Shown piece by piece: positions 1 through 64,000 of a stretch of DNA of 64,000 nucleotides. The notes below the pieces were generated by a model. The model was not told the origin of the DNA. It saw only the letters and a list, made by a program, of their open reading frames with translations, and ran no database searches. This stretch comes from Bacillus sp. EB01 (GTDB lineage: Bacteria > Bacillota > Bacilli > Bacillales > Cytobacillaceae). Within the stretch, counting starts at the first letter, position 1, and each line of letters opens with the position of its first letter. Location of the stretch: assembly GCF_000613125.1 (NCBI RefSeq), contig NZ_HG964497.1, positions 3,893,976 through 3,957,975 of the forward strand, read 5' to 3'. A program made the position numbers and the translations under genes.

Positions 1-42
1 TTTCAATAATATAGTTCATTTAATTCTCCTCCTATAAGTCCA

Positions 43-858
43 TCAACTTAGCAGCAAGTCAGTGCCTTCCTTGTATTCTGGAAAAATCTCGGGGTGAAGG
101 ATATGAGCGATTTGAGCGAGACCGTTCAGTAAAAGGGGAGAGGGGCGGCAAAATAATGGCTCATCAAGGATATAAAGCTGATTGTTTTGCATGGCCTGCA
201 TCTCGTCCCAGCCGGGGCGCTTCTTAATGACCTTTGGATTCACTTTCTTTTTATGTACACCTACCCAAACAACGCCAATGACGTCAGGGTTTCGCTGTTT
301 GACATCGTCCCAATCAGTTTGGACACTAGCTTCATAGTGGTTCTCAAATACATTCCTTCCGCCAGCGAGCCTGCTCATTTCAGTCAGCCAATTCGAGCCG
401 CCAGGAGTGAAGACCGGCTTTGCCCACCATTCCCAGTAAACCGTTTTCGGGACAGTTACTCTCTTACTTAGCAAATCATAGTGTTCCAAAATACGGTTGA
501 ACTTTTCATGCACGCGAGTTGCTTTTTCTAGTGTACCGGTAACCTTTCCGACAAACAAAAGACAATCGCCAACTTCCTTAAGTGTCTTTGGGTTAGGAAC
601 GATTACATATGGCAGGTTATGCTTTTCCAATTCTTCAATATTCCGTTCCATTCCAGGGACAGATAAGGAGGCCAGCACCAAATCGGGATTTAAAGCTGCA
701 GCCATTTGCATATCAATGTTCAAATCAGGCCCTAGCCTTGGAAGGGTACTAACTTCGGCTGGCCAGTCGGAAAAATCATCAACAGCAATCAAGGATGACG
801 ACAACCCTAAATAGGCAACAAGTTCGGTATTGCTAGGACAAAGTGAGATTAGTTTCAA
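43..858 (-). CDS. Cobalamin-binding-type (BtuF/TroA fold) protein without signal peptide
   Basis: 271 residues. The fold is that of the vitamin B12/iron-siderophore binding proteins of ABC importers: an N-terminal SLCPSNTEL segment, LNPDLVLAS, and PGGSNWLTEM before the second lobe. Usual family members start with a lipoprotein or Sec signal; this one starts directly at the mature domain (MKLISLCPSN), so it is probably cytoplasmic or its export is not visible. The TTG start at 858 is chosen because GGGAGGGATG lies just upstream on the minus strand. No permease or ATPase gene is adjacent, so transport is not supported by context. Family call is confident; the ligand is inferred. Confidence 0.8.
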   Translation of the reverse strand: MKLISLCPSNTELVAYLGLSSSLIAVDDFSDWPAEVSTLPRLGPDLNIDMQMAAALNPDLVLASLSVPGMERNIEELEKHNLPYVIVPNPKTLKEVGDCLLFVGKVTGTLEKATRVHEKFNRILEHYDLLSKRVTVPKTVYWEWWAKPVFTPGGSNWLTEMSRLAGGRNVFENHYEASVQTDWDDVKQRNPDVIGVVWVGVHKKKVNPKVIKKRPGWDEMQAMQNNQLYILDEPLFCRPSPLLLNGLAQIAHILHPEIFPEYKEGTDLLLS

Positions 859-961
859 AGAATCATCCCTCCCTAATTTAAAAATACACGTAAAAGACCG
901 TGTGTTTTAATTCTATTTTTGGATACATTAAAAACAGACCAAACTGCTTGAGGTGAAGATT

Positions 962-1450
962 GTGCGAAAAATAACCAGGCGCCACCTTGCATTTAACGTA
1001 TCGATTATACTTTTTCCCTGGCTGACATTGCTGTTTATTGGTAAGCGAAGCTTCAAACGTTACTGGTTTAGCGGCGTATTCATTATTTTTTTTGAACTAT
1101 TAAACCATATTTATGGACACAGGAGAAATTGGTGGAAATTCTATGATGGACGAAAATCGTTTTTTAAGGACGAATTGCCATTTACTGTCGGGCTATATAT
1201 GCCACTTTCAATGTGGATCCTAAAATTTTCGTATGGGAATTTTAAAAAATTTGTGGTGATGAATGTGGTTGCCGACGGGCTTTTTGCTTTCGTTTTTATC
1301 AAAATCCTCAAGAAACTGAAAATCATCGGCCTGAATAAATTAACCCATCTCCAGTTTTTTGTTTACCTGCATTATAAAGCATATCTTTTGTATGGGGTGC
1401 AATATTTGTTTGAAAAACTGAAGGGGAATCGTACAGATTCTTCTTATTAA
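962..1450 (+). CDS. Small multipass membrane protein, unknown function
   Basis: About 162 residues, very rich in Phe, Leu, Ile, Tyr and Lys, with four or so hydrophobic segments (for example LTLLFIGKRSF flanks, GVFIIFFELL, VVADGLFAFVFI). It resembles the widespread uncharacterised Bacillaceae membrane proteins of the CBO0543 type, but I cannot confirm membership. The GTG at 962 is preferred over the GTG at 953 because the ribosome site TGAGGTGA (949-956) sits 5 nt before it and would overlap the earlier start. It is divergent from the B12-binding gene and converges on the acyl-CoA ligase. Confidence 0.65.
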   Translation: MRKITRRHLAFNVSIILFPWLTLLFIGKRSFKRYWFSGVFIIFFELLNHIYGHRRNWWKFYDGRKSFFKDELPFTVGLYMPLSMWILKFSYGNFKKFVVMNVVADGLFAFVFIKILKKLKIIGLNKLTHLQFFVYLHYKAYLLYGVQYLFEKLKGNRTDSSY

Positions 1451-1454
1451 AAGA

Positions 1455-1485
1455 AATACCCCAGCCGAAAAGCGCTGGGGAACAC
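1455..1485. terminator. Bidirectional hairpin terminator
   Basis: CCCCAGC (1459-1465) pairs with GCTGGGG (1474-1480) around an 8-base loop. On the minus strand it is followed by a T-rich tail (TATTTCTTTT), so it mainly ends the acyl-CoA ligase transcript, and it also lies just behind the upstream plus-strand gene. Confidence 0.7.
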
Positions 1486-1499
1486 TTCAGTGAATCTCC

Positions 1500-3092
1500 T
1501 CAATTCACAAAACGGCCTGTTTTGCCATGCTTCTCCCAATACTCGTTCCGTAAATGAACCTTCTGTATTTTACCGGATGCTGTTTTCGGAAGTTCCTCGA
1601 CGAAGGTAATCCCGGTTACTGCCTTGAAATGGGCTAATTTTTCCCGTGAAAAAGCGATAAGTTCTGCATCTGTGACCAGTTGTCCATCCCTGACGACAAC
1701 AAATGCGTGTGGTGTCTCACCCCATTTTTCATGAGGGACGGCAACGACAGCCGCTTCCAGGACTGCAGGGTGCTCATACAACACCCCTTCAACTTCAATC
1801 GAAGAGATATTTTCACCGCCGCTTATGATGATATCCTTTTTTCTGTCGACTATTTCAATATAGCCGTATTCGTCAATGGTCCCCATATCGCCTGTATGGA
1901 GCCAGCCATTGCGAATCGTTTCCATTGTTGCTTCGTTATTTTTCCAATAGCCCAGCATTACACCATGACTTCTTGTAACAATCTCGCCAATCTCCTTGCC
2001 ATTGCGGGCTACATCATCACCATGCTCATTTACGACCCGGACATCGCAGCCTATCATTGGGTAACCGGCTTTAGCCTTAATACGCGTTTTATCATCGGAG
2101 GTTAGGTGGCTATGCTGGGAACGGATTGTCGAAACCAAGCTTAACGGTGTTGATTCCGTCATTCCATAGACCTGGATGAATTCCCAGCCAAGCTCTTTTT
2201 CAACCCGGGTAACGAATGCCGGAGGAGGGGCAGAGCCAGCGATGACCACTCGGACCGGCTGCTCAATTTTCAACTGATGTTTCTCGTTGTATTGCAGCAA
2301 GGAATTCAGGACGGTTGGTGCCATATGTAAAACTGTTACTTTGTGGTCTTGTATGGCATTGAAAATCGATTCTGGTGTTGCATTTTTCAAGCAAATATGG
2401 GTTGAGCCGTTGGCTGTATAATAAAATGGCGATCCCCAGCCGTTAACATGGAACATTGGCAGGACATGTAAGTAAACATCCTCGTCACGGACACGTAAAT
2501 GATGCATCGTGCTCAAAGCATGCAAATAGTTGTTTCGGTGGGTGAGCATGACGCCTTTTGGGTTTCCAGTAGTCCCGCTCGTGTATAACAAGCTGCACAC
2601 ATCGTTTTCATCGAGTTCTTCACGGTCAAAGGTTGTGTTTGGAAAACTTCCGAGCCAGCTATTGTAATCGGTTTCATTTGTTTCAGCGGATTTATAGTGA
2701 ACAATGATGTGTTCGACTGTGGCTAAGCGCTGCTTGATCGGATGAATGAGGTGGTACAAATCCTCATCAACAAGGAGAACCTTTGATTCACTATGATTTA
2801 AAATGAACAAATAATCTTCCGGCTTCAAGCGGATATTGAGTGGAACCATCACTGCGCCAAGCTGGAACACACCATAAAAGCCTTCAAGCATCTCAACGGT
2901 GTTCGGCGCGAGGTAGGCAACCCTGTTTTCCTTTTTGACACCTAGCGACCTTAATCCATGTGACAGCTGATTGACCCTGCCAAGCAGTTCCTTGTATGTA
3001 AACACCCGATCATCACAAAACACAGCTTGTTTGTCACCATATAAATTCGCCGCCCGATCTAAAAATTCATTCAAAACTAAAGGTACATTCAT
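1500..3092 (-). CDS. Long-chain/medium-chain acyl-CoA ligase (AMP-forming)
   Basis: 530 residues, the normal length for the ANL adenylating superfamily. Seen in order: the ATP-binding P-loop TSGTTGNPKG (171-180), the YGMTES motif (about 308), the TGD motif near 398, KDIISGG-type hinge region near 425, and the C-terminal PKTASGKIQK with the catalytic lysine. It activates a carboxylic acid to its CoA thioester in the cytoplasm. Strong AAAGGAGG ribosome site in front of the ATG at 3092. It stands alone between a small membrane gene and alr, so the chain length of the substrate cannot be told; membership in the FadD-like group is clear. Confidence 0.9.
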   Translation of the reverse strand: MNVPLVLNEFLDRAANLYGDKQAVFCDDRVFTYKELLGRVNQLSHGLRSLGVKKENRVAYLAPNTVEMLEGFYGVFQLGAVMVPLNIRLKPEDYLFILNHSESKVLLVDEDLYHLIHPIKQRLATVEHIIVHYKSAETNETDYNSWLGSFPNTTFDREELDENDVCSLLYTSGTTGNPKGVMLTHRNNYLHALSTMHHLRVRDEDVYLHVLPMFHVNGWGSPFYYTANGSTHICLKNATPESIFNAIQDHKVTVLHMAPTVLNSLLQYNEKHQLKIEQPVRVVIAGSAPPPAFVTRVEKELGWEFIQVYGMTESTPLSLVSTIRSQHSHLTSDDKTRIKAKAGYPMIGCDVRVVNEHGDDVARNGKEIGEIVTRSHGVMLGYWKNNEATMETIRNGWLHTGDMGTIDEYGYIEIVDRKKDIIISGGENISSIEVEGVLYEHPAVLEAAVVAVPHEKWGETPHAFVVVRDGQLVTDAELIAFSREKLAHFKAVTGITFVEELPKTASGKIQKVHLRNEYWEKHGKTGRFVN

Positions 3093-3610
3093 CCCATTGC
3101 CTCCTTTTTAATTTGAATTTTCTGACAGACCAATTTTAACATATTCTTATAAAAATGAGCAGTAAGATGGTGGAAGAAAGGAATTTCAATCATTTTATAG
3201 AATAGAAAACTATCAATATTTTGAATTCCATTATTGGAATTAGATGCGGAGTTATTTTTATAGCAATGACTATAAAAGCCATAGCAAATACTAACTACTT
3301 TTGTAACTAGAATATAGTAGGGGCCTGGCCCAGGTGAACTTCGTAATAGTATTGACTAATAAGACGGCTAGTGAAAAGAGAATATTTAAATAGTAATTAC
3401 TATTCAATACCGTAGTAGTAACTGACTAGATTCCTCTTGATAAGGTAGTGAGGGTCAGACCCGGGCCATATGGTATATAGTCATAACTATCAAAATCGGA
3501 CTAGGAAGGGTAACCATTTTTACCCTAGCTATGTTTATTCCAATAAGATTTATTATGCCGCCGCTACGCAAAGTCGGTCAGTAAGGATGATTATGAAATT
3601 TCAAAATTAA
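3093..3610. other. Gene-free intergenic stretch
   Basis: AT-rich, no open frame with a ribosome site on either strand. It contains a few short palindromes (GGGCCTGGCCC near 3321, AGGGTAA..TTACCCT near 3508-3526, and GGGTCAGACCCGGGCC near 3451) but nothing I can name. It must hold the promoter of the acyl-CoA ligase. Confidence 0.6.
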
Positions 3611-3636
3611 AAACCCCGCCAAAGCAGTAGCGGGGA
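3608..3636 (-). terminator. Rho-independent terminator of alr
   Basis: CCCCGC (3614-3619) pairs with GCGGGG (3630-3635); on the minus strand the stem is followed by TTTTTAATTTT. It begins 5 nt past the alr stop codon. Confidence 0.85.
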
Positions 3637-3640
3637 TTTT

Positions 3641-4828
3641 CTATACATATTCGAGTAAAGAGGAACCAAGCGAGCCCTTGGACGAGTTTCTACTCGATTC
3701 TAGATAAACTCTCGGCACCCGCTTGCCAACCAGGCAAACAACCTCATAATTTATTGTACTCATTAGGCGGGCGATTTCGTCAATTTCTTGAAATGCATTG
3801 CCGTTTTGGCCAAAAATGACTGCCTCATCGTCAAATTGACATGAGGGGATATCAGTTACGTCAATCATGGTCTGATCCATGCAAACCCGGCCTACAATTG
3901 GAGCCTTTTGTCCCTTAACAAGGAATTGGCCGCGGTTTGAGAGCAGCCTTGAAAGGCCGTCAGCATACCCGATCGGCAGGGTGGCAATGACGCTTTCCTT
4001 CGGTGGTAAAAATGTACACCCATAGCTGATCGGCTGGTTGGCAGGGACAATTTTAAGAGAGGCGATTTTCGTTTTCAGCGTCATAGCCTGTTTTAGCGTT
4101 ACAATACGCTTTTTCAATGATGCATCTGGATACAAACCATACAATCCAATGCCGACGCGGACCATATCAAGATGCATGGAAGGGAAAGACATTGTTGCGG
4201 CAGTGTTGCAGCAATGCTTGAAAGGAATGTCGATTTTGTGCTTTTCCAAAAATGAAACCACCATTTGGAATTGTGAAAACTGTTTAGCCGTATAAGAAGG
4301 GTCTTCGCTGTCCGCATTTGCGAAATGGGTGAAGATTCCCTTTAAGAGTACATTGTCTCCAGACTCGCACATTTTTGCCAACGCCAAGGCTTCCTCTTTC
4401 GTTTGGACACCAATTCTGGTCATTCCAGTGTCGATTTTTAGATGAACCGCAACACTTCTTTTCATTTCCCTCGATTGATTGATAATTTCTTGTAGGGTTT
4501 CCTCTGAAAAAACCGTCAGCTCTATATTTGCCAAAATAGCTTTTTTCACAGAGCGGGCAGGGGTATGCCCTAATACGAGGATGGGCTCATTTATACCAGC
4601 TTGTCTAAGTTCAAGCGCCTCATCAAGAAGGGCGACTGCCAGATATTCCGCACCAGCCAGCAATGCCGCCTTTGCGACTCGGACAGAACCGTGGCCGTAC
4701 CCATCAGCTTTTACGACCGCCATTAACTTCACGTTTTCCCCAATGTGCTTTTTAAATTGTTCTGTATTGTATGTTATGGCCTCTAATGAAATTTCTGCCC
4801 ATGTATCCCGATAGCTCTGCTGAATCAC
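3641..4828 (-). CDS. alr: Alanine racemase
   Basis: 395 residues. Interconverts L- and D-alanine with pyridoxal phosphate. The PLP lysine lies in AVVKADGYGHG (Lys40) of the N-terminal TIM barrel, and the catalytic tyrosine is in ISYGCTF in the C-terminal beta domain; VGRVCMDQTMIDV is also typical. The GTG start at 4828 follows a G-rich ribosome site. It lies downstream of ald in the same orientation with a hairpin between them. Next to alanine dehydrogenase, AdeR and a permease, a catabolic role (feeding D-alanine to Ald) is at least as likely as a pure cell-wall role; a second alr elsewhere would settle that. Confidence 0.95.
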   Translation of the reverse strand: MIQQSYRDTWAEISLEAITYNTEQFKKHIGENVKLMAVVKADGYGHGSVRVAKAALLAGAEYLAVALLDEALELRQAGINEPILVLGHTPARSVKKAILANIELTVFSEETLQEIINQSREMKRSVAVHLKIDTGMTRIGVQTKEEALALAKMCESGDNVLLKGIFTHFANADSEDPSYTAKQFSQFQMVVSFLEKHKIDIPFKHCCNTAATMSFPSMHLDMVRVGIGLYGLYPDASLKKRIVTLKQAMTLKTKIASLKIVPANQPISYGCTFLPPKESVIATLPIGYADGLSRLLSNRGQFLVKGQKAPIVGRVCMDQTMIDVTDIPSCQFDDEAVIFGQNGNAFQEIDEIARLMSTINYEVVCLVGKRVPRVYLESSRNSSKGSLGSSLLEYV

Positions 4829-4860
4829 GCTGATCCCCCCAGTTCAACTTAGATGGGAAA

Positions 4861-4886
4861 TCCCTCAAGAAAAATACCTTGAGGGA
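4861..4886 (-). terminator. Hairpin between ald and alr (weak terminator/attenuator)
   Basis: A 9-bp stem, TCCCTCAAG (4861-4869) with CTTGAGGGA (4878-4886), 14 nt behind the ald stop. The minus-strand tail is only ATTTCCC, so partial termination with read-through into alr is likely. Confidence 0.55.
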
Positions 4887-4900
4887 TGTATTAGCTATTA

Positions 4901-6031
4901 TTATCTTGCAACTGCAATTTTGCCAAAAGCATCGTCTACGGATACATAGTTATATTGCAGGTCGCGTGCAACTGCTTCGTACGTTACTTCACCGTTAGCC
5001 ACGTTGACTCCGAGCTTCAGTGCCGGATTTTCAGAGATGGCTTTTTCAATGCCTTTGTTGGCAATTTGAAGCGCATAAGGAACCGTTACATTTGTCAAAG
5101 CCATGGTAGACGTTCTTGGTACGGCACCAGGCATATTCGCAACAGAGTAATGAACAACTCCGTGCTTGATGTAAGTAGGGTTGTCATGAGTTGTTACATG
5201 ATCAATCGTTTCAACGCTTCCACCTTGGTCAATGGCTACGTCCACAATGACCGAACCTGGCTTCATGGATTTGACCATTTCTTCTGTTACGAGCTTTGGT
5301 GCCTTTGCACCTGGAATCAGGACAGCACCGATGACAAGATCTGCTTCCTTTACAGCCTGGGCGATGTTGTAAGGATTGGACATCAATGTCTTGATGTTGT
5401 TTCCGAAAATATCATCCAAATAGCGGAGACGGTCAGCGCTCAAGTCTATGATGGTAACCTCTGCGCCGAGGCCAATTGCCATTTTGGCTGCATTTGTGCC
5501 GACGATCCCACCGCCGACGATTGTAACTTTGCCTCGGCTTACCCCAGGTACTCCCGAGAGAAGGATGCCTTGTCCGCCATTGACTTTTTGTAAATACTGA
5601 GCGCCGATTTGCGCAGACATCCGTCCAGCTACCTCACTCATTGGCGTAAGAAGTGGGAGCGTGCGATTTACGGAAACCGTTTCATACGCGATAGCCGTTA
5701 CGCCGGCCTCTTTAAGTGCCTTGGCAAGGAATGGCTCAGCAGCAAGGTGAAGGTAGGTAAACAGGATTAATCCCTTACCGAAGTAGTTGTATTCACTTTC
5801 AAGTGGTTCCTTAACTTTCATAACCATTTCAGCCTGCCATACCTTTTCAGCTGTTTCAATTATTTCTGCACCGGCCTGGATATAATCTTCATCCGTAAAG
5901 CCGCTTCCAACGCCGGCCTCTTTTTCAATCAGCACCTTGTGGCCTGCTTGGACAAGTGTAAGAACCCCTGCTGGAGTGAGGGCTACACGGTTTTCGTTGT
6001 TTTTAATTTCTTTCGGTACACCAATAATCAT
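4901..6031 (-). CDS. ald: Alanine dehydrogenase
   Basis: 376 residues. NAD-dependent oxidative deamination of L-alanine to pyruvate and ammonium. The N-terminus [16 protein letters not shown] is the family signature, and a Rossmann segment [15 protein letters not shown] lies near residue 170. ATG start at 6031 with AAGGAGG about 8 nt before it. In Bacillus subtilis ald is activated by AdeR, and the adeR homologue lies directly upstream here. A cre-like site is about 90 nt in front of the gene, which suggests catabolite control. Likely used for growth on alanine and during sporulation. Confidence 0.97.
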
Positions 6032-6121
6032 TCGGAAATCCTCCTTGAAAAATGGGTTTGTGTTTCTTTATCCTTAGAATAATCCATGGAAAAGGAAATT
6101 TACATTGTTCAAAGAAGAGAA

Positions 6122-6135
6122 AGTAAGCGCTTTCT
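6122..6135. promoter_or_regulatory. Candidate CcpA (cre) site upstream of ald
   Basis: AGTAAGCGCTTTCT matches 12 of 14 positions of the consensus TGWAARCGYTWWCA. It lies 91 nt upstream of the ald start codon. Prediction only. Confidence 0.5.
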
Positions 6136-6178
6136 TTTGTGTGGATTTCACAAATCGTTCAGTAATTCACAAATAAAC

Positions 6179-6335
6179 AAAAGCGCAAGCGCCTTGGTCA
6201 TCGCCGTACAAACTGGAAGGACTTTGACTGAGATAAAGGAATCACGAAGAGCGTAAGCGATTCGATGATGACTTATCGTAGGGAGGAGGCTTGAAGTTTG
6301 CTAGGCGATAGGTGCTGGAGCTAGATGTAGACACA
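6179..6335. repeat. Bacillaceae intergenic repeat element
   Basis: A block beginning AAAGCGCAAGCGCCTTGGTC and containing GACTGAGATAAAGGAATCAC, GCGATTCGATGATGACTTAT and GCTAGGCGATAGGTGCTGGA. I recall near-identical blocks scattered between genes in many Bacillaceae genomes. It has short internal inverted repeats (GCGCAAGCGC) and no convincing reading frame. Function unknown; it could be a non-autonomous mobile element or an RNA. Confidence 0.6.
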
Positions 6336-6396
6336 CTTTATATAAAAGTTATCCACAGTCGCGAAATTTATAACTTCCTGATAAACGACGAGAAAG

Positions 6397-7632
6397 TCAG
6401 TGATTGAATTTTTCCAGCTTAATATCAACAAATAAACTCACCTTCTGATTTGGGTCTTTCAAATTAATGTCTCCTATTTCAGAAATTCGCTTTAAGCGGT
6501 AATTCAGCGTGTTGATATGGACATTGAGGGCCTTGGCCGTATCCTGTATATTGCAATCTTTATTCAGATACGTCTCCAAGGTTTCAATCAGGTCGGTATG
6601 GTTCTTTCTGTCATAGTCTTGCAATTGTTTAAGAGCAGAGTTCCCAAGCTCTCCCTTTGTTGATTTTTCCAAAAGGATGTCTAGGTGTTTAAAAATTCCC
6701 AAGCTTTGATAGCTGTATATTTCCCTAGTTTCGGCCGGAAATTTTCGTTTAATAGCTAAAACCTTTTGTGCCTCTACATACGCCTTTTCGATGTGTAAAA
6801 AATCGCTGTATATACCGCTAAATCCTTGTACGAGTGAGGGAACATCATATCTGTCCATCATCTTGTAAATAAACTGCTCACTGAAAATAGTCAATGTTTC
6901 AACCGGATTTACATTACGGTCAAGAGAAATGAGCATCACCAATTGCTGCTGGTCAAAGGTATAAAGGAGAACGGCTGGTTTTTGAATCGTCCGCAATTGA
7001 TACGAAACCTGCTTTTCAGTTTCATTTTTTATGTCACTTAAAAAATTAAACACCATAATCGAATAGGAAGGAGGGGGTGTAATTTTTAGCGACTGGAATT
7101 GCAGGTGGATTTCCTCGTTTGAATGGTAATGGCCTGTTAGCAGCTTCCAAAAAAATTCGTGAGATTGTTCGTCCGTTTTGTGTTTTCGTGCATGAACTTG
7201 AATTAATTTATTTTTTGTCGCTTCAGCTGCCCGTTTGAGCAGACCCATTCCTTCTTCGCCAAGCGTTTTTTCAACCTCTAGTGCCCAAATAAACCCCAGC
7301 AGCTCATCATTTTTCCAAACCGAAATAGCAACCCTGTCGCCAAGTCCAATTTCACTAACGGTTTTTATCCGTACTGGTTCCCTGGTTTTCAAAAGCTGTG
7401 GAATCACACCATTTTTCCACAATGAATTGATGACCTTTTCTGGAACTCGGCGGCCCATTATCGTTGCAACCCGGGCAGGGTCTGTTCTGTCATCATGAGT
7501 ACTATAGGCAAGCAGACGGTGGTTTGCGTCCTCGATTGTAATCGGGCAGTGCAGAACTTCACTAATCCTATCCGCTATTTCATCAAGACTATCAAAACTT
7601 TCGGTAAAAGGATCTTGTTTACTTGCAGCCAT
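6397..7632 (-). CDS. adeR: PucR-type transcriptional activator of alanine dehydrogenase
   Basis: 411 residues. N-terminal sensor region (about 1-170, GAF-like), a GGDEF-like central part, and a C-terminal PucR helix-turn-helix (DTAKALNVHINTLNYRLKRI, about 366-385). Known family member AdeR activates ald in B. subtilis and sits beside it, as here. The gene is on the minus strand, upstream of ald, separated by a repeat element and the ald promoter region. ATG at 7632 preceded by AAAGGTG. The symbol rests on synteny plus domain structure. Confidence 0.85.
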   Translation of the reverse strand: MAASKQDPFTESFDSLDEIADRISEVLHCPITIEDANHRLLAYSTHDDRTDPARVATIMGRRVPEKVINSLWKNGVIPQLLKTREPVRIKTVSEIGLGDRVAISVWKNDELLGFIWALEVEKTLGEEGMGLLKRAAEATKNKLIQVHARKHKTDEQSHEFFWKLLTGHYHSNEEIHLQFQSLKITPPPSYSIMVFNFLSDIKNETEKQVSYQLRTIQKPAVLLYTFDQQQLVMLISLDRNVNPVETLTIFSEQFIYKMMDRYDVPSLVQGFSGIYSDFLHIEKAYVEAQKVLAIKRKFPAETREIYSYQSLGIFKHLDILLEKSTKGELGNSALKQLQDYDRKNHTDLIETLETYLNKDCNIQDTAKALNVHINTLNYRLKRISEIGDINLKDPNQKVSLFVDIKLEKFNH

Positions 7633-7788
7633 ACGTTACACCTTTTTCTATGATATGATTTTTATATAGTGTTTATCGTAATTACACAATACACAAAGAG
7701 TCGATTTGTGTATATACCACAAATGTGATTTTGTCTTAAAATTATGAGAATTGTCAACAATTTGACACTTTTAAGAATAAAATGGTAA

Positions 7789-7802
7789 TGTAAGCGCTAT
7801 CA
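7789..7802. promoter_or_regulatory. Candidate CcpA (cre) site upstream of the permease
   Basis: TGTAAGCGCTATCA fits the cre consensus. It overlaps the -10 region of a possible promoter (TTGACA at 7762, TAATGT at 7786) and lies just before a TATAAT at 7811. Binding here would repress the permease gene. Prediction only. Confidence 0.55.
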
Positions 7803-7917
7803 AAAAATTGTATAATAAATTTCAACTGCTAGGTTTACTAGAATAATAGTTTGGGTTAAATGTATGTAGTTGGGAACAAGTGGGGGACAGGGAAAATTAA
7901 AACGTGGGGGTAGATGT

Positions 7918-9339
7918 ATGCAGAAAACTAAGCAACCAAATCAGCTTCAAAGAGGGCTGGAAGAACGGCACATTACGCTTATGTCACTTGGTGCAGCAAT
8001 CGGGGTTGGCCTTTTCCTCGGTTCGGCTTCGGCTATCAAGCTCGCCGGACCTGGCATTATTATTGCTTATGCGTTTGCCGGTATGATCATTTTCTTTATC
8101 ATGCGGGCGCTAGGGGAAATGGCAATTGAAAAACCGGTGGCCGGATCATTCAGCCAATATGCGCGAGATTATTTAGGTCAATTACCAGGTTTTTTGACTG
8201 GCTGGAACTATTGGCTGCTATGGATTGTTACGTGTATGGCAGAGATAACCGCGGCAGGAATTTACATGGAGTACTGGTTTCCTGATGTCCCTCGTTGGAT
8301 TTGGGCGCTTCTTGCACTGGGAATCATGGTCGCTGTAAACTTTTTGGCAGTTAAGGCCTTTGGAGAACTTGAATTTTGGTTTGCGGCTATTAAGATCGTG
8401 ACAATTATTTTTATGATTGTTAGTGGACTTGGCATCATCATTTTCGGAATTGGAAACGGAGGCATTGCAACAGGTATCAGTAATCTTTGGGAAAATGGCG
8501 GTTTATTTCCAAACGGTCTGACTGGTGTTCTCCTTTCCCTTCAAATGGTTATGTTTGCGTTTCTAGGAGTTGAAATGATTGGCATTACCGCTGGGGAAGT
8601 CAAAAATCCGAAGAAAACATTAAGAAGGGCAATCGACACAGTCTTTTGGCGAATTCTCCTGTTTTATGTCGGGACCATGATTGTCATGATGTCGATTTAC
8701 CCATGGCAGGAAATCGGTGTAAAAGGCAGCCCGTTCGTATTGGTGTTTGACCAGCTGGGCATTCCGGCAGCCGCGGGAATTATAAATTTTGTCGTTTTGA
8801 CCGCAGCGCTATCTTCCTGTAACGGGGGAATATTCAGTACAGCAAGGATGCTTTTCAACCTCGCAGAAAACGGCGATGCACCAAAGAAACTTGGGATGGT
8901 GAATAAAAATGGCGTTCCAAGCAAAGCAGTTATGCTTACAGGGAGCGTGTTATTGTTCGGTGTTGTCCTAAATTATTTGGTGCCGGAAAAAATCTTTATA
9001 TGGTTAACTGCTGTTTCTACCTTTGGTGCAATCTGGACATGGTCTATGATCCTGCTATCACAAATCAAGTACCGTAGAACTTTGTCTAAGAAGCATGCTT
9101 CATCACTTACATATAAAATGCCGCTATTCCCGTTCACTTCCTACTTTTCGCTCGCTTTCCTGGCAATGGTAATTGGAATGATGGCATATTCGCCAGATAC
9201 AAGAATAGCGGTTATTGTCGGACCGTTATTCCTGGCAACCTTAGTAGCCTTCTATTATGGCAAGGGCTATCATAAGAAAAATCAGATAGCTAATCAACAA
9301 TCCACAGTAGATTTAGAAAGACCTATAAAAGAAGCTTAA
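7918..9339 (+). CDS. Amino acid permease (APC superfamily, AAT family)
   Basis: 473 residues with about 12 membrane segments. The first helix carries the substrate-binding GAAIGVGLFLGSA motif, and the E-rich loop GELEFWFAAIKI is typical of the AAT family (ProY, AapA, AlaP relatives). It imports amino acids by proton symport. The ATG at 7918 is chosen over an in-frame TTG at 7870 because GTGGGGGT lies 7 nt before it. It is divergent from adeR next to ald and alr, so alanine or D-alanine is a reasonable guess for the substrate; the sequence alone does not prove it. Confidence 0.88.
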   Translation: MQKTKQPNQLQRGLEERHITLMSLGAAIGVGLFLGSASAIKLAGPGIIIAYAFAGMIIFFIMRALGEMAIEKPVAGSFSQYARDYLGQLPGFLTGWNYWLLWIVTCMAEITAAGIYMEYWFPDVPRWIWALLALGIMVAVNFLAVKAFGELEFWFAAIKIVTIIFMIVSGLGIIIFGIGNGGIATGISNLWENGGLFPNGLTGVLLSLQMVMFAFLGVEMIGITAGEVKNPKKTLRRAIDTVFWRILLFYVGTMIVMMSIYPWQEIGVKGSPFVLVFDQLGIPAAAGIINFVVLTAALSSCNGGIFSTARMLFNLAENGDAPKKLGMVNKNGVPSKAVMLTGSVLLFGVVLNYLVPEKIFIWLTAVSTFGAIWTWSMILLSQIKYRRTLSKKHASSLTYKMPLFPFTSYFSLAFLAMVIGMMAYSPDTRIAVIVGPLFLATLVAFYYGKGYHKKNQIANQQSTVDLERPIKEA

Positions 9340-9346
9340 ATGTAGA

Positions 9347-9382
9347 CAGGTTCCTTACCCTATGGGAGGAACCTGTTTTTTT
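9347..9382 (+). terminator. Rho-independent terminator of the permease
   Basis: CAGGTTCC (9347-9354) and GGAACCTG (9368-9375) form the stem, followed by seven T. Confidence 0.93.
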
Positions 9383-9596
9383 GCTGCGGAAGTCAAAGTT
9401 ATGAAGGTGGCTTAGAGACGACGGTGTATTATGAGTGGCGGTTTGATACCACGACTAAAGGAATTCATCGGGAAGGGAAGTCTTTAAATAGCTAATGAGT
9501 AATTTTTATAGAGGTGACCAGCGCGCTCCTTAAGCAAAAATGCAAAAGCTTAAATACATATGCTGTACTAAACAAAAACGGATTTGAAGATATCAA
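9383..9596 (+). other. Intergenic stretch with possible gene remnants
   Basis: Two short open stretches without a start or ribosome site read GGLETTVYYEWRFDTTTKGI.. (ending near 9495) and KSLNTYAVLNKNGFEDIK (ending 9599). They look like coding leftovers from C-termini of lost genes, but they are too short to assign. Confidence 0.3.
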
Positions 9597-9850
9597 GTGA
9601 TTGCAGTGGAAGGTGCGAAGACTCGTTCGAAAATGCTAGCGCATTTTCTCCTGCGGTGCTTTTTCAGGGAAGATAATTCAACGTCCTGTGGGAGCAGCGG
9701 GACAGGTGAGACCCCGCAGGCGTACACGCCGAGGAGGCTCACCGCCCGCGCCACGGAAAGCGAAGCACCTCGCGACAGGCAAAGAACGCCTGGCCCTGCG
9801 ATGATTATTCTTAGGTGCTTCCCTTTGTGGAACGGAAATCACGGGATTTA
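9597..9850. repeat. GC-rich Bacillaceae repeat element
   Basis: Contains GGGAGCAGCGGGACAGGTGA, GACCCCGCAGGC and GAGGAGGCTCACCGCCCG, a highly recurrent intergenic element of Bacillaceae that I recognise from many genomes. It is far GC-richer than its surroundings and has several internal complementary segments (GTGAG with CTCAC, CGGGAC with GACCCCG-like parts), so it could fold as RNA. The 84-codon open frame across it is not a gene. Function unknown. Confidence 0.7.
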
Positions 9851-10096
9851 AAAAGAAATGCTTAAATTTATTTTATATAGTAACCTACATAAAATTCCAT
9901 CAGCTTATGGCTGCCCCCTACGCACCCTTTACTTATGAAGTGGTCCTATACCACCTTTTGTTAAAACAATACGGAATAAGTGAGGTATTTTCACTCATTT
10001 TTGTATAAATCGACCATAGTTATAAAAGTGGAAAACCGATAAATTTATGATGTAGATTGAATTTTCTGAATTGACAAGTGGAAAGCGGGTGAACAA

Positions 10097-11272
10097 ATGA
10101 ATTTCCAATCGCTTCGTATGTCACAGATACCTCCTTACCTATTTGCCGAAATCAATAAGAAAAAAGCAGCAATGGCAGAGGCGGGAATAGATATTATCGA
10201 TTTAGGAATTGGTGATCCTGATTTACCTACACCTACACATATCATTGAAAAATTAGTAAAAGAATCAAAGGATCCGAGGAATTTGAAATACCCAAGTTTT
10301 ATAGGAATCAAGGAATACAGAGAGGCAGTTGCCGATTATTACAAGGGACATTTCGGGGTATCGCTGGACCCCAATACGGAAGTACTGGCATTGATTGGTT
10401 CCAAGGAAGGGATTGCTCATATCGTGCCAACCCTTGTGGATCCTGGGGAGTATGTATTAATACCAGACCCAAGCTACCCGGTTTATCGGATGGCAACATT
10501 GCTGGCAAATGGCCAGTGCTATAATATGCCGCTTTTAAAAGAAAATAATTTCCAGCCCGATTTTGAGGAAATTCCCAAAGAGATACTTACCAAATCAAAG
10601 CTCATGTTTTTAAATTATCCTGGTAATCCTACTGCAGCAACAGTAGATATTGATTTTTTTAAAAAGGCTGTAGAGTTTGGAGCGAAGAACGGAATCCCGA
10701 TTGCACATGATTCGGCTTATAACATGGTCACCTTTGGTGGGTATAAGGCACCGAGCATCCTAGAGGTTGAAGGTGCTAAAGATATCGCTGTCGAGTTTGG
10801 ATCGTTATCAAAAACCTACTGCATGACTGGTTTCCGGATTGGCTATGTGGCAGGAAATAAAGAAATAATACAGGCATTGTCAATTTTAAAAAGTAATACA
10901 GATACAGGGCAGTATACACCGATTCAAAAGGCGGCTGCTCATGCTCTAACTGGTGATCAAAGCTGCATCTCTTCCTACAATCATATTTATCAGGAACGCT
11001 TGGCGGCCATGGTAGAGGGACTAAGAACAATTGGGGTGGAAGTCGAACCGCCAAAAGGGAGTTTCTTTATATGGGCGCCCGTACCAGATGGATATACTTC
11101 TGCAGAGTTTGTCACGAATGTACTGGAACAGACCGGAGTCATCCTCACTCCAGGCAGTGCTTTTGGCCCTTCCGGAGAGGGATATTTCCGCGTTTCACTT
11201 TCAGTGCCAACCGAGAGATTATTTGAAGCAGTAAATAGAATCAAACAAAAACTAAAATCAACAAACAATTAA
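10097..11272 (+). CDS. PLP-dependent aminotransferase, class I/II (DapL-like)
   Basis: 391 residues. Fold-type I aminotransferase: IDLGIGDPDLPTP near residue 33, YPGNPTA near 174, and the PLP lysine in SLSKTYCMTGFRIGYV (Lys239). Sequence style is that of the LL-diaminopimelate aminotransferase group, which is often used as an automatic name. Here it is the first gene of a catabolic run and is followed 18 nt later by an aldehyde dehydrogenase, so it more likely transaminates an amine or amino acid that yields a semialdehyde. ATG with GGGTGA upstream. Family certain, substrate inferred. Confidence 0.85.
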   Translation: MNFQSLRMSQIPPYLFAEINKKKAAMAEAGIDIIDLGIGDPDLPTPTHIIEKLVKESKDPRNLKYPSFIGIKEYREAVADYYKGHFGVSLDPNTEVLALIGSKEGIAHIVPTLVDPGEYVLIPDPSYPVYRMATLLANGQCYNMPLLKENNFQPDFEEIPKEILTKSKLMFLNYPGNPTAATVDIDFFKKAVEFGAKNGIPIAHDSAYNMVTFGGYKAPSILEVEGAKDIAVEFGSLSKTYCMTGFRIGYVAGNKEIIQALSILKSNTDTGQYTPIQKAAAHALTGDQSCISSYNHIYQERLAAMVEGLRTIGVEVEPPKGSFFIWAPVPDGYTSAEFVTNVLEQTGVILTPGSAFGPSGEGYFRVSLSVPTERLFEAVNRIKQKLKSTNN

Positions 11273-11290
11273 CAAATGGAGGGATAGGAC

Positions 11291-12772
11291 TTGAGAAAAA
11301 TAATGAACTATATCAATGGGCAATGGAGCGAGCCATCAACCGGGAGATTTGTTCCAGTTATGAATCCGGCAAATGGAGAGGTGCTTGGTGAGGTTGCCCA
11401 ATCTTCAAAGGAAGATGTCGACAAGGCTGTACAGGCGGCAAGACAGGCACAAAAGTTATGGCGATTGGTACCGGCACCTGAACGGGCTGATTACTTATAT
11501 AAAGTTGCCTTTTTATTAAAAGAAAGAAAGGAACAACTCGCCAAGACACTAACAAGCGAAATGGGCAAAGTGATTGAAGAGGCCAGGGGGGAAGTACAGG
11601 AAGCGATTGATATGGCTTTTTATATGGCCGGTGAAGGACGAAGGCTTTTTGGCGATACGGTCCCTTCCGAGCTGCGCGATAAATTTGCCATGAGTGTTAG
11701 GGTGCCGGTTGGTGTTGCGGGATTGATTACTCCATGGAATTTCCCGATTGCCATTGCCTCATGGAAGTCACTTCCAGCCCTCGTCTCCGGGAATGCAGTT
11801 GTTTGGAAACCGGCGACAGAAACGCCGATGGTTGCTGAGGAGTTTGTAAAAATCTACGAACAGGCCGGTCTGCCAAAAGGGCTTATCAATCTAGTAAATG
11901 GGTCTGGAAGCGAGGTAGGCAATGCCATGGTCGAACATCCAGGTATTGATTTAATTTCCTTCACCGGATCAAATGAGGTTGGAAAGGCAATCAATGGCCG
12001 TGCCGGTTCGCTTTTAAAAAGAACCTCGCTGGAAATGGGCGGGAAAAATGCTGTTACTGTGTTGGAAGATGCAGACCTTGATCTTGCTGTCGAAGGGATT
12101 TTGTGGGGAGCTTTCGGAACTAGCGGCCAGAGATGTACCGCAACAAGCCGCGTACTTGTCCATGAATCGGTTAAAGAGCAAATCGAACAAAAACTGCTTT
12201 CACGAATAGGCGAACTTAAGCTTGGCGATGGTTTGGACGAATCTGTTAAGGTTGGGCCTGTCATCAACCGTTCTTCCCTTGAAAGGATAGATGACTACGT
12301 CAAAATTGGGCAGCAGGAGGGAGCCAAACTTCTTACCGGCGGAAAAATAGCCGATGAAAATGAGTTGGGAGAAGGCAATTTCTATCAGCCTACTATTTTT
12401 ACCGATGTAACAAGGGATATGAGAATTGCACAGGAAGAGATCTTTGGGCCGGTCGTTTCAATCATTGGGGTTAAAAGCCTTGAAGAAGCAATCGAGATTA
12501 ACAACAGCGTTGAATTTGGTCTTTCAAGTTCAGTTTATACCGCCAATATTAATCAGGCTTATAAGGCAATGAGAGATATTGATACCGGTATTGTTTATAT
12601 AAATGCAGGAACATCCGGGGCGGAAATCCACCTGCCATTCGGCGGAACAAAAGGAACCGGCAACGGCCATAGAGATTCCGGTGTCGCGGCGCTGGATGTG
12701 TATACAGAATGGAAATCGATCTATGTTGATTACAGCGGCAAACTGCAGCGGGCACAGATTGATAACCAGTAG
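11291..12772 (+). CDS. NAD(P)-dependent aldehyde dehydrogenase (semialdehyde type)
   Basis: 493 residues. Catalytic cysteine Cys282 in FGTSGQRCTATSR and general base Glu248 in SLEMGGKNA; the GLITPWNFP motif is near residue 144. It oxidises an aldehyde to a carboxylate. Closest style is the succinate-/ketoglutarate-semialdehyde group, and the C-terminus has PFGGTKGTGNGHRDSG. TTG start at 11291 with GGAGGGAT about 8 nt before it; an ATG four codons later is an alternative. Being paired with the preceding aminotransferase, it probably oxidises the semialdehyde that enzyme makes. Confidence 0.88.
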   Translation: MRKIMNYINGQWSEPSTGRFVPVMNPANGEVLGEVAQSSKEDVDKAVQAARQAQKLWRLVPAPERADYLYKVAFLLKERKEQLAKTLTSEMGKVIEEARGEVQEAIDMAFYMAGEGRRLFGDTVPSELRDKFAMSVRVPVGVAGLITPWNFPIAIASWKSLPALVSGNAVVWKPATETPMVAEEFVKIYEQAGLPKGLINLVNGSGSEVGNAMVEHPGIDLISFTGSNEVGKAINGRAGSLLKRTSLEMGGKNAVTVLEDADLDLAVEGILWGAFGTSGQRCTATSRVLVHESVKEQIEQKLLSRIGELKLGDGLDESVKVGPVINRSSLERIDDYVKIGQQEGAKLLTGGKIADENELGEGNFYQPTIFTDVTRDMRIAQEEIFGPVVSIIGVKSLEEAIEINNSVEFGLSSSVYTANINQAYKAMRDIDTGIVYINAGTSGAEIHLPFGGTKGTGNGHRDSGVAALDVYTEWKSIYVDYSGKLQRAQIDNQ

Positions 12773-12823
12773 TAACCATCAACAACAAACTCTCAAATTT
12801 ATATTATCTAAAACCTGAAAATA

Positions 12824-12856
12824 GAATCAGCAGGAGAGTTTCTGCTGATTCTTTTC
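12824..12856 (+). terminator. Internal terminator after the aldehyde dehydrogenase
   Basis: A 10-bp stem GAATCAGCAG (12824-12833) with CTGCTGATTC (12842-12851) and only four T behind it. It separates the aminotransferase-aldehyde dehydrogenase pair from the beta-oxidation genes; read-through seems likely. Confidence 0.7.
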
Positions 12857-12902
12857 CTGTAACGTGTTTAAATGCAGCCAACAGATTGGGAGGGAAACGC
12901 TC

Positions 12903-13751
12903 GTGGAAAAATTAACGGTTGTCGGCTCCGGAGTAATGGGCCGCGGAATTGCATATGTAGCTGCTTTAGGCGGCTACCAGGTTTTTATAAACGATGTTAG
13001 TCAAGCAAATCTTGAAAAAGCGAAGGTATATATTGAAACCGAAATGTCCAAGAGTGCTGATAGGGGATTTTTAAAAAGAGAAGAGGTTGAAACGGCTTTA
13101 CAAAACATACATTATACGAGCAGCCTTGAAGAAGCTGCAGGCAATGCAGATGTCGTTATTGAAGCCGTTTTTGAATTGATCGAACTGAAAGTTGAAGTCT
13201 TTAAAAAGCTGGATGCAATCTGTCCGGCCCACACTCTCCTTGCAACCAATACATCTACGATGAGTCCTACAGAAATAGCTGCACAAACCTCCAGACCAGA
13301 AAAATGTATCGCCATGCATTTCTTTAACCCTGTCCACAAAATGAAGCTTATTGAGATAGTCAGAGGCTTGCAAACTTCTGATGAAACGATGAATAGAGCA
13401 AGAGAAGTGAGCCGGAAATTAGGCAAGGAAACAGTTGAGGTCAATGAATTCCCCGGGTTTGTTACGAGCCGGATGAATTGCCTGATTGGAAACGAAGCCA
13501 TGAACATGCTGATGGAAGGAGTAGCCTCAGCTGAAGATATCGATAAAGCAATGAAACTTGGCCTGAACCATCCAATGGGGCCGCTTGAACTTGCAGACCT
13601 TGTCGGCCTTGATACCAGGCTTCGAAACATGGAATATCTTTATAAATCACTCGGAGAAAAATACAGGCCATGTCCGCTGCTTATTAAATATGTCAAAGCA
13701 GGCAGGTTGGGCCGCAAATCAGGGCAGGGATTTTATACGTATGAAAAATAA
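12903..13751 (+). CDS. 3-hydroxyacyl-CoA dehydrogenase
   Basis: 282 residues, the length of the short bacterial Hbd/FadB2 type. N-terminal Rossmann motif VVGSGVMGRGIAYVAA, catalytic-domain motifs TNTSTMSPTEIA and HFFNPVHKMKLIEIV (His in HFFNP), and a C-terminal dimerisation domain ending GRKSGQGFYTY. It oxidises 3-hydroxyacyl-CoA to 3-oxoacyl-CoA with NAD. The GTG at 12903 is preferred to an upstream in-frame ATG because GGGAGGGA (12888-12895) precedes it correctly. Confidence 0.92.
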   Translation: MEKLTVVGSGVMGRGIAYVAALGGYQVFINDVSQANLEKAKVYIETEMSKSADRGFLKREEVETALQNIHYTSSLEEAAGNADVVIEAVFELIELKVEVFKKLDAICPAHTLLATNTSTMSPTEIAAQTSRPEKCIAMHFFNPVHKMKLIEIVRGLQTSDETMNRAREVSRKLGKETVEVNEFPGFVTSRMNCLIGNEAMNMLMEGVASAEDIDKAMKLGLNHPMGPLELADLVGLDTRLRNMEYLYKSLGEKYRPCPLLIKYVKAGRLGRKSGQGFYTYEK

Positions 13752-13778
13752 CAAGGAATTTCCAGTAAATGTCTAAAT

Positions 13779-13888
13779 GCTCATATCAATGCCAAAATGG
13801 CTCATATGAGGCTCATATCGGTACAGAATTGGCTCATATCGGTGCTGATTCGGCTAATATCGGCACTAACTAGGCTTATAAGTTTTAC
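13779..13888 (+). repeat. Degenerate 21-bp tandem repeat
   Basis: Units of 21 bp starting GCTCATATC at 13779, 13811, 13832 and 13853 (GCTAATATC), with an 11-bp partial unit at 13800 and a worn last unit at 13874. It fills the whole gap between the 3-hydroxyacyl-CoA dehydrogenase and CoA-transferase genes. Each unit holds a CATATC/GATATG-like core. Function unknown; too regular to be ordinary spacer. Confidence 0.75.
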
Positions 13889-13905
13889 AAAATGGAGGGC
13901 GAACG

Positions 13906-14619
13906 ATGAGCAAAACGCTTAAGTGTGAAAAACTCCGATCGGCTAAGGATGCTATCAATTGGATCAAGCAGGGTGACCGGGTACTGGTTGGCGGCTTTGG
14001 CCTTTGCGGCACACCATTTACGCTGATTGATATGATAGCGGAATCAGACCATGCGAGGGAGCTTACCATCATCAGCAATAATCTTGGCGAGGCTGGAAAG
14101 GGCCTGGGAAAGCTATTACTCTCAAAACATGTAAAAAAAGCGGTTGGATCGTATTTTACCTCCAACCGTGATGCAGTAAAAGCGTGGAAGAGCGGAGAAC
14201 TGGAAATAGAACTGATTCCTCAGGGAACATTGGCTGAAGCCATTCGGGCAGGCGGTGCCGGGATTGCCGGTTTCTATACGAAAACAGCGGTCGGGACAAA
14301 GCTTGCTGAAGGAAAGGAAGAAAGAGTTTTTGACGGCGAACGGTTTATTTTTGTGAGAGGAATTAAGGCGGATGTAGCGTTAATTAAAGCAGCTAAAGCT
14401 GATACGCTTGGCAATCTGGTTTATTCAAAAACGGCACGGAACTTCAATCCGATGATGGCAACTGCTGCAAACCTTGTGATAGCCGAGGTGGATGAGATTG
14501 TAGAAGCGGGTTCGCTTGACCCGGAACAGGTTGTTACCCCACATGCTTATGTGGACATCGTTGTCATGAATGAACGGTATGAAAAGGTAGGAGGCGTGTA
14601 TGTTGAACGCAACGGATAA
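13906..14619 (+). CDS. 3-oxoacid CoA-transferase subunit A
   Basis: 237 residues. Alpha subunit of a family I CoA-transferase (ScoA, AtoD, PcaI relatives): GDRVLVGGFGLCGTPF near residue 25 and NNLGEAGKGLG near 60. Works as a heteromer with the next gene product, moving CoA from a donor such as succinyl-CoA or acetyl-CoA to a free acid. It overlaps subunit B by 20 nt, typical of translational coupling. Good TGGAGGG ribosome site. Confidence 0.93.
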   Translation: MSKTLKCEKLRSAKDAINWIKQGDRVLVGGFGLCGTPFTLIDMIAESDHARELTIISNNLGEAGKGLGKLLLSKHVKKAVGSYFTSNRDAVKAWKSGELEIELIPQGTLAEAIRAGGAGIAGFYTKTAVGTKLAEGKEERVFDGERFIFVRGIKADVALIKAAKADTLGNLVYSKTARNFNPMMATAANLVIAEVDEIVEAGSLDPEQVVTPHAYVDIVVMNERYEKVGGVYVERNG

Positions 14620-15286
14620 AAATCAGCTGCAAGCATACCGGATTAGAATAGCGAAACGGATTGCCCGTGAACTGCATGAAGGAACTGTTGTGAATCTTGG
14701 GGTCGGGATTCCGACTCTGATTCAAAATTATTTAAAACCGGACAGCGGGATTTATCTTCAGTCTGAAAACGGATTGTTAGGGATGGGCCCGACACCGCCA
14801 AAAGATCAGATTGATATGGATTTAATTAGTGCGAGTAAACACCCGATAACAGCTGGGGTGGGGGCATCGATATTTTCAAGCTCGGATTCATTCGTGATGA
14901 TTCGCGGCGGTCATGTGGATACCGCGGTAATGGGTGCGCTTCAGGTCAGCGGAACGGGTGAAGTTGCCAACTGGGCTGTACCGGGAGAGGACATTCTCGG
15001 TGTAGGAGGAGCCATGGACCTCGTTGCGAGTGCGAAGCGAATCATCATTGCAATTACGCATGTTACCAAGAACAACTCGCCTAAAATAGTAAAAAAGCTT
15101 ACTTACCCAACAAGCGGGATACAAAGCGCCGAGATGATCGTCACAGAAAAAGCGGTCTTCCGCATTGAACAGGGAGAATTGATTTTAGAGGAGATCGCCT
15201 CTGATTCAAGTCTCGAGGAAATAAGGGCACTAACAGAGGCCGAGTTTACGGTATCTGAAAAGCTTAAAACCATGAGTGTTGATTAG
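14600..15286 (+). CDS. 3-oxoacid CoA-transferase subunit B
   Basis: 228 residues. Beta subunit with the catalytic glutamate in QSENGLLGMGP (Glu56) and the VNLGVGIPTLI motif before it. Partner of the preceding subunit A. In this operon it probably activates the carboxylate made by the aldehyde dehydrogenase, since no acyl-CoA ligase is in the cluster. ATG at 14600 lies inside the end of subunit A behind GGTAGGAGG. Confidence 0.93.
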   Translation: MLNATDKNQLQAYRIRIAKRIARELHEGTVVNLGVGIPTLIQNYLKPDSGIYLQSENGLLGMGPTPPKDQIDMDLISASKHPITAGVGASIFSSSDSFVMIRGGHVDTAVMGALQVSGTGEVANWAVPGEDILGVGGAMDLVASAKRIIIAITHVTKNNSPKIVKKLTYPTSGIQSAEMIVTEKAVFRIEQGELILEEIASDSSLEEIRALTEAEFTVSEKLKTMSVD

Positions 15287-15327
15287 GGGAACTGCAACAA
15301 TTTCAATTTCAAAGAGGTGTTGAGGAA

Positions 15328-16104
15328 ATGGAATTTACCAATATCCTAGCCCGCCAGGAAGAGCATATCGGCTGGATTGTTATAAATCGGCCCGAACTGA
15401 GGAATGCATTAAATTTAGATACACTGCATGAAATAGAAAAAGCTTTAGACGTATGGCGCAGCAGCCAGGACATTCGTGTTGTCATCTTTACCGGGGCAGG
15501 TGAAAAGTCGTTTGCCGCCGGCGCGGACATTTCCCAGTTGAATAAGCGGACGATGATTGAAGCGCTTCAGCCGAATATGACCGCCACTTATCGTAAAATC
15601 GAAGACTATGAAAAACCGACCATTGCAGCAATTAACGGGGTTGCTCTAGGTGGAGGGCTCGAGCTAGCGTTGGCCTGTGATATCCGAGTTGCCTCACTGA
15701 ATGCGAAGGTTGGCCTGCCAGAAGCGGGATTGGGGATTATCCCTGGTGCCGGGGGAACACAAAGGCTTACCCGGATCATCGGAAAAGGGAGAGCAATGGA
15801 GCTTATTTTAACAGGCGATATTCTTACTGCTGAAGAAGCCCAAAGAATAGGCCTTGTCAGCAGGGCAGTGCCGCCCGAAGTCTTACTTGAAACTGCAAAG
15901 GAATATGCAAATAAATTATCGAGGAAGGCACCACTTGCGCTAAGGCTGGCAAAAGCTGCTGTGAACCGCGGCGCCGATATTGATATGGAAACAGCTCTTT
16001 ACCTCGAAAAGCTGTCCCAGGCATTATTAATGGGCTCAGATGATAAACGTGAGGGAACTGAGGCATTCCTGGGAAAAAGGCAGCCAAACTTTCAGGGGAG
16101 ATAG
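15328..16104 (+). CDS. Enoyl-CoA hydratase/isomerase (crotonase family)
   Basis: 258 residues. Oxyanion-hole segments FAAGADISQLN (about residue 65) and GVALGGGLELALACD (about 110), and the acid/base glutamates in GLPEAGLGIIPGAGGTQRL. It hydrates trans-2-enoyl-CoA to 3-hydroxyacyl-CoA. Lies between the CoA-transferase and the acyl-CoA dehydrogenase with short gaps on both sides, consistent with one operon. Confidence 0.92.
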   Translation: MEFTNILARQEEHIGWIVINRPELRNALNLDTLHEIEKALDVWRSSQDIRVVIFTGAGEKSFAAGADISQLNKRTMIEALQPNMTATYRKIEDYEKPTIAAINGVALGGGLELALACDIRVASLNAKVGLPEAGLGIIPGAGGTQRLTRIIGKGRAMELILTGDILTAEEAQRIGLVSRAVPPEVLLETAKEYANKLSRKAPLALRLAKAAVNRGADIDMETALYLEKLSQALLMGSDDKREGTEAFLGKRQPNFQGR

Positions 16105-16116
16105 GGGGAAGTATAA

Positions 16117-17268
16117 ATGGATTTTACATTTTCAGAAGATATCCAGCTTTTAAAAAAGGCTGTTCATGATTTTGTTCAAGGGGAAGTAGAAAAAGTAGCA
16201 ATGGAAATCGAGGACAACGATGAAATTCCAGAACATATTGTAGAAGCATCTAAGGAAATGGGGCTTTTCGGGCTGAGCATCCCGGAAGAATACGGCGGAC
16301 TTGGGCTCGATATGGTCGGCAAATGCGCGATATATGAAGAATTGGGAATGACCCATAACGGCTATACGACATTAATTGGGGCTCACACAGGAATCGGTTC
16401 TGTAGGAATTGTCGAGCTAGGCACGAACGAACAAAAAGAAAAGTACCTGCCGAAAATGGCGAGCGGTGAGTGGATAGGTGCATTCGCATTAACAGAACCG
16501 AGTGCCGGGTCGAATGCAGCCAATTTAAAAACAAAAGCTGTTAAAAAAGGCGATAAATACATTCTGAATGGCTCCAAACATTATATTACCAATGCCGTTT
16601 GCGGCCACGTATTCACGGTAATGGCAGTAACGGACCCAAGCAAGGGTGCCAAGGGTATTACCTCCTTTATCGTAGAAAAAGATTTTCCAGGATTCATAGT
16701 AGGAAACGTCGAGAAGAAGATGGGTCTGCGCGGCTCACATTCCGCTGAACTATTTTTTGAAGATTGCGAGGTTCCAGCTGAAAATGTACTGGGAGAAGAG
16801 GGAAAAGGATACGTCAATGCCTTGAAAATCCTTGCCAACGGACGCGCGGGACTAGCAGCAAGAAATCTCGGTTCCTGTGAAAAACTGCTGGAACTGAGCA
16901 CGGATTACGCGATGCAGCGGACCCAGTTTGACAAGCCGATTTTCGAACAGCAGGCAGTCCAGCACATGCTGGCAGACATGGCGATGGAAATAGAACTGCT
17001 CCGTTCGATTACCTATCGGGTCGCCTGGATGGCGGATAAAGGAATGAGGGTAGTAAAGGAAGCGGCGATGGCTAAGCTGTACGGTTCTGAAGTCTACAAC
17101 CGTGTTGCTGATTTAGCGGTCCAGATTCACGGGGGCATCGGCTATATGAGGGATTATCCGATTGAGAGATTTTACCGTGATGCCCGAATTACGAAGATTT
17201 ATGAAGGAACAAGCCAGATTCAAAGGAATATTATTGCCAATGAACTAAAACGCGAGTTCTTAAAATAG
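16117..17268 (+). CDS. Acyl-CoA dehydrogenase
   Basis: 383 residues, standard length. FAD enzyme that makes trans-2-enoyl-CoA, passing electrons to ETF. Seen: [15 protein letters not shown] (residues about 129-143), [10 protein letters not shown], and the C-terminal catalytic glutamate Glu363 in [12 protein letters not shown]. Ribosome site GGGGGAAG in front of ATG 16117, 12 nt behind the hydratase stop. ETF genes are not in the window. Confidence 0.93.
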
Positions 17269-17280
17269 GTGGGGTTGGAA

Positions 17281-18474
17281 ATGAGAAATGTCGTAATCAT
17301 TGATGGTGTCCGTACAGCAATCGGAAGAATGGGCGGAGCGTTAAAGGATGTAGAAGCTGATTTTTTATCAGGGAAAGTCATGCGGGAAGCAGTAACAAGA
17401 TCTAATATAGATGAAGTAAATGTAGACGAAGTGGTTTGGGGCCATGCCAAGCAAAGTTCAGATGTACCTAACTTGGCACGCCTAGCGCTGCTTCGGGCAG
17501 GGATACCGATTGAGGTTCCCGGTTACACTGTACACCGCCAATGCGGTTCAGGGCTGCAGGCTATCAATAATGCGGCACAACAAATTATGTGCGGGTTATC
17601 CGATGTAATTTTAGCAGGCGGTGCAGAGAGCATGAGTACAGCTCCCTATTATTTGCGTAAAGCTCGATACGGTTATGGGGCCGGAAATGCAGAACTAGTC
17701 GACCCCAATACAGAAAGCCAGCCGAGAGCACAGCCAATCGAAGTGTATGGAAATTTAACGATGGGGTTAACTGCGGAAAACCTTGCCGAGCGGTACTCCA
17801 TCAGCCGCGAAGAACAGGATGAATTTGCTCTCCACAGCCAGCAAAAAGCTGCTGAGGCAATCTCAGCCGGCAAATTTAAAGACGAGATTGTTCCTTATGA
17901 AATCAAGCATAAAAAAGATATAATTGTTTTTGACACAGATGAACACCCGAGGATGACAAGCCTTGAGAAGCTTGGCTCGTTGAAGCCTGTATTTAAATCG
18001 GGCGGTACTGTTACAGCCGGGAATGCAAGCGGGCGGAATGATGGTGCCGCGGCCCTTATTGTTATGGCAGAAGAAGAAGCTGAGAAGCGCGGCCTCAAAT
18101 CCCGTCTTCGGATTGTTTCACAGGCAGCAGTCGGTGTGGCTCCTGAAATTATGGGAATCGGGCCAGTGCCAGCAACTCTCAAAGCTCTTAAACTTGCAGG
18201 CTTAACATTAGATGATATAGATTTAATAGAACTAAATGAAGCATTCGCAGCCCAGGCGCTGGCCTGTGTGAAGGAGCTTGGAGTTGATCAAAAGAAGCTG
18301 AACGTCAATGGCGGGGCAATTGCACTTGGGCATCCGATTGGCGGTACAGGTGCAATCCTGACAGTTAAAATTATGAATGAGCTGGAACGGCGCGGTGCCA
18401 GGTATGGGTTGATAACCGCTTGTATCGGGGGCGGTCAGGGAATTGCTACGATTGTTGAAAATCTTCGGGTTTAA
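17281..18474 (+). CDS. Acetyl-CoA acyltransferase (thiolase)
   Basis: 397 residues. Nucleophile Cys88 in [17 protein letters not shown] motif, His351 in [11 protein letters not shown] and Cys381 in CIGGGQG form the degradative thiolase active site. Cleaves 3-oxoacyl-CoA with CoA to acetyl-CoA and a shortened acyl-CoA. ATG 17281 is chosen over a GTG at 17269 because AGGTGGGG precedes it with normal spacing. Twelve nt after the acyl-CoA dehydrogenase, so cotranscribed. Confidence 0.93.
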
Positions 18475-18493
18475 GGATTCGGGAGGAAAAAAT

Positions 18494-19492
18494 ATGAGTA
18501 AGCCAAAAGTATTGCAAATCCTGTCGATGTATCATCCAGACGGGGAAAGGGTGTTGAATGAGGGAGCCGAGGTCATCCGGACAGATGAATATGATATTCC
18601 CCGTTTATGCGAGGCGGTAAAAAATGTAGATGGAATTGTCCTCAGGGCGCCAGCTAAAATTACCCGCGAAGTAATCGACGCTGCTGGTCCGGGATTAAAG
18701 GTTATTTCAGGAGCAGGTGTCGGGCTGGACAATATCGACGTTGTTTATGCGACCGAAAAAGGAATACCCGTGCTCCATGCTCCATCCGTCAATAAGGTTT
18801 CAACCGCCGAGCATGCGGTCATGTTAATCATGGCTCTAGCGAAATCAATGATTCCCTTCCATGAAAATATGAAAGAAGGAAACTTTGGCTCGAGAATGGA
18901 AATCCCTTCATATGAACTGAAAGGGAAAAAGGTCGGTTTAATAGGGTTTGGTAACATTGCACAAGAAGTGGCAAAACGCATGAAACTGGGATTTGATATG
19001 GATGTTACCGCTTGGGTCAGGGAATATAAACCGGAAAAACATGGGTATGCAGACGAAATCGGCATAAAGATAGCAACCAATATGGACGAAGTTTTCCGTG
19101 AGTCGGACTTTGTTTCCCTCCATATTCCATTAAATCAGCATACCAAGTATTCCATAGATAAAAAGCTGTTTTCCCAAATGAAGCCCACAGCCTATTTGGT
19201 CAATACAGCGAGAGGTGCGGTCGTTAATCAAACCGATCTGTATGATGCCTTGAAGGCAGGCCAATTGGCAGGAGCTGGTTTGGATGTGTTCGATCCGGAG
19301 CCGCCTCCAAAAGATTTGCTATTATTAACTCTTCCCAATGTTGTAGCTACTCCACATGTTGGGGGAACAACCGTGGAATGCAACCAAATCATGGCAAGAA
19401 CAGTAGCCGAAAATGTCATAAACGTGCTGAATGGTAAAAAACCAGCTTATATTGGCAACCCCGAAGTGTTAACTTCTAAAACATTTGAGTAG
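18494..19492 (+). CDS. D-isomer-specific 2-hydroxyacid dehydrogenase
   Basis: 332 residues. NAD-binding domain with VGLIGFGNIAQEVAKRM, and the catalytic trio Arg in NTARGAVVN, Glu in DVFDPEPP and His in TPHVGG. Family includes phosphoglycerate, glyoxylate/hydroxypyruvate and formate dehydrogenases; no ACT domain is present, so serine synthesis is unlikely. ATG 18494 follows GGGAGGAAA; an upstream in-frame start at 18443 would overlap thiolase and lacks a ribosome site. Its step in this pathway is not clear. Confidence 0.85.
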   Translation: MSKPKVLQILSMYHPDGERVLNEGAEVIRTDEYDIPRLCEAVKNVDGIVLRAPAKITREVIDAAGPGLKVISGAGVGLDNIDVVYATEKGIPVLHAPSVNKVSTAEHAVMLIMALAKSMIPFHENMKEGNFGSRMEIPSYELKGKKVGLIGFGNIAQEVAKRMKLGFDMDVTAWVREYKPEKHGYADEIGIKIATNMDEVFRESDFVSLHIPLNQHTKYSIDKKLFSQMKPTAYLVNTARGAVVNQTDLYDALKAGQLAGAGLDVFDPEPPPKDLLLLTLPNVVATPHVGGTTVECNQIMARTVAENVINVLNGKKPAYIGNPEVLTSKTFE

Positions 19493-19501
19493 GAGATAAC
19501 T

Positions 19502-20581
19502 ATGGAGAAGTATTCTATTGCCCTGCTTCCTGGAGATGGAATCGGGGTCGATGTTGTAAGGGAAGGCAAGAAAGTATTGGATACGGTTTCCTCGCTCCAC
19601 GGAGGCCTATCTTTTTCCTATAAAGAATTTGACTGGAGCTGCGAGTATTATGCCAGGCATGGGAAGATGATGCCGGATGATGGCTTGGATATCTTAAAAG
19701 CGTTTGATACGATTTTCCTTGGGGCTGTCGGCTATCCAGGTGTGCCAGATCATGTTTCTCTGTGGGGGCTGCTTTTGCCGATCAGGCGCCAATTCGAACA
19801 ATATATAAATATACGCCCAATCAAATTGCTAAAAGGAATTACCTCACCGCTTGCAGGAAAAACCTGTGATGATCTTGATTTCATTGTAATCCGTGAAAAT
19901 AACGAAGGGGAGTATTCCAGCATCGGCGGCCGGATGTATCAGGGCACCGATATGGATATGGCGATCCAGAACAGTGTTTTTACCAGGAAAGGTGTTGAAA
20001 GGGTTTTACGATATGCCTATGATGTTTCACAAAAGCGCGGCGGGAAAAAGCATGTAACAGCTGCCACAAAATCCAACGGCATTAATCACACGATGCCATT
20101 TTGGGATGAGTATGTCGAACGGATTGGCCAGGAGTATCCTGATGTGGGAAGGAGTACTGTACATATCGACGCACTGGCTGCTTTTTTTGTCAGCAAGCCG
20201 GAAACATTCGATGTTGTAGTTGCCTCCAATCTTTTCGGCGATATCCTGACTGATTTAGGCGCAGCAATTGTTGGTGGGCTGGGAATTGCGCCTTCAGCAA
20301 ATATCAATCCTGAAAAAAAATACCCTTCGATGTTCGAGCCGGTCCATGGTTCCGCACCAGATATCGCAGGAAAAGGCATTGCCAATCCAATTGCGTCGAT
20401 TTGGTGCACCAGCATGATACTGGACCACTTTGGCCAAACCGAAGCTGCAAGAGCAATAATTGACGCGATGGAAGATGTCCTTCAGGAAAAAGAAATGGTT
20501 ACACCTGATTTAGGCGGAAAGGCTACCACGGATCAGGTAGGCAGCTATATTTGTGAAAAACTTAAAATCCGTTTGGGCTAA
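19502..20581 (+). CDS. Tartrate dehydrogenase / D-malate dehydrogenase (decarboxylating) family
   Basis: 359 residues. Isocitrate/isopropylmalate dehydrogenase fold: ALLPGDGIGVDVV at the N-terminus, IRENNEGEYSSIGGR (about 139-153, the TtuC/DmlA signature), DALAAFFV and NLFGDILTDLGAA with metal-binding aspartates, EPVHGSAPDIAGKG near the end. Oxidatively decarboxylates a 2-hydroxydicarboxylate with NAD. Ribosome site AGGAGATAA, 9 nt after the previous gene. Likely substrate D-malate or tartrate; the pairing with a 2-hydroxyacid dehydrogenase hints at a hydroxy-dicarboxylate intermediate. Confidence 0.85.
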   Translation: MEKYSIALLPGDGIGVDVVREGKKVLDTVSSLHGGLSFSYKEFDWSCEYYARHGKMMPDDGLDILKAFDTIFLGAVGYPGVPDHVSLWGLLLPIRRQFEQYINIRPIKLLKGITSPLAGKTCDDLDFIVIRENNEGEYSSIGGRMYQGTDMDMAIQNSVFTRKGVERVLRYAYDVSQKRGGKKHVTAATKSNGINHTMPFWDEYVERIGQEYPDVGRSTVHIDALAAFFVSKPETFDVVVASNLFGDILTDLGAAIVGGLGIAPSANINPEKKYPSMFEPVHGSAPDIAGKGIANPIASIWCTSMILDHFGQTEAARAIIDAMEDVLQEKEMVTPDLGGKATTDQVGSYICEKLKIRLG

Positions 20582-20623
20582 AGATTACCTGCCTTTTTAA
20601 AAAACAATAATAATTAAGTTCTG

Positions 20624-20656
20624 GACCAAATTGCCTAGCGGTTTGGTCTCTTTGTT
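20624..20656 (+). terminator. Terminator of the catabolic operon
   Basis: GACCAAA (20624-20630) with TTTGGTC (20642-20648) and a T-rich tail TCTTTGTTTTG, about 45 nt behind the last dehydrogenase. Confidence 0.6.
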
Positions 20657-20907
20657 TTGAGGAGGTTTTAAGAAAACATTTTTATTAAGAAGGATTTAGC
20701 ACCCTTTTTATGGAAGCTCTTTATTAAACCAAAACGGATCCTAATTCATAAAAAGCATAAATAAAATATATAGAGAGAGTGGGGGATAAAGCTGAATGAA
20801 ATAATAACGTCTATTTGTATTAGTTTAGTAATAATAACCGGGAGAATTTCTTAATAAGCAGAGGGAGCAGCAGTTTTACAAACAAAGAAATATAAGAGGT
20901 GATATAA
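20657..20907. other. Intergenic stretch, nothing recognised
   Basis: AT-rich spacer between the catabolic operon terminator and a GNAT gene. No conserved RNA or reading frame seen; it should hold the promoter of the downstream gene. Confidence 0.5.
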
Positions 20908-21369
20908 GTGAATATCAGACTTGCGGAACTAAGAGATATTAAGCAGTTAATTAAAATGAGATGGGATAATACCATTGAATTTGATGAGAGCAAGAAGGAT
21001 GAGTCCTTTGAAGAGTTTGAAAAGGAATGTCAAACATTTTTAGAGAATGCTCTAAATAGTAATCAGTGGTTCATTTGGGTGGCAGAAGACCATAAGAAAA
21101 TAGTTTCGCATATATACATAGAAGTAATACAAAAAGTGCCGAGACCGGGGAGAGTGACTCATCCGTTTTTGTATATGACAAATGTGTACACCATTCCTGA
21201 ATATAGAAATGCAGGCATTGGAAGTAAAGTATTAAGTTCAATAAACCATTGGATTAAAGAGAATAAATATGAGTTTGCAATTGTTTGGCCGAGTGAGGAA
21301 GCTATTAATTATTACAAGAAAAATGGATATGTTCAATGTACTGAACCAATGGAATACTTCCCGTCTTGA
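20908..21369 (+). CDS. GNAT-family N-acetyltransferase
   Basis: 153 residues. The acetyl-CoA binding motif is NVYTIPEYRNAGIGSKVLSS (about 95-114), a normal Q/R-x-x-G-x-G/A type. Transfers an acetyl group to an unknown amine. GTG start with AAGAGGTGA upstream. No partner gene suggests the substrate. Confidence 0.8.
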   Translation: MNIRLAELRDIKQLIKMRWDNTIEFDESKKDESFEEFEKECQTFLENALNSNQWFIWVAEDHKKIVSHIYIEVIQKVPRPGRVTHPFLYMTNVYTIPEYRNAGIGSKVLSSINHWIKENKYEFAIVWPSEEAINYYKKNGYVQCTEPMEYFPS

Positions 21370-21527
21370 AAAACTAAGGGACTAATTAATGAGGAAAGGA
21401 AGCGGACTTTTAGTCTATTAGTAAATCTTATTAAATATACGGATGAGTTGATTTAGGAAGGAGTATGTACCATTTTATTTTGAAGCTCTTATTGAATAAA
21501 AAAATATTGTTATCCGGGGGATGGGGC

Positions 21528-21743
21528 ATGCAAGATAATAAAGAAACTCCTGAACAAATTAGAGAGAGATTAAGACAAGAAGAACTGAAAAGAAATCCAA
21601 TGGGTAATGTGAACGATGGTTTTAATAGATTAAACAGTGGTAGTTTTGTGGATTTAGTAGGCAGTTTGGGTTGGAAAGGCACTGGGGTGCTTATTCTTGT
21701 AATCATTATAGGATTTATTCTCGCCTCATTCTTCTTTAAGTAA
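21528..21743 (+). CDS. Small DUF6366-type membrane protein
   Basis: 71 residues: a charged N-terminal helix (KETPEQIRERLRQEELKRNP), GNVNDGFNRLN, then one C-terminal membrane segment (VLILVIIIGFILASFFF). This pattern is that of the DUF6366 family of Bacillaceae. ATG 21528 is used rather than the in-frame start at 21465 because CCGGGGGATG precedes it and homologues begin here. Function unknown. Confidence 0.7.
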   Translation: MQDNKETPEQIRERLRQEELKRNPMGNVNDGFNRLNSGSFVDLVGSLGWKGTGVLILVIIIGFILASFFFK

Positions 21744-21884
21744 CTTGAGTTAATTCGGATCATTTTTACAACTAGTAGGTTAGCGGTTCAAACCAGTTGA
21801 GCAGGATAGAAGATTAGTTACTGACTCAGGCTTATAAAATATTAGTGTTAGTTGGAAAATCATAAAATCTAAAAATATTCATAG

Positions 21885-21920
21885 CCTTCCTATCACTTAA
21901 GATGGGAGGTTATTTTTTTT
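21885..21920 (+). terminator. Rho-independent terminator
   Basis: CCTTCCTATC (21885-21894) pairs imperfectly with GATGGGAGG (21901-21909), followed by a long T run. The rest of the gap up to 22175 (no gene seen) should hold the promoter for the large secreted protein. Confidence 0.75.
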
Positions 21921-22175
21921 ATTCACATGTAGTTTGTGAGGATCTAGGTCATCATTCCTGCTCCTTATTACTCTATTTATTTACGGTCATATTCCCGTCA
22001 GTACGTATTAGCAGGAATCTTGTCTATTAATGAGAAAGTTTAGGAGGACGAGACCGGGAAATGGAGAGCTATCTTATTTAATTGAGGACTTAGTACAATG
22101 TTCTGCAAACGTTCGAAGAGGGGGAGAGATTCACTGGTGTATCGGTCAATTTATTTAAAAATGGGGAGGTCAATA

Positions 22176-25100
22176 ATGAAGAAACAAAAATTGAAAAGAC
22201 GGTCTGCGCTTTTTTTCTGTTTTACTCTTGTTTTTAGTTTACTTGCTCCTTTTTCAAATTCACAAGCAATAGGTACCAGTGCTATGGCCGGGGCGGTTTT
22301 GAATGCTGGGTTTGAAGAGGTGGTCATTCCTGGGTGGAGCCTTGTCACAAATAATTCATCCACAAGTTTTGCTATCAGTAATGAAAGGGCAAATACCGGG
22401 AACAAAAGCTTACATTTTAAAGATTCTAATAGCAGCAATACTGGTGGTAATTTGCAAGTAACGAGTGAAAAAATACCTGTTAATTCAGGACAGTCTTATA
22501 CAGCGAAAGCATTTGTTAATGTTGTTAAACAATCTCATAGTATAGGATATGAGGTTCATTATTTTAATAATGAGAATAATAAGGTTGGATCAGTAACATT
22601 TATTAACTTCCAGGCAGCAGTCTTAGGAACAAATCAATGGACTGAAATCAGTGTGCCATTCACAGTTCCCGAAGGGGCAACTAAGGCTGAGCTTCGGTTC
22701 AATTCGGGGAATCCTTCTATAACTGAAGCTTACTTTGATGATGTGAGAATTGTAAGTGATTTGGATTCTACAGAAACACTGCCGGTAAACGCATCATTTG
22801 AAGCGGAAGTCGTATTTCCAGGCTGGAGTCTCGTAACTCGAAATCCGTCCACAAGTATCGCATTCAGCGAAGAAAAATCCCGCACTGGAAATAAAAGTTT
22901 ATATCTTAAAGATTCAAATAGCAGTAACCCGGGAGGCAATTTACAAGTAACGAGTGAAAAGATTTCTGTAACAGCAGGAGAGTCATATATAGCGAAAGCA
23001 TATGTAAATGTAGTCAGCCAATCACATAGTATTGGTTTTGAGGTTCATTATTTCAATGATGACAATCTTAGGGTTGGAACAGCTACATTTATTAACTTCG
23101 GTTCAGCTGTTTTAGGAACAAACAAATGGACTGAAATACAAGTTCCTTTTGAGGTTCCTGATGGTGCAACCAAAGTCGAACTGCGCTTTAACTCCGGTCA
23201 TATTTCCATTACGGAAGCGTATTTTGATGATGTAACAATTGAAGGTACTTCCATTGAAGAACCACCAACAGAAGATATTAACAAAGAAGTGGTGAATCCA
23301 GGCTTTGAAGATAAAGTGTCGGATGGTAACATAACAGGTTGGAACTCAGAGTTTGAAGGACCAGGCATTCAAGTTAGTTCAGAACGTGTTCGTACAGGAG
23401 TGCAAAGTTTACACTTACACGATACAACAGACAAAGCGGGTGTTAGTGTTTTAAGTGATAAAATTGCTGTTGAGCCTGGTGCCTCCTATTTATTGACCGT
23501 CTTTTCTAATGTGCTAAGCCAGTCACATAATGTCGTGACCGAAATTCGTTATTTTGATAAAGCTGATAAGAAAATTACGGACCATAGGGAACTTAACGGT
23601 AACTTGCCGAAAAATGAGTGGATTGATTTAAAAGTATTTAGTGTTGTTCCAGAGAATGCAGCATATGCAAGACTGGCATTCTATTCTGGAGGTATTAGTT
23701 TCACAGAAGTCTATTTTGACGATGTTACATTCAAAAAAGTAAAAGATGATTCCCAATTAGACCGTGAATATGTCGACCCGGTTAATCTTGGCGAGATGGT
23801 CCATGTTCAACTGGGACAAGCGGGAGCTATTCAAAAAAATAGTTTGGGTGAGAATGAAGTATACTATCATTCAAACGGCCACCCAGGAACTTTCTCGGTA
23901 CTAGACGCAGAAACAGGGAAACTTAAATTTTCTAAAGTTATTGATAACACAGAAGCCGTATGGGCGATGGCCATTGGCCCTGATAAAAATGTATACTTTG
24001 CGGGTACTTCAGATGGAAAATTATATCGTTATGTTCCTGAACTAAAAACAGTTGAATACCTAGGAGCCAATCCTTCTGCTGCCTGGGTCTGGGATATTGA
24101 AGCGACGGAAGATGGTAAGATTTATGGCGCTACATACCCAGGCGCTGGAATTTTCGAATATGATATCAACACAGGCCAATTCAAAGACTTTAGTAGTGTC
24201 ACTAATCAGGATTATGCACGTGGAGTAGCTGTTGATGGTGATTATATTTACGTTGGAATTGGAACAACGAAGCATCTATATAAAATTAATCGCCATACTG
24301 GTGAAAAAGAGGAGCTACTAATCGAAGGACAGTCTGGTGAAAATGGAATCATTCAAGATATCTGGGTTGTGAATGGGAAGCTTCTTGTTGCCGTTTCAAC
24401 CATCAATATGCTTGTCATTGATCCAGAGACAATGGAAGTTGAAGGTTCGTTCGAGTTTAGCAATATGATATCTGAACCTGATCCGAATCAGCCCAATATG
24501 ATTTATTATAAAAAAGGAACACAATTGTACAAATATGATCTGAATGAAAATAAAGAAACATTAATTGAGGGACTTCCAGTTCTTCCGGATACTCCACGGG
24601 TAAAGGATATGGCTTGGCTTACGTTATCTACTGGCAAAACAGTATTGGCGATGGTGACACAGTATGGCGAATATATGCTCTATCATCCAGAAACAAATGA
24701 GTTCTCCTTCGTCATGTTAGACCTCGCCGCAACTGCGGTAGCGATTCAATCCCTTGAATCCGGTCCGGACGGAAAGCTTTATATGGGCGGATATCAGCGT
24801 GGCATGAGTGTATATAATCCGTTCACTGATGAAGTCGAAGTGAATGTTTCTTCGTTTGCCCAGCCAGAGGGAATTGGATTCATGGACGATACCGTTTACT
24901 TTGGAACATATGTAGGGGCTATTATGTACAGCTATGATTCAACAAAGCCAGTAGATTTAAATAGCAATCCAAAGCTTGAATATGATATAAAAGATGAACA
25001 AGACCGCCCTTTTGCCATCACATCAGGTGAAAATAAGCTGTTTGTTGGAACAATCCCTGACTATGGTGTCTTAGGCGGAGCTCTGGCTATCTATGATTCT

Positions 25101-26027
25101 GAAACAGATGAATGGTCTCAGCAGAGAAATGTCGTTCAGGATCAAAGTATTATTAGCTTGGCCTACCACGATGGAAAGCTATTTGGAGGAACATCTGTCT
25201 GGGGTGGATTAGGAATAAATCCTAAAGCAGATGAAGCAAAAATCTTTGTTTGGGATGTTGAAAAAGGTGAAAAGATTGCGGAGTTCACACCGAAAATCCC
25301 GGGAATTGATGTAACACCTCGAATGATAGGTGATTTATCAATCGGACCAGATGGATTCTTATGGGGTGCCGTTGAGGGAACAATCTTTAAAATGAATCCT
25401 GAAACCTATGAAGTGGTGGATAGTAAAGTTATACGGCCAAGTTTATACAATAGCAGTAAATGGGTTCCTTATCGCCTTAAATGGGGACCAGATGGCATGC
25501 TCTATACAACATTATCACGCAGCCTGATTGTGATTGATCCTAAAACACTAGATTACAAAGTGCTTGTAGAGGATTTCATGAACAGCATGACCGTCGGGGT
25601 TGATGGAAGCATTTATTATGCACTTGGTGGTGAGCTTTACAAAATCCCGGTACCTGAAACAGACGCAACCTTACGAGCGATTAACATTGATGGTAAAGGA
25701 ATTGAAGACTTCCAACCAGGTAAATTAAACTACACCATATATGCTGACCCAACTGAAAACATAGTAGCAGAGCCAGGTCAACTTGGTGCAACAGTTGAAA
25801 TCGTACATTCAACTGGGAAAACAGAAATCATTACAACAGGAACTGATGGCATTTCCACGTTAACCTATACAATCACATGGGCAGATCAACTATGCAAGCC
25901 AGGTAAACCTGACAAACCTGGTAAGCCAGAAAATCCAGGCAAACCTTGCAAGCCAAATAAACCCGGTAAACCAGAAAGTCCTGGTAGACCAGATAATCCA
26001 GGTAGACTTCAAAATCCTGGAAAATAA
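22176..26027 (+). CDS. Large secreted protein: three carbohydrate-binding-like modules, beta-propeller, Pro-Gly-Lys tail
   Basis: 1283 residues. Sec signal peptide (KRRS then [16 protein letters not shown], cleavage near 30). Three homologous modules of about 165 residues start near 42, 203 and 370 ([37 protein letters not shown]..); they look like CBM4/9 jelly rolls. Residues about 531-1158 form a propeller with repeated GPDGxLY / YxxxxG blades. A cadherin-like domain (about 1161-1235, [20 protein letters not shown]) follows, then a tail of KPGKPxxPGKP repeats to the end. ATG 22176 has GGGGAGGT upstream; the longer in-frame start at 22098 would bury the signal peptide. Probably extracellular glycan binding; no catalytic motif seen. 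Confidence 0.75.
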
Positions 26028-26059
26028 CTTTCTAATAAATAGAATACTCCAATGGAACG

Positions 26060-26094
26060 AAAAAGGTTTTCTGCTCAGTACAGAAAACCTTTTT
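26060..26094 (+). terminator. Strong rho-independent terminator
   Basis: A 14-bp stem AAAAAGGTTTTCTG (26060-26073) with CAGAAAACCTTTTT (26081-26094), directly behind the large secreted protein. The gap from here to 26380 has no convincing gene; a 24-codon frame at 26225 lies in a dispersed repeat. Confidence 0.95.
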
Positions 26095-26380
26095 TCACTT
26101 CTAGGGTTAGAACACTTGGAATCATTATTGCATGCAAATTTTGAAGAATTTAGTTGGATAGGGGAACTATGTATTATTATTGTCCATTTAAAATATTTTA
26201 AATGAATTTTTTCACGGTGGCATCATGAATATTGGTTGGGCCGGTTTTGCGCTTCATGGATGGCTAACCGGGGCAGTTAAAGAGAAACTTAGATCGTAAT
26301 GGTAAAATTAACTTGAATAACCATGCCATTATTAATTAAAGTTTGCTATTGCGATTACTTATGTGAATAGGAGGATTTTT

Positions 26381-27220
26381 TTGAGAATAATCGATACAGT
26401 ACCGTATTTTTTGGAAAACTATCAACCTTCTATAAATTTTTTACGGAGCTACTATATGAATTTTCCAGAGATCTTCAGGGAGTATTTTTTATATCATTGC
26501 AAAGACACTGAAGAAAGGCATATTCAGTCGATAACAAGGTATCCTCAAGTCTTCACTTCCATCCAGTTAATCCACAACGAAATTGTTACCATTATAAAAG
26601 AAGTAGAGTACAATTATTTGAGTATGTATCAGGTTAATTTTCCTATTGATGTATATCTAATCGTTGGTGGTTTTGGTTCTAATGCCTATACACACAAACA
26701 AATAATACCTAATGTGACTTTTGCGTTAGAAAAATTATCGCCAGAAAGTAGTCATTTACGAGCCATTATTGCACACGAATTAGGACACGTTACTCATAAT
26801 ATTATTTCAGATAAAGCGGGAAATGACTGGTCGAAAGTGGATTGGAATAGTCCTCTTACCTGGCTATTTCAAGAAGGGGCGGCTACACATTTTTCAAGGA
26901 TAACATCACCTGGACTGTCTTCTTCCATATATTTTTCTTACGATGATAATGGTGATGAATGGTTGGCATTTGCATCATCCCACAAAGAGGAAATTCAATT
27001 TGAGTTTGCAAAAGGTCTTGCAGAATGTTCCCCGCAAGAAATTTTTCGTGAGTGGTTCTCCATTAATGGAGGAAAAACTTTTGGTTTTCCTCGATTGGCA
27101 TACTTTTTGGGGGATATGTTATTTCAAGAAATAGTTTTACAAGTTGGAGAAATGAACGCTATTACAGCTTGGAAAGATCACGGTTTTAAGGACACCATTA
27201 ACACTTGGCTGGATTATTAG
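26381..27220 (+). CDS. Predicted zinc metallopeptidase-like protein
   Basis: 279 residues, no signal peptide. AIIAHELGHVTHN carries an HExxH motif (HELGH, about 134-138) and about 35 residues later WLFQEGAATHFSR offers a glutamate as third ligand, the arrangement of gluzincin peptidases (DUF2268-like). The TTG at 26381 is preferred to the GTG at 26363 because AGGAGG (26370-26374 region) lies between them and would be inside the longer frame. Substrate unknown. It stands alone after the large secreted protein. Metal binding is inferred from motif only. Confidence 0.7.
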   Translation: MRIIDTVPYFLENYQPSINFLRSYYMNFPEIFREYFLYHCKDTEERHIQSITRYPQVFTSIQLIHNEIVTIIKEVEYNYLSMYQVNFPIDVYLIVGGFGSNAYTHKQIIPNVTFALEKLSPESSHLRAIIAHELGHVTHNIISDKAGNDWSKVDWNSPLTWLFQEGAATHFSRITSPGLSSSIYFSYDDNGDEWLAFASSHKEEIQFEFAKGLAECSPQEIFREWFSINGGKTFGFPRLAYFLGDMLFQEIVLQVGEMNAITAWKDHGFKDTINTWLDY

Positions 27221-27277
27221 AATAATACTTTTTGTAAGTAATTTTCCAGATTGTAAAGCATCCTATATAACTAACGT

Positions 27278-27313
27278 GTGCGAATGATCCAATGAGGATT
27301 TTCGCACTTTTTT
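27278..27313 (+). terminator. Rho-independent terminator
   Basis: GTGCGAA-TGATCC (27278-27290) with GGATT-TTCGCAC (27296-27307), followed by TTTTTT. Confidence 0.85.
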
Positions 27314-27365
27314 GTTAAATTCGTTATTGAATAAACGTGGCAATTTAGTGCAAGAAGAATGTGTA
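27314..27365 (+). repeat. Copy of a short dispersed intergenic repeat
   Basis: GTTAAATTCGTTATTGAATA..AACGTGG..AATTTAGTGCAAGAAG. Related blocks (TTCCTTATT, then an AACGGG-like part, then GTTAGTCAAAGAAG) occur at about 26253-26292, 45204-45252, 51882-51925 and 51980-52020. Reminiscent of repeats common in Bacillus intergenic DNA. Confidence 0.45.
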
Positions 27366-27518
27366 AAGAAGTTTAAAACAATTTAGTTCTTATTGGAGCG
27401 GGATATTCCTTAATAGGCAGGTTTTCTATAATTTATTATTCATAGACTAATACCGTGACAAGCTTTTAATCATTCACATATTAATAGGAGAAAGTTTAAT
27501 AAAAAGGGATGATAGCTT

Positions 27519-28721
27519 TTGAAGATTTTATTTCTAGAAAGTCACCCAATGTGGATTTATGGTTTACCTAATGGTTTTAAAGAAGAAGGTCATACGGTAA
27601 TGATTTCTGGGCCATTAAGTAAGAAGAATATTTCAGAAATGATAGATTTGTTTAAGCCAGATTTAATCATATCTGTGGGATGGACAACCGAACACTCTAA
27701 AGAAAAGTGGCGGTGGATCCGAAAGGCTATCAAGAAAACAAAAATACCGCTCGTTTATTGGGCAACTGAAGACCCTTTACACACTGAACATTTTACAATA
27801 CCTCTTATTAATGCTATTAAACCGGATTTCGTTTTTACAGTTACACCTTCATTATGTAAAAAATATGAGGAACTAGGTTTCAAGGCGGATCATTTAGAAT
27901 TTGCGTACCATCCGAGTGTGCATTTCCCGGTACAACCATTGGATAACTTTTGTTGTGATATAGCGGTAGTAGCGAATGCTTACCCTAGATATTTCAAAGA
28001 AAATCCAAATGCGTTCCGTTTGGAGGCCTTAAACACATTAATAAGGCCACTTATCAATGATGGAATTCGTGTTGATTTTTGGGGGAAGCATTGGAACAAA
28101 ATGGGGGAATATATAGGAACAGACATTCCAACTGATTGGATTCATGGCTATTTGGACTACAGGGATGCATATAAAGTCTATAATTCTGCCAAAATCGTTA
28201 TTGGATTGCAAAATGCCAGATCACAACTTACTATGCGCACTTTTGAAATTCTTGGTTCTGGCGGGGTTTTATTAACAACGGATACATCGGCAGTTCGCGA
28301 AAAATTTACACCAGATCAAGATTTAATTGTTTCATCCAACAGTAGCGAAACAGTATCCAAGATTCAATATTATTTAAATAATGATATAGATAGACAACAA
28401 ATACGTGATAATGGAATAATGGCTGTCCAAGAACATTCCTATCGAAATCGAGCTAAGCGAATACTTGAAGTATTAGAAAATAGAGGGATTATAAGAGAAA
28501 CCGGAGATATTATACATTATTCAGAGTTTCTAAAAGAAAACTATGAAATTTATAAGGTTTCTCAGGGTGACACTCTTTCAAAAATTGCAAAGTTATATAA
28601 TGTCCCGTTGGAACAATTGATTGAACTTAATAATTTTAGTTCAGATAAAATATATGCAGGTCAAATAATTAAAATAAAGAAAAAGCATAATAATAAGAAA
28701 TTTTTTGGATTTTTTGGCTGA
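27519..28721 (+). CDS. CgeB-like glycosyltransferase with C-terminal LysM (spore protein, YkvP type)
   Basis: 400 residues. Residues 1-335 have the CgeB/glycosyltransferase-4 layout: [20 protein letters not shown] (about 208-227) and [15 protein letters not shown] (about 243-257), the nucleotide-sugar site. Residues about 347-391 are a LysM domain ([20 protein letters not shown]). In B. subtilis CgeB and YkvP act on or sit in the spore surface. TTG start with AAAGGGATG upstream. Probably glycosylates a spore coat or crust component; LysM would anchor it to peptidoglycan. Confidence 0.82.
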
Positions 28722-28739
28722 GTAGTTGTTTTACTAGAT

Positions 28740-28767
28740 CCGAGTGAAGAACCACTTGGCTTTTTTT
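28740..28767 (+). terminator. Rho-independent terminator
   Basis: CCGAGTG (28740-28746) with CACTTGG (28753-28759), then CTTTTTTT. Confidence 0.8.
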
Positions 28768-28841
28768 ATGAGTGAATATTGGAGGATTATTTAAAATCAA
28801 CTTGGACAAGCTAAACTAAACATACATTTAGGGTGATAAAA

Positions 28842-29387
28842 TTGTTCAGGAAGGTTCCTGTGATATTACTGTTTTTGTGTGCCTTTTTTAGCGTGCAAAC
28901 TATTCCAACAGTAGGTGCAAAACCAAAAGATTCTCCGACTCCATTAATAGAATTTTATAGAGAAATTGGCTATAAATCGGTGGGAGAGGCAGTTAGTGAG
29001 TGTGAAAAACACTTCAAGGAAGAGGTAAAACTCCCACTGATGATTCCTGCTATTCCATTCTCTCACCAATTCGGAAGGTTTTGGGATGACAAAGCACATA
29101 AGACAAATGATTCCCTGGAAATAGAATATTTGAATGAAAAAAAGCCGGAGAATTTTTATAAAATTACCATTAGGCCTCTGAAAAATAAAATTGATTTTAA
29201 AGATAAAGGCAATCAAAAATTATATAAACTTAAAGACGGCCAAAATGCTATCTATATGGAATTAATAAATCAAGGATTTCTTGTTTTTGAATATGGCAAA
29301 TGGCAATATATACTTGGAATAAATAAAAAGCTATCAAAAGAAATTACACCCGAGATATTAGTGGAAATTGCTAATTCCATTTCTTAA
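28842..29387 (+). CDS. Secreted protein of unknown function
   Basis: 181 residues. Clear Sec signal peptide (KVPVILLFLCAFFSVQTIP, cleavage about TVGA|KP); no lipobox at the cleavage site. The mature part is a single small domain with alternating charged and aromatic residues, like the DUF4367-type lipoproteins of Bacillus, but I cannot confirm this. TTG 28842 is chosen over GTG 28833 because AGGGTGA covers the earlier codon. No functional context. Confidence 0.6.
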   Translation: MFRKVPVILLFLCAFFSVQTIPTVGAKPKDSPTPLIEFYREIGYKSVGEAVSECEKHFKEEVKLPLMIPAIPFSHQFGRFWDDKAHKTNDSLEIEYLNEKKPENFYKITIRPLKNKIDFKDKGNQKLYKLKDGQNAIYMELINQGFLVFEYGKWQYILGINKKLSKEITPEILVEIANSIS

Positions 29388-29396
29388 AAGTGTGGT

Positions 29397-29432
29397 GTCT
29401 AAAACAAAAGAAGGACTGCAATACAGCAGTCC
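29397..29432 (-). terminator. Terminator of the MOSC gene
   Basis: GGACTGC (29413-29419) with GCAGTCC (29426-29432); on the minus strand followed by TTCTTTTGTTTT. Confidence 0.85.
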
Positions 29433-29461
29433 AGCCACAGGAAAATCGGTCCATGTCTGTA

Positions 29462-30277
29462 TTAACCTATCTCAATGGTGTCTCCAATCTTTATACTGCC
29501 GGGTTTTACTACTGAAGCATATACCCCCAAGCTCCCAGCATTATTTCTGACAATCGACCTTAGTACGTTTGGATCTTTTGGCAGGTCGCCCTGAGCTAAT
29601 GTAGTCATTACACATCGCTTAGTTTCTTGAGAAATTTTAAGTTGAACATCGCCAACAGTCAGTGTTTTCCCCACCCAATCATTTTCAACAAAAGCTTCAA
29701 CATTGGGAACTTCAATAATAATGTTTGGTCTGAACCGGCGCGGCTCAATCCTGCTATCTGGTGCGAGCTTCCTTAAGTAATTAATCGTTGAAGTTGTAAT
29801 GATGTGAACGAAATCAATGTCAAAAAACGTGTTTTCAGGTGAAGTTCTGGTGAATACTGTGCCTTTATTATCAAGTTCTTCAATTTCCTCAGGAATATAT
29901 CCTTCGAACTGCACATCCATAGCCGATGGGCTCGATAATTGAACAGTACGATTAAAACTTTCTGACAACAAGTTATCTTTTTTCTCATCAATACTATCGA
30001 CCCATCTTCCATCCGGAAAAGTAATTCTTACAGGAGGAATTGCAGCATCCTTTTGTGGCTGGTCTATATACTTGGCACGATATTGAAACATGTTTGGCCA
30101 CTTTTTTGGATTTTTTGCATTAGCAAGTTTCCCAGTTTCATTGTCGATTACACCATAGGCTCTGTCGCCTAATAAGCCCTTTACCGTAACTTCGCAAGCA
30201 TTTAATTCCTCACCCATCATTGATTTAACCGGATATCTCCAAATTGAAGCAACAGTTGCAGTTGTCACATTACTCAC
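29462..30277 (-). CDS. MOSC domain protein (molybdenum cofactor sulfurase C-terminal type)
   Basis: 271 residues. N-terminal MOSC_N beta-barrel (SIWRYPVKSMMGEEL, GDRAYGVID) and a MOSC domain with RFRPNIIIEV, FVENDWVGKTL and the conserved cysteine in QETKRCVMTT. MOSC proteins handle Moco or carry sulfur; the cysteine is the usual active residue (as in YiiM, YcbX, mARC). Monocistronic, minus strand, own terminator. Substrate cannot be told from the sequence; a redox partner is not next to it. Confidence 0.88.
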   Translation of the reverse strand: MSNVTTATVASIWRYPVKSMMGEELNACEVTVKGLLGDRAYGVIDNETGKLANAKNPKKWPNMFQYRAKYIDQPQKDAAIPPVRITFPDGRWVDSIDEKKDNLLSESFNRTVQLSSPSAMDVQFEGYIPEEIEELDNKGTVFTRTSPENTFFDIDFVHIITTSTINYLRKLAPDSRIEPRRFRPNIIIEVPNVEAFVENDWVGKTLTVGDVQLKISQETKRCVMTTLAQGDLPKDPNVLRSIVRNNAGSLGVYASVVKPGSIKIGDTIEIG

Positions 30278-30432
30278 CCTTCCTTTCTTATGTATTAATA
30301 GTAAGTATATTGGTTTGCTAAACTTTTTCCAAAGAAAAAGGGCAATGCTTTCGCTTAAAATGCTAAAGTGACTATAGGATTAAGTAAATTCATCCATTCG
30401 CTAATCTAGTTAAAACACTTTAGGAGGACGCA

Positions 30433-31008
30433 ATGTTAAAAAATGAAGAAGATATCAAACGAATTATTCTAGAAGACGAATGGATGATGGAGGTTTTAAA
30501 GACGGCGCAGTCATTAAATTTACCTGATTGGTGGATATGTGCTGGCTTTGTGCGTTCAAAAATATGGGATACATTGCACAGATTCACAAAGAGGACCGCT
30601 TCAGCTGATGTCGATGTGATTTACTTTGACCCAAAAAATACCGATGAACCAACCGAAAAGAAGCTGGAACAAAAGTTGTTCGAAATTTCGCCTGGAATAC
30701 CCTGGTCCGTGAAGAATCAGGCGAGAATGTATAAGGTAAATAATATATCACCTTACATATCATCTGTAGATGCAATATCAAAGTTTCCGGAGACCGCCAC
30801 TGCAATTGGAGTAAAATTAGATAGCAATGATACAATAATGCTAACTGCTCCTCATGGAATAGAAGACGTTTTAAAATTAAAAGTAAAGCCTACTCCTTAT
30901 TTTGCAGAGTCTTCTGAAAGGATAGCCATTTATGAGCAAAGAATTATAAAAAAGGATTGGAAATCCAAATGGGGACAAGTAACCGTAAACCATGTTAACC
31001 TTTATTAA
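30433..31008 (+). CDS. Nucleotidyltransferase-like protein (NTP_transf_9/DUF925)
   Basis: 191 residues. WWICAGFVRSKIWD near residue 33 followed by SADVDVIYFD (about 57-66), the G..R..D-x-D pattern of the nucleotidyltransferase fold family PF06042. Members are stand-alone and uncharacterised. ATG with TAGGAGGACG upstream. No partner antitoxin gene is evident. Confidence 0.8.
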   Translation: MLKNEEDIKRIILEDEWMMEVLKTAQSLNLPDWWICAGFVRSKIWDTLHRFTKRTASADVDVIYFDPKNTDEPTEKKLEQKLFEISPGIPWSVKNQARMYKVNNISPYISSVDAISKFPETATAIGVKLDSNDTIMLTAPHGIEDVLKLKVKPTPYFAESSERIAIYEQRIIKKDWKSKWGQVTVNHVNLY

Positions 31009-31117
31009 TAAAGAAGGTCTAGTATGGAGTACAGGCACATTTTAGGAAAGGATTTTGTCATAAAGATTAAAATGACTGATCTATGATAAATATCACTAAT
31101 AAAAAGGATGATATATA

Positions 31118-31492
31118 ATGAGCAATTCACTGAAAGATAAGGCAGTCTCTTTTTTGCAACTAGTTGCAACGGGAGAAGTGCGGGAGGCATATAGTAGATA
31201 CGTTAGTCCAGATTTCCGTCATCATAATCCCTATTTCCGTGGGGATGCCGAATCACTTATGCTTGCAATGGAAGAGAACGCCGGAGAAAATCCAAATAAA
31301 ACCCTTCAAGTAAAACATGTCGTCGAAGAGGGGGATAATGTTATGATTCATTCCCACATAAAGCAAAAGCAAGATGACCCAGGGGCAGCCGTGGTCCACA
31401 TCTTTCGCTTCTATGATGACTTTATCGTCGAAATGTGGGATGTTGGCCAACCAATACCGGAGAATTCCCCTAATGAAAATGGTGCGTTCTAA
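31118..31492 (+). CDS. SnoaL-like / NTF2-fold protein
   Basis: 124 residues. Cone-shaped alpha+beta fold typical of the SnoaL-like polyketide-cyclase superfamily: YVSPDFRHHNPYFRG near residue 28, HSHIKQK near 75, VHIFRFYDDFIVEMWDVGQ near 92-110. Members bind small molecules or act as cyclases/isomerases; most Bacillus copies have no known function. Monocistronic. Confidence 0.82.
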   Translation: MSNSLKDKAVSFLQLVATGEVREAYSRYVSPDFRHHNPYFRGDAESLMLAMEENAGENPNKTLQVKHVVEEGDNVMIHSHIKQKQDDPGAAVVHIFRFYDDFIVEMWDVGQPIPENSPNENGAF

Positions 31493-31700
31493 GGAATGAT
31501 AGTATTAATGTAAACTGATGCGTAAAGCTCCCCATTTTAAGTAACGGGTTCCGTTTTGAGGGGGAGTTACTGTTGCTACACAATAGTATTGGTGACTGGA
31601 CGGCAGTTATTTAGTGCAATACGTTTGGTTAATAACCAAATAAAATGACTAAAACTAACTAGATAGGTAATTCAACTTAGAATAATAATGAGGTGATTTT

Positions 31701-31862
31701 ATGAGTAAAGCTAAGGGAAAAGGTGGAACAGGGAGAGGAACAGACAAGAAGGGTTGGAATCGTTGGCAATCTAGCGCAAACAAAAAGAAGAGTGCAAAAC
31801 CTTATATAAGTAAAGGTACCAAAAAAACAGAGGTTGAAAATGACCCTACGAGCAATAGTTAA
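31701..31862 (+). CDS. Small basic protein (DUF3934-like)
   Basis: 53 residues, very Lys/Gly-rich: starts MSKAKGKGGTGRGTDKKGW and continues NRWQSSANKKKS. ATG 31701 behind TGAGGTGA. The pattern matches what I recall of the DUF3934 family in Bacillus. It ends in front of a bidirectional terminator. Strong charge bias suggests nucleic-acid or spore association, but this is a guess. Confidence 0.6.
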   Translation: MSKAKGKGGTGRGTDKKGWNRWQSSANKKKSAKPYISKGTKKTEVENDPTSNS

Positions 31863-31970
31863 ATCCACTGTCAGAAATATAGCGGATGCTAAAAAAACAA
31901 TTATTTAATAACCTAACGTGTACGAGTGCAAACTAAAGAGCCTCATATATGACACTGAATTAAGTGAATA

Positions 31971-32017
31971 AAAAAGAAGATGAACACTACTTTTTGTAGA
32001 GATTCATCTTCTTTTTG
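31971..32017. terminator. Bidirectional terminator
   Basis: GAAGATGAA (31976-31984) with TTCATCTTC (32003-32011), flanked by A5 and T5. Serves the small basic gene on the plus strand and the lipoprotein gene on the minus strand. Confidence 0.88.
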
Positions 32018-32067
32018 TTTGAAGGGACATTTGCCCCCCTTGAGCTGTTCATTTTGTGTGTAATATC

Positions 32068-32835
32068 TTAAATCTTAATATCAATCTTCGCATTTTTCTT
32101 TAACACTTCAACATGCTGAGCGAGTTTTTCCTGCTGTTTTTGCTGTTGAAGAGATTGTTCGATTTGCGGTTTTACTTCTTCAAGCTTTGGAATTTCTTGA
32201 CCAGTACTCTTTCCTTGTTCCGCATATTGATCATACGTTTTTTGAATTTCTTCATTTGTTATTTCACCAGCCGGCACTTCTTGCTCAACGTACTGTTTAA
32301 TTTTAATATCGTCAGCTATTTGAGTTTTAAGTGTTTTCATATCCATGCCGGATTTTTTAAGAGCGGCTTCGAATTCTTTTTCTGTTTTAAACTGTTTTTT
32401 AAGTTCGTCCAGCTGCTTATTAATATCTGCCTCTGAAACTTTATAGCCTTTTTTATCTACGTCCTGAAGAAGAAGAGTTTGTCCGACTAAGCTGTCAATT
32501 GTTTGGTTTTTGACTTGGTCTGCAGCCTCTTTAGAAGTCGGATCTTGTCCCATTTGCTGCATTTGTGATTGTGTATATGCTAAAGCGCTATTATAGTCGC
32601 TTCCTAAAATTTCTTTATCATTCACTATGGCAACAATTTTCTTTTCATCTACTTGCTGTGCTTCTAGTTTCTTTTGCATTTCTTCCATTTGCTTTTGCTG
32701 TTCCTTCTGCTGAGCGGTTTCCGCTGTTTTTGCTTTATCACCATTTTTAGCTTCTTTACCTTCTTCATTTCCTCCACATGCTGCTAAAACAACGGCCATT
32801 AGTCCGGTTATTAATATAAACATCATTTTTTTCAT
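32068..32835 (-). CDS. SurA N-terminal-type lipoprotein (foldase-like, no isomerase domain)
   Basis: 255 residues. Lipoprotein signal with lipobox LAAC (Cys20). After a Lys/Glu/Gln-rich linker, residues about 60-200 form a SurA_N/trigger-factor-like chaperone domain (VNDKEILGSDYNSAL, SLVGQTLLLQDVDKKGYKVS). The rotamase domain that PrsA has after this region is missing; the C-terminus is a helical EEVKPQIEQSLQQQKQQEK. Likely a surface chaperone on the outer face of the membrane. Confident on domain and lipidation, not on clients. Confidence 0.85.
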   Translation of the reverse strand: MKKMMFILITGLMAVVLAACGGNEEGKEAKNGDKAKTAETAQQKEQQKQMEEMQKKLEAQQVDEKKIVAIVNDKEILGSDYNSALAYTQSQMQQMGQDPTSKEAADQVKNQTIDSLVGQTLLLQDVDKKGYKVSEADINKQLDELKKQFKTEKEFEAALKKSGMDMKTLKTQIADDIKIKQYVEQEVPAGEITNEEIQKTYDQYAEQGKSTGQEIPKLEEVKPQIEQSLQQQKQQEKLAQHVEVLKKNAKIDIKI

Positions 32836-33166
32836 ATATCCATTTCCTTCCCTAACCTAGAAGTATAATTTTCCTCTAAAAAAAATCATCTAGTGCGCAT
32901 TATAAAGATAATCTTACTAAAAAGAAACAGTATGCGCTCTTTTTTAATATTTATAACATGATTGAAACATTTTTAATTTTGATTTTATATGCTAAATACA
33001 ATTATACGTATTTTCTCCTCCAAAGCAGAACCTGTCACAATTTAAGGGTAGCCTGTATTTTTTTAAAAATGCGCTCGATCACAAGTAGACCATCAACCTG
33101 TAAGAATTTGATGGTCTACTTATCGTACCTATTATAATTATCTAGCTAGCCAACAAGTTAAACTAT
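32836..33166. other. Intergenic region with a perfect 14-bp inverted repeat
   Basis: AAGTAGACCATCAA (33083-33096) and TTGATGGTCTACTT (33108-33121) form a perfect stem with an 11-base loop. Neither strand has a T run after it, so it is not a classical terminator; it lies 45 nt behind the CdaR-type regulator gene. The rest is AT-rich with the lipoprotein gene's promoter. Confidence 0.6.
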
Positions 33167-34411
33167 TTATAATAGACTTCGTTTAGCAACTGGTGTGGCG
33201 GGTTTGCTTCTTTGTTCCTCATAGCATTGAATCGCCGTATAGAGCAGCATGCAGTGTTCAAAATTGTTTGTTTGCAAGCCGGTTATTTCGCTTATTTTTT
33301 CCAACCTGTAGATAATCGTATTTCGGTGGATATACAAATTTCTTGAGGCCTCGCTAAGATTCATATTGTATTTACAAAAGCCCAGGAAGGTGGAGGCTAA
33401 TATATCATAATTATCCTGAGTAGTTAATGGCTTCAGAAAACCAAGCAGTTTATTTCTGTAGTCATCGTTTAATTCCTTAGGAAGCATCCTAATCAGTGTT
33501 TCCCGCTCATTAAATAAATGGACAGCCGAATCATGATTGAACTGAGTCCCAATGGTCATAGCATGAATCGCATTCTGGTAGGACTGGGCAAATCCGCCTA
33601 ACCCGGTTTGAACATCTCCGGCAGAAATGCAGGCTGTAGCCTGGTATTTCGTTTCAAGAAAACGATTGATTTTCACGAGTTTTTCTTCAAGGCTTTCCAA
33701 CAGAGCCGGATATGAACCAGGAAAAGGAAGGGATTTAATAATGATGTACCTCTCCAGGCTCAAAAACGAAATAATATCATCCTTTTGCTCGTGAAAAATA
33801 ATCTGAAGGAAGTTTAATACTTCTTGTTGGAAATATTGAAGCGGGAAGCTGGCATAATAATCATCGGACTTTTTTCTGACCGTGATTTCTTCGGACAGGT
33901 TCCTTATATCAACTAGCAGGCAAACCCTATTCAATTCCATATTGAACTCGAGTAATTTGGCAGATTGGACCAGCTGCTCTGTTATATCACCTCTTTGCTC
34001 CCTAAAATGGATAAGCTGATGAACAAACATCTCAACCATTTTTCCTTTAAGCTCAATCATCTCATTCCGAAACGCTTCCTGGCACATCATTTCAACCTGG
34101 TTCTTTACAAGCTGGACATATTTTTCGACTTCACGTGGTTCACCGACAATTCCCAGTACACCGATAATCTTATGATTAAATTTTAACGGAGCTGAAACTC
34201 CGGGAAGGATTTGTTTTTCTATTTCATTTTTACATTCAATCAGTTCATTCCTTTTGATGACTTCAAGTGATGGCTGATGGAAAATACCGATTCGGCTCTT
34301 ATCGGTAGAACCAATGATAATGCCGTGATTATCGGTAATACTGATTGGGAATTCCAAAATCGCACTCGTTTTCTCAACAATATCCTGAGCGATATGCTCC
34401 AATATTTTCAC
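33167..34411 (-). CDS. CdaR-family transcriptional regulator
   Basis: 414 residues. N-terminal putative sugar-diacid recognition domain (about 1-135: ILEFPISITDNHGIIIGSTD, GVLGIVGEP) and C-terminal PucR/CdaR helix-turn-helix (SEASRNLYIHRNTIIYRLEK, about 358-377). GTG start behind GAGGGGGAT. It is divergent from the Rieske oxygenase operon, so it very likely controls that operon in response to the substrate or a carboxylate product. CdaR members are usually activators. Confidence 0.88.
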   Translation of the reverse strand: MKILEHIAQDIVEKTSAILEFPISITDNHGIIIGSTDKSRIGIFHQPSLEVIKRNELIECKNEIEKQILPGVSAPLKFNHKIIGVLGIVGEPREVEKYVQLVKNQVEMMCQEAFRNEMIELKGKMVEMFVHQLIHFREQRGDITEQLVQSAKLLEFNMELNRVCLLVDIRNLSEEITVRKKSDDYYASFPLQYFQQEVLNFLQIIFHEQKDDIISFLSLERYIIIKSLPFPGSYPALLESLEEKLVKINRFLETKYQATACISAGDVQTGLGGFAQSYQNAIHAMTIGTQFNHDSAVHLFNERETLIRMLPKELNDDYRNKLLGFLKPLTTQDNYDILASTFLGFCKYNMNLSEASRNLYIHRNTIIYRLEKISEITGLQTNNFEHCMLLYTAIQCYEEQRSKPATPVAKRSLL

Positions 34412-34683
34412 ACCATATCCCCCTCTTCAAAAAAAGACCCTTAAAGTTATTTTAAACTATATATAGATAAGTTGTAATACTATTCAGAAAATAAAAGGAT
34501 TTTACAGAGTTATAGAGAAATAGAATGGAGCCTTCTCCAAAGGGAAAGTTCCTTTTGGTGAAAAGAAACAAAAACGGGGTGCTTCATTTTTTATTTTTTG
34601 GTTGGATTATACATACTATTCAGAATATTTATACCATATAATTGATTCATTATAAACAAGCTGATAATAAAGGAGGGACTAGA

Positions 34684-35781
34684 ATGGATAAACCTGAAGT
34701 CAGGGTAAGCGAAATACTAAGTGAAGCCCATACACTTCCTTCATGGCTGTATACTAGCCCGGAGGTTCTGGAAGTCGAGAAAAAAGCTATTTTTAGCAAG
34801 ACTTGGCAGTATGTTGCGCATAGCAGCCAGCTTCAAAAGCCGGGCGATTTTATCACAACGGAAATTGCAGGACGGCCAATTATCGTGAACCGGGGATCTG
34901 ATGGCGAGTTACGCGCTTTTTATAATGTTTGTTCCCACCGGGCAGCAAAACTAGTAGAAGGGGAAGGGAATAAATCGGTTTTCACCTGTCCTTATCATGC
35001 GTGGACATATCGAAACGACGGATCTCTTCTTAGAGCGCCTAATATGGCAGGCTGTGATCATTTTCATCATGATGAGATGAATTTGAAAACAATCAAAACT
35101 GAAGTCATCCATTCCTTTGTTTTTGTTAACCTGGATCCGGATGCTCCTTCAATGGCAAGCCAATATCCGGATTTGTTCAATCACCTGTCCCAATTCGATC
35201 TTGGCAAGTTAAAGCGTACCCGGGTAAAGGAAACGATTTGCCGTTCGAACTGGAAGGTAGGAATCGATAACTACCTAGAATGTGATCATTGTTCGCTCGT
35301 CCATAAAACACTCGTTTCTAAACTGGATATGAAACAATACGAAATGGAAATGCATGATCTCTATTCCTACCAAACCACACCGCTTAAAGGAAAAACGATG
35401 GACTTTGGAATGGGGGAAGGCGGCAGATATTATTGGCTCTACCCTAATACATGGTTCTCATTTGATCCCGGCCCTGCAAACTTATCAATCCATCAATCTA
35501 TTCCTATTGATCATAAAACAACCAGGTATGTGTACACGACTTTCTTTATGAATGACGAAATGACAGCGGAAGAGGAAGAATTAATAAAGATGGATGACCT
35601 CGTTAGAAAAGAAGATTTGGATATTTGCGAGGTTGTCCAAAGGGGCCTGGAAACAGGTGCATACTCACAAGGACGGTTCTCCTTAACTGAAAATCTTGTA
35701 CACCACTTCCATTTAATTTTACAAAAGGATTTGGAAAACCTTCTCCCACTGCCGGCTAAAGACGCATCAGCAGCTTATTGA
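34684..35781 (+). CDS. Rieske non-heme iron oxygenase, alpha subunit (quaternary-amine type)
   Basis: 365 residues. Rieske [2Fe-2S] ligands Cys83, His85 (CSHR) and Cys102, His105 (CPYH). Mononuclear iron site in NYLECDHCSLVH (His202, His207) with an Asp near 311-313 in EDLDICEVVQRGL. The last motif is that of choline, glycine betaine and stachydrine demethylating oxygenases rather than aromatic dioxygenases. Probably hydroxylates an N-methyl or similar carbon of an amine. ATG 34684 behind AAAGGAGG; the upstream in-frame start has no ribosome site. No reductase or ferredoxin gene is beside it, so electrons must come from elsewhere. Confidence 0.85.
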   Translation: MDKPEVRVSEILSEAHTLPSWLYTSPEVLEVEKKAIFSKTWQYVAHSSQLQKPGDFITTEIAGRPIIVNRGSDGELRAFYNVCSHRAAKLVEGEGNKSVFTCPYHAWTYRNDGSLLRAPNMAGCDHFHHDEMNLKTIKTEVIHSFVFVNLDPDAPSMASQYPDLFNHLSQFDLGKLKRTRVKETICRSNWKVGIDNYLECDHCSLVHKTLVSKLDMKQYEMEMHDLYSYQTTPLKGKTMDFGMGEGGRYYWLYPNTWFSFDPGPANLSIHQSIPIDHKTTRYVYTTFFMNDEMTAEEEELIKMDDLVRKEDLDICEVVQRGLETGAYSQGRFSLTENLVHHFHLILQKDLENLLPLPAKDASAAY

Positions 35782-35809
35782 TCAGCCCAGCATTCTTTTC
35801 AACATAATT

Positions 35810-35823
35810 TGTAAGCGTTTCCA
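35810..35823. promoter_or_regulatory. Candidate CcpA (cre) site
   Basis: TGTAAGCGTTTCCA between the oxygenase and the permease fits the cre consensus. It may act as a roadblock or reflect a second promoter for the permease. Prediction only. Confidence 0.5.
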
Positions 35824-35860
35824 ACAAAAACTGATTCAATATGAAAGGATTGGTGAAAAG

Positions 35861-37282
35861 ATGGCAAATAGTCAGAGAAACCAGCCCGAATTAAAACGGG
35901 CAATGAAAAGCCGGCATCTATTTATGATGTCTTTGGGAGGAATTATCGGAACGGGTCTGTTTTTAGGTTCCGGTTATGCGATTGGGGAAGCCGGGCCATT
36001 AGGGGCCATTCTTGCGTATTTGGTCGGCGGCCTTTTAATGTATTTGGCGATGGTCTGCCTCGGAGAATTATCAGTAGTAATGCCGGTGTCAGGATCATTC
36101 CAGGCTCATGCAACAAAATATATTGGGCCAGCAACAGGCTTTGTTATCGGCTGGGTTTATTGGCTGAGCTGGGCCATGTATGTCGGTCTTGAGTTTGTTG
36201 CCGCGGCGGTTTTGATGCAAAGATGGTTTCCGGATGTTCCGACCTGGATTTGGAGTGCGATTTTCGTTATCTTGCTGTTCGGTATTAACGCATTGACCAC
36301 AAAGGCCTTTGCGGAAACTGAATACTGGTTTGCAGGCATTAAAGTATTAGCAGTCATTTTATTTATCATTATCGGTCTTTCTGCCGTTTTTGGACTCATT
36401 AGCCTTGAAAGTGAACCAACACCTTATTTAAGCAACTTTATCGGTGACGGATTGTTCCCGGCTGGCATGGTAGGTGTATTCATCTCTATGATGTCGGTTA
36501 TTTACGCGTTTCAAGGTGCAGAAATTATGGGGGTTGCGGCAGGCGAAACCGAGGAGCCCGAAAAGAATATTCCGAGAGCCATTCGGACCATTGTTATCAG
36601 GATTCTCTTATTCTACATTTTAGCGATTTTTGTCTTGTCAGCTCTTGTTCCATTTAAGGAAGCTGGCGTCCTGGAAAGCCCGTTTGTAACGGTATTTGAT
36701 ATGGTAGGGATTCCTTATGCAGCAGATATAATGAATTTTGTAATCTTAACAGCGATTCTTTCAGTCGGAAATACTGGGTTATTTGCATGTACGAGGATAT
36801 TGTATTCATTAGCCGACTCGGGCATGGCGCCAAAGATGTTTGGAAAATTAAACAAGCGTGGCGTTCCTATATATTCCTTAGTGGTGACACTTGGTTTCGC
36901 TTTGCTTTCCCTGCTCACAAGCGTAGTAGCGGCGGATACCCTGTTTGTAGTTCTATTAGCAGTGAGCGGCATAGGCGGGACACTGACCTGGCTGGCAATT
37001 GCTGTAGCGCAGATGGGCTTCCGCAGGCAATTTATAAAAAATGGAGGAAAAGTGGAAGACCTGAAATTCAAGGTTCCTTTATATCCATTTGTTCCGATCC
37101 TTTGCATCGTCATGTGCCTGTTCATATTTGGCTTTATGGCATTTGACGCAACACAGAGAACCTCGCTTTATTGGGGCTTCGGATTCATAGCTGCTGTTTA
37201 TCTATATTACTACTTCATGTTTAAGCGAAAAAATGTAGGGCTGCCTATAGATGCTGCCAGGGTTGAAACCGAAAAAATTTAA
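35861..37282 (+). CDS. Amino acid/amine permease (APC superfamily)
   Basis: 473 residues, 12 hydrophobic segments. First-helix motif GGIIGTGLFLGSGYAIGEAG and loop AETEYWFAGIKVLAV are diagnostic for the AAT family (RocE, GabP, LysP relatives). ATG behind AAAGGATTGG, 79 nt after the oxygenase. Placed between an oxygenase and an amine oxidase, it most likely imports their substrate, an amino acid or amine. Confidence 0.88.
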   Translation: MANSQRNQPELKRAMKSRHLFMMSLGGIIGTGLFLGSGYAIGEAGPLGAILAYLVGGLLMYLAMVCLGELSVVMPVSGSFQAHATKYIGPATGFVIGWVYWLSWAMYVGLEFVAAAVLMQRWFPDVPTWIWSAIFVILLFGINALTTKAFAETEYWFAGIKVLAVILFIIIGLSAVFGLISLESEPTPYLSNFIGDGLFPAGMVGVFISMMSVIYAFQGAEIMGVAAGETEEPEKNIPRAIRTIVIRILLFYILAIFVLSALVPFKEAGVLESPFVTVFDMVGIPYAADIMNFVILTAILSVGNTGLFACTRILYSLADSGMAPKMFGKLNKRGVPIYSLVVTLGFALLSLLTSVVAADTLFVVLLAVSGIGGTLTWLAIAVAQMGFRRQFIKNGGKVEDLKFKVPLYPFVPILCIVMCLFIFGFMAFDATQRTSLYWGFGFIAAVYLYYYFMFKRKNVGLPIDAARVETEKI

Positions 37283-37298
37283 TTCTTGGAGGTAATAC

Positions 37299-38642
37299 AT
37301 GAACGATATCAATACCTACGATGTCATTATTGTCGGGGGAGGGTTTTCCGGAGTTACTGCTGCAAGGGAACTAAAGTCATTAGGATATAAGGTGCTCATA
37401 CTAGAAGGCCGGGACCGTCTGGGAGGCAGGACATGGCTGGATAACCGCCTTGGAACGGAGCTAGAGATGGGCGGAACTTATGTCCATTGGCATCAGCCGT
37501 TCGTATGGACTGAAATCCTTCGCTATGGTCTGGAACTGGCAACAGGGCCGAAACCGGAAAAAATGCACTATATAATAGATGGAAAAACACATGTTGTCCC
37601 TCATGCCGAATTTAAAAGCAAACTTAGAAATACTGTTGAAAGACTGATGCGAGAAAGCAACAAATGCATGCCTCTTCCATTCAACCCATTGGCTTCAGAC
37701 AGCTTCCGGGAGATGGATACAATGACGGCTGAACAGTTTATGAAAAATTCCAACCTTACACAAGAAGAATACGAAATTTTACACGGCTGGGTCGCATCTG
37801 ACTTTTGCGGCGCTCCCGAAGAAGGGGCTGCCACGCAAATTTTCCGATGGTGGGCTTTCTCGCAAGGCAACTGGGACACCCATAGCGCAATGGTTTCCAG
37901 CTATCGTTTGAAAAAAGGGACAAAAGGGCTAATTGAATCAATCGCGAGGGATGCAGAGGCTGATATACAGCTATCTGTCAGGGTTGAAAAAATCGAACAG
38001 GATGAAGGACGTGTGACCGTATATACAGATGACGGCCTTAGCTTTACTTCCAATGCCGCTATTGTAACTGTTCCATTGACGACATTGCAGGACATTGAAT
38101 TTAATCCGAGTCTTTCCGTTGAAAAGCAGGCCTCTTCAAGAGAAGGCCAAACCTCAAAAGGTGTAAAGGTTTGGGCAAGGATTAAGGGCGAACTGGAAGC
38201 TTTTGATGCACTCGCACCAGGATGGTATCCATTAAATTCGGTCCATTTAGATCGGTACGTCGATGGTGACAGCATTGTCGTCGGATTCGGCCCCGATGCA
38301 TCGATCCTAAATCCTAACGACAGGACTGCTGTGGAAAAAGCACTGCGGCATTGGCTTCCGGACATTGAGGTTATTGAAAGCACAGGTCATGACTGGGTAA
38401 ATGACGGGTTTTCAAAAGAAACATGGCCAATGTTAAAACCAAATCAATTAACAACCTATCATCAACAATGGAATACACCTGAACATGCAGTATTTCTCGC
38501 AGGCACAACCTACGCCAATGGCTGGGCAGGCTTTATTGATGGAGCAATCGAATCCGGAATCACAACCGGAAGGAAAGTTCATCAGTATCTAAGTGATAGC
38601 CGGGCATCTTTGCAAAAGCTTCAGGTTCAATCAGTGAAATAA
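37299..38642 (+). CDS. Flavin monoamine oxidase family protein
   Basis: 447 residues. N-terminal FAD motif VIIVGGGFSGVTAARELKSL followed by EGRDRLGGRTW (about 36-46), and the C-terminal flavin segment YANGWAGFIDGAIESG (about 406-421). Oxidises an amine to an aldehyde or imine, with hydrogen peroxide and ammonia or an amine released. Ribosome site TGGAGG, 16 nt behind the permease, so cotranscribed. Could be a tyramine, putrescine or similar oxidase; the substrate cannot be read from the sequence. Confidence 0.88.
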   Translation: MNDINTYDVIIVGGGFSGVTAARELKSLGYKVLILEGRDRLGGRTWLDNRLGTELEMGGTYVHWHQPFVWTEILRYGLELATGPKPEKMHYIIDGKTHVVPHAEFKSKLRNTVERLMRESNKCMPLPFNPLASDSFREMDTMTAEQFMKNSNLTQEEYEILHGWVASDFCGAPEEGAATQIFRWWAFSQGNWDTHSAMVSSYRLKKGTKGLIESIARDAEADIQLSVRVEKIEQDEGRVTVYTDDGLSFTSNAAIVTVPLTTLQDIEFNPSLSVEKQASSREGQTSKGVKVWARIKGELEAFDALAPGWYPLNSVHLDRYVDGDSIVVGFGPDASILNPNDRTAVEKALRHWLPDIEVIESTGHDWVNDGFSKETWPMLKPNQLTTYHQQWNTPEHAVFLAGTTYANGWAGFIDGAIESGITTGRKVHQYLSDSRASLQKLQVQSVK

Positions 38643-38669
38643 TACATTTTTACAATTATATCTTGAAGC

Positions 38670-38706
38670 AACAGTCCAATTCACTAAAAATTGGGCTGTT
38701 TTTTAT
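38670..38706 (+). terminator. Terminator of the oxygenase-permease-amine oxidase unit
   Basis: AACAGTCCAATT (38670-38681) with AATTGGGCTGTT (38689-38700), followed by TTTTATT. Confidence 0.9.
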
Positions 38707-38734
38707 TATTGCTTAGAAAATACGAATTGGCATC

Positions 38735-38895
38735 TGGCAAATAGGGTTTCGGGGATTAATCTCAGTGTCAAAGGTGGAGATTAATCCAGCAAATAGGGTT
38801 GCAATGGAAAAATCTCGGTCTTGTGAAAGAAGATTAATCTACTAAAATGATTTCCTACAATTTTTTATTCTAAGGATTAATGCAGCCAGGGTTTA
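38735..38895 (+). repeat. Degenerate repeat with GATTAATC and CAAATAGGGTT units
   Basis: GCAAATAGGGTTTC at 38737, GATTAATCTC at 38754, GATTAATCCAGCAAATAGGGTT at 38780, GATTAATCTACTAAAATG at 38832 and GATTAATGCAGCCAGGGTTT at 38875 (each quoted unit is approximate in position). The block lies between the amine-oxidase terminator and the ECF sigma gene. Similar in kind to the repeats at 13779 and 41922. Function unknown. Confidence 0.6.
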
Positions 38896-39077
38896 TCGTT
38901 TTATTTAGATTCTTTTGTGGTTGTTCGCTTGTTATTAATTCGCGGTGAACCTCAATAAATTATAGACGCAGCTATATATGTACCTTCTATAATAAAAAAA
39001 GAAAGTTAAAAAAATTTATTAGATAAATTGAAACAAATCGATAAGGCAATCGACTTGTATATAAAGGAGGGATGAGA

Positions 39078-39635
39078 GTGGGGGGTCAGCTGGATATTGA
39101 GGATCTATATGAGTACTACCATAAAGACGTCTATCAATTTTGCTTATACTTTACCAATTCCGTTCAGGATGCGGAGGATTTAACTCAGGACACTTTTATG
39201 AAGGCTATGAAGAATTTAAAAACTCTAAAGAACCATGATCGAGCTAAATACTGGCTGTTATCAATTGCAAGGCATAGTGCTATTGACCATATACGAAAAA
39301 GAAAATTGAAAACGATTTTACCCGCATTAATTGAACGCTTAAAAATGTCTTCTTCGATGGAAAATTCGTTAGATGAACATGTCCTGAAGATGGAGAAATG
39401 GGAAGAAGTCCAACAAGCCCTTTTAAAGTTAAAACCTGACTATCGGACGATTCTTATTTTACGAGGATTGCAGGAGCTTACAATAAAAGAAACCTCAGAA
39501 GTACTGCAGCAAACGGAATTAAAGGTGCGTGTCGATTTTCATAGGGCAGTCAAGGAATTAAAGAAACACATGGGAGTTACGGAAAGGATGGTGCTAGCAG
39601 ATGGAAAAGAACGAAAAGCTGACTCTCGAAGCTAA
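39078..39635 (+). CDS. ECF-type RNA polymerase sigma factor
   Basis: 185 residues. Region 2: DAEDLTQDTFMKAMKNL and YWLLSIARHSAIDHIRKRK (about 35-80). Region 4: LKPDYRTILILRGLQELTIK with the helix-turn-helix TSEVLQQTELKVRVDFHRAV. GTG 39078 is chosen over ATG 39072 because AAAGGAGG ends at 39070, leaving the right spacing only for the GTG. Overlaps the next gene by 35 nt, so the two are translationally coupled. Likely an envelope-stress regulon; target promoters unknown. Confidence 0.92.
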   Translation: MGGQLDIEDLYEYYHKDVYQFCLYFTNSVQDAEDLTQDTFMKAMKNLKTLKNHDRAKYWLLSIARHSAIDHIRKRKLKTILPALIERLKMSSSMENSLDEHVLKMEKWEEVQQALLKLKPDYRTILILRGLQELTIKETSEVLQQTELKVRVDFHRAVKELKKHMGVTERMVLADGKERKADSRS

Positions 39636-41085
39636 ACAATTGCTCAAACCAATTACATACCGGCCTTCGCTGGAACCTCGGAAAGCTTTTGTTGATGAAT
39701 TACATTATAAGCTGCTTAATACTAAAAGGAAAAAAAGACTGCAAGTTAAACCAATTGCTGCTTTTTGCCTAACAGCTTTACTGCTTATTGTTGTCCTGTT
39801 GTCCTATATTAATAAGTCTGATCTAGATTTAGCAGCAGAACCGGAAAAGCCATTTCCTATTGAATCGGTTTCCAGCCTTAAGCCAGTGCAAACACTTGAG
39901 TACGGAAGTGAACAGGGGCAGGCAGGTTTATATTTTATGGGAACAGATGAAACGCTGCCGGTCACTGTAACAAGTTTTGATATTGAAGACGGTACCTTTT
40001 ATCTTTTGGATGAAGCGAGGAGGCAGGTGCTGGTTGTGGGTAACAACGGCAGCACAAAGTCATTCCCGCTTAAAGGCGAAAGCAATACAACTGGAACCCT
40101 CACTGATATCCTTGTAACACCAGATAATCAGATTTATATTTTAAATACAGCTAGCCCCGTTGTTGTCTATCAATATACGGAAGAAGGCAAATTAGTCGAA
40201 ACCTTTGACTTGAGTAAACATCAATTGTTTTTTCCAAATGAACTAGGCTTTTTCGAAAATATAGGTGTTGTGGTAAGCCAAAATCAGGAACAAGTTTTAA
40301 ATTTAAAAAAAGGTGAGATGTTGGAAGAAAACGCTCTTCCGTATCATTTTGCAACCACTCATCAAAAGCAGGCTGTATTAACAATAAATGAAGATGATGT
40401 TCCTACAAAATTAGATATTCACTATGATGAAGGAAAGGGTCCAAGTTCTATAGAATCGGTTAAGGATGAGCAAATCCTATTTACTAAAACAGAGGTACCA
40501 CGGGTATTTTCTCCTATTTCAGAAACACACGTCTATGCATTAAATAAACAAGGGCAAACCATGGGGGGAATTCGAATTCCAATTGAAAATTTCCTTGAGG
40601 TACCTCAAACGATAGAATCTTACATCAAAGCCGATAAAAATAAGCTGTATTTACTGTCACCTGAGAAGGAGCATATAGCGATTTATGAATTAACACTTGG
40701 AAAAAGCTATGAAAGTTATTTACAAGGACAACTGACCAAAGTAGAAGTAGGCTTTGATTATAAAACATTTGGCAAGCCTATCCCGGAACTTGAAGCAGAA
40801 ATCAAAAAGTTATTTGCGGGCGGGACAATTTTTTCCCAATATGGGGATGAAGCTAGTGTTAATGGAGCAGCCATTGATAATGAAGGAACCGTCATCATTG
40901 ATTTTAAGGAGTTTTTCTCCGGTAGCCCTTCTAGTTACCAGTCCCAGGAAATCTCTCAGGCACTTAATCAGGCTATATTTGAAAAGTTTCCCGAAGTAAA
41001 GCAAGTATATCTCCAATTCGACGGAAGCTTTAGTGCATGGTGTGTTTGGATGCAAACAACAGAGGAGCCCTGGAAACGGCCGTAA
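39601..41085 (+). CDS. Membrane-anchored anti-sigma-like protein with propeller and GerMN-like C-terminus
   Basis: 494 residues. Cytoplasmic N-terminus (about 1-49) without the zinc HxxxCxxC motif, one membrane helix (IAAFCLTALLLIVVLLSYI, about 50-68), then an extracellular part. Residues about 100-380 show NHL/YVTN-like repeats (FDIEDGTFYLLDEARRQVLV, TDILVTPDNQIYILN). Residues about 395-480 resemble the GerMN domain (VIIDFKEFFSGSPSS, IFEKFPEVKQVYLQFDGS). Coupled to the ECF sigma gene, so it most likely inhibits it and senses an external signal. The domain combination is unusual. Start ATG at 39601. Confidence 0.75.
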   Translation: MEKNEKLTLEAKQLLKPITYRPSLEPRKAFVDELHYKLLNTKRKKRLQVKPIAAFCLTALLLIVVLLSYINKSDLDLAAEPEKPFPIESVSSLKPVQTLEYGSEQGQAGLYFMGTDETLPVTVTSFDIEDGTFYLLDEARRQVLVVGNNGSTKSFPLKGESNTTGTLTDILVTPDNQIYILNTASPVVVYQYTEEGKLVETFDLSKHQLFFPNELGFFENIGVVVSQNQEQVLNLKKGEMLEENALPYHFATTHQKQAVLTINEDDVPTKLDIHYDEGKGPSSIESVKDEQILFTKTEVPRVFSPISETHVYALNKQGQTMGGIRIPIENFLEVPQTIESYIKADKNKLYLLSPEKEHIAIYELTLGKSYESYLQGQLTKVEVGFDYKTFGKPIPELEAEIKKLFAGGTIFSQYGDEASVNGAAIDNEGTVIIDFKEFFSGSPSSYQSQEISQALNQAIFEKFPEVKQVYLQFDGSFSAWCVWMQTTEEPWKRP

Positions 41086-41229
41086 ACTATAAAAATTGAC
41101 AAGAAATTGTAAGAATTTATGAAATAAAGAAGAACATCAAAAGAACATATATGTTTTTGCTGTGAGAAAAGTTTACCTAGAATAAATAAAAAGGTATGTT
41201 TGGCCCTCAATAAAACCCTAATAATTTCC

Positions 41230-41268
41230 AAAGCTTGGAGCTATATTTTCGGTCTCCAAGCTTTTTTG
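41230..41268 (+). terminator. Terminator of the sigma/anti-sigma operon
   Basis: AAGCTTGGAG (41231-41240) with CTCCAAGCTT (41254-41263), followed by TTTTT. Confidence 0.9.
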
Positions 41269-41336
41269 GTTTTAATATATTTTTCAAAACAGTTGCTAAT
41301 CTATTGGTGAATTGAAGTTCTATTTATGTTCTTTTT

Positions 41337-41699
41337 TTACCTAGATATGTATTCATGCAATAGGGTAAACTTCCCTGAATAGATCAATGTCAATGCTGTA
41401 ACATACTTATTATATTTGCTTAAGATTACTTTACTTGAGGAATCCAAATTTCTGATTTGCTTGATAGGGAGTTTCTTTTTTTCTAAGAATGAAGTTTTCA
41501 AACTATTATTCGTATTAATTGTTTCCGCCAATTTCTTTGCCTCTTGACGTACTTCCTGTTTTTTCGGACTTGAGTTAGTTAAATCGGAAAAAGTAATATT
41601 AAAGTCTTTTAACAATACCGTAAAAGCTAATATTTCTTTTTGTAATTCACTAATCGTTTTCTTGGGTATTTCTACTGAATTATTATTAACTTTGTACAT
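41337..41699 (-). CDS. Free-standing sigma-I C-terminal-domain-like protein
   Basis: 120 residues. Residues about 12-118 run parallel to the C-terminal domain of the sporulation/heat sigma factor SigI: EILAFTVLLKDFNITFSDL, then NSSPKKQEVRQEAKKLAETI, KKKLPIKQI, a helix-turn-helix-like region, and YVTALTLIYSGKFTLLHEYI. The usual sigma region 2 is absent, so it cannot be a normal sigma factor. ATG 41699 is preferred to an in-frame start at 41753 because TGGAG precedes it. It converges on the ECF/anti-sigma operon. It may bind sigma-I -35 sites or the RsgI anti-sigma. Homology is from memory, not computed. Confidence 0.6.
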   Translation of the reverse strand: MYKVNNNSVEIPKKTISELQKEILAFTVLLKDFNITFSDLTNSSPKKQEVRQEAKKLAETINTNNSLKTSFLEKKKLPIKQIRNLDSSSKVILSKYNKYVTALTLIYSGKFTLLHEYISR

Positions 41700-41921
41700 A
41701 AAATCTCCACTGAAAAAGGAACTGTATTTTGTTTTATAATGATAGGCTAGCAACTATTTATTAGAGTATCACAATGGTACATAGTTGTTTTATACAGTTT
41801 GTTTTCATTTTGATTATGTATATTGCAAAGTATTACAAAGTTTAAACAATATAAGGGCGTTGCTTAGTGAGGTGAGAATGCTTACCTAATTAGTCCAAAC
41901 CCCTAAAATTTCGCATTTAGA

Positions 41922-42072
41922 AAGTGAAGCCGTATCAGTTCCCGAACAGAGGTGCTAATGCGTGAAAAGGTAACAGAGAAGCTGTATCAGTGCCGGAACA
42001 GAGTCGCAGAGCGAAAAGGTAACAGAGAAACCTTATCAGTGTCCAATAGGGTCACCGCGGCGTGAAAAGGAA
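41922..42072 (+). repeat. Three-copy tandem repeat of about 50 bp
   Basis: Units share GTATCAGT (41932, 41984; TTATCAGT at 42033), then a CCGGAACAGAG-like part and GCGTGAAAAGGTAACAGAGAA. Copies drift in length (52 and 49 bp) and in sequence. The surrounding 41700-42411 gap has no other supported feature; a 64-codon minus-strand frame at 42178-42372 has no good start site. Confidence 0.75.
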
Positions 42073-42411
42073 AGAAGATTAATATTGCTTTGCATCAAGC
42101 CCCACTTTAATTACGTTGTATATCAATATTCCGTTTTTAACATTTCCTCTTTTGTTATTATTCGATTCACCCCCCTCTTAAAAGTTTGCCGCCAATCTCA
42201 AAGTTAGTTCATTTGTTTTAAGTAGGAAGTCGATCAAGCTATAACAATAAGTGGCAGCAAGCAACTTATTTTTGTAAAACAATGGTTTAAACATAGTAAT
42301 TTGTTCCCGCTTTTTAATATTTTTGTTTAATTCGGTGCGTAGAGGGAATCTATGCCGTGGAAAGGAGGACACATAAATAATAAGTAATTTACAGTGAAAA
42401 TGGAGGATTAT

Positions 42412-43029
42412 ATGAAATTTGTTAAAGGTTTGATTTGCCTTGGTATTTTTGCTTTATGTTTCGGTGCACCATCCAAAAAAGTAGAAGCATCACAGTTATC
42501 TTTTGGTTCGACAGGAAAGCAGGTTATACATACTCAGACACTTTTAAAAGAAATGGGTTATTTTAATACACAACCTACAGGCTATTATGGCCCGATCACA
42601 GAAAATGCGGTAAAAAGATTTCAACAGGATCTCAACATTGAACCGCTGGGCATCATAGGTGCACAAACATCAAAGAAACTTAAGGAAATCGAATTGATGG
42701 CACATGTCGTCCACGGTGAGGCACGCGGCGAAAGCTATGAAGGGCAGGTTGCGGTGGCAGCTGTCATCCTGAACCGATTGCAATCAAAAGAGTTTCCCCA
42801 AACCGTATCAGGTGTAATTTTCGAAAGGAATGCCTTCACTGCAGTTAATGATGGCCAGTACTATTATATTCCAGATTCATCAGCATACCAGGCTGCAAGG
42901 GATGCATTACTAGGTTGGGATCCGAGCGGCGGTGCAATGTATTACTATAACCCACGGCTTGCAACTGATAAATGGATTTTCTCCCGTCAGGTAATAAAGC
43001 AAATCGGGAACCATAAATTTGCGATTTAA
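42412..43029 (+). CDS. SleB-type cell-wall hydrolase (spore cortex-lytic enzyme family)
   Basis: 205 residues. Sec signal peptide (LICLGIFALCFGAPS, cleavage near EAS), a peptidoglycan-binding domain (about 30-88: GSTGKQVIHTQTLLKEMGYF, YGPITENAVKRFQ), then the hydrolase_2 domain (about 100-205) with catalytic glutamate in VVHGEARGESYEGQ and PNAF-type FERNAFTAVNDGQYY. Shorter than SleB (about 305 residues) because the linker is reduced. Lytic transglycosylase activity on cortex muramic-delta-lactam is known for the family. ATG 42412 behind TGGAGGA. Confidence 0.88.
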   Translation: MKFVKGLICLGIFALCFGAPSKKVEASQLSFGSTGKQVIHTQTLLKEMGYFNTQPTGYYGPITENAVKRFQQDLNIEPLGIIGAQTSKKLKEIELMAHVVHGEARGESYEGQVAVAAVILNRLQSKEFPQTVSGVIFERNAFTAVNDGQYYYIPDSSAYQAARDALLGWDPSGGAMYYYNPRLATDKWIFSRQVIKQIGNHKFAI

Positions 43030-43040
43030 CACATCAGGGA

Positions 43041-43066
43041 AAAGGCTGCCAGGGCAGCCTTTTTCA
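43041..43066 (+). terminator. Rho-independent terminator
   Basis: AAAGGCTGC and GCAGCCTTT with a 4-base loop, then TTC. Confidence 0.85.
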
Positions 43067-43202
43067 CATTTTTCCATGTTTATGCCTGAATATGAGGGGT
43101 ATCTCTACTTGATATAAGCAGTTAAAGACCAAAAGAGAAAAAACTTTTTGTATTGGCCCTATTAGGACCAAAATTCAACTTTTGTTTAGGGGGAGAAAAT
43201 AC

Positions 43203-43409
43203 ATGGCAAAAAGCAAAGCTAAGATAGGCGACCGCATTTCCTTTCAAAGAAAAGACCTGTCAATTGAAGGGGAAGTAGAAATCGTGAGAGACAATAGTGT
43301 GATTGTTAAAGTCTCTGATGAGGCTAAACAAATATTTGATTATGAAACACCGAGAACAGTGGTCAAGCATTCTAATTATGTGATCCTGGAACCGTCCCTA
43401 ACTGTATAA
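43203..43409 (+). CDS. DUF2187 (YkvS-like) protein
   Basis: 68 residues. One SH3-like barrel: KIGDRISFQRKDLSIEGEVE, NSVIVKVSDEAKQ, YETPRTVVKHSNYVIL. The DUF2187 family is confined to Bacilli and is uncharacterised. ATG 43203 behind GGGGGAGAA; the longer frame from 43182 starts inside the ribosome site. Confidence 0.85.
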   Translation: MAKSKAKIGDRISFQRKDLSIEGEVEIVRDNSVIVKVSDEAKQIFDYETPRTVVKHSNYVILEPSLTV

Positions 43410-43494
43410 AGAGGGACAGTGAGTGCAAAAGACAAGCGAATATATGCTTGGTTTGACTCCAACCAAGAAATAACAGGATAGATTTTAACAAATA

Positions 43495-43530
43495 GAGGCT
43501 GTCCAAAAGTATACCTTTGGGACAGCCTCT
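43495..43530. terminator. Bidirectional hairpin between DUF2187 and gdnD genes
   Basis: GAGGCTGTCC (43495-43504) with GGACAGCCTC (43520-43529). T tracts are modest on both sides, so efficiency is uncertain. Confidence 0.6.
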
Positions 43531-43549
43531 TAATTCTCCAAGAGTTAAA

Positions 43550-43867
43550 TTAAGAAACCAGTTTTAGTCCAATTGCTGACCCTAAAACCATAGATATGAA
43601 GACAATTCTCTTCCAATCCTTCGATTCTCCATAAAATAACATTCCAACTAAGGCACCGCCGACAACACCAATTCCAGTCCAAATTGCATAACCTGTTCCC
43701 ATAGGAATAAAACGCAATGAATAACTGAGTAGTGCAAGACTTAAGCCAAATCCTAAAATAAGTAAAACGACGGTTTGCCAATTTCGTTTGACAGACAACT
43801 GGTTAATCATTGCAACACCAAATGTCTCCAATAAGCCTGCTAAAATTAGAGTAAACCAAGCCATCAA
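43550..43867 (-). CDS. gdnD: Guanidinium exporter subunit, SMR family
   Basis: 105 residues, four membrane helices. Conserved SMR glutamate in [14 protein letters not shown] and the [19 protein letters not shown] motif. Equivalent to B. subtilis YkkD/GdnD, which pairs with YkkC/GdnC as a guanidinium/proton antiporter. It overlaps the upstream partner by 4 nt. Regulated by the riboswitch in front of the pair. Confidence 0.92.
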
Positions 43868-44205
43868 GATTCAACCCCTTTCTCTTGACTTTCATCAGTT
43901 ACTATTTTTAAGCCGATGACCCCGGCTAACAGTATGGCTATTAGAACAATTTTTCCCCAATTAAATGGTTCTCCAAAGAATAGTATTTCTGAAATAACAG
44001 TACCTGCTGTTCCTAATCCCACAAAAATGGCGTAGACCGTTCCAGCAGGAAGTACCTGTGCCGCTGTAATCATTAAATAGTTGCTGACGATAATAGCGAT
44101 AACCGTCCCAGTCCAAGTCCAAAAATCATAAGCATGAGTCAATCCTATTACCCAAAAAACTTCCAAAAAGGCTGCAATAAATACTTTAATCCAGTTTTTA
44201 TTCAT
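43864..44205 (-). CDS. gdnC: Guanidinium exporter subunit, SMR family
   Basis: 113 residues, four membrane helices. SMR glutamate in [14 protein letters not shown] and [20 protein letters not shown]. Equivalent to B. subtilis YkkC/GdnC. First gene behind the guanidine-I riboswitch on the minus strand. ATG with AGGTGTC upstream. Exports guanidinium, sparing the cell its toxicity. Confidence 0.93.
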
Positions 44206-44233
44206 TTAGATGACACCTCCGACTATTTATTAT

Positions 44234-44362
44234 TCCAAAAAACAAAGAAGCCTGAGAAAAAACTGTAAAAACAGTTTCTCCCAGGCTTTTATCCTTCCGT
44301 GACACAGCAAGCTGTGAGTTTTCTCTCGGACCAGACCAACAGCAAGTTGCGGAACCCTAGAA
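44234..44362 (-). ncRNA. Guanidine-I (ykkC) riboswitch with intrinsic terminator
   Basis: Reading the minus strand: CTAGGGTTCCGC, then GGTCTGGTCCGAGAG and CACGGAAGG, all hallmark ykkC-motif segments (plus coordinates 44291-44362). It is followed by a terminator stem AAGCCTGGGAGAAACTG with CAGTTTTTTCTCAGGCTT (44247-44285) and a T-rich tail. Guanidine binding is known to favour the open form of the expression platform. Sits 30 nt before gdnC. Confidence 0.95.
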
Positions 44363-44389
44363 AACATTTTTAATATACAATTATTTTTA

Positions 44390-44417
44390 ATTATACACAT
44401 TTTACATATGAAATCAA
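44390..44417 (-). promoter_or_regulatory. Sigma-A promoter for the guanidine riboswitch operon
   Basis: -35 TTGATT (44412-44417) and -10 TATAAT (44390-44395) with a 16-bp spacer, about 28 nt before the aptamer. Confidence 0.7.
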
Positions 44418-44518
44418 GGGAGGGACACAAAGCGTGCACAAGACAAAACTTAACCTATTGTTAAAATCAAAAGCAAATTGATTTTTATTCTATTATCATT
44501 ACCTTATCGATTTCAGGA

Positions 44519-44935
44519 TTAATCGTATATTACAGCTTTTCCTTGTTCACGTAACTTCTTTAAAGATGAAAGCATATGATTTATTTCATCATCGGAATGT
44601 CTTTCCCATGAACTTAATTCTGCTATTATTTTCAAAGGACATTTAGACCTGTAAGAACGTGTTGGATTTCCAGGAAATCTTTTGTCAGTTAAGTTCGGAT
44701 CATTTTCGAAATCACCTAATGGTTCTACAATAAAAATTCTTTCCTTTGAGTTTGATGTTGCTAATTCAGCACCCCATTTAGCAGCATCTAATGTTGCAGT
44801 AAAGTAAATATAATTAGATTTTTTATCTTGATAATTGGATAAGTGTTGTGGTTCTAATAAGTCTCCAATTTTTAATTCGGCTTTCGTACCATGAAAAAAA
44901 GGACCTTTATCTAAGACGTCTTTTTTGTCATTCAT
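44519..44935 (-). CDS. arr: NAD-dependent rifamycin ADP-ribosyltransferase
   Basis: 138 residues, full length for Arr. GPFFHGTKAELKIGDLL at the N-terminus holds the NAD-contact histidine; YIYFTATLDAAKWGAELA and the diagnostic DKRFPGNPTRSYRS (about 93-106) follow. The enzyme ADP-ribosylates rifamycins at O21 and inactivates them. Ribosome site AAAGAGGTG. It lies alone between the guanidine operon and a GNAT gene, with no mobile element, so it looks like a native gene of the soil type. Confidence 0.93.
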   Translation of the reverse strand: MNDKKDVLDKGPFFHGTKAELKIGDLLEPQHLSNYQDKKSNYIYFTATLDAAKWGAELATSNSKERIFIVEPLGDFENDPNLTDKRFPGNPTRSYRSKCPLKIIAELSSWERHSDDEINHMLSSLKKLREQGKAVIYD

Positions 44936-45159
44936 ACTGATACACCTCTTTATTTTTAGATTTGTAAATAACAGTATAGTATAGGATTTACAAAAAAAGC
45001 AGTCTATAAATTATTTATTATTAGTTGTAATATATAAGTAGAAGAATGATATCGAACGACAAATACTTTTATTTACGGTTTGAATTAGCATCACCATTTT
45101 TGGTTGTTCCCGATATTTGGACTGGCATATGGTTTTATACTTAAAAAAGTTATATTGAG

Positions 45160-45252
45160 CAATAGGGCGCATTAATCCAAGAAGGATTTACCGCCTTTTT
45201 TGTTGAATTCCTTTATTGGGTTTAAGTGGACAGTCAGTCAAAGAGAAATATG
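45160..45252 (+). repeat. Terminator-like hairpin plus dispersed repeat
   Basis: GGGCG..AATCC with GGATT..CCGCC and TTTTTT (about 45166-45202), then GTTGAATTCCTTTATTGGGT, and further on CAGTCAGTCAAAGAGAAA, a copy of the dispersed repeat also seen at 27314. No plus-strand gene lies upstream, so the hairpin is probably part of the repeat. The rest of 44936-45277 holds nothing I can name. Confidence 0.45.
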
Positions 45253-45277
45253 TATTTTTGAAGGGTGGATTTAAGTA

Positions 45278-45718
45278 ATGGAAATAAGAAAACCAAATGA
45301 TTTGGAACTCAAAGAGGTTTTATCCCTCTCTCCACAAGCTTTATATGAAGGAACATTAGGTATGATTAAACCATCAAAAGAAAAAGTTGAACAACTGATT
45401 AAGCCGCTCCTAATAAAAGGATGTTACTATCTAATAGCAACAGAAAATGATGTTTTAATGGGATGGATTCTCTTGGGAAAAAGTAAAGACCAATTAACCG
45501 ATAAGATAAATGGATTTATTTATGAGCTATTTGTTTTAGAAGACTTTAGAGGACAGGGTATTTCGAAAAAATTGATGAAGTCAGGTATTGACAATTTAAA
45601 ACAAGATAGAATTTCTGAAGTTCGACTAAGCGCATTTGTAGGTAACCATGCAATTAAAATGTATGAAAAATTAGGATTTAATACAAAGACAGTTACGATG
45701 AGTATGACAATAGTTTAG
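45278..45718 (+). CDS. GNAT-family N-acetyltransferase
   Basis: 146 residues. Acetyl-CoA motif ELFVLEDFRGQGISKKLMKS (about 87-106) and the C-terminal NHAIKMYEKLGFNTKT. Substrate unknown. ATG behind GAAGGGTGG. Different from the other two GNAT genes in the window (20908 and 49907). Confidence 0.85.
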   Translation: MEIRKPNDLELKEVLSLSPQALYEGTLGMIKPSKEKVEQLIKPLLIKGCYYLIATENDVLMGWILLGKSKDQLTDKINGFIYELFVLEDFRGQGISKKLMKSGIDNLKQDRISEVRLSAFVGNHAIKMYEKLGFNTKTVTMSMTIV

Positions 45719-45775
45719 GCTATAACTGGCTCAGATAGTACAATGCTTTCTGAACGTTATATTTTTGTGAATTTA

Positions 45776-46663
45776 TCAGTGGTTCTGTATGATGTCCAAG
45801 TTTGTACTATTTATTAGACCCATAAAAGTCTTCCCTAAAATAAATTCCTTTTGTTCTTGAGGAATGTCTAAAGAATCAACCCAACTCCTTTTATCCGAGT
45901 AATCGTACTCATTAAACCTCTTCATTCCATATGGTCCATCGCAGCCATATAATACTTTTCGATATCCAAGGGCCTGAACTACATTTCTTACGATAGCGGG
46001 GGTAAGGTAATCACTCGATGTGTCCACAAAAACATTGGGTTTTTCCATTGCATAGTGCCAGAGGCTTTTCCAAAAAGGAAGTCCTGCATGGGCATAAATA
46101 ACCTTGAGATTGGGATATTTGTCAGGTAAGTATTTGTAGGAGTCTGGTTCTGAAGATAGATGAATAATCATTGGAATGTCTCTGTTTTGGCATAAGGCTC
46201 CAATGGAATCAAGTTCTTGAATACTATACTTATGCATGAATGGATGGGCTTTTACTCCAATAAAACCAGTTAGGTTAAGGTATGTTTCTAACGTCTCAAC
46301 AGATTCTGGTACAGTTGGGTTAACGGCAGCCCAGCCTAGAAAACGATCAGGATAACGTTTTAATGCATTTGCTACAATGTCATTATCTGGATCGGTAAAA
46401 ATCTTAAAGTTTCCATTAACTTTAAAGTAACCATCTTTAACTAATCCGTCATAAATTTTAAAGCCTATTTTGGGGAAATTCATGATTAACAAGCGAAATA
46501 AGCGGTGTAAATAATCCTGGTATGTACTTTCTTTTTCATACATTGTTTCATTAAAAGGTGGCATTAATACGGTTTTCTCAACGTTGTTTTTATCCATCTC
46601 TTCAATCATTTTTTCTAGCGCTAACATCGTTTCATCAACATGGAAATGGCAATCAATAATCAT
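45776..46663 (-). CDS. Amidohydrolase family protein (amidohydrolase_2)
   Basis: 295 residues. Metal-binding HxH at the start (IDCHFHVDE), GWAAVNPTVPESVE, GFIGVKAHPFMHKY, MIIHLSSEPDSYKYLPDKYP, VIYAHAGLPFW and YGCDGPYGM, the usual order of TIM-barrel metal ligands. Members are hydrolases or decarboxylases of carboxylated small molecules. Monocistronic, minus strand; no partner hints at the substrate. Ribosome site not obvious apart from a weak AAGGTTG. Confidence 0.85.
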   Translation of the reverse strand: MIIDCHFHVDETMLALEKMIEEMDKNNVEKTVLMPPFNETMYEKESTYQDYLHRLFRLLIMNFPKIGFKIYDGLVKDGYFKVNGNFKIFTDPDNDIVANALKRYPDRFLGWAAVNPTVPESVETLETYLNLTGFIGVKAHPFMHKYSIQELDSIGALCQNRDIPMIIHLSSEPDSYKYLPDKYPNLKVIYAHAGLPFWKSLWHYAMEKPNVFVDTSSDYLTPAIVRNVVQALGYRKVLYGCDGPYGMKRFNEYDYSDKRSWVDSLDIPQEQKEFILGKTFMGLINSTNLDIIQNH

Positions 46664-46817
46664 TTGTAGTCTCAGTCAACCTTTCTTATTTAAATTAAAA
46701 TTTTAATATTAAAAATGTATCAATATTATCACTTCCTACTGGATTTCCTCTCCAAACCGGAAACCCTTAACTAAATGTGTCAGGCATTCTCTCCGTATAA
46801 AACTAGAGCCTTGTCTT

Positions 46818-48143
46818 CTAAAGTTCAACTCTCCATGGCAACAACCAAACCCGGCTGCCAATCCGCTTGGTAACAGTGAAATAATGCAACACCGCCTGCA
46901 GGACGGCACCAAAATTCAGTCCAATGATAACGCCATCCATACTCATTGAAGGCATTGAGCCTAGCACAAACAATGCTCCAAAGGCGAAAACGTGTGACCA
47001 GACTGAATGCAGAAAGGCATCCTTCACAAGACCAATTCCAATCAAGTACGCCTGCAGCGGAGTTATGAAGAAATGGAAAAGGAAATATGGCCACAACAAT
47101 TTTAAATAGAACGGGGCAACAGATGATGCAAAGAATAGTGACGTCAATTTTTCCGCGAACATATGCATGAAGAAAATAGAGACAGTCCCGTAGAGCATCG
47201 TAACCCACATCGATTGATGCAAAAGGGCATGCAGTTTTTTACCATCAAGCCTGGCATAGGCGTCTGAAACATTCGGGATTAAGGTTACCATTAGTGAATG
47301 GGCGATGAAAGCAGGAAAGAAGCCGATGCTCATTGACACACCCATTAACACTCCGAAATGTTCGGTAGCGGAAACCTCGGTAAAGCCCGATCGGATTAGT
47401 GCTGCCTGAATCAAAAATGGCTGCACAGCATTGGTCAACGCATGAAATACGCGGAGTCCGACAGTTGGGACCGATACCGACAAAAGCTTTTTTCGGGCTT
47501 CAGTTTCTGTTAGTTCCTGATTTGAAATGCTCTTTAAACCTCGGATATGGATCAAGAAGAGGCTAAATAAATATAGAAGAACAAGGAACTCACTGCCGAT
47601 CAACGTACCTATCGCCAGCAGGAGGGAAGTCTCCTGATCATAATCAAATAGCTGAAATACGAGTAAAAGCAATAGCAATTGGGCCGTTTTTCTTAAAATA
47701 TTGGAGATTGCGATTTTACCCATTTCCTGTATGCCCATAAAGTAGCCGCGGGCAATTGAAGAAAAGGCCGCAATTGGAATGAAGGCAAACAAAAGCCATT
47801 GAATATGGTTAGGGAATCTGCTGAATGCCGACGGTACCACGGAGGCAATGGCAATAAGCACCACCATCACAAGCGTAGCCTGTAGTCCAAGTTTCAGCGC
47901 ATGCCTGAGTAAGCTTAAATGTGTATCACGCTTATTTTCAGCAATATATTTTGATATTGAAACCGGCATTTCAAGGGTAGCCAATATCATCAGGAAAAAG
48001 ATGATTGGCATGAGCGACATGAACACTCCCATGCCTTCCTCCTTAAGCTCCCGCGCCAGCTGCATATTTACGAAAAACTCTACACACTCTCCAAGAAAAG
48101 CAGCACATACAAGTATGACCGTGCCCCTAAAAAACGAATTCAA
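46818..48143 (-). CDS. SpoVB-like polysaccharide/lipid flippase (MOP superfamily)
   Basis: 441 residues with 12-14 membrane helices. SFFRGTVILVCAAFLGECVE at the start, ARGYFMGIQEMGKIAISNIL near 145, and the C-terminal SMSMDGVIIGLNFGAVLQAV match the stage V sporulation protein B/MurJ-like branch. Members flip lipid-linked glycans. The TTG at 48143 is chosen because GGAGGTGAGC lies right before it; the longer frame starting at 48179 would contain that site. Confidence 0.82.
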   Translation of the reverse strand: MNSFFRGTVILVCAAFLGECVEFFVNMQLARELKEEGMGVFMSLMPIIFFLMILATLEMPVSISKYIAENKRDTHLSLLRHALKLGLQATLVMVVLIAIASVVPSAFSRFPNHIQWLLFAFIPIAAFSSIARGYFMGIQEMGKIAISNILRKTAQLLLLLLVFQLFDYDQETSLLLAIGTLIGSEFLVLLYLFSLFLIHIRGLKSISNQELTETEARKKLLSVSVPTVGLRVFHALTNAVQPFLIQAALIRSGFTEVSATEHFGVLMGVSMSIGFFPAFIAHSLMVTLIPNVSDAYARLDGKKLHALLHQSMWVTMLYGTVSIFFMHMFAEKLTSLFFASSVAPFYLKLLWPYFLFHFFITPLQAYLIGIGLVKDAFLHSVWSHVFAFGALFVLGSMPSMSMDGVIIGLNFGAVLQAVLHYFTVTKRIGSRVWLLPWRVEL

Positions 48144-48475
48144 GCTGCTCACCTCCATATCAATAAACATATGAGACAAGCAGCCAATATAGTAGTAGTC
48201 TATGAAATTCGCAAATTATTTAACAGAAGGGAAGGTGACATGGAACTCTGTCCCCTTGACAAGCTGAAATGACATTAGGGGAGAAGCTTTTTACAGATTC
48301 CGAATGACATATCAAACGCATATAATACTTTTTTTAGCGTACCTAGAAACATGACAGCAGTCCTCACCCCAAAACTTTTCCTATTTACAGTAATACAAAA
48401 AACGGTTACGGGTATTAAAGCGAATAACTCCATATTTTTAAACTCATCCTAACTTTAAAAAGGTGGTGCTGCAAT
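48144..48475. other. Divergent intergenic region, nothing recognised
   Basis: Holds the promoters for the SpoVB-like gene (minus) and the membrane protein gene (plus). No RNA motif or reading frame of note. Confidence 0.5.
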
Positions 48476-49030
48476 TTGATTTCTATTCCTTTAGAGGCAA
48501 CCGATGTGGGGACAATAAGTGCACTTGTCTTCTATTTTACAGTCTATTCCTTTTTCGGCTGGATATTGGAAAACGCCTATAGCCGTTTTACTGGAGGAGA
48601 ATTTTTCAAACCGAATCTATTCAAAGGGCCATTTAAACCAATGTACGGATTCGCGCCAGTTCTATTACTTCTTTTAATTGATGAACAGACTACCTGGCCT
48701 GTCATTATTCTGCTCTGCCTAATTATCCCGACAATGATTGAGTATGTGAGCGGAATCATGCTTGAAAAATTGTTCAACCGCCGCTATTGGGATTATTCTA
48801 ATGTCCCATTTCAGCTGCATGGACATATTTGTCTTCCGTTTTCACTATGCTGGGTTGCTTTGTCCGTCGCCGGGCTCAAATGGCTGCACCCGGAAATTGC
48901 ATCCTTATACGAGGCCATTTCACCCTTCTGGAAGATGGTGTATCCAGGGATTATTCTTCTATTTCTAATGGAACTGGTACTAGCCGTCAGAAGGAGGGAT
49001 GCTGTACTTATAGAGCTTGTTAATGAATGA
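48476..49030 (+). CDS. Putative ABC-transporter type IV-like membrane protein (PF06541)
   Basis: 184 residues, five or so membrane helices. FFGWILENAYSRFTGGEFF near residue 23, then NLFKGPFKPMYGFAPV and RRYWDYSNVPFQLHGHICL match the PF06541 family, named as ABC permeases by automatic pipelines but without a known ATPase. TTG start behind AAGGTGGT. Function unproven. Confidence 0.82.
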   Translation: MISIPLEATDVGTISALVFYFTVYSFFGWILENAYSRFTGGEFFKPNLFKGPFKPMYGFAPVLLLLLIDEQTTWPVIILLCLIIPTMIEYVSGIMLEKLFNRRYWDYSNVPFQLHGHICLPFSLCWVALSVAGLKWLHPEIASLYEAISPFWKMVYPGIILLFLMELVLAVRRRDAVLIELVNE

Positions 49031-49095
49031 GTGAATTATTTTCCAAAAAGCGGTAACAATACATAGATAACAATTACATGTAAGGAGGTAGTTAA

Positions 49096-49563
49096 TTGGA
49101 AACTTCGTTGCAAGTAGGGGACCAAGCACCTGATTTTTCCCTTTCTGCCACAACAGCAGAAAAGGTATCTTTATCGGACTACCAGGGGAAGAAGAATGTG
49201 GTTGTCGCTTTTTATGGCATGGATTTCACACCGGGCTGACTGAAAGAACTGACCTCTTGGAAAGAGGAATACAAACGTTTTGAAGAACTTGATGCAGAAG
49301 TGCTTGCGATTAGCGTCGACCACATCCACTCTCATCGTGTGTTTGAGGCAAGTCTTGGAACACTACCATATCCACTGTTATCCGACTGGTTTAAAGCGAC
49401 TACGAAGGATTACAATGTTTTTAATGACCACGGACAGGTTGCCAAGCGATCCGTATTTGTTGTTGATAAACATGGAGCAATTACCTATACGAACACATCA
49501 TTCAATGCTGACAAGAAAGAAGACTACGAAGCTGTATTCGAAGAACTCGGTAAGTGTCATTAA
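49096..49563 (+). CDS. Selenocysteine peroxiredoxin (in-frame TGA at peroxidatic position)
   Basis: 155 residues when the TGA at 49237-49239 is read through (codon 48). The frame is open before (METSLQVGDQAPDFSL..) and after (LKELTSWKEEYKRF.., LAISVDHIHSHRVF) in the same register. The context FYGMDFTPG-U-LKEL matches the AhpC/TSA/BCP active site DFTPGC, so TGA stands exactly where the catalytic cysteine belongs. TTG start with TAAGGAGG. A stem-loop sits 13 nt after the TGA. Reduces hydroperoxides. The only cysteine is near the C-terminus (GKCH). Standard annotation would break the gene into pieces. Sec reading is inferred; sel genes must be elsewhere. Confidence 0.85.
49237..49267 (+). promoter_or_regulatory. 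Candidate bacterial SECIS element
   Basis: TGA at 49237-49239, then 13 nt, then a stem CCTCTT (49253-49258) with AAGAGG (49262-49267) and a GGA loop. Distance and apical guanines fit bacterial selenocysteine insertion hairpins read by SelB, although the loop is tight. Confidence 0.65.
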
Positions 49564-49626
49564 AACAACATTCCATTCCAAAAAACACTTAAGGTAACTG
49601 CCATAGTAAACAACCATACCAATTAG

Positions 49627-49662
49627 CAGTCCAATTTCGCAACCGAATTTGGATTGTTTTTT
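49627..49662 (+). terminator. Terminator of the peroxiredoxin gene
   Basis: CAGTCCAA (49627-49634) pairs with TTGGATTG (49649-49656), extended inside by ATTTCG/CGAAT, then TTTTTT. The remainder up to 49906 holds no gene. Confidence 0.85.
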
Positions 49663-49906
49663 GTGTGGAAAAGGGTAGACAGAAACTCGTACAATGAGTC
49701 CAATTTTAACCTAAGTAAAATTTACGTCTAGCAAAAAAATAATGGATATTTATGTTAAAATTATTTTAACTTATTACATTAAGCTAACTGATGCTAGAGT
49801 TATTGAGATAGAAGTAATAAACTCTCATTTAGAGAGATTCCTCACTGTGCCGTTTACTGGATTATAAATTTTCACAACTTTTTAAGAAAAATTTAAGGAG
49901 ACATAT

Positions 49907-50383
49907 ATGATTATTAGAGAAATAAAAAAAGAAGATAATGCAAGAGTAAAAGAAATTATACAAAATTCATTAAAATCCCTTGGATTAGCGATTCCCGGGT
50001 CAGCTTATTATGATCCTCAACTTAATGACCTTCACCACTATTATAATAATCTAAAACACGCGAATTATTGGGTAGTAGAAATGGAAGGTGAAGTTGTTGG
50101 TGGAATTGGTATAGCACCGTTCAACGAACACGATAAGGTATGCGAATTGCAAAAGCTATACTTAAGTCCCAAAGCTCAAGGATTAGGGCTTTCTAAAAAT
50201 CTAATGGAAGCAGCTTTGTCATTTTCCTCCAACCATTACGAAAAGTGCTATTTAGAGACAATGCATGAATTAAAAACTGCATGTATATTATATAAAAAAT
50301 TTGGATTCAAACTTTTACAAGAACCACTGCCAGGATCTGAACACTCCGCAATGGATGCGTGGTATTTAAAAGAGTTGAATTGA
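49907..50383 (+). CDS. GNAT-family N-acetyltransferase
   Basis: 158 residues. Acetyl-CoA motif LQKLYLSPKAQGLGLSKNLM (about 83-102) and CYLETMHELKTACILYKKFG near the C-terminus. ATG behind TAAGGAGAC. The C-terminal LETM..L..A..LY..FGF is the pattern of the YjgM-type group. Substrate unknown. Confidence 0.85.
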   Translation: MIIREIKKEDNARVKEIIQNSLKSLGLAIPGSAYYDPQLNDLHHYYNNLKHANYWVVEMEGEVVGGIGIAPFNEHDKVCELQKLYLSPKAQGLGLSKNLMEAALSFSSNHYEKCYLETMHELKTACILYKKFGFKLLQEPLPGSEHSAMDAWYLKELN

Positions 50384-50431
50384 TTGATTAAAACTCAAAT
50401 GTTATAAAATAAAATTTCACTTATTAAAATT

Positions 50432-50458
50432 AGGAATTTCTCGTTTTGAGAAATTCCT
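50432..50458 (-). terminator. Hairpin terminator at the end of the DUF6429 gene
   Basis: An 11-bp perfect stem AGGAATTTCTC (50432-50442) with GAGAAATTCCT (50448-50458). It touches the stop codon of the minus-strand gene and has a T/A-rich tail. Confidence 0.65.
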
Positions 50459-50697
50459 CACTGTTGACTAATATTATATTTTTTCATCAGTTCTCTTGCT
50501 TTCTTTATTCCTTCCTCTGTCAGGTAAACTGATTTTGATCTTTTGCCATCAAGGATAAACTCGCTCTCTGACAATTCATTAAGGGACTCAAAAGGGTAAC
50601 CTTTCCAACTCCTCTTAGCTACACCTAAACCGTAATCATCATCAAAAGAAGTCAAATACAACAATAATAGTGTTAGTTGATCGATTTGATCTTTCAT
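50458..50697 (-). CDS. DUF6429-type small protein
   Basis: 79 residues. LLLLYLTSFDDD, RSWKGYPFESLNELSESEFI, RSKSVYLTEEGIKKARELMK: the winged-helix-like DUF6429 pattern. ATG behind AAGGAAGGAAC. Function unknown; often a stand-alone or near toxin-type regions. Confidence 0.8.
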   Translation of the reverse strand: MKDQIDQLTLLLLYLTSFDDDYGLGVAKRSWKGYPFESLNELSESEFILDGKRSKSVYLTEEGIKKARELMKKYNISQQ

Positions 50698-50874
50698 ACG
50701 TGAAGTTCCTTCCTTTTTAAAAATCTCTATAGTAATTATTTATCCAAGTTAGATATTAGATAATACCAGCACATTAGAACATTAGAACATAATATTCAAC
50801 TAAGGTATATCAATATTTAACAAATACTGTAACTATTTTAAAATGCCGCATTCATTTTTTTATGGGGCATCATA

Positions 50875-51256
50875 ATGAATTTTGCAAAATCCCTACTCTC
50901 ACTTAGTATCTTGTTTATATTTTTAGTTGGCTGAAATAATAACTTTTCAATTAGTCCTTCTAACATGAATCCTACTCCCAACTATTATCTAAAGCACGAT
51001 AATCCCGATATTTTTCTGCTTGATGGTTTCGTGTTCTTAAATGCAGAAGATGTGGAATGGGTAACAGAATTGGAATATGAATTGGGCAACCAAGTCGGTG
51101 AAATAACAAATCAAGCAAAGAAGGCATCCCAATTTAAAAATTGGTACAGCTAATAAATTGCCTATTGGAACAAAGATATTCAATACAGATTCACCAGCCT
51201 ACATCGCAATTGTTGATGGAGAAGAGATACCATATATAAAAATGGTTGAAGGTTAA
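50875..51256 (+). pseudogene. Broken lipoprotein gene (TGA at lipobox, plus frameshift)
   Basis: Starts ATG 50875 with a lipoprotein signal (SLLSLSILFIFLVG) whose lipobox cysteine codon is TGA (50932-50934). The frame continues (NPTPNYYLKHDNPDIFLLDG, AEDVEWVTELEYELGNQV) to about 51135. There an A5 run (51136-51140) shifts the frame; the remainder reads IGTANKLPIGTKIFNTDSPA and ends at 51256. One fewer A would join both parts into a lipoprotein of about 126 residues. No stem-loop follows the TGA. A pseudogene with two lesions, or a sequencing slip in the A run plus a true nonsense mutation. Confidence 0.65.
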
Positions 51257-51359
51257 TCTGTTAATCGACAATTGGGGGCTTTGAAATAGAAGCTACCTTA
51301 TTCAAAGTTGGCTAACGGTCTAAATTAATAAGAAGAACATTAAAATAAGGGGGATTTGA

Positions 51360-51884
51360 TTGAAAAAATTCCGGGGTAAAAGGCGATATTTTCGTAATTT
51401 ATTTAGAGGAGTTGAGTTAGAACCTACTAAACTGCAATTTGACGATGATGCGTGGTTTGACTTATGGCATAGCCATCTAGATTTTAATGGATATGGGAAT
51501 AGTAGTCTTAGTATGAGGAGGCAGCACATTATAGCCCATATTGCTTTATATAGAAAAATATTAAGAAAGCTTGAAACATTTAAAAACCCTTATCAATCCT
51601 GGATTCTTATTGACGATCAAGACGCCTGTAGAGATGCAGTTTTTATACACACGCCAAATCCAAACGAAGATAATTTCCCTCTTAAAATAGAAAATTTAAA
51701 ATGGAATGCCAGCATCCCAATAGATTTCAAAAATTTTATTAATACAAATGATTTTGTTATCGGACATTATGAAACCCAAACTGAAGGTGGATATATTATT
51801 CAGTCCAAAACCCAGGGGACTAAATTGATAACATATTATTCTAATCAGTGTGTATCACATAAAGGATTGAAGGGGAATTTCTGA
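51360..51884 (+). CDS. Hypothetical cytoplasmic protein
   Basis: 174 residues, basic N-terminus (MKKFRGKRRYFRNLFRGVE), then WFDLWHSHLDFNGYGNSS, a helical HIIAHIALYRKILRKLETF and a beta-rich C-terminus (WILIDDQDACRDAVFIHTPN). No signal peptide. I do not recognise the family. TTG start behind AAGGGGG. It lies in a region of broken genes, possibly the remains of a toxin-immunity locus, but this is only context. Confidence 0.6.
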   Translation: MKKFRGKRRYFRNLFRGVELEPTKLQFDDDAWFDLWHSHLDFNGYGNSSLSMRRQHIIAHIALYRKILRKLETFKNPYQSWILIDDQDACRDAVFIHTPNPNEDNFPLKIENLKWNASIPIDFKNFINTNDFVIGHYETQTEGGYIIQSKTQGTKLITYYSNQCVSHKGLKGNF

Positions 51885-52078
51885 ATTCCTTATTGAACAT
51901 ACGGGAGTTAATGGAAAAAGAATTTATTAGTAACGTGATATCAGTTTAAATGGATATTAAAGGAGGGGCTTTCAAAATAATTCCTTATTAGGCAAAAGGA
52001 GCCGGTTAGTCAAAGAAGGAAGTAGTATAAACGTGGTGACTCTTTTCGTAAATATTGTGGCTTTTAGAATAGTTATAT

Positions 52079-52211
52079 CTATGTTGTTTTAATCTTGTTT
52101 AATAGCTCCCTTGCCTTCTTGAAATTGGAATTACGCTTATATTGCTTCAAGAACTTTGGATGCTTCATCAATCAAATCTGCATTATAAAGTTCTGTTGCA
52201 TATATAAACAT
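52079..52211 (-). pseudogene. Remnant of a small helical protein (frameshifted)
   Basis: On the minus strand MFIYATELYNADLIDEASKV stops after LEAI, but a one-base shift continues YKRNSNFKKARELLNKIKTT to a stop at 52079. Reads like the tail of a TPR-like or helical protein. The surrounding 51885-52592 stretch holds only such fragments and dispersed repeats (51882-51925, 51980-52020). Confidence 0.4.
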
Positions 52212-52407
52212 TCATTATTCTCATTCTCTATATCATTGTTTTATTAAATTTGTTCAATTGATTAGAAAAATAACTTTTATTGGGAAATTTTAATGGTTAC
52301 AGTAGTTCTTTTGATGTGCATTTGAAAGAGATAGCGGGACTAATGTTGGAAAATAGTACATAAACATAAGAATTAGAAATGTACTAGTTGGGAAAGTTAA
52401 ACATTAA

Positions 52408-52584
52408 GAAAATTCAGACATTAATGTAATTTCGGCAGGAGGTATTGAGGTAACAGAATTTGCAGTTGGATTTACTGGTTCGAAGGATGGCGTGGAAGGC
52501 GGACTTTCTATAACTATGAGTAAAGATAAGTCGGCGGATTTTGACACTACGTACCCAGCATATGCACAAATAGTTAACCGTTAA
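52408..52584 (+). pseudogene. Gene fragment, C-terminal part of an unknown protein
   Basis: Open frame without start codon: NSDINVISAGGIEVTEFAVG, FTGSKDGVEGGLSITMSKDK, SADFDTTYPAYAQIVNR, stop at 52584. Amino acid make-up is protein-like; the upstream part is gone. Confidence 0.4.
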
Positions 52585-52592
52585 ATAATGGG

Positions 52593-53069
52593 GTGTTGAT
52601 TATAACAAGAAAACAGGCAAATATCATAATCAGTATATTACTCCTTACAAATCTGATTACCCTTGGATTCTTATACTTTTCAAAAACAGAATTTGCAAGT
52701 TCGAAAACGAGGTCTGTCCAGTATTCGCATATATATTTGAATGGGGAAAGTTCTCACTGGAAAGTAGAAAAATTTTTGGTATCCTATTTGCCCACTGCTT
52801 TTAATTTCGGCCGGGGAACCTTAACTTATATAGGACCTGACAAACCTTCACAACCGGTAACTGTTGGGGTTAAGTTTCTTGACCACAAAGGGAAGGAAGT
52901 GGGGTATTCAGAAGGTCAGGTAAGTGCTGATAGACTTACAAAAAGTCTATCTGGTGGCGGTTCTAGGGACACAGTTATTAAAAATCCTGTCCCATTAATA
53001 GATATTGTAAAGTGGTCGCTAATAGTAAATTGGGATGGAAAAGAAGAAGTAATCGATTTAGACATATAA
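52593..53069 (+). CDS. Membrane-anchored hypothetical protein
   Basis: 158 residues. One N-terminal helix (NIIISILLLTNLITLGFLYF) with the rest outside. Extracellular part is beta-rich: SHIYLNGESSHWKVEKF, GTLTYIGPDKPSQPVTVGVK, SLIVNWDGKEEVIDLDI. Family unknown. The GTG at 52593 or TTG at 52596 both lie close to TGGGGTG, so the start is not certain. Immediately follows a gene fragment. Confidence 0.6.
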   Translation: MLIITRKQANIIISILLLTNLITLGFLYFSKTEFASSKTRSVQYSHIYLNGESSHWKVEKFLVSYLPTAFNFGRGTLTYIGPDKPSQPVTVGVKFLDHKGKEVGYSEGQVSADRLTKSLSGGGSRDTVIKNPVPLIDIVKWSLIVNWDGKEEVIDLDI

Positions 53070-53204
53070 CATCTAACTAATTGTAATTGTTTGGGCAGAG
53101 AAATTATCCTGCTTTTTTTATTGGCTGTTTTCGTGTGGATTGTGGCTTCTGTTGAGATAATTAGATGTACAAAAAAAGACATTTATTCATAAAGTCTTGA
53201 AATG

Positions 53205-53414
53205 CTATTTTTTCCCGCAAGTAACTGGTGACCAAAAGCCATCCTTCTTTATCACTACCTCTCCTTCTTTATCAAAGTTATCAAAGCATTTTTCTATAAT
53301 GAGTTCGTTTGCTTGATGGTTCTTGTAAATCTGGTTAAACACTAAACCACCTATCGTGAGAATAGTAACACTTCCGAGTATTGCGATAATCATATTTAGT
53401 TTATTTTTGTTCAA
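53205..53414 (-). CDS. Small single-helix membrane protein
   Basis: 69 residues. N-terminal helix (MIIAILGSVTILTIGGLVFN), then an acidic outside part with two cysteines (EKCFDNFDKEGEVVIKKDGF, TCGKK). TTG start behind AAGGGAGAGGG. A common Bacillus small protein type, unknown function. Confidence 0.65.
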   Translation of the reverse strand: MNKNKLNMIIAILGSVTILTIGGLVFNQIYKNHQANELIIEKCFDNFDKEGEVVIKKDGFWSPVTCGKK

Positions 53415-53558
53415 GTATGCCCTCTCCCTTCAAATTTATAGATTACCATTTATTATAGTTTTTTCCTACCTAAAGGGCATTCCAAAAAGCAACAATCTTT
53501 TAGAAAACAGCCTTTTAAAAAGAAGGCAATAGAAGTGATGATCCTTGCCACTCAGTAA

Positions 53559-53741
53559 AAATTTAGTAAGGAAGAAATAGCAAGTGGCCTGATTTACCTT
53601 GGACTGTTATATTCCTCTTCAAAAGAATATCAAAAGGCACAATATTGGCTCGAAAATCTATTGCAACGCGAGAACTATGATAAGAATTTTAAAAAGCTCG
53701 CTGATCTCAAAATAATTCCGACAAGTAAAAGGGAAGTTTAG
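53559..53741 (+). pseudogene. TPR-like gene fragment
   Basis: Open without a start: EEIASGLIYLGLLYSSSKEY, QKAQYWLENLLQRENYDKNF, KKLADLKIIPTSKREV, stop at 53741. Looks like the C-terminus of a tetratricopeptide protein. Confidence 0.4.
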
Positions 53742-53751
53742 TAGTTCACAC

Positions 53752-53973
53752 AAAGGGTATCTGGAGAAATTTAAAGGAGCAAAGTATCATCTACGAACCG
53801 GGATTACGAATGTTGATGAAAAAATTTATGCAACAGCGGTTGTGTTTGAAAACAATAAGACCAAGACTGTGTTTGTTAGTGTTGATAACATAGGAATGCT
53901 AATAGACGATACATTAATAAGTCGGAAACAAATTGCAAATGAAAAAGTTGATATTACTGAGCTTTGGGTGTGA
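53752..53973 (+). pseudogene. Fragment resembling neutral ceramidase N-terminal region
   Basis: Frame KYHLRTGITNVDEKIYATAV, VFENNKTKTVFVSVDNIGML and ANEKVDITELWV up to TGA 53973. LRTG..NVD, YA.A.V, K.VFVSVD.IG and VDITE have the look of neutral/alkaline ceramidase N-terminal segments, but pieces are out of order and short. Weak call. Confidence 0.3.
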
Positions 53974-54030
53974 AAAGCAAGGAAGGTTCTTTGTTGAAAT
54001 CATTATTGACATTCGTCCAAAAACATATTA

Positions 54031-54070
54031 AAACAAGGAGCAATTGGACTAAAGCCACTGCTCCTTGTTT
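54031..54070. terminator. Bidirectional terminator between remnants and nupC
   Basis: A 12-bp stem AAACAAGGAGCA (54031-54042) with TGCTCCTTGTTT (54059-54070), T-rich on both strands. Confidence 0.85.
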
Positions 54071-54102
54071 TATCCTTTTGATTAGAAAAAAGGTGTAAGA
54101 GT

Positions 54103-55296
54103 TTATATAAACATATTTACAAAAATAGCGGTAATAAAGCTTGCCATGGTTCCAGCGACAATCGCTTTAAAACTCATAGACGCAATAAGTTTTTTCTTTG
54201 ATGGCGCTAAGGAGCCAAGACCTACGATTAATTGTCCAATAGAAGATAGGTTCGCAAAATTACATAAAGCGACGGATAAAATTGCAACAGTTTGTGGTGT
54301 TAGTTCATTTTGTATTTTGAGCAAATCCTGGAATGCAATAAGCTCATTGGCTGCAAGCTTTGTTCCGATAATGGATGCGGCTCGAAAAGCATCTTCAAAG
54401 GGAACCCCCACAAGTAAAGCAAAGGGAAAGAATACGTAACCAAAAATGGTAGCAATATCCGTTCCAAAGATGCTAAGAATACCGTCTACAAGAGCCAATA
54501 TACTGATAAACGCAATCAGCAAACCACCAATATTGGCCGCAAGCTTGACTCCACTTACAGCCCCTTCAGAAATGGCTTCAAAAATATTGGTGTGTCCTGC
54601 TTTTTCCATTTTGATATCTTCACTTGTTTCAGATTCTTCTGTTTCAGGTTCCATAATTTTTGACATGACAATAGCGACAAAAGGTACGGAGAAAACCGAA
54701 ATAAGTAAATATCTAATATCAATGCCCATTGAGGCATATGATAAAAGAATTGCACCGCTTGCGGATGCAGTGCCTCCAACCATAACAGTGAACAATTCCG
54801 AACGTGTCAGTTTTGCCAAATATGGCTTGATGAGCAAAGGGGATTCTACTACGCCTAACATCGTATTTGCAACTGTATTAAACGATTCAACACGAGTGGT
54901 ACCAAACACTTTGCCAACAACCCAGCCGAGTCCGCGTACAATAATAGGGATGATTCGTAAATAATACAGTGCTGAGACCAATGCAGAGATAAATATGATT
55001 ACTGATAACACCTGAATCGCAAATACAAAACCTACATTCGTTCCTTCTGTAAAAAAACCGCCAAATAAGAATTCAATACCTGCTTGGCTATAGTTCAGTA
55101 CATGCTGTACGCCTTGAGCAGCATTTGTAAGAATCCATCGGCCAAAGGAAACATTGAGCATAAAGTAAACGAAAATAGCTTCTAACACGACACCAACAAT
55201 AATCGTACGCCATTTGATGGCTTTTTTATTTTTACTAAGAAGCCAAGCCAAAAACAATAACCCTATAAGGGAGAATAAGCCAAAAATAATATCCAC
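54103..55296 (-). CDS. nupC: Concentrative nucleoside transporter
   Basis: 397 residues, about ten membrane helices. CNT family motifs: FGGFFTEGTNVGFVFAIQVL near 79, ESFNTVANTMLGVVESPLLI (about 137-156, with the conserved N-T-M-x-G-x-x-E-S), VGGTASASGAILLSYASMGI, and IIGTKLAANELIAFQDL, LCNFANLSSIGQLIVG at the C-terminal half. Imports purine or pyrimidine nucleosides with protons or sodium. GTG start behind AAGGAGG. The purine riboswitch upstream points to purine nucleosides (guanosine, inosine). Confidence 0.9.
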   Translation of the reverse strand: MDIIFGLFSLIGLLFLAWLLSKNKKAIKWRTIIVGVVLEAIFVYFMLNVSFGRWILTNAAQGVQHVLNYSQAGIEFLFGGFFTEGTNVGFVFAIQVLSVIIFISALVSALYYLRIIPIIVRGLGWVVGKVFGTTRVESFNTVANTMLGVVESPLLIKPYLAKLTRSELFTVMVGGTASASGAILLSYASMGIDIRYLLISVFSVPFVAIVMSKIMEPETEESETSEDIKMEKAGHTNIFEAISEGAVSGVKLAANIGGLLIAFISILALVDGILSIFGTDIATIFGYVFFPFALLVGVPFEDAFRAASIIGTKLAANELIAFQDLLKIQNELTPQTVAILSVALCNFANLSSIGQLIVGLGSLAPSKKKLIASMSFKAIVAGTMASFITAIFVNMFI

Positions 55297-55365
55297 GATT
55301 AACCTCCTTATAATAGCTTCATTGACGACCTTACCATTGTCGGAAGTCCGACTTCTTTTTGGAAA

Positions 55366-55516
55366 TAAAAAAGGTGCATTCTCTTAATCTATAAAGAAAG
55401 AAGAGAATGCACCTGGTTACGTTTGTCCCTTGTGGCGATCTAACTTTCCTTATAGTCCGGCACTTTACGGATGCCAGGTAGAGACTTTTGGACCATATTT
55501 CCAAAAATATATAAGG
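55366..55516 (-). ncRNA. Purine riboswitch, guanine class, with terminator
   Basis: On the minus strand, P1 CCTTATA (55510-55516) pairs with TATAAGG (55448-55454); inside lie ATATGG, the conserved GTCTCTACC and the GGACTATAAGG 3' end. The C before TAT is the guanine-specific position (U in adenine riboswitches). A terminator stem follows: 14 bp AAGAGAATGCACCT (55401-55414) with AGGTGCATTCTCTT (55372-55385), then TTTTTT. Known members switch transcription off on guanine/hypoxanthine binding. Confidence 0.93.
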
Positions 55517-55538
55517 ATCGTATGAAGTTGATTTTTGA

Positions 55539-55567
55539 ATTTTAACAGAGGCTTATCTAATAAACAA
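55539..55567 (-). promoter_or_regulatory. Sigma-A promoter for the purine-riboswitch transcript
   Basis: -35 TTGTTT (55562-55567), -10 TAAAAT (55539-55544), 17-bp spacer, about 22 nt in front of the aptamer. Confidence 0.65.
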
Positions 55568-55722
55568 CCTATCAATAAAAAGTAATAAAATACTGAATTC
55601 TTTAAACGTCTTTATGACATAAATCGTTAGATGCTAATATATATAACGAGTATTGGGCTGGATTGCCAAAAAAAGGATTCACGCACTTTTGCAGAAGCAA
55701 AAGTGTTAGGGGGAGGTGAACA

Positions 55723-55992
55723 ATGCAACAGGTTAAACTATTTCTGACGGGGTTTATTAGAGAACCATTATGGTTCAAGTTACTAATCATTACGTCGTTC
55801 CTTGCTACAATTATTTTAGGCAGTACAGTTTTTTCAAGCCAGCCTTATATGGAAAGTGGATCAAAATTGGCAGCAGCCATATTATTTTTTTCGTATGGAG
55901 TCAAAATAAGGAGAAGTCATGGCAAAGCGTTAATTCTCTTTGCATGTGCGTTTCTATCCCTTTTCCTTTCAATCCTTTCCATAGTAAGATAG
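55723..55992 (+). CDS. Small membrane protein, unknown
   Basis: 89 residues. Two membrane helices (LWFKLLIITSFLATIILG about 17-34; ALILFACAFLSLFLSILSI near the end) with GSKLAAAILFFSYG between. ATG behind AGGGGGAGGTGAAC. Family unknown. Confidence 0.6.
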   Translation: MQQVKLFLTGFIREPLWFKLLIITSFLATIILGSTVFSSQPYMESGSKLAAAILFFSYGVKIRRSHGKALILFACAFLSLFLSILSIVR

Positions 55993-56035
55993 GGGGATTT
56001 GAAACTATAGTCCAGCAGGGGGGACCATTTAAGAA

Positions 56036-56909
<874 letters not shown>

Positions 56910-57116
56910 TTATTTCCCTTCAATCCTTAATATTCATTCATAAGGATATCCCTTTTTCGTAAATAAATCCAATCTTTTAGCCGAACAGCTCAGGTTGACT
57001 TTCTCCTCAATTTTATACAGGTTTACCAGGATTGAAGGATTCATCTGGAAAAAGAAGAATAAGGCATCTACCTGAACGTATACATAGAATGAAGGAGTCA
57101 TAAGGAGGGGGTATTT

Positions 57117-57908
57117 TTGGCTAACCCAATAGTATCGAGATCATTAGATGAAATTCAATTCTGGTCGAGAATTATGAAGGAACATGCATTATTTTTAAGC
57201 CTGGGTTTCAATAAAGAACAGCCGCAGCTGATTGCTGAAGCCGAGCAGTTTATAAATCTTTTTGAACGGATAGAGGAAAAATTGGCACGGTTTACACCAA
57301 ATACAGAATTACAGCAAATTCAGGCTTTTAATATCGAGGTATATCAAGCAGCAGTCGCAATTTGGAGCTATAAAAGAAAGGTTCTAGGTTTAACACTAAG
57401 ATGTGAGATTCGATCAAATAATTATCCTTTATTGGTTGACCATGTCAGCAGGGAAGCCGCGTATTTTGCAAATCGCTTAAAAGATCTCAATGAGGGCAAA
57501 CTTGCCCCTGAACCTGACAGCATCATTAAGGAAAATCTTTTCTTTTTAAGAATAATGGCAGACCACGCCAAATTCATAGGACATCTTTTGGATCCTTCGG
57601 AAAGAAAGCTGGTTGACCAGGCAAGAGAATTCAGTCACGATTTTGATCAATTGGTATTTCAGGCTATTGATTTGGATTCAATGCGGCCTCAATCAGAAAC
57701 CGTCCCAATCCTGGACCAGTTCCTAGATCAAAATCGGGTTTCCGTTGCATCTTTAAGGGATTTTAAGAAAACAGCCCGGGATCTAATAGAGGCATGCCGG
57801 ATTAAAAGTAATATTCATCCACTACTTGCTGACCATACATTCAGAGAAGCTGCAAGGTTTATTGAAATCATTGATTTATTTGAGGCACATCTCGCTTCGC
57901 AAAGATAA
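57117..57908 (+). CDS. DUF2935 protein (two tandem modules)
   Basis: 263 residues in two halves of about 125: IQFWSRIMKEHALFLSLGF near residue 13 and NLFFLRIMADHAKFIGHLL near 141, each with the E/D-H-A-x-F metal-binding style of ferritin-like helical bundles, followed by LLVDHVSREAAYFANRLKDL and LLADHTFREAARFIEII. Typical DUF2935. Probably a metal-binding helical protein of the cytoplasm. TTG start behind AAGGAGGGGG. Confidence 0.88.
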   Translation: MANPIVSRSLDEIQFWSRIMKEHALFLSLGFNKEQPQLIAEAEQFINLFERIEEKLARFTPNTELQQIQAFNIEVYQAAVAIWSYKRKVLGLTLRCEIRSNNYPLLVDHVSREAAYFANRLKDLNEGKLAPEPDSIIKENLFFLRIMADHAKFIGHLLDPSERKLVDQAREFSHDFDQLVFQAIDLDSMRPQSETVPILDQFLDQNRVSVASLRDFKKTARDLIEACRIKSNIHPLLADHTFREAARFIEIIDLFEAHLASQR

Positions 57909-57915
57909 TAATAAC

Positions 57916-57949
57916 GGCGAATAGTCCGAACCGGATTATCGCCTTTTTT
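57916..57949 (+). terminator. Rho-independent terminator
   Basis: GGCGAATAGTCCG (57916-57928) with CGGATTATCGCC (57932-57943) then TTTTTT. Confidence 0.9.
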
Positions 57950-58027
57950 ATTTACAGATAATTAGGCTCAACAACCCAATTCCGCTGACATACTATACTT
58001 CGAATAGAGTATAGGCGAGGTGTGTAA

Positions 58028-58627
58028 ATGCAATTTTCAAACAATCAGGAACAGCCATTAAAGGCACAATTATCCACGCAGGCACCGACGTTCAAAGCAG
58101 ATGCTTATGATACCCTGGAAAAGACAATAAAACAGATAAGCTTGGACAACTATCGCGGAAGCTGGGTGATTTTGTTTTTCTACCCAAGCGACTTCACATT
58201 TGTCTGACCAACCGAGCTGGCAGCGGTCGCTGCCATTTATTCCGAGCTTAAGACCCTCAATACCAATGTTCTGGCAATCAGTACGGACAGTGTGTATTCG
58301 CATAAAGTGTTTGCCGAAACGTCACCTTCACTTTCAAAAGTGACCTACCCGCTTGTCAGCGACAGGACACATTCCATTAGTAAAGCGTACCAGGTACTAA
58401 ATGAAAAAACTGGAGCTGCTTATCGGGCAACAATTATTATTGATCCGGAAGGGAAAATAGTCGGAAGGTTTATCAACCCTTCTGAAGTGGGCCGTAATTC
58501 TTATGAAATTCTCAGGCTCATTTATGCATTACAATTCGCTAGGCAAACAGGCAAGGGAGTCCCAGCAAACTGGATGCCAGGAAATGCTGGAATTGATCGA
58601 GACCCAAAGAATATCGGAAAAATTTAA
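58028..58627 (+). CDS. Selenocysteine peroxiredoxin of AhpC type (in-frame TGA)
   Basis: 199 residues with the TGA at 58205-58207 read as residue 60. The frame is open on both sides: it begins MQFSNNQEQPLKAQLSTQAP and goes through FFYPSDFTFV-U-PTELAA, the exact AhpC/Prx1 active-site signature FTFVCPTEL with Sec for Cys. The second half (AISTDSVYSHKVF, ATIIIDPEGKIVGRF, PANWMPGNAGI) is a complete AhpC C-terminus. The resolving cysteine of typical AhpC (EVCPANW) is replaced by Val (GVPANW), and no other cysteine exists. ATG 58028 behind GAGGTG. Reads as a one-Sec peroxidase using an external thiol. Confidence 0.88.
58205..58234 (+). promoter_or_regulatory. Bacterial SECIS element
   Basis: TGA at 58205-58207, 11 nt, then a perfect 6-bp stem GGCAGC (58219-58224) with GCTGCC (58229-58234) and loop GGTC. 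The 11-nt spacing and GGTC loop are those of the Escherichia coli fdhF SECIS hairpin bound by SelB. It lies inside the coding sequence. Confidence 0.85.
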
Positions 58628-58644
58628 AGTAACTTTTTTCCAGC

Positions 58645-58678
58645 GGTGCATATTTCTGAAAGGAAAATGCACCTTTTC
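58645..58678 (+). terminator. Terminator of the AhpC-type gene
   Basis: GGTGCAT (58645-58651) with ATGCACC (58667-58673), then TTTTC. The surrounding block recurs at 60905-60960 (TTTTTCCAGCGGTG..CTGAAAGG..AATGCACC). The rest of 58679-59030 has no gene I can support. Confidence 0.75.
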
Positions 58679-59030
58679 TCAAATTTCATAGAATAAAAGC
58701 TGAAGAGAAGTATTCCTTACTAGTCATGAAAAAAATATAGCAGTAAAAGAATGTATTTTGTAGGAATATACCACCAATTTCATGGATAGTAGGGTTCCGT
58801 ATAGAAAACTCGACGTTCCGGTTCTCGAGGGCTCGGGGTTCTTCTAGAAAAACAGATTTACTCGGTGAAGGAAGGGTTAATCATTGAATGAAGTATTAAT
58901 GAAACTAATCAAGGTAATTGGTATACATCGCACATCCAGCGGTCCTCAAGTTGCTGGATGTTTATTTTTTCGTGGAATGATTAATGATATACTTGACCGA
59001 CATCTCTAAGATGGGAAAGGAGGAATGATC

Positions 59031-59222
59031 ATGAAGTATATCAAGTCTCAAATGAAACAGTTGATTAAAGATAATAAGGAATTGCAAACCCGATTAAAAG
59101 AGATGATGGAACAACATGAACTTGAGAAAAACTTTGCCATCAAGGCATTGTACCATTCAGAGGTTGCTGAAGGCGGAAAGTATCAACTAGCATACCAAGC
59201 ACTTGACTTGCCAAAAAGGTAG
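59031..59222 (+). CDS. Small coiled-coil protein
   Basis: 63 residues, a helical, charged protein: MKYIKSQMKQLIKDNKELQT, RLKEMMEQHELEKNFAIKAL, then GGKYQLAYQALDLPKR. ATG 59031 fits AAAGGAGG (59016-59023) with 7-nt spacing, better than ATG 59025. Unknown family. Confidence 0.6.
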   Translation: MKYIKSQMKQLIKDNKELQTRLKEMMEQHELEKNFAIKALYHSEVAEGGKYQLAYQALDLPKR

Positions 59223-59277
59223 GTCCTTTTTTAATCAATTTAACTGAGTCTATCGAGTGACGTAGAATAAACAACAG

Positions 59278-59345
59278 TTAGATCATATCCCCAATTTCCT
59301 TCAACCCGTTAAAACTCATGCTGTCTTTCCAATTATATTTAGTTC
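59278..59345 (-). pseudogene. Relic of a second methionine aminopeptidase 5' end
   Basis: On the minus strand the segment reads FNGLKEIG, closely matching the start of the map gene at 56163-56906 (DFNGLKEIG), including the DNA CCAATTTCCTTCAA.CCGTTAAAA. The frame then hits a stop at 59278. Only this N-terminal scrap remains. The rest of 59223-59710 holds no gene. Confidence 0.5.
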
Positions 59346-59710
59346 CCTCATTTTTTTGAATTCAATGATAAGAGACCCTTGAAACTAATTCCAATGAAGC
59401 TGAGTTTATAAGTTTTAACTGAAAAAACCTTGTAGAAGTGTATGACAAGTAGAGTGTATTAACCTCTTCAACAACTATATTTTTCATCCAAACTATTTAC
59501 TGAATATTAACAATTCTTTACTTTAACAAAAGTTATACCTGTACTAACATAGCAAGTGTAGGATAGTGATAACTAGCCGGAAAATGATAGAGACAACGGC
59601 TGTATATGTTGCTTTTTGATAAAAACCTAAATGGTTTCATGGTATTAGCATCTATTCATTCTCAATGACTAAGGATGTTAATATAAAAATTACATATAGG
59701 AGGAAAATCA

Positions 59711-60343
59711 ATGAAAAGTAAATGGCTCGTATCTTTTTTGTCGCTGGTTTTGTTTTTGGCATTTTTTCAATATGACGCGCCAACTGCATCTGCCTTACCA
59801 TCCGGAATCCCATCTAAAGCGACAGCCCAATCCCAGTTGAACTCACTGACTGTGAAGGCCCAAGACTCAATGACCGGCTACTCTAGGGACAAGTTCCCGC
59901 ACTGGATCAGCCAAGGCGGCGGCTGTGATACTCGCCAGGTAGTACTAAAGCGAGACGCAGATTACTATAGTGGGACTTGTCCTGTTACATCTGGCAAATG
60001 GTACAGCTACTACGATGGTGTCACGGTTTACTCACCTTCCGAAATTGACATTGATCACGTGGTGCCATTAGCAGAAGCATGGCGTTCCGGTGCTAGTGGA
60101 TGGACAACGACAAAACGCCAGAATTTCGCAAACGATCTTAGTGGCCCACAGCTTATTGCTGTGACCGCTAATGTGAACCGCTCTAAGGGTGACCAGGATC
60201 CATCGACATGGCAGCCGCCACGTTCTGGAGCTCGCTGTGCATATGCGAAAATGTGGATCAACACCAAGTACCGCTGGGGCCTCCACTTGCAGTCGTCAGA
60301 GAAGTCTGCACTGCAGAGCATGCTTAACTCCTGCTCCTACTAA
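59711..60343 (+). CDS. Secreted HNH (DUF1524-type) nuclease
   Basis: 210 residues. Sec signal peptide (WLVSFLSLVLFLAFFQYD, cleavage about ASA|LP). HNH-type catalytic block: EIDIDHVVPLAEAWRSGASG (about 115-134, DxDHxxPL) followed by ANVNRSKGDQDPSTW. Four cysteines (GGGCDTR, GTCP, RCAY, NSCSY) suggest disulfides outside the cell. Known relatives are common in Streptomyces and related soil bacteria. ATG behind AGGAGGAAAATCA. Codon usage and base composition are clearly GC-richer than neighbours. Degrades extracellular DNA, by inference. Confidence 0.88.
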   Translation: MKSKWLVSFLSLVLFLAFFQYDAPTASALPSGIPSKATAQSQLNSLTVKAQDSMTGYSRDKFPHWISQGGGCDTRQVVLKRDADYYSGTCPVTSGKWYSYYDGVTVYSPSEIDIDHVVPLAEAWRSGASGWTTTKRQNFANDLSGPQLIAVTANVNRSKGDQDPSTWQPPRSGARCAYAKMWINTKYRWGLHLQSSEKSALQSMLNSCSY

Positions 60344-60400
60344 ACTTGATCGTTTCGGAGGTATGAAATTAATAATTGAACTAAGATGGGAGTCAGTCTT

Positions 60401-60643
60401 ATGGAAATAAAGTCTTCAATCTTCACCGCAACTCACGGGGTAATGACCGCAGAAGTTGGTGTAATAAGCGGGGAGCTCGAACTTCGCACAACTTGTGATG
60501 ATAACGGAGCCCTAACGCTCGCAGTCACATATGTTGGCGCAGAAGAATGGTATACACTGCCTGGAGGAGATTACCATCTACACGACCCGCGTGACCACGA
60601 AATTGTCCATCGCATGCTCATAGCCGTACTAGAGCGCAATTGA
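60401..60643 (+). CDS. Hypothetical protein next to the nuclease
   Basis: 80 residues, no signal peptide: MEIKSSIFTATHGVMTAEVG, TLAVTYVGAEEWYTLPGG, DPRDHEIVHRMLIAVLERN. Higher GC, like the nuclease 57 nt upstream, so probably acquired together. Family unknown; it could be an accessory or inhibitor of the nuclease but nothing proves it. ATG 60401 behind TGGGAG; an earlier in-frame start at 60386 has no ribosome site. Confidence 0.6.
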   Translation: MEIKSSIFTATHGVMTAEVGVISGELELRTTCDDNGALTLAVTYVGAEEWYTLPGGDYHLHDPRDHEIVHRMLIAVLERN

Positions 60644-60718
60644 AATCATAATGAATAGAACAATTATCCAATAACGGTTTAGTTTTCGAGTACTATTACT
60701 TAATTAGCAAGCCAATTC

Positions 60719-60754
60719 GCAGTCCAATTCGAAATGATTGGACTGCTCCTTTTT
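60719..60754 (+). terminator. Rho-independent terminator
   Basis: GCAGTCCAAT (60719-60728) with ATTGGACTGC (60737-60746), then TCCTTTTTG. Confidence 0.9.
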
Positions 60755-60899
60755 GTTGAATTATTGGTGTTTTTAATCATATTGAAGGTGAATTATCCCC
60801 CAAATTAACAGCCTTTTAACTGGCTGGCAGAAGGAATGTTAGCGTGAGAATTCTTAAGGTAAATGTAATCCTAATTACGAACTCAAAATTCAAAAGGTG

Positions 60900-60975
60900 A
60901 ATTTAGCGACTTTTTCCAGCGGTGAGGATTCCTGAAAGGAGAATGCACCGTTTTTGTCGAAATCATATGGATAAG
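60900..60975 (+). repeat. Second copy of the GGTG..AATGCACC element
   Basis: ACTTTTTCCAGCGGTGAGGA, TTCCTGAAAGGAGAATGCAC, CGTTTTTGTCGAAATCATAT: the same block as behind the AhpC-type gene at 58632-58690, with weaker pairing. A short dispersed hairpin repeat. Confidence 0.55.
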
Positions 60976-60994
60976 TTGTACTTGAGGTGATGAA

Positions 60995-61138
60995 ATGCTT
61001 GAGAAATGGAGTCAGTTGAAAGCCATTAAAGGAATGAAATTGGAAATGATCTATGAGCAAGTTCTTCATGTATATCAGAATCGTGACCAACTAATTTTGC
61101 AGTACAAACACTTTAATCCATTTTCGTCCAAGCCATAA
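60995..61138 (+). CDS. Very small hypothetical protein
   Basis: 47 residues: MLEKWSQLKAIKGMKLEMIY, EQVLHVYQNRDQLILQYKHF, NPFSSKP. ATG 60995 follows TTGAGGTGATGAA, a good ribosome site. Protein-like composition; unknown family. Too short for certainty. Confidence 0.5.
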   Translation: MLEKWSQLKAIKGMKLEMIYEQVLHVYQNRDQLILQYKHFNPFSSKP

Positions 61139-61163
61139 CGATATTAATGCCGAAAGATATTGA

Positions 61164-61496
61164 TTGTTGGAGTGGGAAGAAACATTGGCTGGAGATGATG
61201 TGCTTATAGTTAAGTCTCAATCCACACCTGATCCATTTGAGTATGAATTATATGATCATCCATCACAAAAATATATGCTTGCTCCAACTTCCGGCTATCA
61301 CATTAGGGACAATTCGTTTATAAATGTTAAAGGGTATGGCATAAATGAGGAGCTTTTAACCTCTCTTGTAATCGAACTAGAACGGTCTTTTCTTCATATA
61401 GCAGCAACTCCAGCTATTATCGAACTAAGAATGACTGACTTTGAACCTGTGATACGTGAGCATGAAACGTTATTAATCACTTCATATCAATACTGA
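61164..61496 (+). CDS. Hypothetical protein
   Basis: 110 residues, acidic: LEWEETLAGDDVLIVKSQST, YELYDHPSQKYMLAPTSGYH, IRDNSFINVKGYGINEELLT. No signal peptide or helix. TTG start at 61164 with no clear ribosome site; the frame may begin elsewhere. Follows the small gene at 60995 by 25 nt. Confidence 0.5.
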   Translation: MLEWEETLAGDDVLIVKSQSTPDPFEYELYDHPSQKYMLAPTSGYHIRDNSFINVKGYGINEELLTSLVIELERSFLHIAATPAIIELRMTDFEPVIREHETLLITSYQY

Positions 61497-61537
61497 GAAA
61501 AATTTTTAAAAATTTCTGTCAAGGAGGATTTATTACT

Positions 61538-61996
61538 ATGAGGCTAGCTATCCAAGCCGGAATCGGATTAATCTTTCTTTTGTTTTCAACAATGGCCTCC
61601 TGGTATGAAGGTAGCGCACTTGTAGATTCCCCTTCAGAATGGAAGCACTCTACCCCTTTTACGCAAATTTTTAAAACTAGTTTTTCAGATGGAAAGGACA
61701 TTTCACAGCTTGACTACTTTGTTTACGCCGCAAAGTTCCAGCCAATCTTCCCGGTCATCATGATTGTATCTATTCTTTATTTATTTATTTTGGCAGGTTT
61801 ATATTTTTTAAAAAATAGGGGCAACTTGTTTTCACTCTATCTGTTCATTTTAGGCATTATTTGTGTTTTAGCAGGACTTCAGCTTGCAGGTTCCTCCACA
61901 CAGGGTGGACGGATATTATTTTATGTTTTTGCAGCATCTGGATTGGTCAATTTAGGTTTTTCATTTTTTAAAAGAATACATCAAAATCCTGTTTAA
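61538..61996 (+). CDS. YjdJ-like membrane protein (DUF4306 type)
   Basis: 152 residues with four membrane helices: AIQAGIGLIFLLFSTMASWY at the start, then an outside loop EGSALVDSPSEWKHSTPF, and helices FPVIMIVSILYLFILAGLYF, LFILGIICVLAGLQLAG and ILFYVFAASGLVNLGF. The ASWYEGSA loop is typical of the YjdJ group. ATG behind CAAGGAGG. Function unknown. Confidence 0.7.
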   Translation: MRLAIQAGIGLIFLLFSTMASWYEGSALVDSPSEWKHSTPFTQIFKTSFSDGKDISQLDYFVYAAKFQPIFPVIMIVSILYLFILAGLYFLKNRGNLFSLYLFILGIICVLAGLQLAGSSTQGGRILFYVFAASGLVNLGFSFFKRIHQNPV

Positions 61997-62035
61997 TTTA
62001 ATTCATAAAAAAAGTGGAAATCAGGAGAGATTTGT

Positions 62036-62596
62036 ATGAAATTTGTTCTAATGTTTGGACCCCAGGCGGTTGGCAAAATGACTGTCGGCCAGGAATTATC
62101 TAAAATAACTCAATTAAAGCTTTTTCATAATCATATGACCATTGATCTCGTCAGTCAGTTTTTCAACTACAGCACAAAGGAAGGAAAACGGCTGGTCAAT
62201 TTGTTTCGCCAGGAAATTTTTGAAGAAGCATCGAAAAGCGATATGTACGGAATGATTTTTACCTGTGTCTGGTTTTTTGATCTTCAAGCTGATTGGGAGT
62301 ATGTCAAACGGCTCACGGAATTGTTTGAGTCCAGAGGATCGACTGTCTACTATGTTGAGCTTGAAGCAGCCCTCGATGAAAGGCTTGAACGGAACAAGAC
62401 GCCGAACCGCCTGGAGCACAAACCGTTTAAACGGGATTTAGTCTGGTCTGAAAATGACTTGAGGAGGTCGATGGAAAAACACAGAATGAACTCCCTGGAA
62501 GGTGAAATTAAACATCCGAATTATCTCAGGATAAACAATACCAACCTGAATCCCGAGGAAGTCGCGAAGATGATAAAGGATAAGTTTCAGTTATAG
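62036..62596 (+). CDS. P-loop kinase-like protein
   Basis: 186 residues. Walker A GPQAVGKMTVG (8-18) at the very start, then FHNHMTIDLVSQFF. RNKTPNRLEHKPFKRD looks like a lid region. Belongs to the shikimate/adenylate-kinase-like P-loop group; many Bacillus paralogues are called AAA family ATPase. ATG behind AGGAGAG. Substrate unknown. Confidence 0.8.
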   Translation: MKFVLMFGPQAVGKMTVGQELSKITQLKLFHNHMTIDLVSQFFNYSTKEGKRLVNLFRQEIFEEASKSDMYGMIFTCVWFFDLQADWEYVKRLTELFESRGSTVYYVELEAALDERLERNKTPNRLEHKPFKRDLVWSENDLRRSMEKHRMNSLEGEIKHPNYLRINNTNLNPEEVAKMIKDKFQL

Positions 62597-62637
62597 CTAT
62601 TTGGGTCCGGCAAGGAAATTAACATAGGGAGTTCATA

Positions 62638-63351
62638 ATGACTAATATAAAGAAGGTTATTTTTGTTGCGATTATCGGTTTACTTATTACCGGTGGCTGG
62701 TTTGGATACCAAAAGCTGACGGACGATACATATGAAGGAATGTCTATTATCCCTGAAGAACACGTCGATATCCCTTTATTCCCCGGGTTGGAACCAACTA
62801 GGGATCAATATGAGGTAAAAGGAGATCACTGGAGAGAAATATATGACTTTTACTTGGAGGGGCTTCCTAAATTGGGATGGAAGAAACAAAACACCCAATC
62901 TGCCTTAGAGGATAACGACCGTAATAATGATTGGGGAGGGTTTATTTCAAGTTGGACAAAAGAAGGGTTTGATGGGGAATTAACTATCTTTGCTTCTTAT
63001 AATCAATTTGGTGAACAAACAGAGGTCCATTTCGACCAAACACCAATTTATCGGTCTTCCACCTGGATCCATGATGTTCCAGAAAGCATTTGTGTATATA
63101 AGGCTTCCACTTCGCAAGATTGTACCGTTATAAGGGATGAAAATAAGATAAATAAGATTACAGCCTTCATAAACGAAGCACTTGATTGGGAAGAAGAAGC
63201 AACACCGCGGGACAAAGAAAGAACAATTGTTTTTGGCGAATTTGACATAAAAATTCTATATGAAAAAGAAAAAGAAATATATTTTAAATCGGAGAAAGGG
63301 ACCAAGTTGATGAAACCGGAACCTGAATTCTTTGAGCTTATCGGGCTGTAG
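62638..63351 (+). CDS. Membrane-anchored hypothetical protein
   Basis: 237 residues. One N-terminal helix (VIFVAIIGLLITGGWFGYQK), the rest outside: IPLFPGLEPTRDQYEVKGDH, WREIYDFYLEGLPKLGWKKQ, ELTIFASYNQFGEQTEVHF, then a second beta domain from about 150. Family unknown. ATG preceded by TAGGGAG. It lies 41 nt after the P-loop gene, possibly cotranscribed. Confidence 0.65.
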   Translation: MTNIKKVIFVAIIGLLITGGWFGYQKLTDDTYEGMSIIPEEHVDIPLFPGLEPTRDQYEVKGDHWREIYDFYLEGLPKLGWKKQNTQSALEDNDRNNDWGGFISSWTKEGFDGELTIFASYNQFGEQTEVHFDQTPIYRSSTWIHDVPESICVYKASTSQDCTVIRDENKINKITAFINEALDWEEEATPRDKERTIVFGEFDIKILYEKEKEIYFKSEKGTKLMKPEPEFFELIGL

Positions 63352-63413
63352 AGAAATATTGTAAAAGTGCCAAAAGTGTGCAAGTTTCTTCTTAAGACCC
63401 TATAATAGTGTGA

Positions 63414-63443
63414 GTGGGATTGGCAAATGCCGTCCCACTTTTT
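63414..63443 (+). terminator. Rho-independent terminator
   Basis: GTGGGA (63414-63419) with TCCCAC (63433-63438), extended inside by GGC/GCC, then TTTTT. Confidence 0.9.
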
Positions 63444-63570
63444 AATATAGGCGCTGGTATAGTTTCTCAATGTTTTTCTAAGAAATGGGATAAGATAACG
63501 GTATCCAGACCTAAAAATATTGAAAATGTTGCAGCTTGACCGCTTCAACAATCAGCGAAAAAGTAAGGAG

Positions 63571-64000
63571 ATGTTTAAAATTAGTAAATTTACAGGTTTT
63601 GTCGGGACGTATACAAATGGTGATAGTAAGGGGATTTATTCATTTGTGCTAGATACGGATTCCGGAAGCATTACGGATGTAAAAGTCGCAGCCGAAATAG
63701 GTAATCCAACTTATTTAACACTAAGCCAAGATCGGCAATATCTTTATTCTGTTGTAAAAGATGGAGACAATGGTGGGGTAGCTGCGTTCTCAGTTATATC
63801 AGGGGAACTTCAATTTATTAATTCGGAAGTTTCAGCAGGATCGCCGCCTTGCCATGTTAGCATTGATGATGAACAGCGTTTTGTCTTCAGCACAAATTAC
63901 CATAAGGGGACAGTTGATTCATACTTAATTCAGGAAGGTACTGTTAGCAAGCCGGTTGCAATCATTCAGCATAAAGGATCCGGACCTGATCCAAGACAAG
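63571..64000 (+). CDS. Lactonase / 6-phosphogluconolactonase family (partial, runs off the end)
   Basis: At least 143 residues of a seven-bladed beta-propeller lactonase: FVGTYTNGDSKGIYSFVLDT, GNPTYLTLSQDRQYLYSVVK, GSPPCHVSIDDEQRFVFSTN. Equivalent to B. subtilis Pgl (YkgB), which hydrolyses 6-phosphogluconolactone. The ATG at 63571 touches AAGGAG with no spacing; ATT at 63580 has proper spacing and fits the family's N-terminus better, so the true start is unsettled. The C-terminal half lies beyond the window. Confidence 0.85.
   Translation, partial: MFKISKFTGFVGTYTNGDSKGIYSFVLDTDSGSITDVKVAAEIGNPTYLTLSQDRQYLYSVVKDGDNGGVAAFSVISGELQFINSEVSAGSPPCHVSIDDEQRFVFSTNYHKGTVDSYLIQEGTVSKPVAIIQHKGSGPDPRQ

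Follow-up and report, generated by a model that had tools for sequence, protein, structure and literature searches.

A predicted selenocysteine peroxiredoxin of the AhpC type without any cysteine in Bacillus sp. EB01

Can an AhpC-type peroxiredoxin work when TGA stands at its peroxidatic cysteine codon and no cysteine codon is left elsewhere in the frame, and what would recycle such an enzyme? The gene that raises this question lies in a 64,000-nucleotide stretch of DNA from Bacillus sp. EB01 (the window), where a frame of 199 residues followed by a TAA stop contains a single in-frame TGA (Table 1). The first-pass annotation had recognized the AhpC signature FTFV-TGA-PTEL with TGA in place of cysteine, and the frame, which reads FFYPSDFTFV-TGA-PTELAAVAA around codon 60, bears this out. 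We consider it likely that the TGA is decoded as selenocysteine (Sec) and that the cysteine-free product reduces peroxides through one selenol that is recycled by a separate thiol.

Table 1. Positions of the peroxiredoxin gene, its key codons and its flanking elements in the window
Feature	Position	Strand	Basis or remark
Intrinsic terminator after upstream DUF2935 gene	57916..57943	+	z -4.3; T run next
Conserved upstream block TTAGGCTCAA..CATACTATA, probable promoter	57962..57997	+	14/65 upstream regions
Imperfect palindrome CTATACTTCGAATAGAGTATAG ahead of ribosome-binding site	57993..58014	+	meaning uncertain
AhpC/Prx1-type peroxiredoxin gene, predicted selenoprotein	58028..58627	+	199 codons; Pfam and AlphaFold model
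Lys12 codon replacing the N-terminal Cys of relatives (QPFCAQ to QPLKAQ)	58061..58063	+	alignment of relatives
In-frame TGA, peroxidatic codon, residue 60, predicted selenocysteine	58205..58207	+	conservation in relatives
Bacterial SECIS-type hairpin, 7 bp, TGGCAGC-GGTC-GCTGCCA	58218..58235	+	covariation; absent from 44 Cys relatives
Val178 codon replacing the C-terminal resolving Cys (VCPANW to GVPANW)	58559..58561	+	alignment of relatives
Intrinsic terminator after peroxiredoxin gene	58645..58673	+	z -3.4; TTTTCT next

The product belongs to the peroxiredoxins by domain, fold and active site. Pfam AhpC-TSA (PF00578) matched it at 128.8 bits against a gathering cut-off of 26, and 1-cysPrx_C also exceeded its cut-off (23.1 bits); no glutathione peroxidase (GPx) family was among the Pfam matches. 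The motif PxxxTxxU is present (P53, T57, U60) together with E63 and R133, which we take to be the catalytic partners of the peroxidatic residue; both are invariant in 34 aligned rows, and P53 varies among relatives. The AlphaFold model has a mean pLDDT of 92.5, and the solved folds nearest to it are typical 2-Cys peroxiredoxins, including a Salmonella AhpC variant with its resolving cysteine changed to alanine. None of the 12 NCBIfam matches reached its curated cut-off, the AhpC equivalog TIGR03137 scoring 166.8 bits against 272 and the archaeal-type models PRK13189 and PRK13191 scoring 123 against 211 and 98.2 against 374. The C-terminal VCPxxW of typical 2-Cys peroxiredoxins is likewise absent, KGVPANW standing at the resolving site.

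A stop codon occupies the peroxidatic site in 36 of the best 80 of 144 relatives drawn from genome_contigs, and it is TGA in every one of the 36, never TAA or TAG, while the remaining 44 carry TGT or TGC. Among genomes of the same family, the gene was found in 96 of 193 at E <= 1e-40, giving 99 matches that all contain an in-frame TGA; since the ordinary AhpC of the EB01 genome (8.2e-35) falls below this line, the result means that no cysteine form of the group was found above it. All 29 other same-family loci that we opened have TGA at the identical codon. In a 98%-identical orthologue from a second genome (L107), the codon equivalent to 60 is TGA. An in-frame TAA or TAG also falls inside the aligned stretch of 8 of the 99 family matches, and these are probably the normal ends of shorter genes, as seen in L131, the sole one opened. 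Named TGA relatives are mostly Bacillaceae, and Sec relatives occur outside the Bacillaceae as well. In all eight sister pairs compared, pN was well below pS both before and after the TGA, indicating purifying selection on both sides of it.

The machinery for Sec decoding is complete in the EB01 genome (5.28 Mb, single contig). The first-pass annotation had proposed a search for sel genes and had named a genome lacking Sec machinery as fatal to its reading; we found a tRNA-Sec (65.2 bits, cut-off 47; anticodon tca by ARAGORN) and SelA (572 bits), SelB (358.6 bits) and SelD (399.5 bits), each of the three proteins above its curated cut-off. The selD gene (L104, G000:C1:1138168-1139094) has one in-frame TGA of its own; selA is about 0.6 kb away. 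Across the family, SelB was detected in 170 of 193 genomes, and the peroxiredoxin gene in 93 of these 170 vs 3 of the 23 without SelB (Fisher p 2e-4, kinship ignored). Two of those three genomes are 66% complete, and the third is 94% complete in 720 contigs; 77 of the 170 SelB genomes are without the gene.

Downstream of the TGA, the locus encodes a hairpin that begins 10 nt past the codon, with its GGTC loop beginning 17 nt past it. The first-pass annotation had placed a GGCAGC/GCTGCC stem with this loop 11 nt after the TGA, which is indeed the position of the GGCAGC core, and had likened the structure to the SECIS of E. coli fdhF. That likeness holds for the loop only: the fdhF element has a GGUC loop and a bulged U in its stem, whereas the stem here is unbroken. 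Folded as a single sequence the hairpin is weak, the z-score being -0.90 when 66 nt are folded and -1.53 when 46 nt are. The comparison between related strains that had been suggested proved far more telling, with the hairpin kept through compensatory changes at third codon positions. In an alignment of 37 sequences, 36 of them distinct, covering 8 pairs including the loop-closing pair, standard pairing was found in 99.3% of pair cells and two-sided changes in 4 of the 8 pairs; the pairs that carry the signal fall at third codon positions, with G-C/A-T/G-T at one and G-C/A-T/C-G at the loop-closing pair. The covariation score was 0.346, and none of 500 shuffles reached this score, the share of standard pairs or the two-sided changes, though 10 of 500 matched the number of further pair types. 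When the register was slid, 94.0% of cells still paired at -3 and 74.3% at +3, but the covariation scores of 0.132 and 0.199 fell below that of the true register.

The hairpin also separates the two forms of the gene. All seven stem pairs are present in 34 of 36 Sec relatives and six in the other two, whereas the maximum among the 44 Cys relatives is five, reached once; mean fold energy is -12.1 kcal/mol at Sec loci vs -4.2 kcal/mol at Cys loci. Right after the TGA, the hairpin region encodes the peptide TELAAVAA in 35 of 36 Sec loci, a peptide that none of the 44 Cys loci has. Elsewhere in the gene, the pS of the window copy against each of the 16 relatives listed ranges from 0.61 to 0.97. 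The locus thus combines the genomic features of a bacterial selenoprotein gene, and the case for Sec as the peroxidatic residue rests on an in-frame TGA conserved at a redox cysteine site, a conserved and covarying downstream hairpin, and a complete Sec machinery. We conclude from these genomic comparisons that TGA60 is almost certainly read as selenocysteine.

Two other readings of the codon meet the same evidence. Gene finders list the downstream piece alone, here a frame of 111 residues, and a length of 136 aa is very often seen among the 120 matches listed, as would be expected if the TGA were a true stop that leaves either a pseudogene or a peptide of 59 residues plus an independent 111-residue product starting from GTG 58292; with TGA in 36 of 36 stop-bearing relatives, a covarying hairpin, selection on both sides and Sec machinery in the genome, this is highly improbable. 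We rejected the pseudogene on TGA conservation, purifying selection and hairpin covariation. That the codon is read as tryptophan is next to impossible: W does appear at the site in public translations (15 of 18 full-length matches fetched), but the contigs behind these 15 are 594 to 5433 bases long and the W may reflect the gene finder's choice of code, TGA is the ordinary stop of 5 of the 28 long frames in the window, tRNA-Sec is present, and the hairpin would be without purpose. This reading was rejected on TGA conservation, selection, hairpin covariation and the use of TGA as a stop elsewhere.

The same ambiguity marks the public record of the family. The nearest named protein, from Bacillus sp. 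FJAT-18017, is 97% identical and survives as a 130-aa remnant, and public entries of relatives are of two sorts: remnants of 130 or 136 aa whose start lies beyond the TGA, and versions with Trp at the TGA, seen in 15 metagenome entries from short contigs. Because many entries begin after the TGA, the selenoprotein gene is hidden in databases.

If TGA60 is selenocysteine, the distribution of cysteines decides how the enzyme could turn over. The first-pass annotation had inferred that the resolving cysteine is replaced by valine, and alignment with Cys-type AhpC confirms its loss at V178. This is a property of all the Sec relatives compared: the C-terminal VCPxxW cysteine is absent from 36 of 36 Sec loci, which mostly have GVPANW, while only two Desulfobacca rows among the 44 Cys loci are without it. 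The same annotation also held that the protein has no cysteine at all, and the frame contains zero Cys codons, but in this it is atypical, as most relatives hold an N-terminal cysteine. This residue lies 46-48 residues ahead of Sec, in QPFCAQ or VFCAxRDD, in 28 of 36 Sec relatives and in 28 of the 29 same-family loci opened, several of which seem to come from genomes identical or nearly identical to some in the 36-locus set. The cysteine-free state looks derived, because most relatives keep the N-terminal cysteine and the lysine that replaces it, Lys12, is shared with L107. Five of the 36 Sec loci are also cysteine-free from the chosen start codon (L031, L035, L036, L039 and L041). Of the Sec forms with the N-terminal cysteine, many have an extra one five residues ahead of it and some a cysteine at another place, which makes the term one-Cys protein inexact for them.

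On a tree of the family, a branch with support of 98/94 sets 51 of the 52 Sec rows apart; the alignment behind the tree includes the N-terminal Cys column, and 15 of its rows are translations taken from public databases, in which W stands at the site. Rows without the N-terminal cysteine need ten changes on this tree, and by our reading of it the residue was lost at about six places in the Bacillaceae part. The remaining Sec row, L081 (TGA), groups with Desulfobacca Cys forms, which suggests that Sec and Cys were swapped at least once more, although the long branches L079, L081 and L088 with L086 are flagged as possible false joins. L079 and L088, Desulfobacca-type Cys AhpC proteins, are without the C-terminal resolving cysteine, and L081 is their near neighbour; perhaps a further, independent exchange of Cys and Sec took place here, in a lineage that has no resolving cysteine.

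The frequency of the N-terminal cysteine in both sets of loci and the absence of the C-terminal one from 36 of 36 would also fit a Sec family of two-residue peroxiredoxins whose resolving cysteine has shifted to the N-terminal arm, 46 to 48 residues ahead of Sec, with the window protein having lost its partner and now working badly, in another way or solely within mixed oligomers. We regard this as possible but lean against it, given that the cysteine is missing in several separate lineages while Sec stays. Because those lineages kept Sec when the N-terminal cysteine was lost, this cysteine does not appear to be essential.

We therefore return to the single selenol recycled from outside, for which a plausible cycle can be drawn. 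SelB and the Sec-tRNA(UCA), both components being encoded in the genome, would read UGA60 with the aid of the conserved hairpin. Judging from the fold and the conserved residues, Sec60, placed beside Glu63 and Arg133 in the PxxxTxxU pocket, would then attack the peroxide and become a selenenic acid. An internal selenosulfide would be impossible in a protein with neither the C-terminal resolving cysteine nor the N-terminal cysteine of its relatives, and because there is no internal partner an outside thiol would resolve Sec60. This thiol, supplied either by bacillithiol together with bacilliredoxin or by thioredoxin, would form and then clear a mixed selenosulfide. Bacillithiol would be a good candidate reductant because the EB01 genome encodes both the bacillithiol synthase BshC (575.7 bits) and two proteins of PF06491, which we take to be the bacilliredoxin family; plausibly, then, bacillithiol/bacilliredoxin or thioredoxin recycles the Sec enzyme. 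The genome also holds a conventional ahpC with both cysteines (L090), followed on the same strand by what is by eye an AhpF-like frame, and since this two-Cys ahpC is present the Sec enzyme is an addition rather than a replacement.

Conserved neighbours do not name the thiol donor. In a search for an electron-donor gene that covered up to 3 kb to either side of each locus, or 5 kb for the window gene, and counted ORFs of at least 70 aa, no ORF family is common to more than 15 of 37 loci, and none of the neighbour ORFs judged by eye is reductase-like. At Mesobacillus-group loci, two ORFs after the gene are by eye cytochrome bd subunits. The neighbourhood bears equally on the idea that read-through depends on selenium and that the gene is a selenium sensor, yielding a short peptide when selenium is scarce. 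Such behaviour would follow from Sec decoding in general, but we found no evidence for it and no shared neighbour gene points there, so we hold it to be very unlikely.

The gene is probably transcribed alone, because terminators flank it and the gene upstream encodes a DUF2935 protein; the downstream terminator was not flagged by a pattern scan. Between the upstream terminator and the start codon lies a conserved block of the pattern AATAGGCTCAAT..GGACAAA..ACATACAATA with near-fixed spacing, shared by the window and 13 other loci, the regions compared including the same or near-identical genomes. From its conservation and position, this block is a probable promoter. In most copies it ends in CATACAAT, which to us resembles the -10 element of sporulation sigma E, and the block may possibly serve a sporulation sigma factor. 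The palindrome that overlaps its end is absent from 36 other upstream regions compared, and recurs, altered at one position, in the near-identical L107.

Elsewhere in the window we detected a second peroxiredoxin gene with TGA, at 49096-49563 on the forward strand (155 residues; PF00578, 116.8 bits), with the codon at 49237-49239 in DFTPG-TGA-LKEL; 13 nt past this codon begins a hairpin, CCTCTT/AAGAGG, that is weak at -6.0 kcal/mol. A guanidine-I riboswitch (44276-44371) and a purine riboswitch (55433-55534) lie on the reverse strand.

These results show a predicted selenoprotein gene to be common in one Bacillaceae-type family, its Sec form occurring in half of the genomes sampled. They also provide a natural series, from Sec with an N-terminal cysteine to Sec alone, that allows a direct test of the role of the resolving thiol in selenoperoxidases and bears on whether bacillithiol can serve as glutathione does for mammalian GPx. 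A bolder and rather doubtful account would have a selenium-dependent AhpC branch lose its C-terminal cysteine, move it N-terminally and then drop it here and in several lineages, leaving a cysteine-free selenoperoxidase fed by bacillithiol. If true, bacteria would have their own equivalent of glutathione peroxidase, with a peroxiredoxin fold as its base.

GPx is a selenium enzyme that needs an outside thiol, and the window protein resembles it and the 1-Cys peroxiredoxins of the Prx6 type in having one redox-active residue with the same need; it differs in scoring below the archaeal-type peroxiredoxin cut-offs and in matching no GPx Pfam family. With AhpC and the typical 2-Cys peroxiredoxins (TIGR03137) it shares the AhpC-TSA domain, the FTFV-x-PTEL site and the closest solved folds, but has TGA for the peroxidatic codon and no resolving cysteine. 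PrxU (NF040737), a thioredoxin-dependent peroxiredoxin that we take to be the selenocysteine peroxiredoxin of Eubacterium acidaminophilum, reportedly described by Sohling in 2001, is likewise a peroxiredoxin whose peroxidatic residue is Sec, with the motif PxxxTxxU. The product of the window gene, however, is without any cysteine and scores 164.3 bits against the curated 270, so it is not a PrxU equivalog.

Sec peroxiredoxins, an AhpC with UAG-Sec and one relative annotated across its TGA are thus already known. Sec peroxiredoxins are an established kind with the peroxiredoxin motif TxxU (PMC9312934, PMC13188914), also given as PxxxTxxU (PMC13188914), and an AhpC selenoprotein with a UAG-Sec codon is reported from Blastococcus saxobsidens, which has an active-site Sec and a bacterial SECIS after the codon as here, but UAG where the window gene has UGA (PMC5330540). 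The literature we searched, to which subscription papers contributed little, gave no mention in the portions seen of a Bacillaceae Sec-AhpC group, its loss of the C-terminal cysteine, its N-terminal cysteine or its cysteine-free members. The closest annotated counterpart is the 'peroxiredoxin' WP_225003809.1 of Cytobacillus spongiae, whose gene RefSeq gives as one 597-base CDS across the TGA: it is 65% identical, with TGA at the same site and the same hairpin core, and differs from the window protein in having kept the N-terminal cysteine (PFCAQ).
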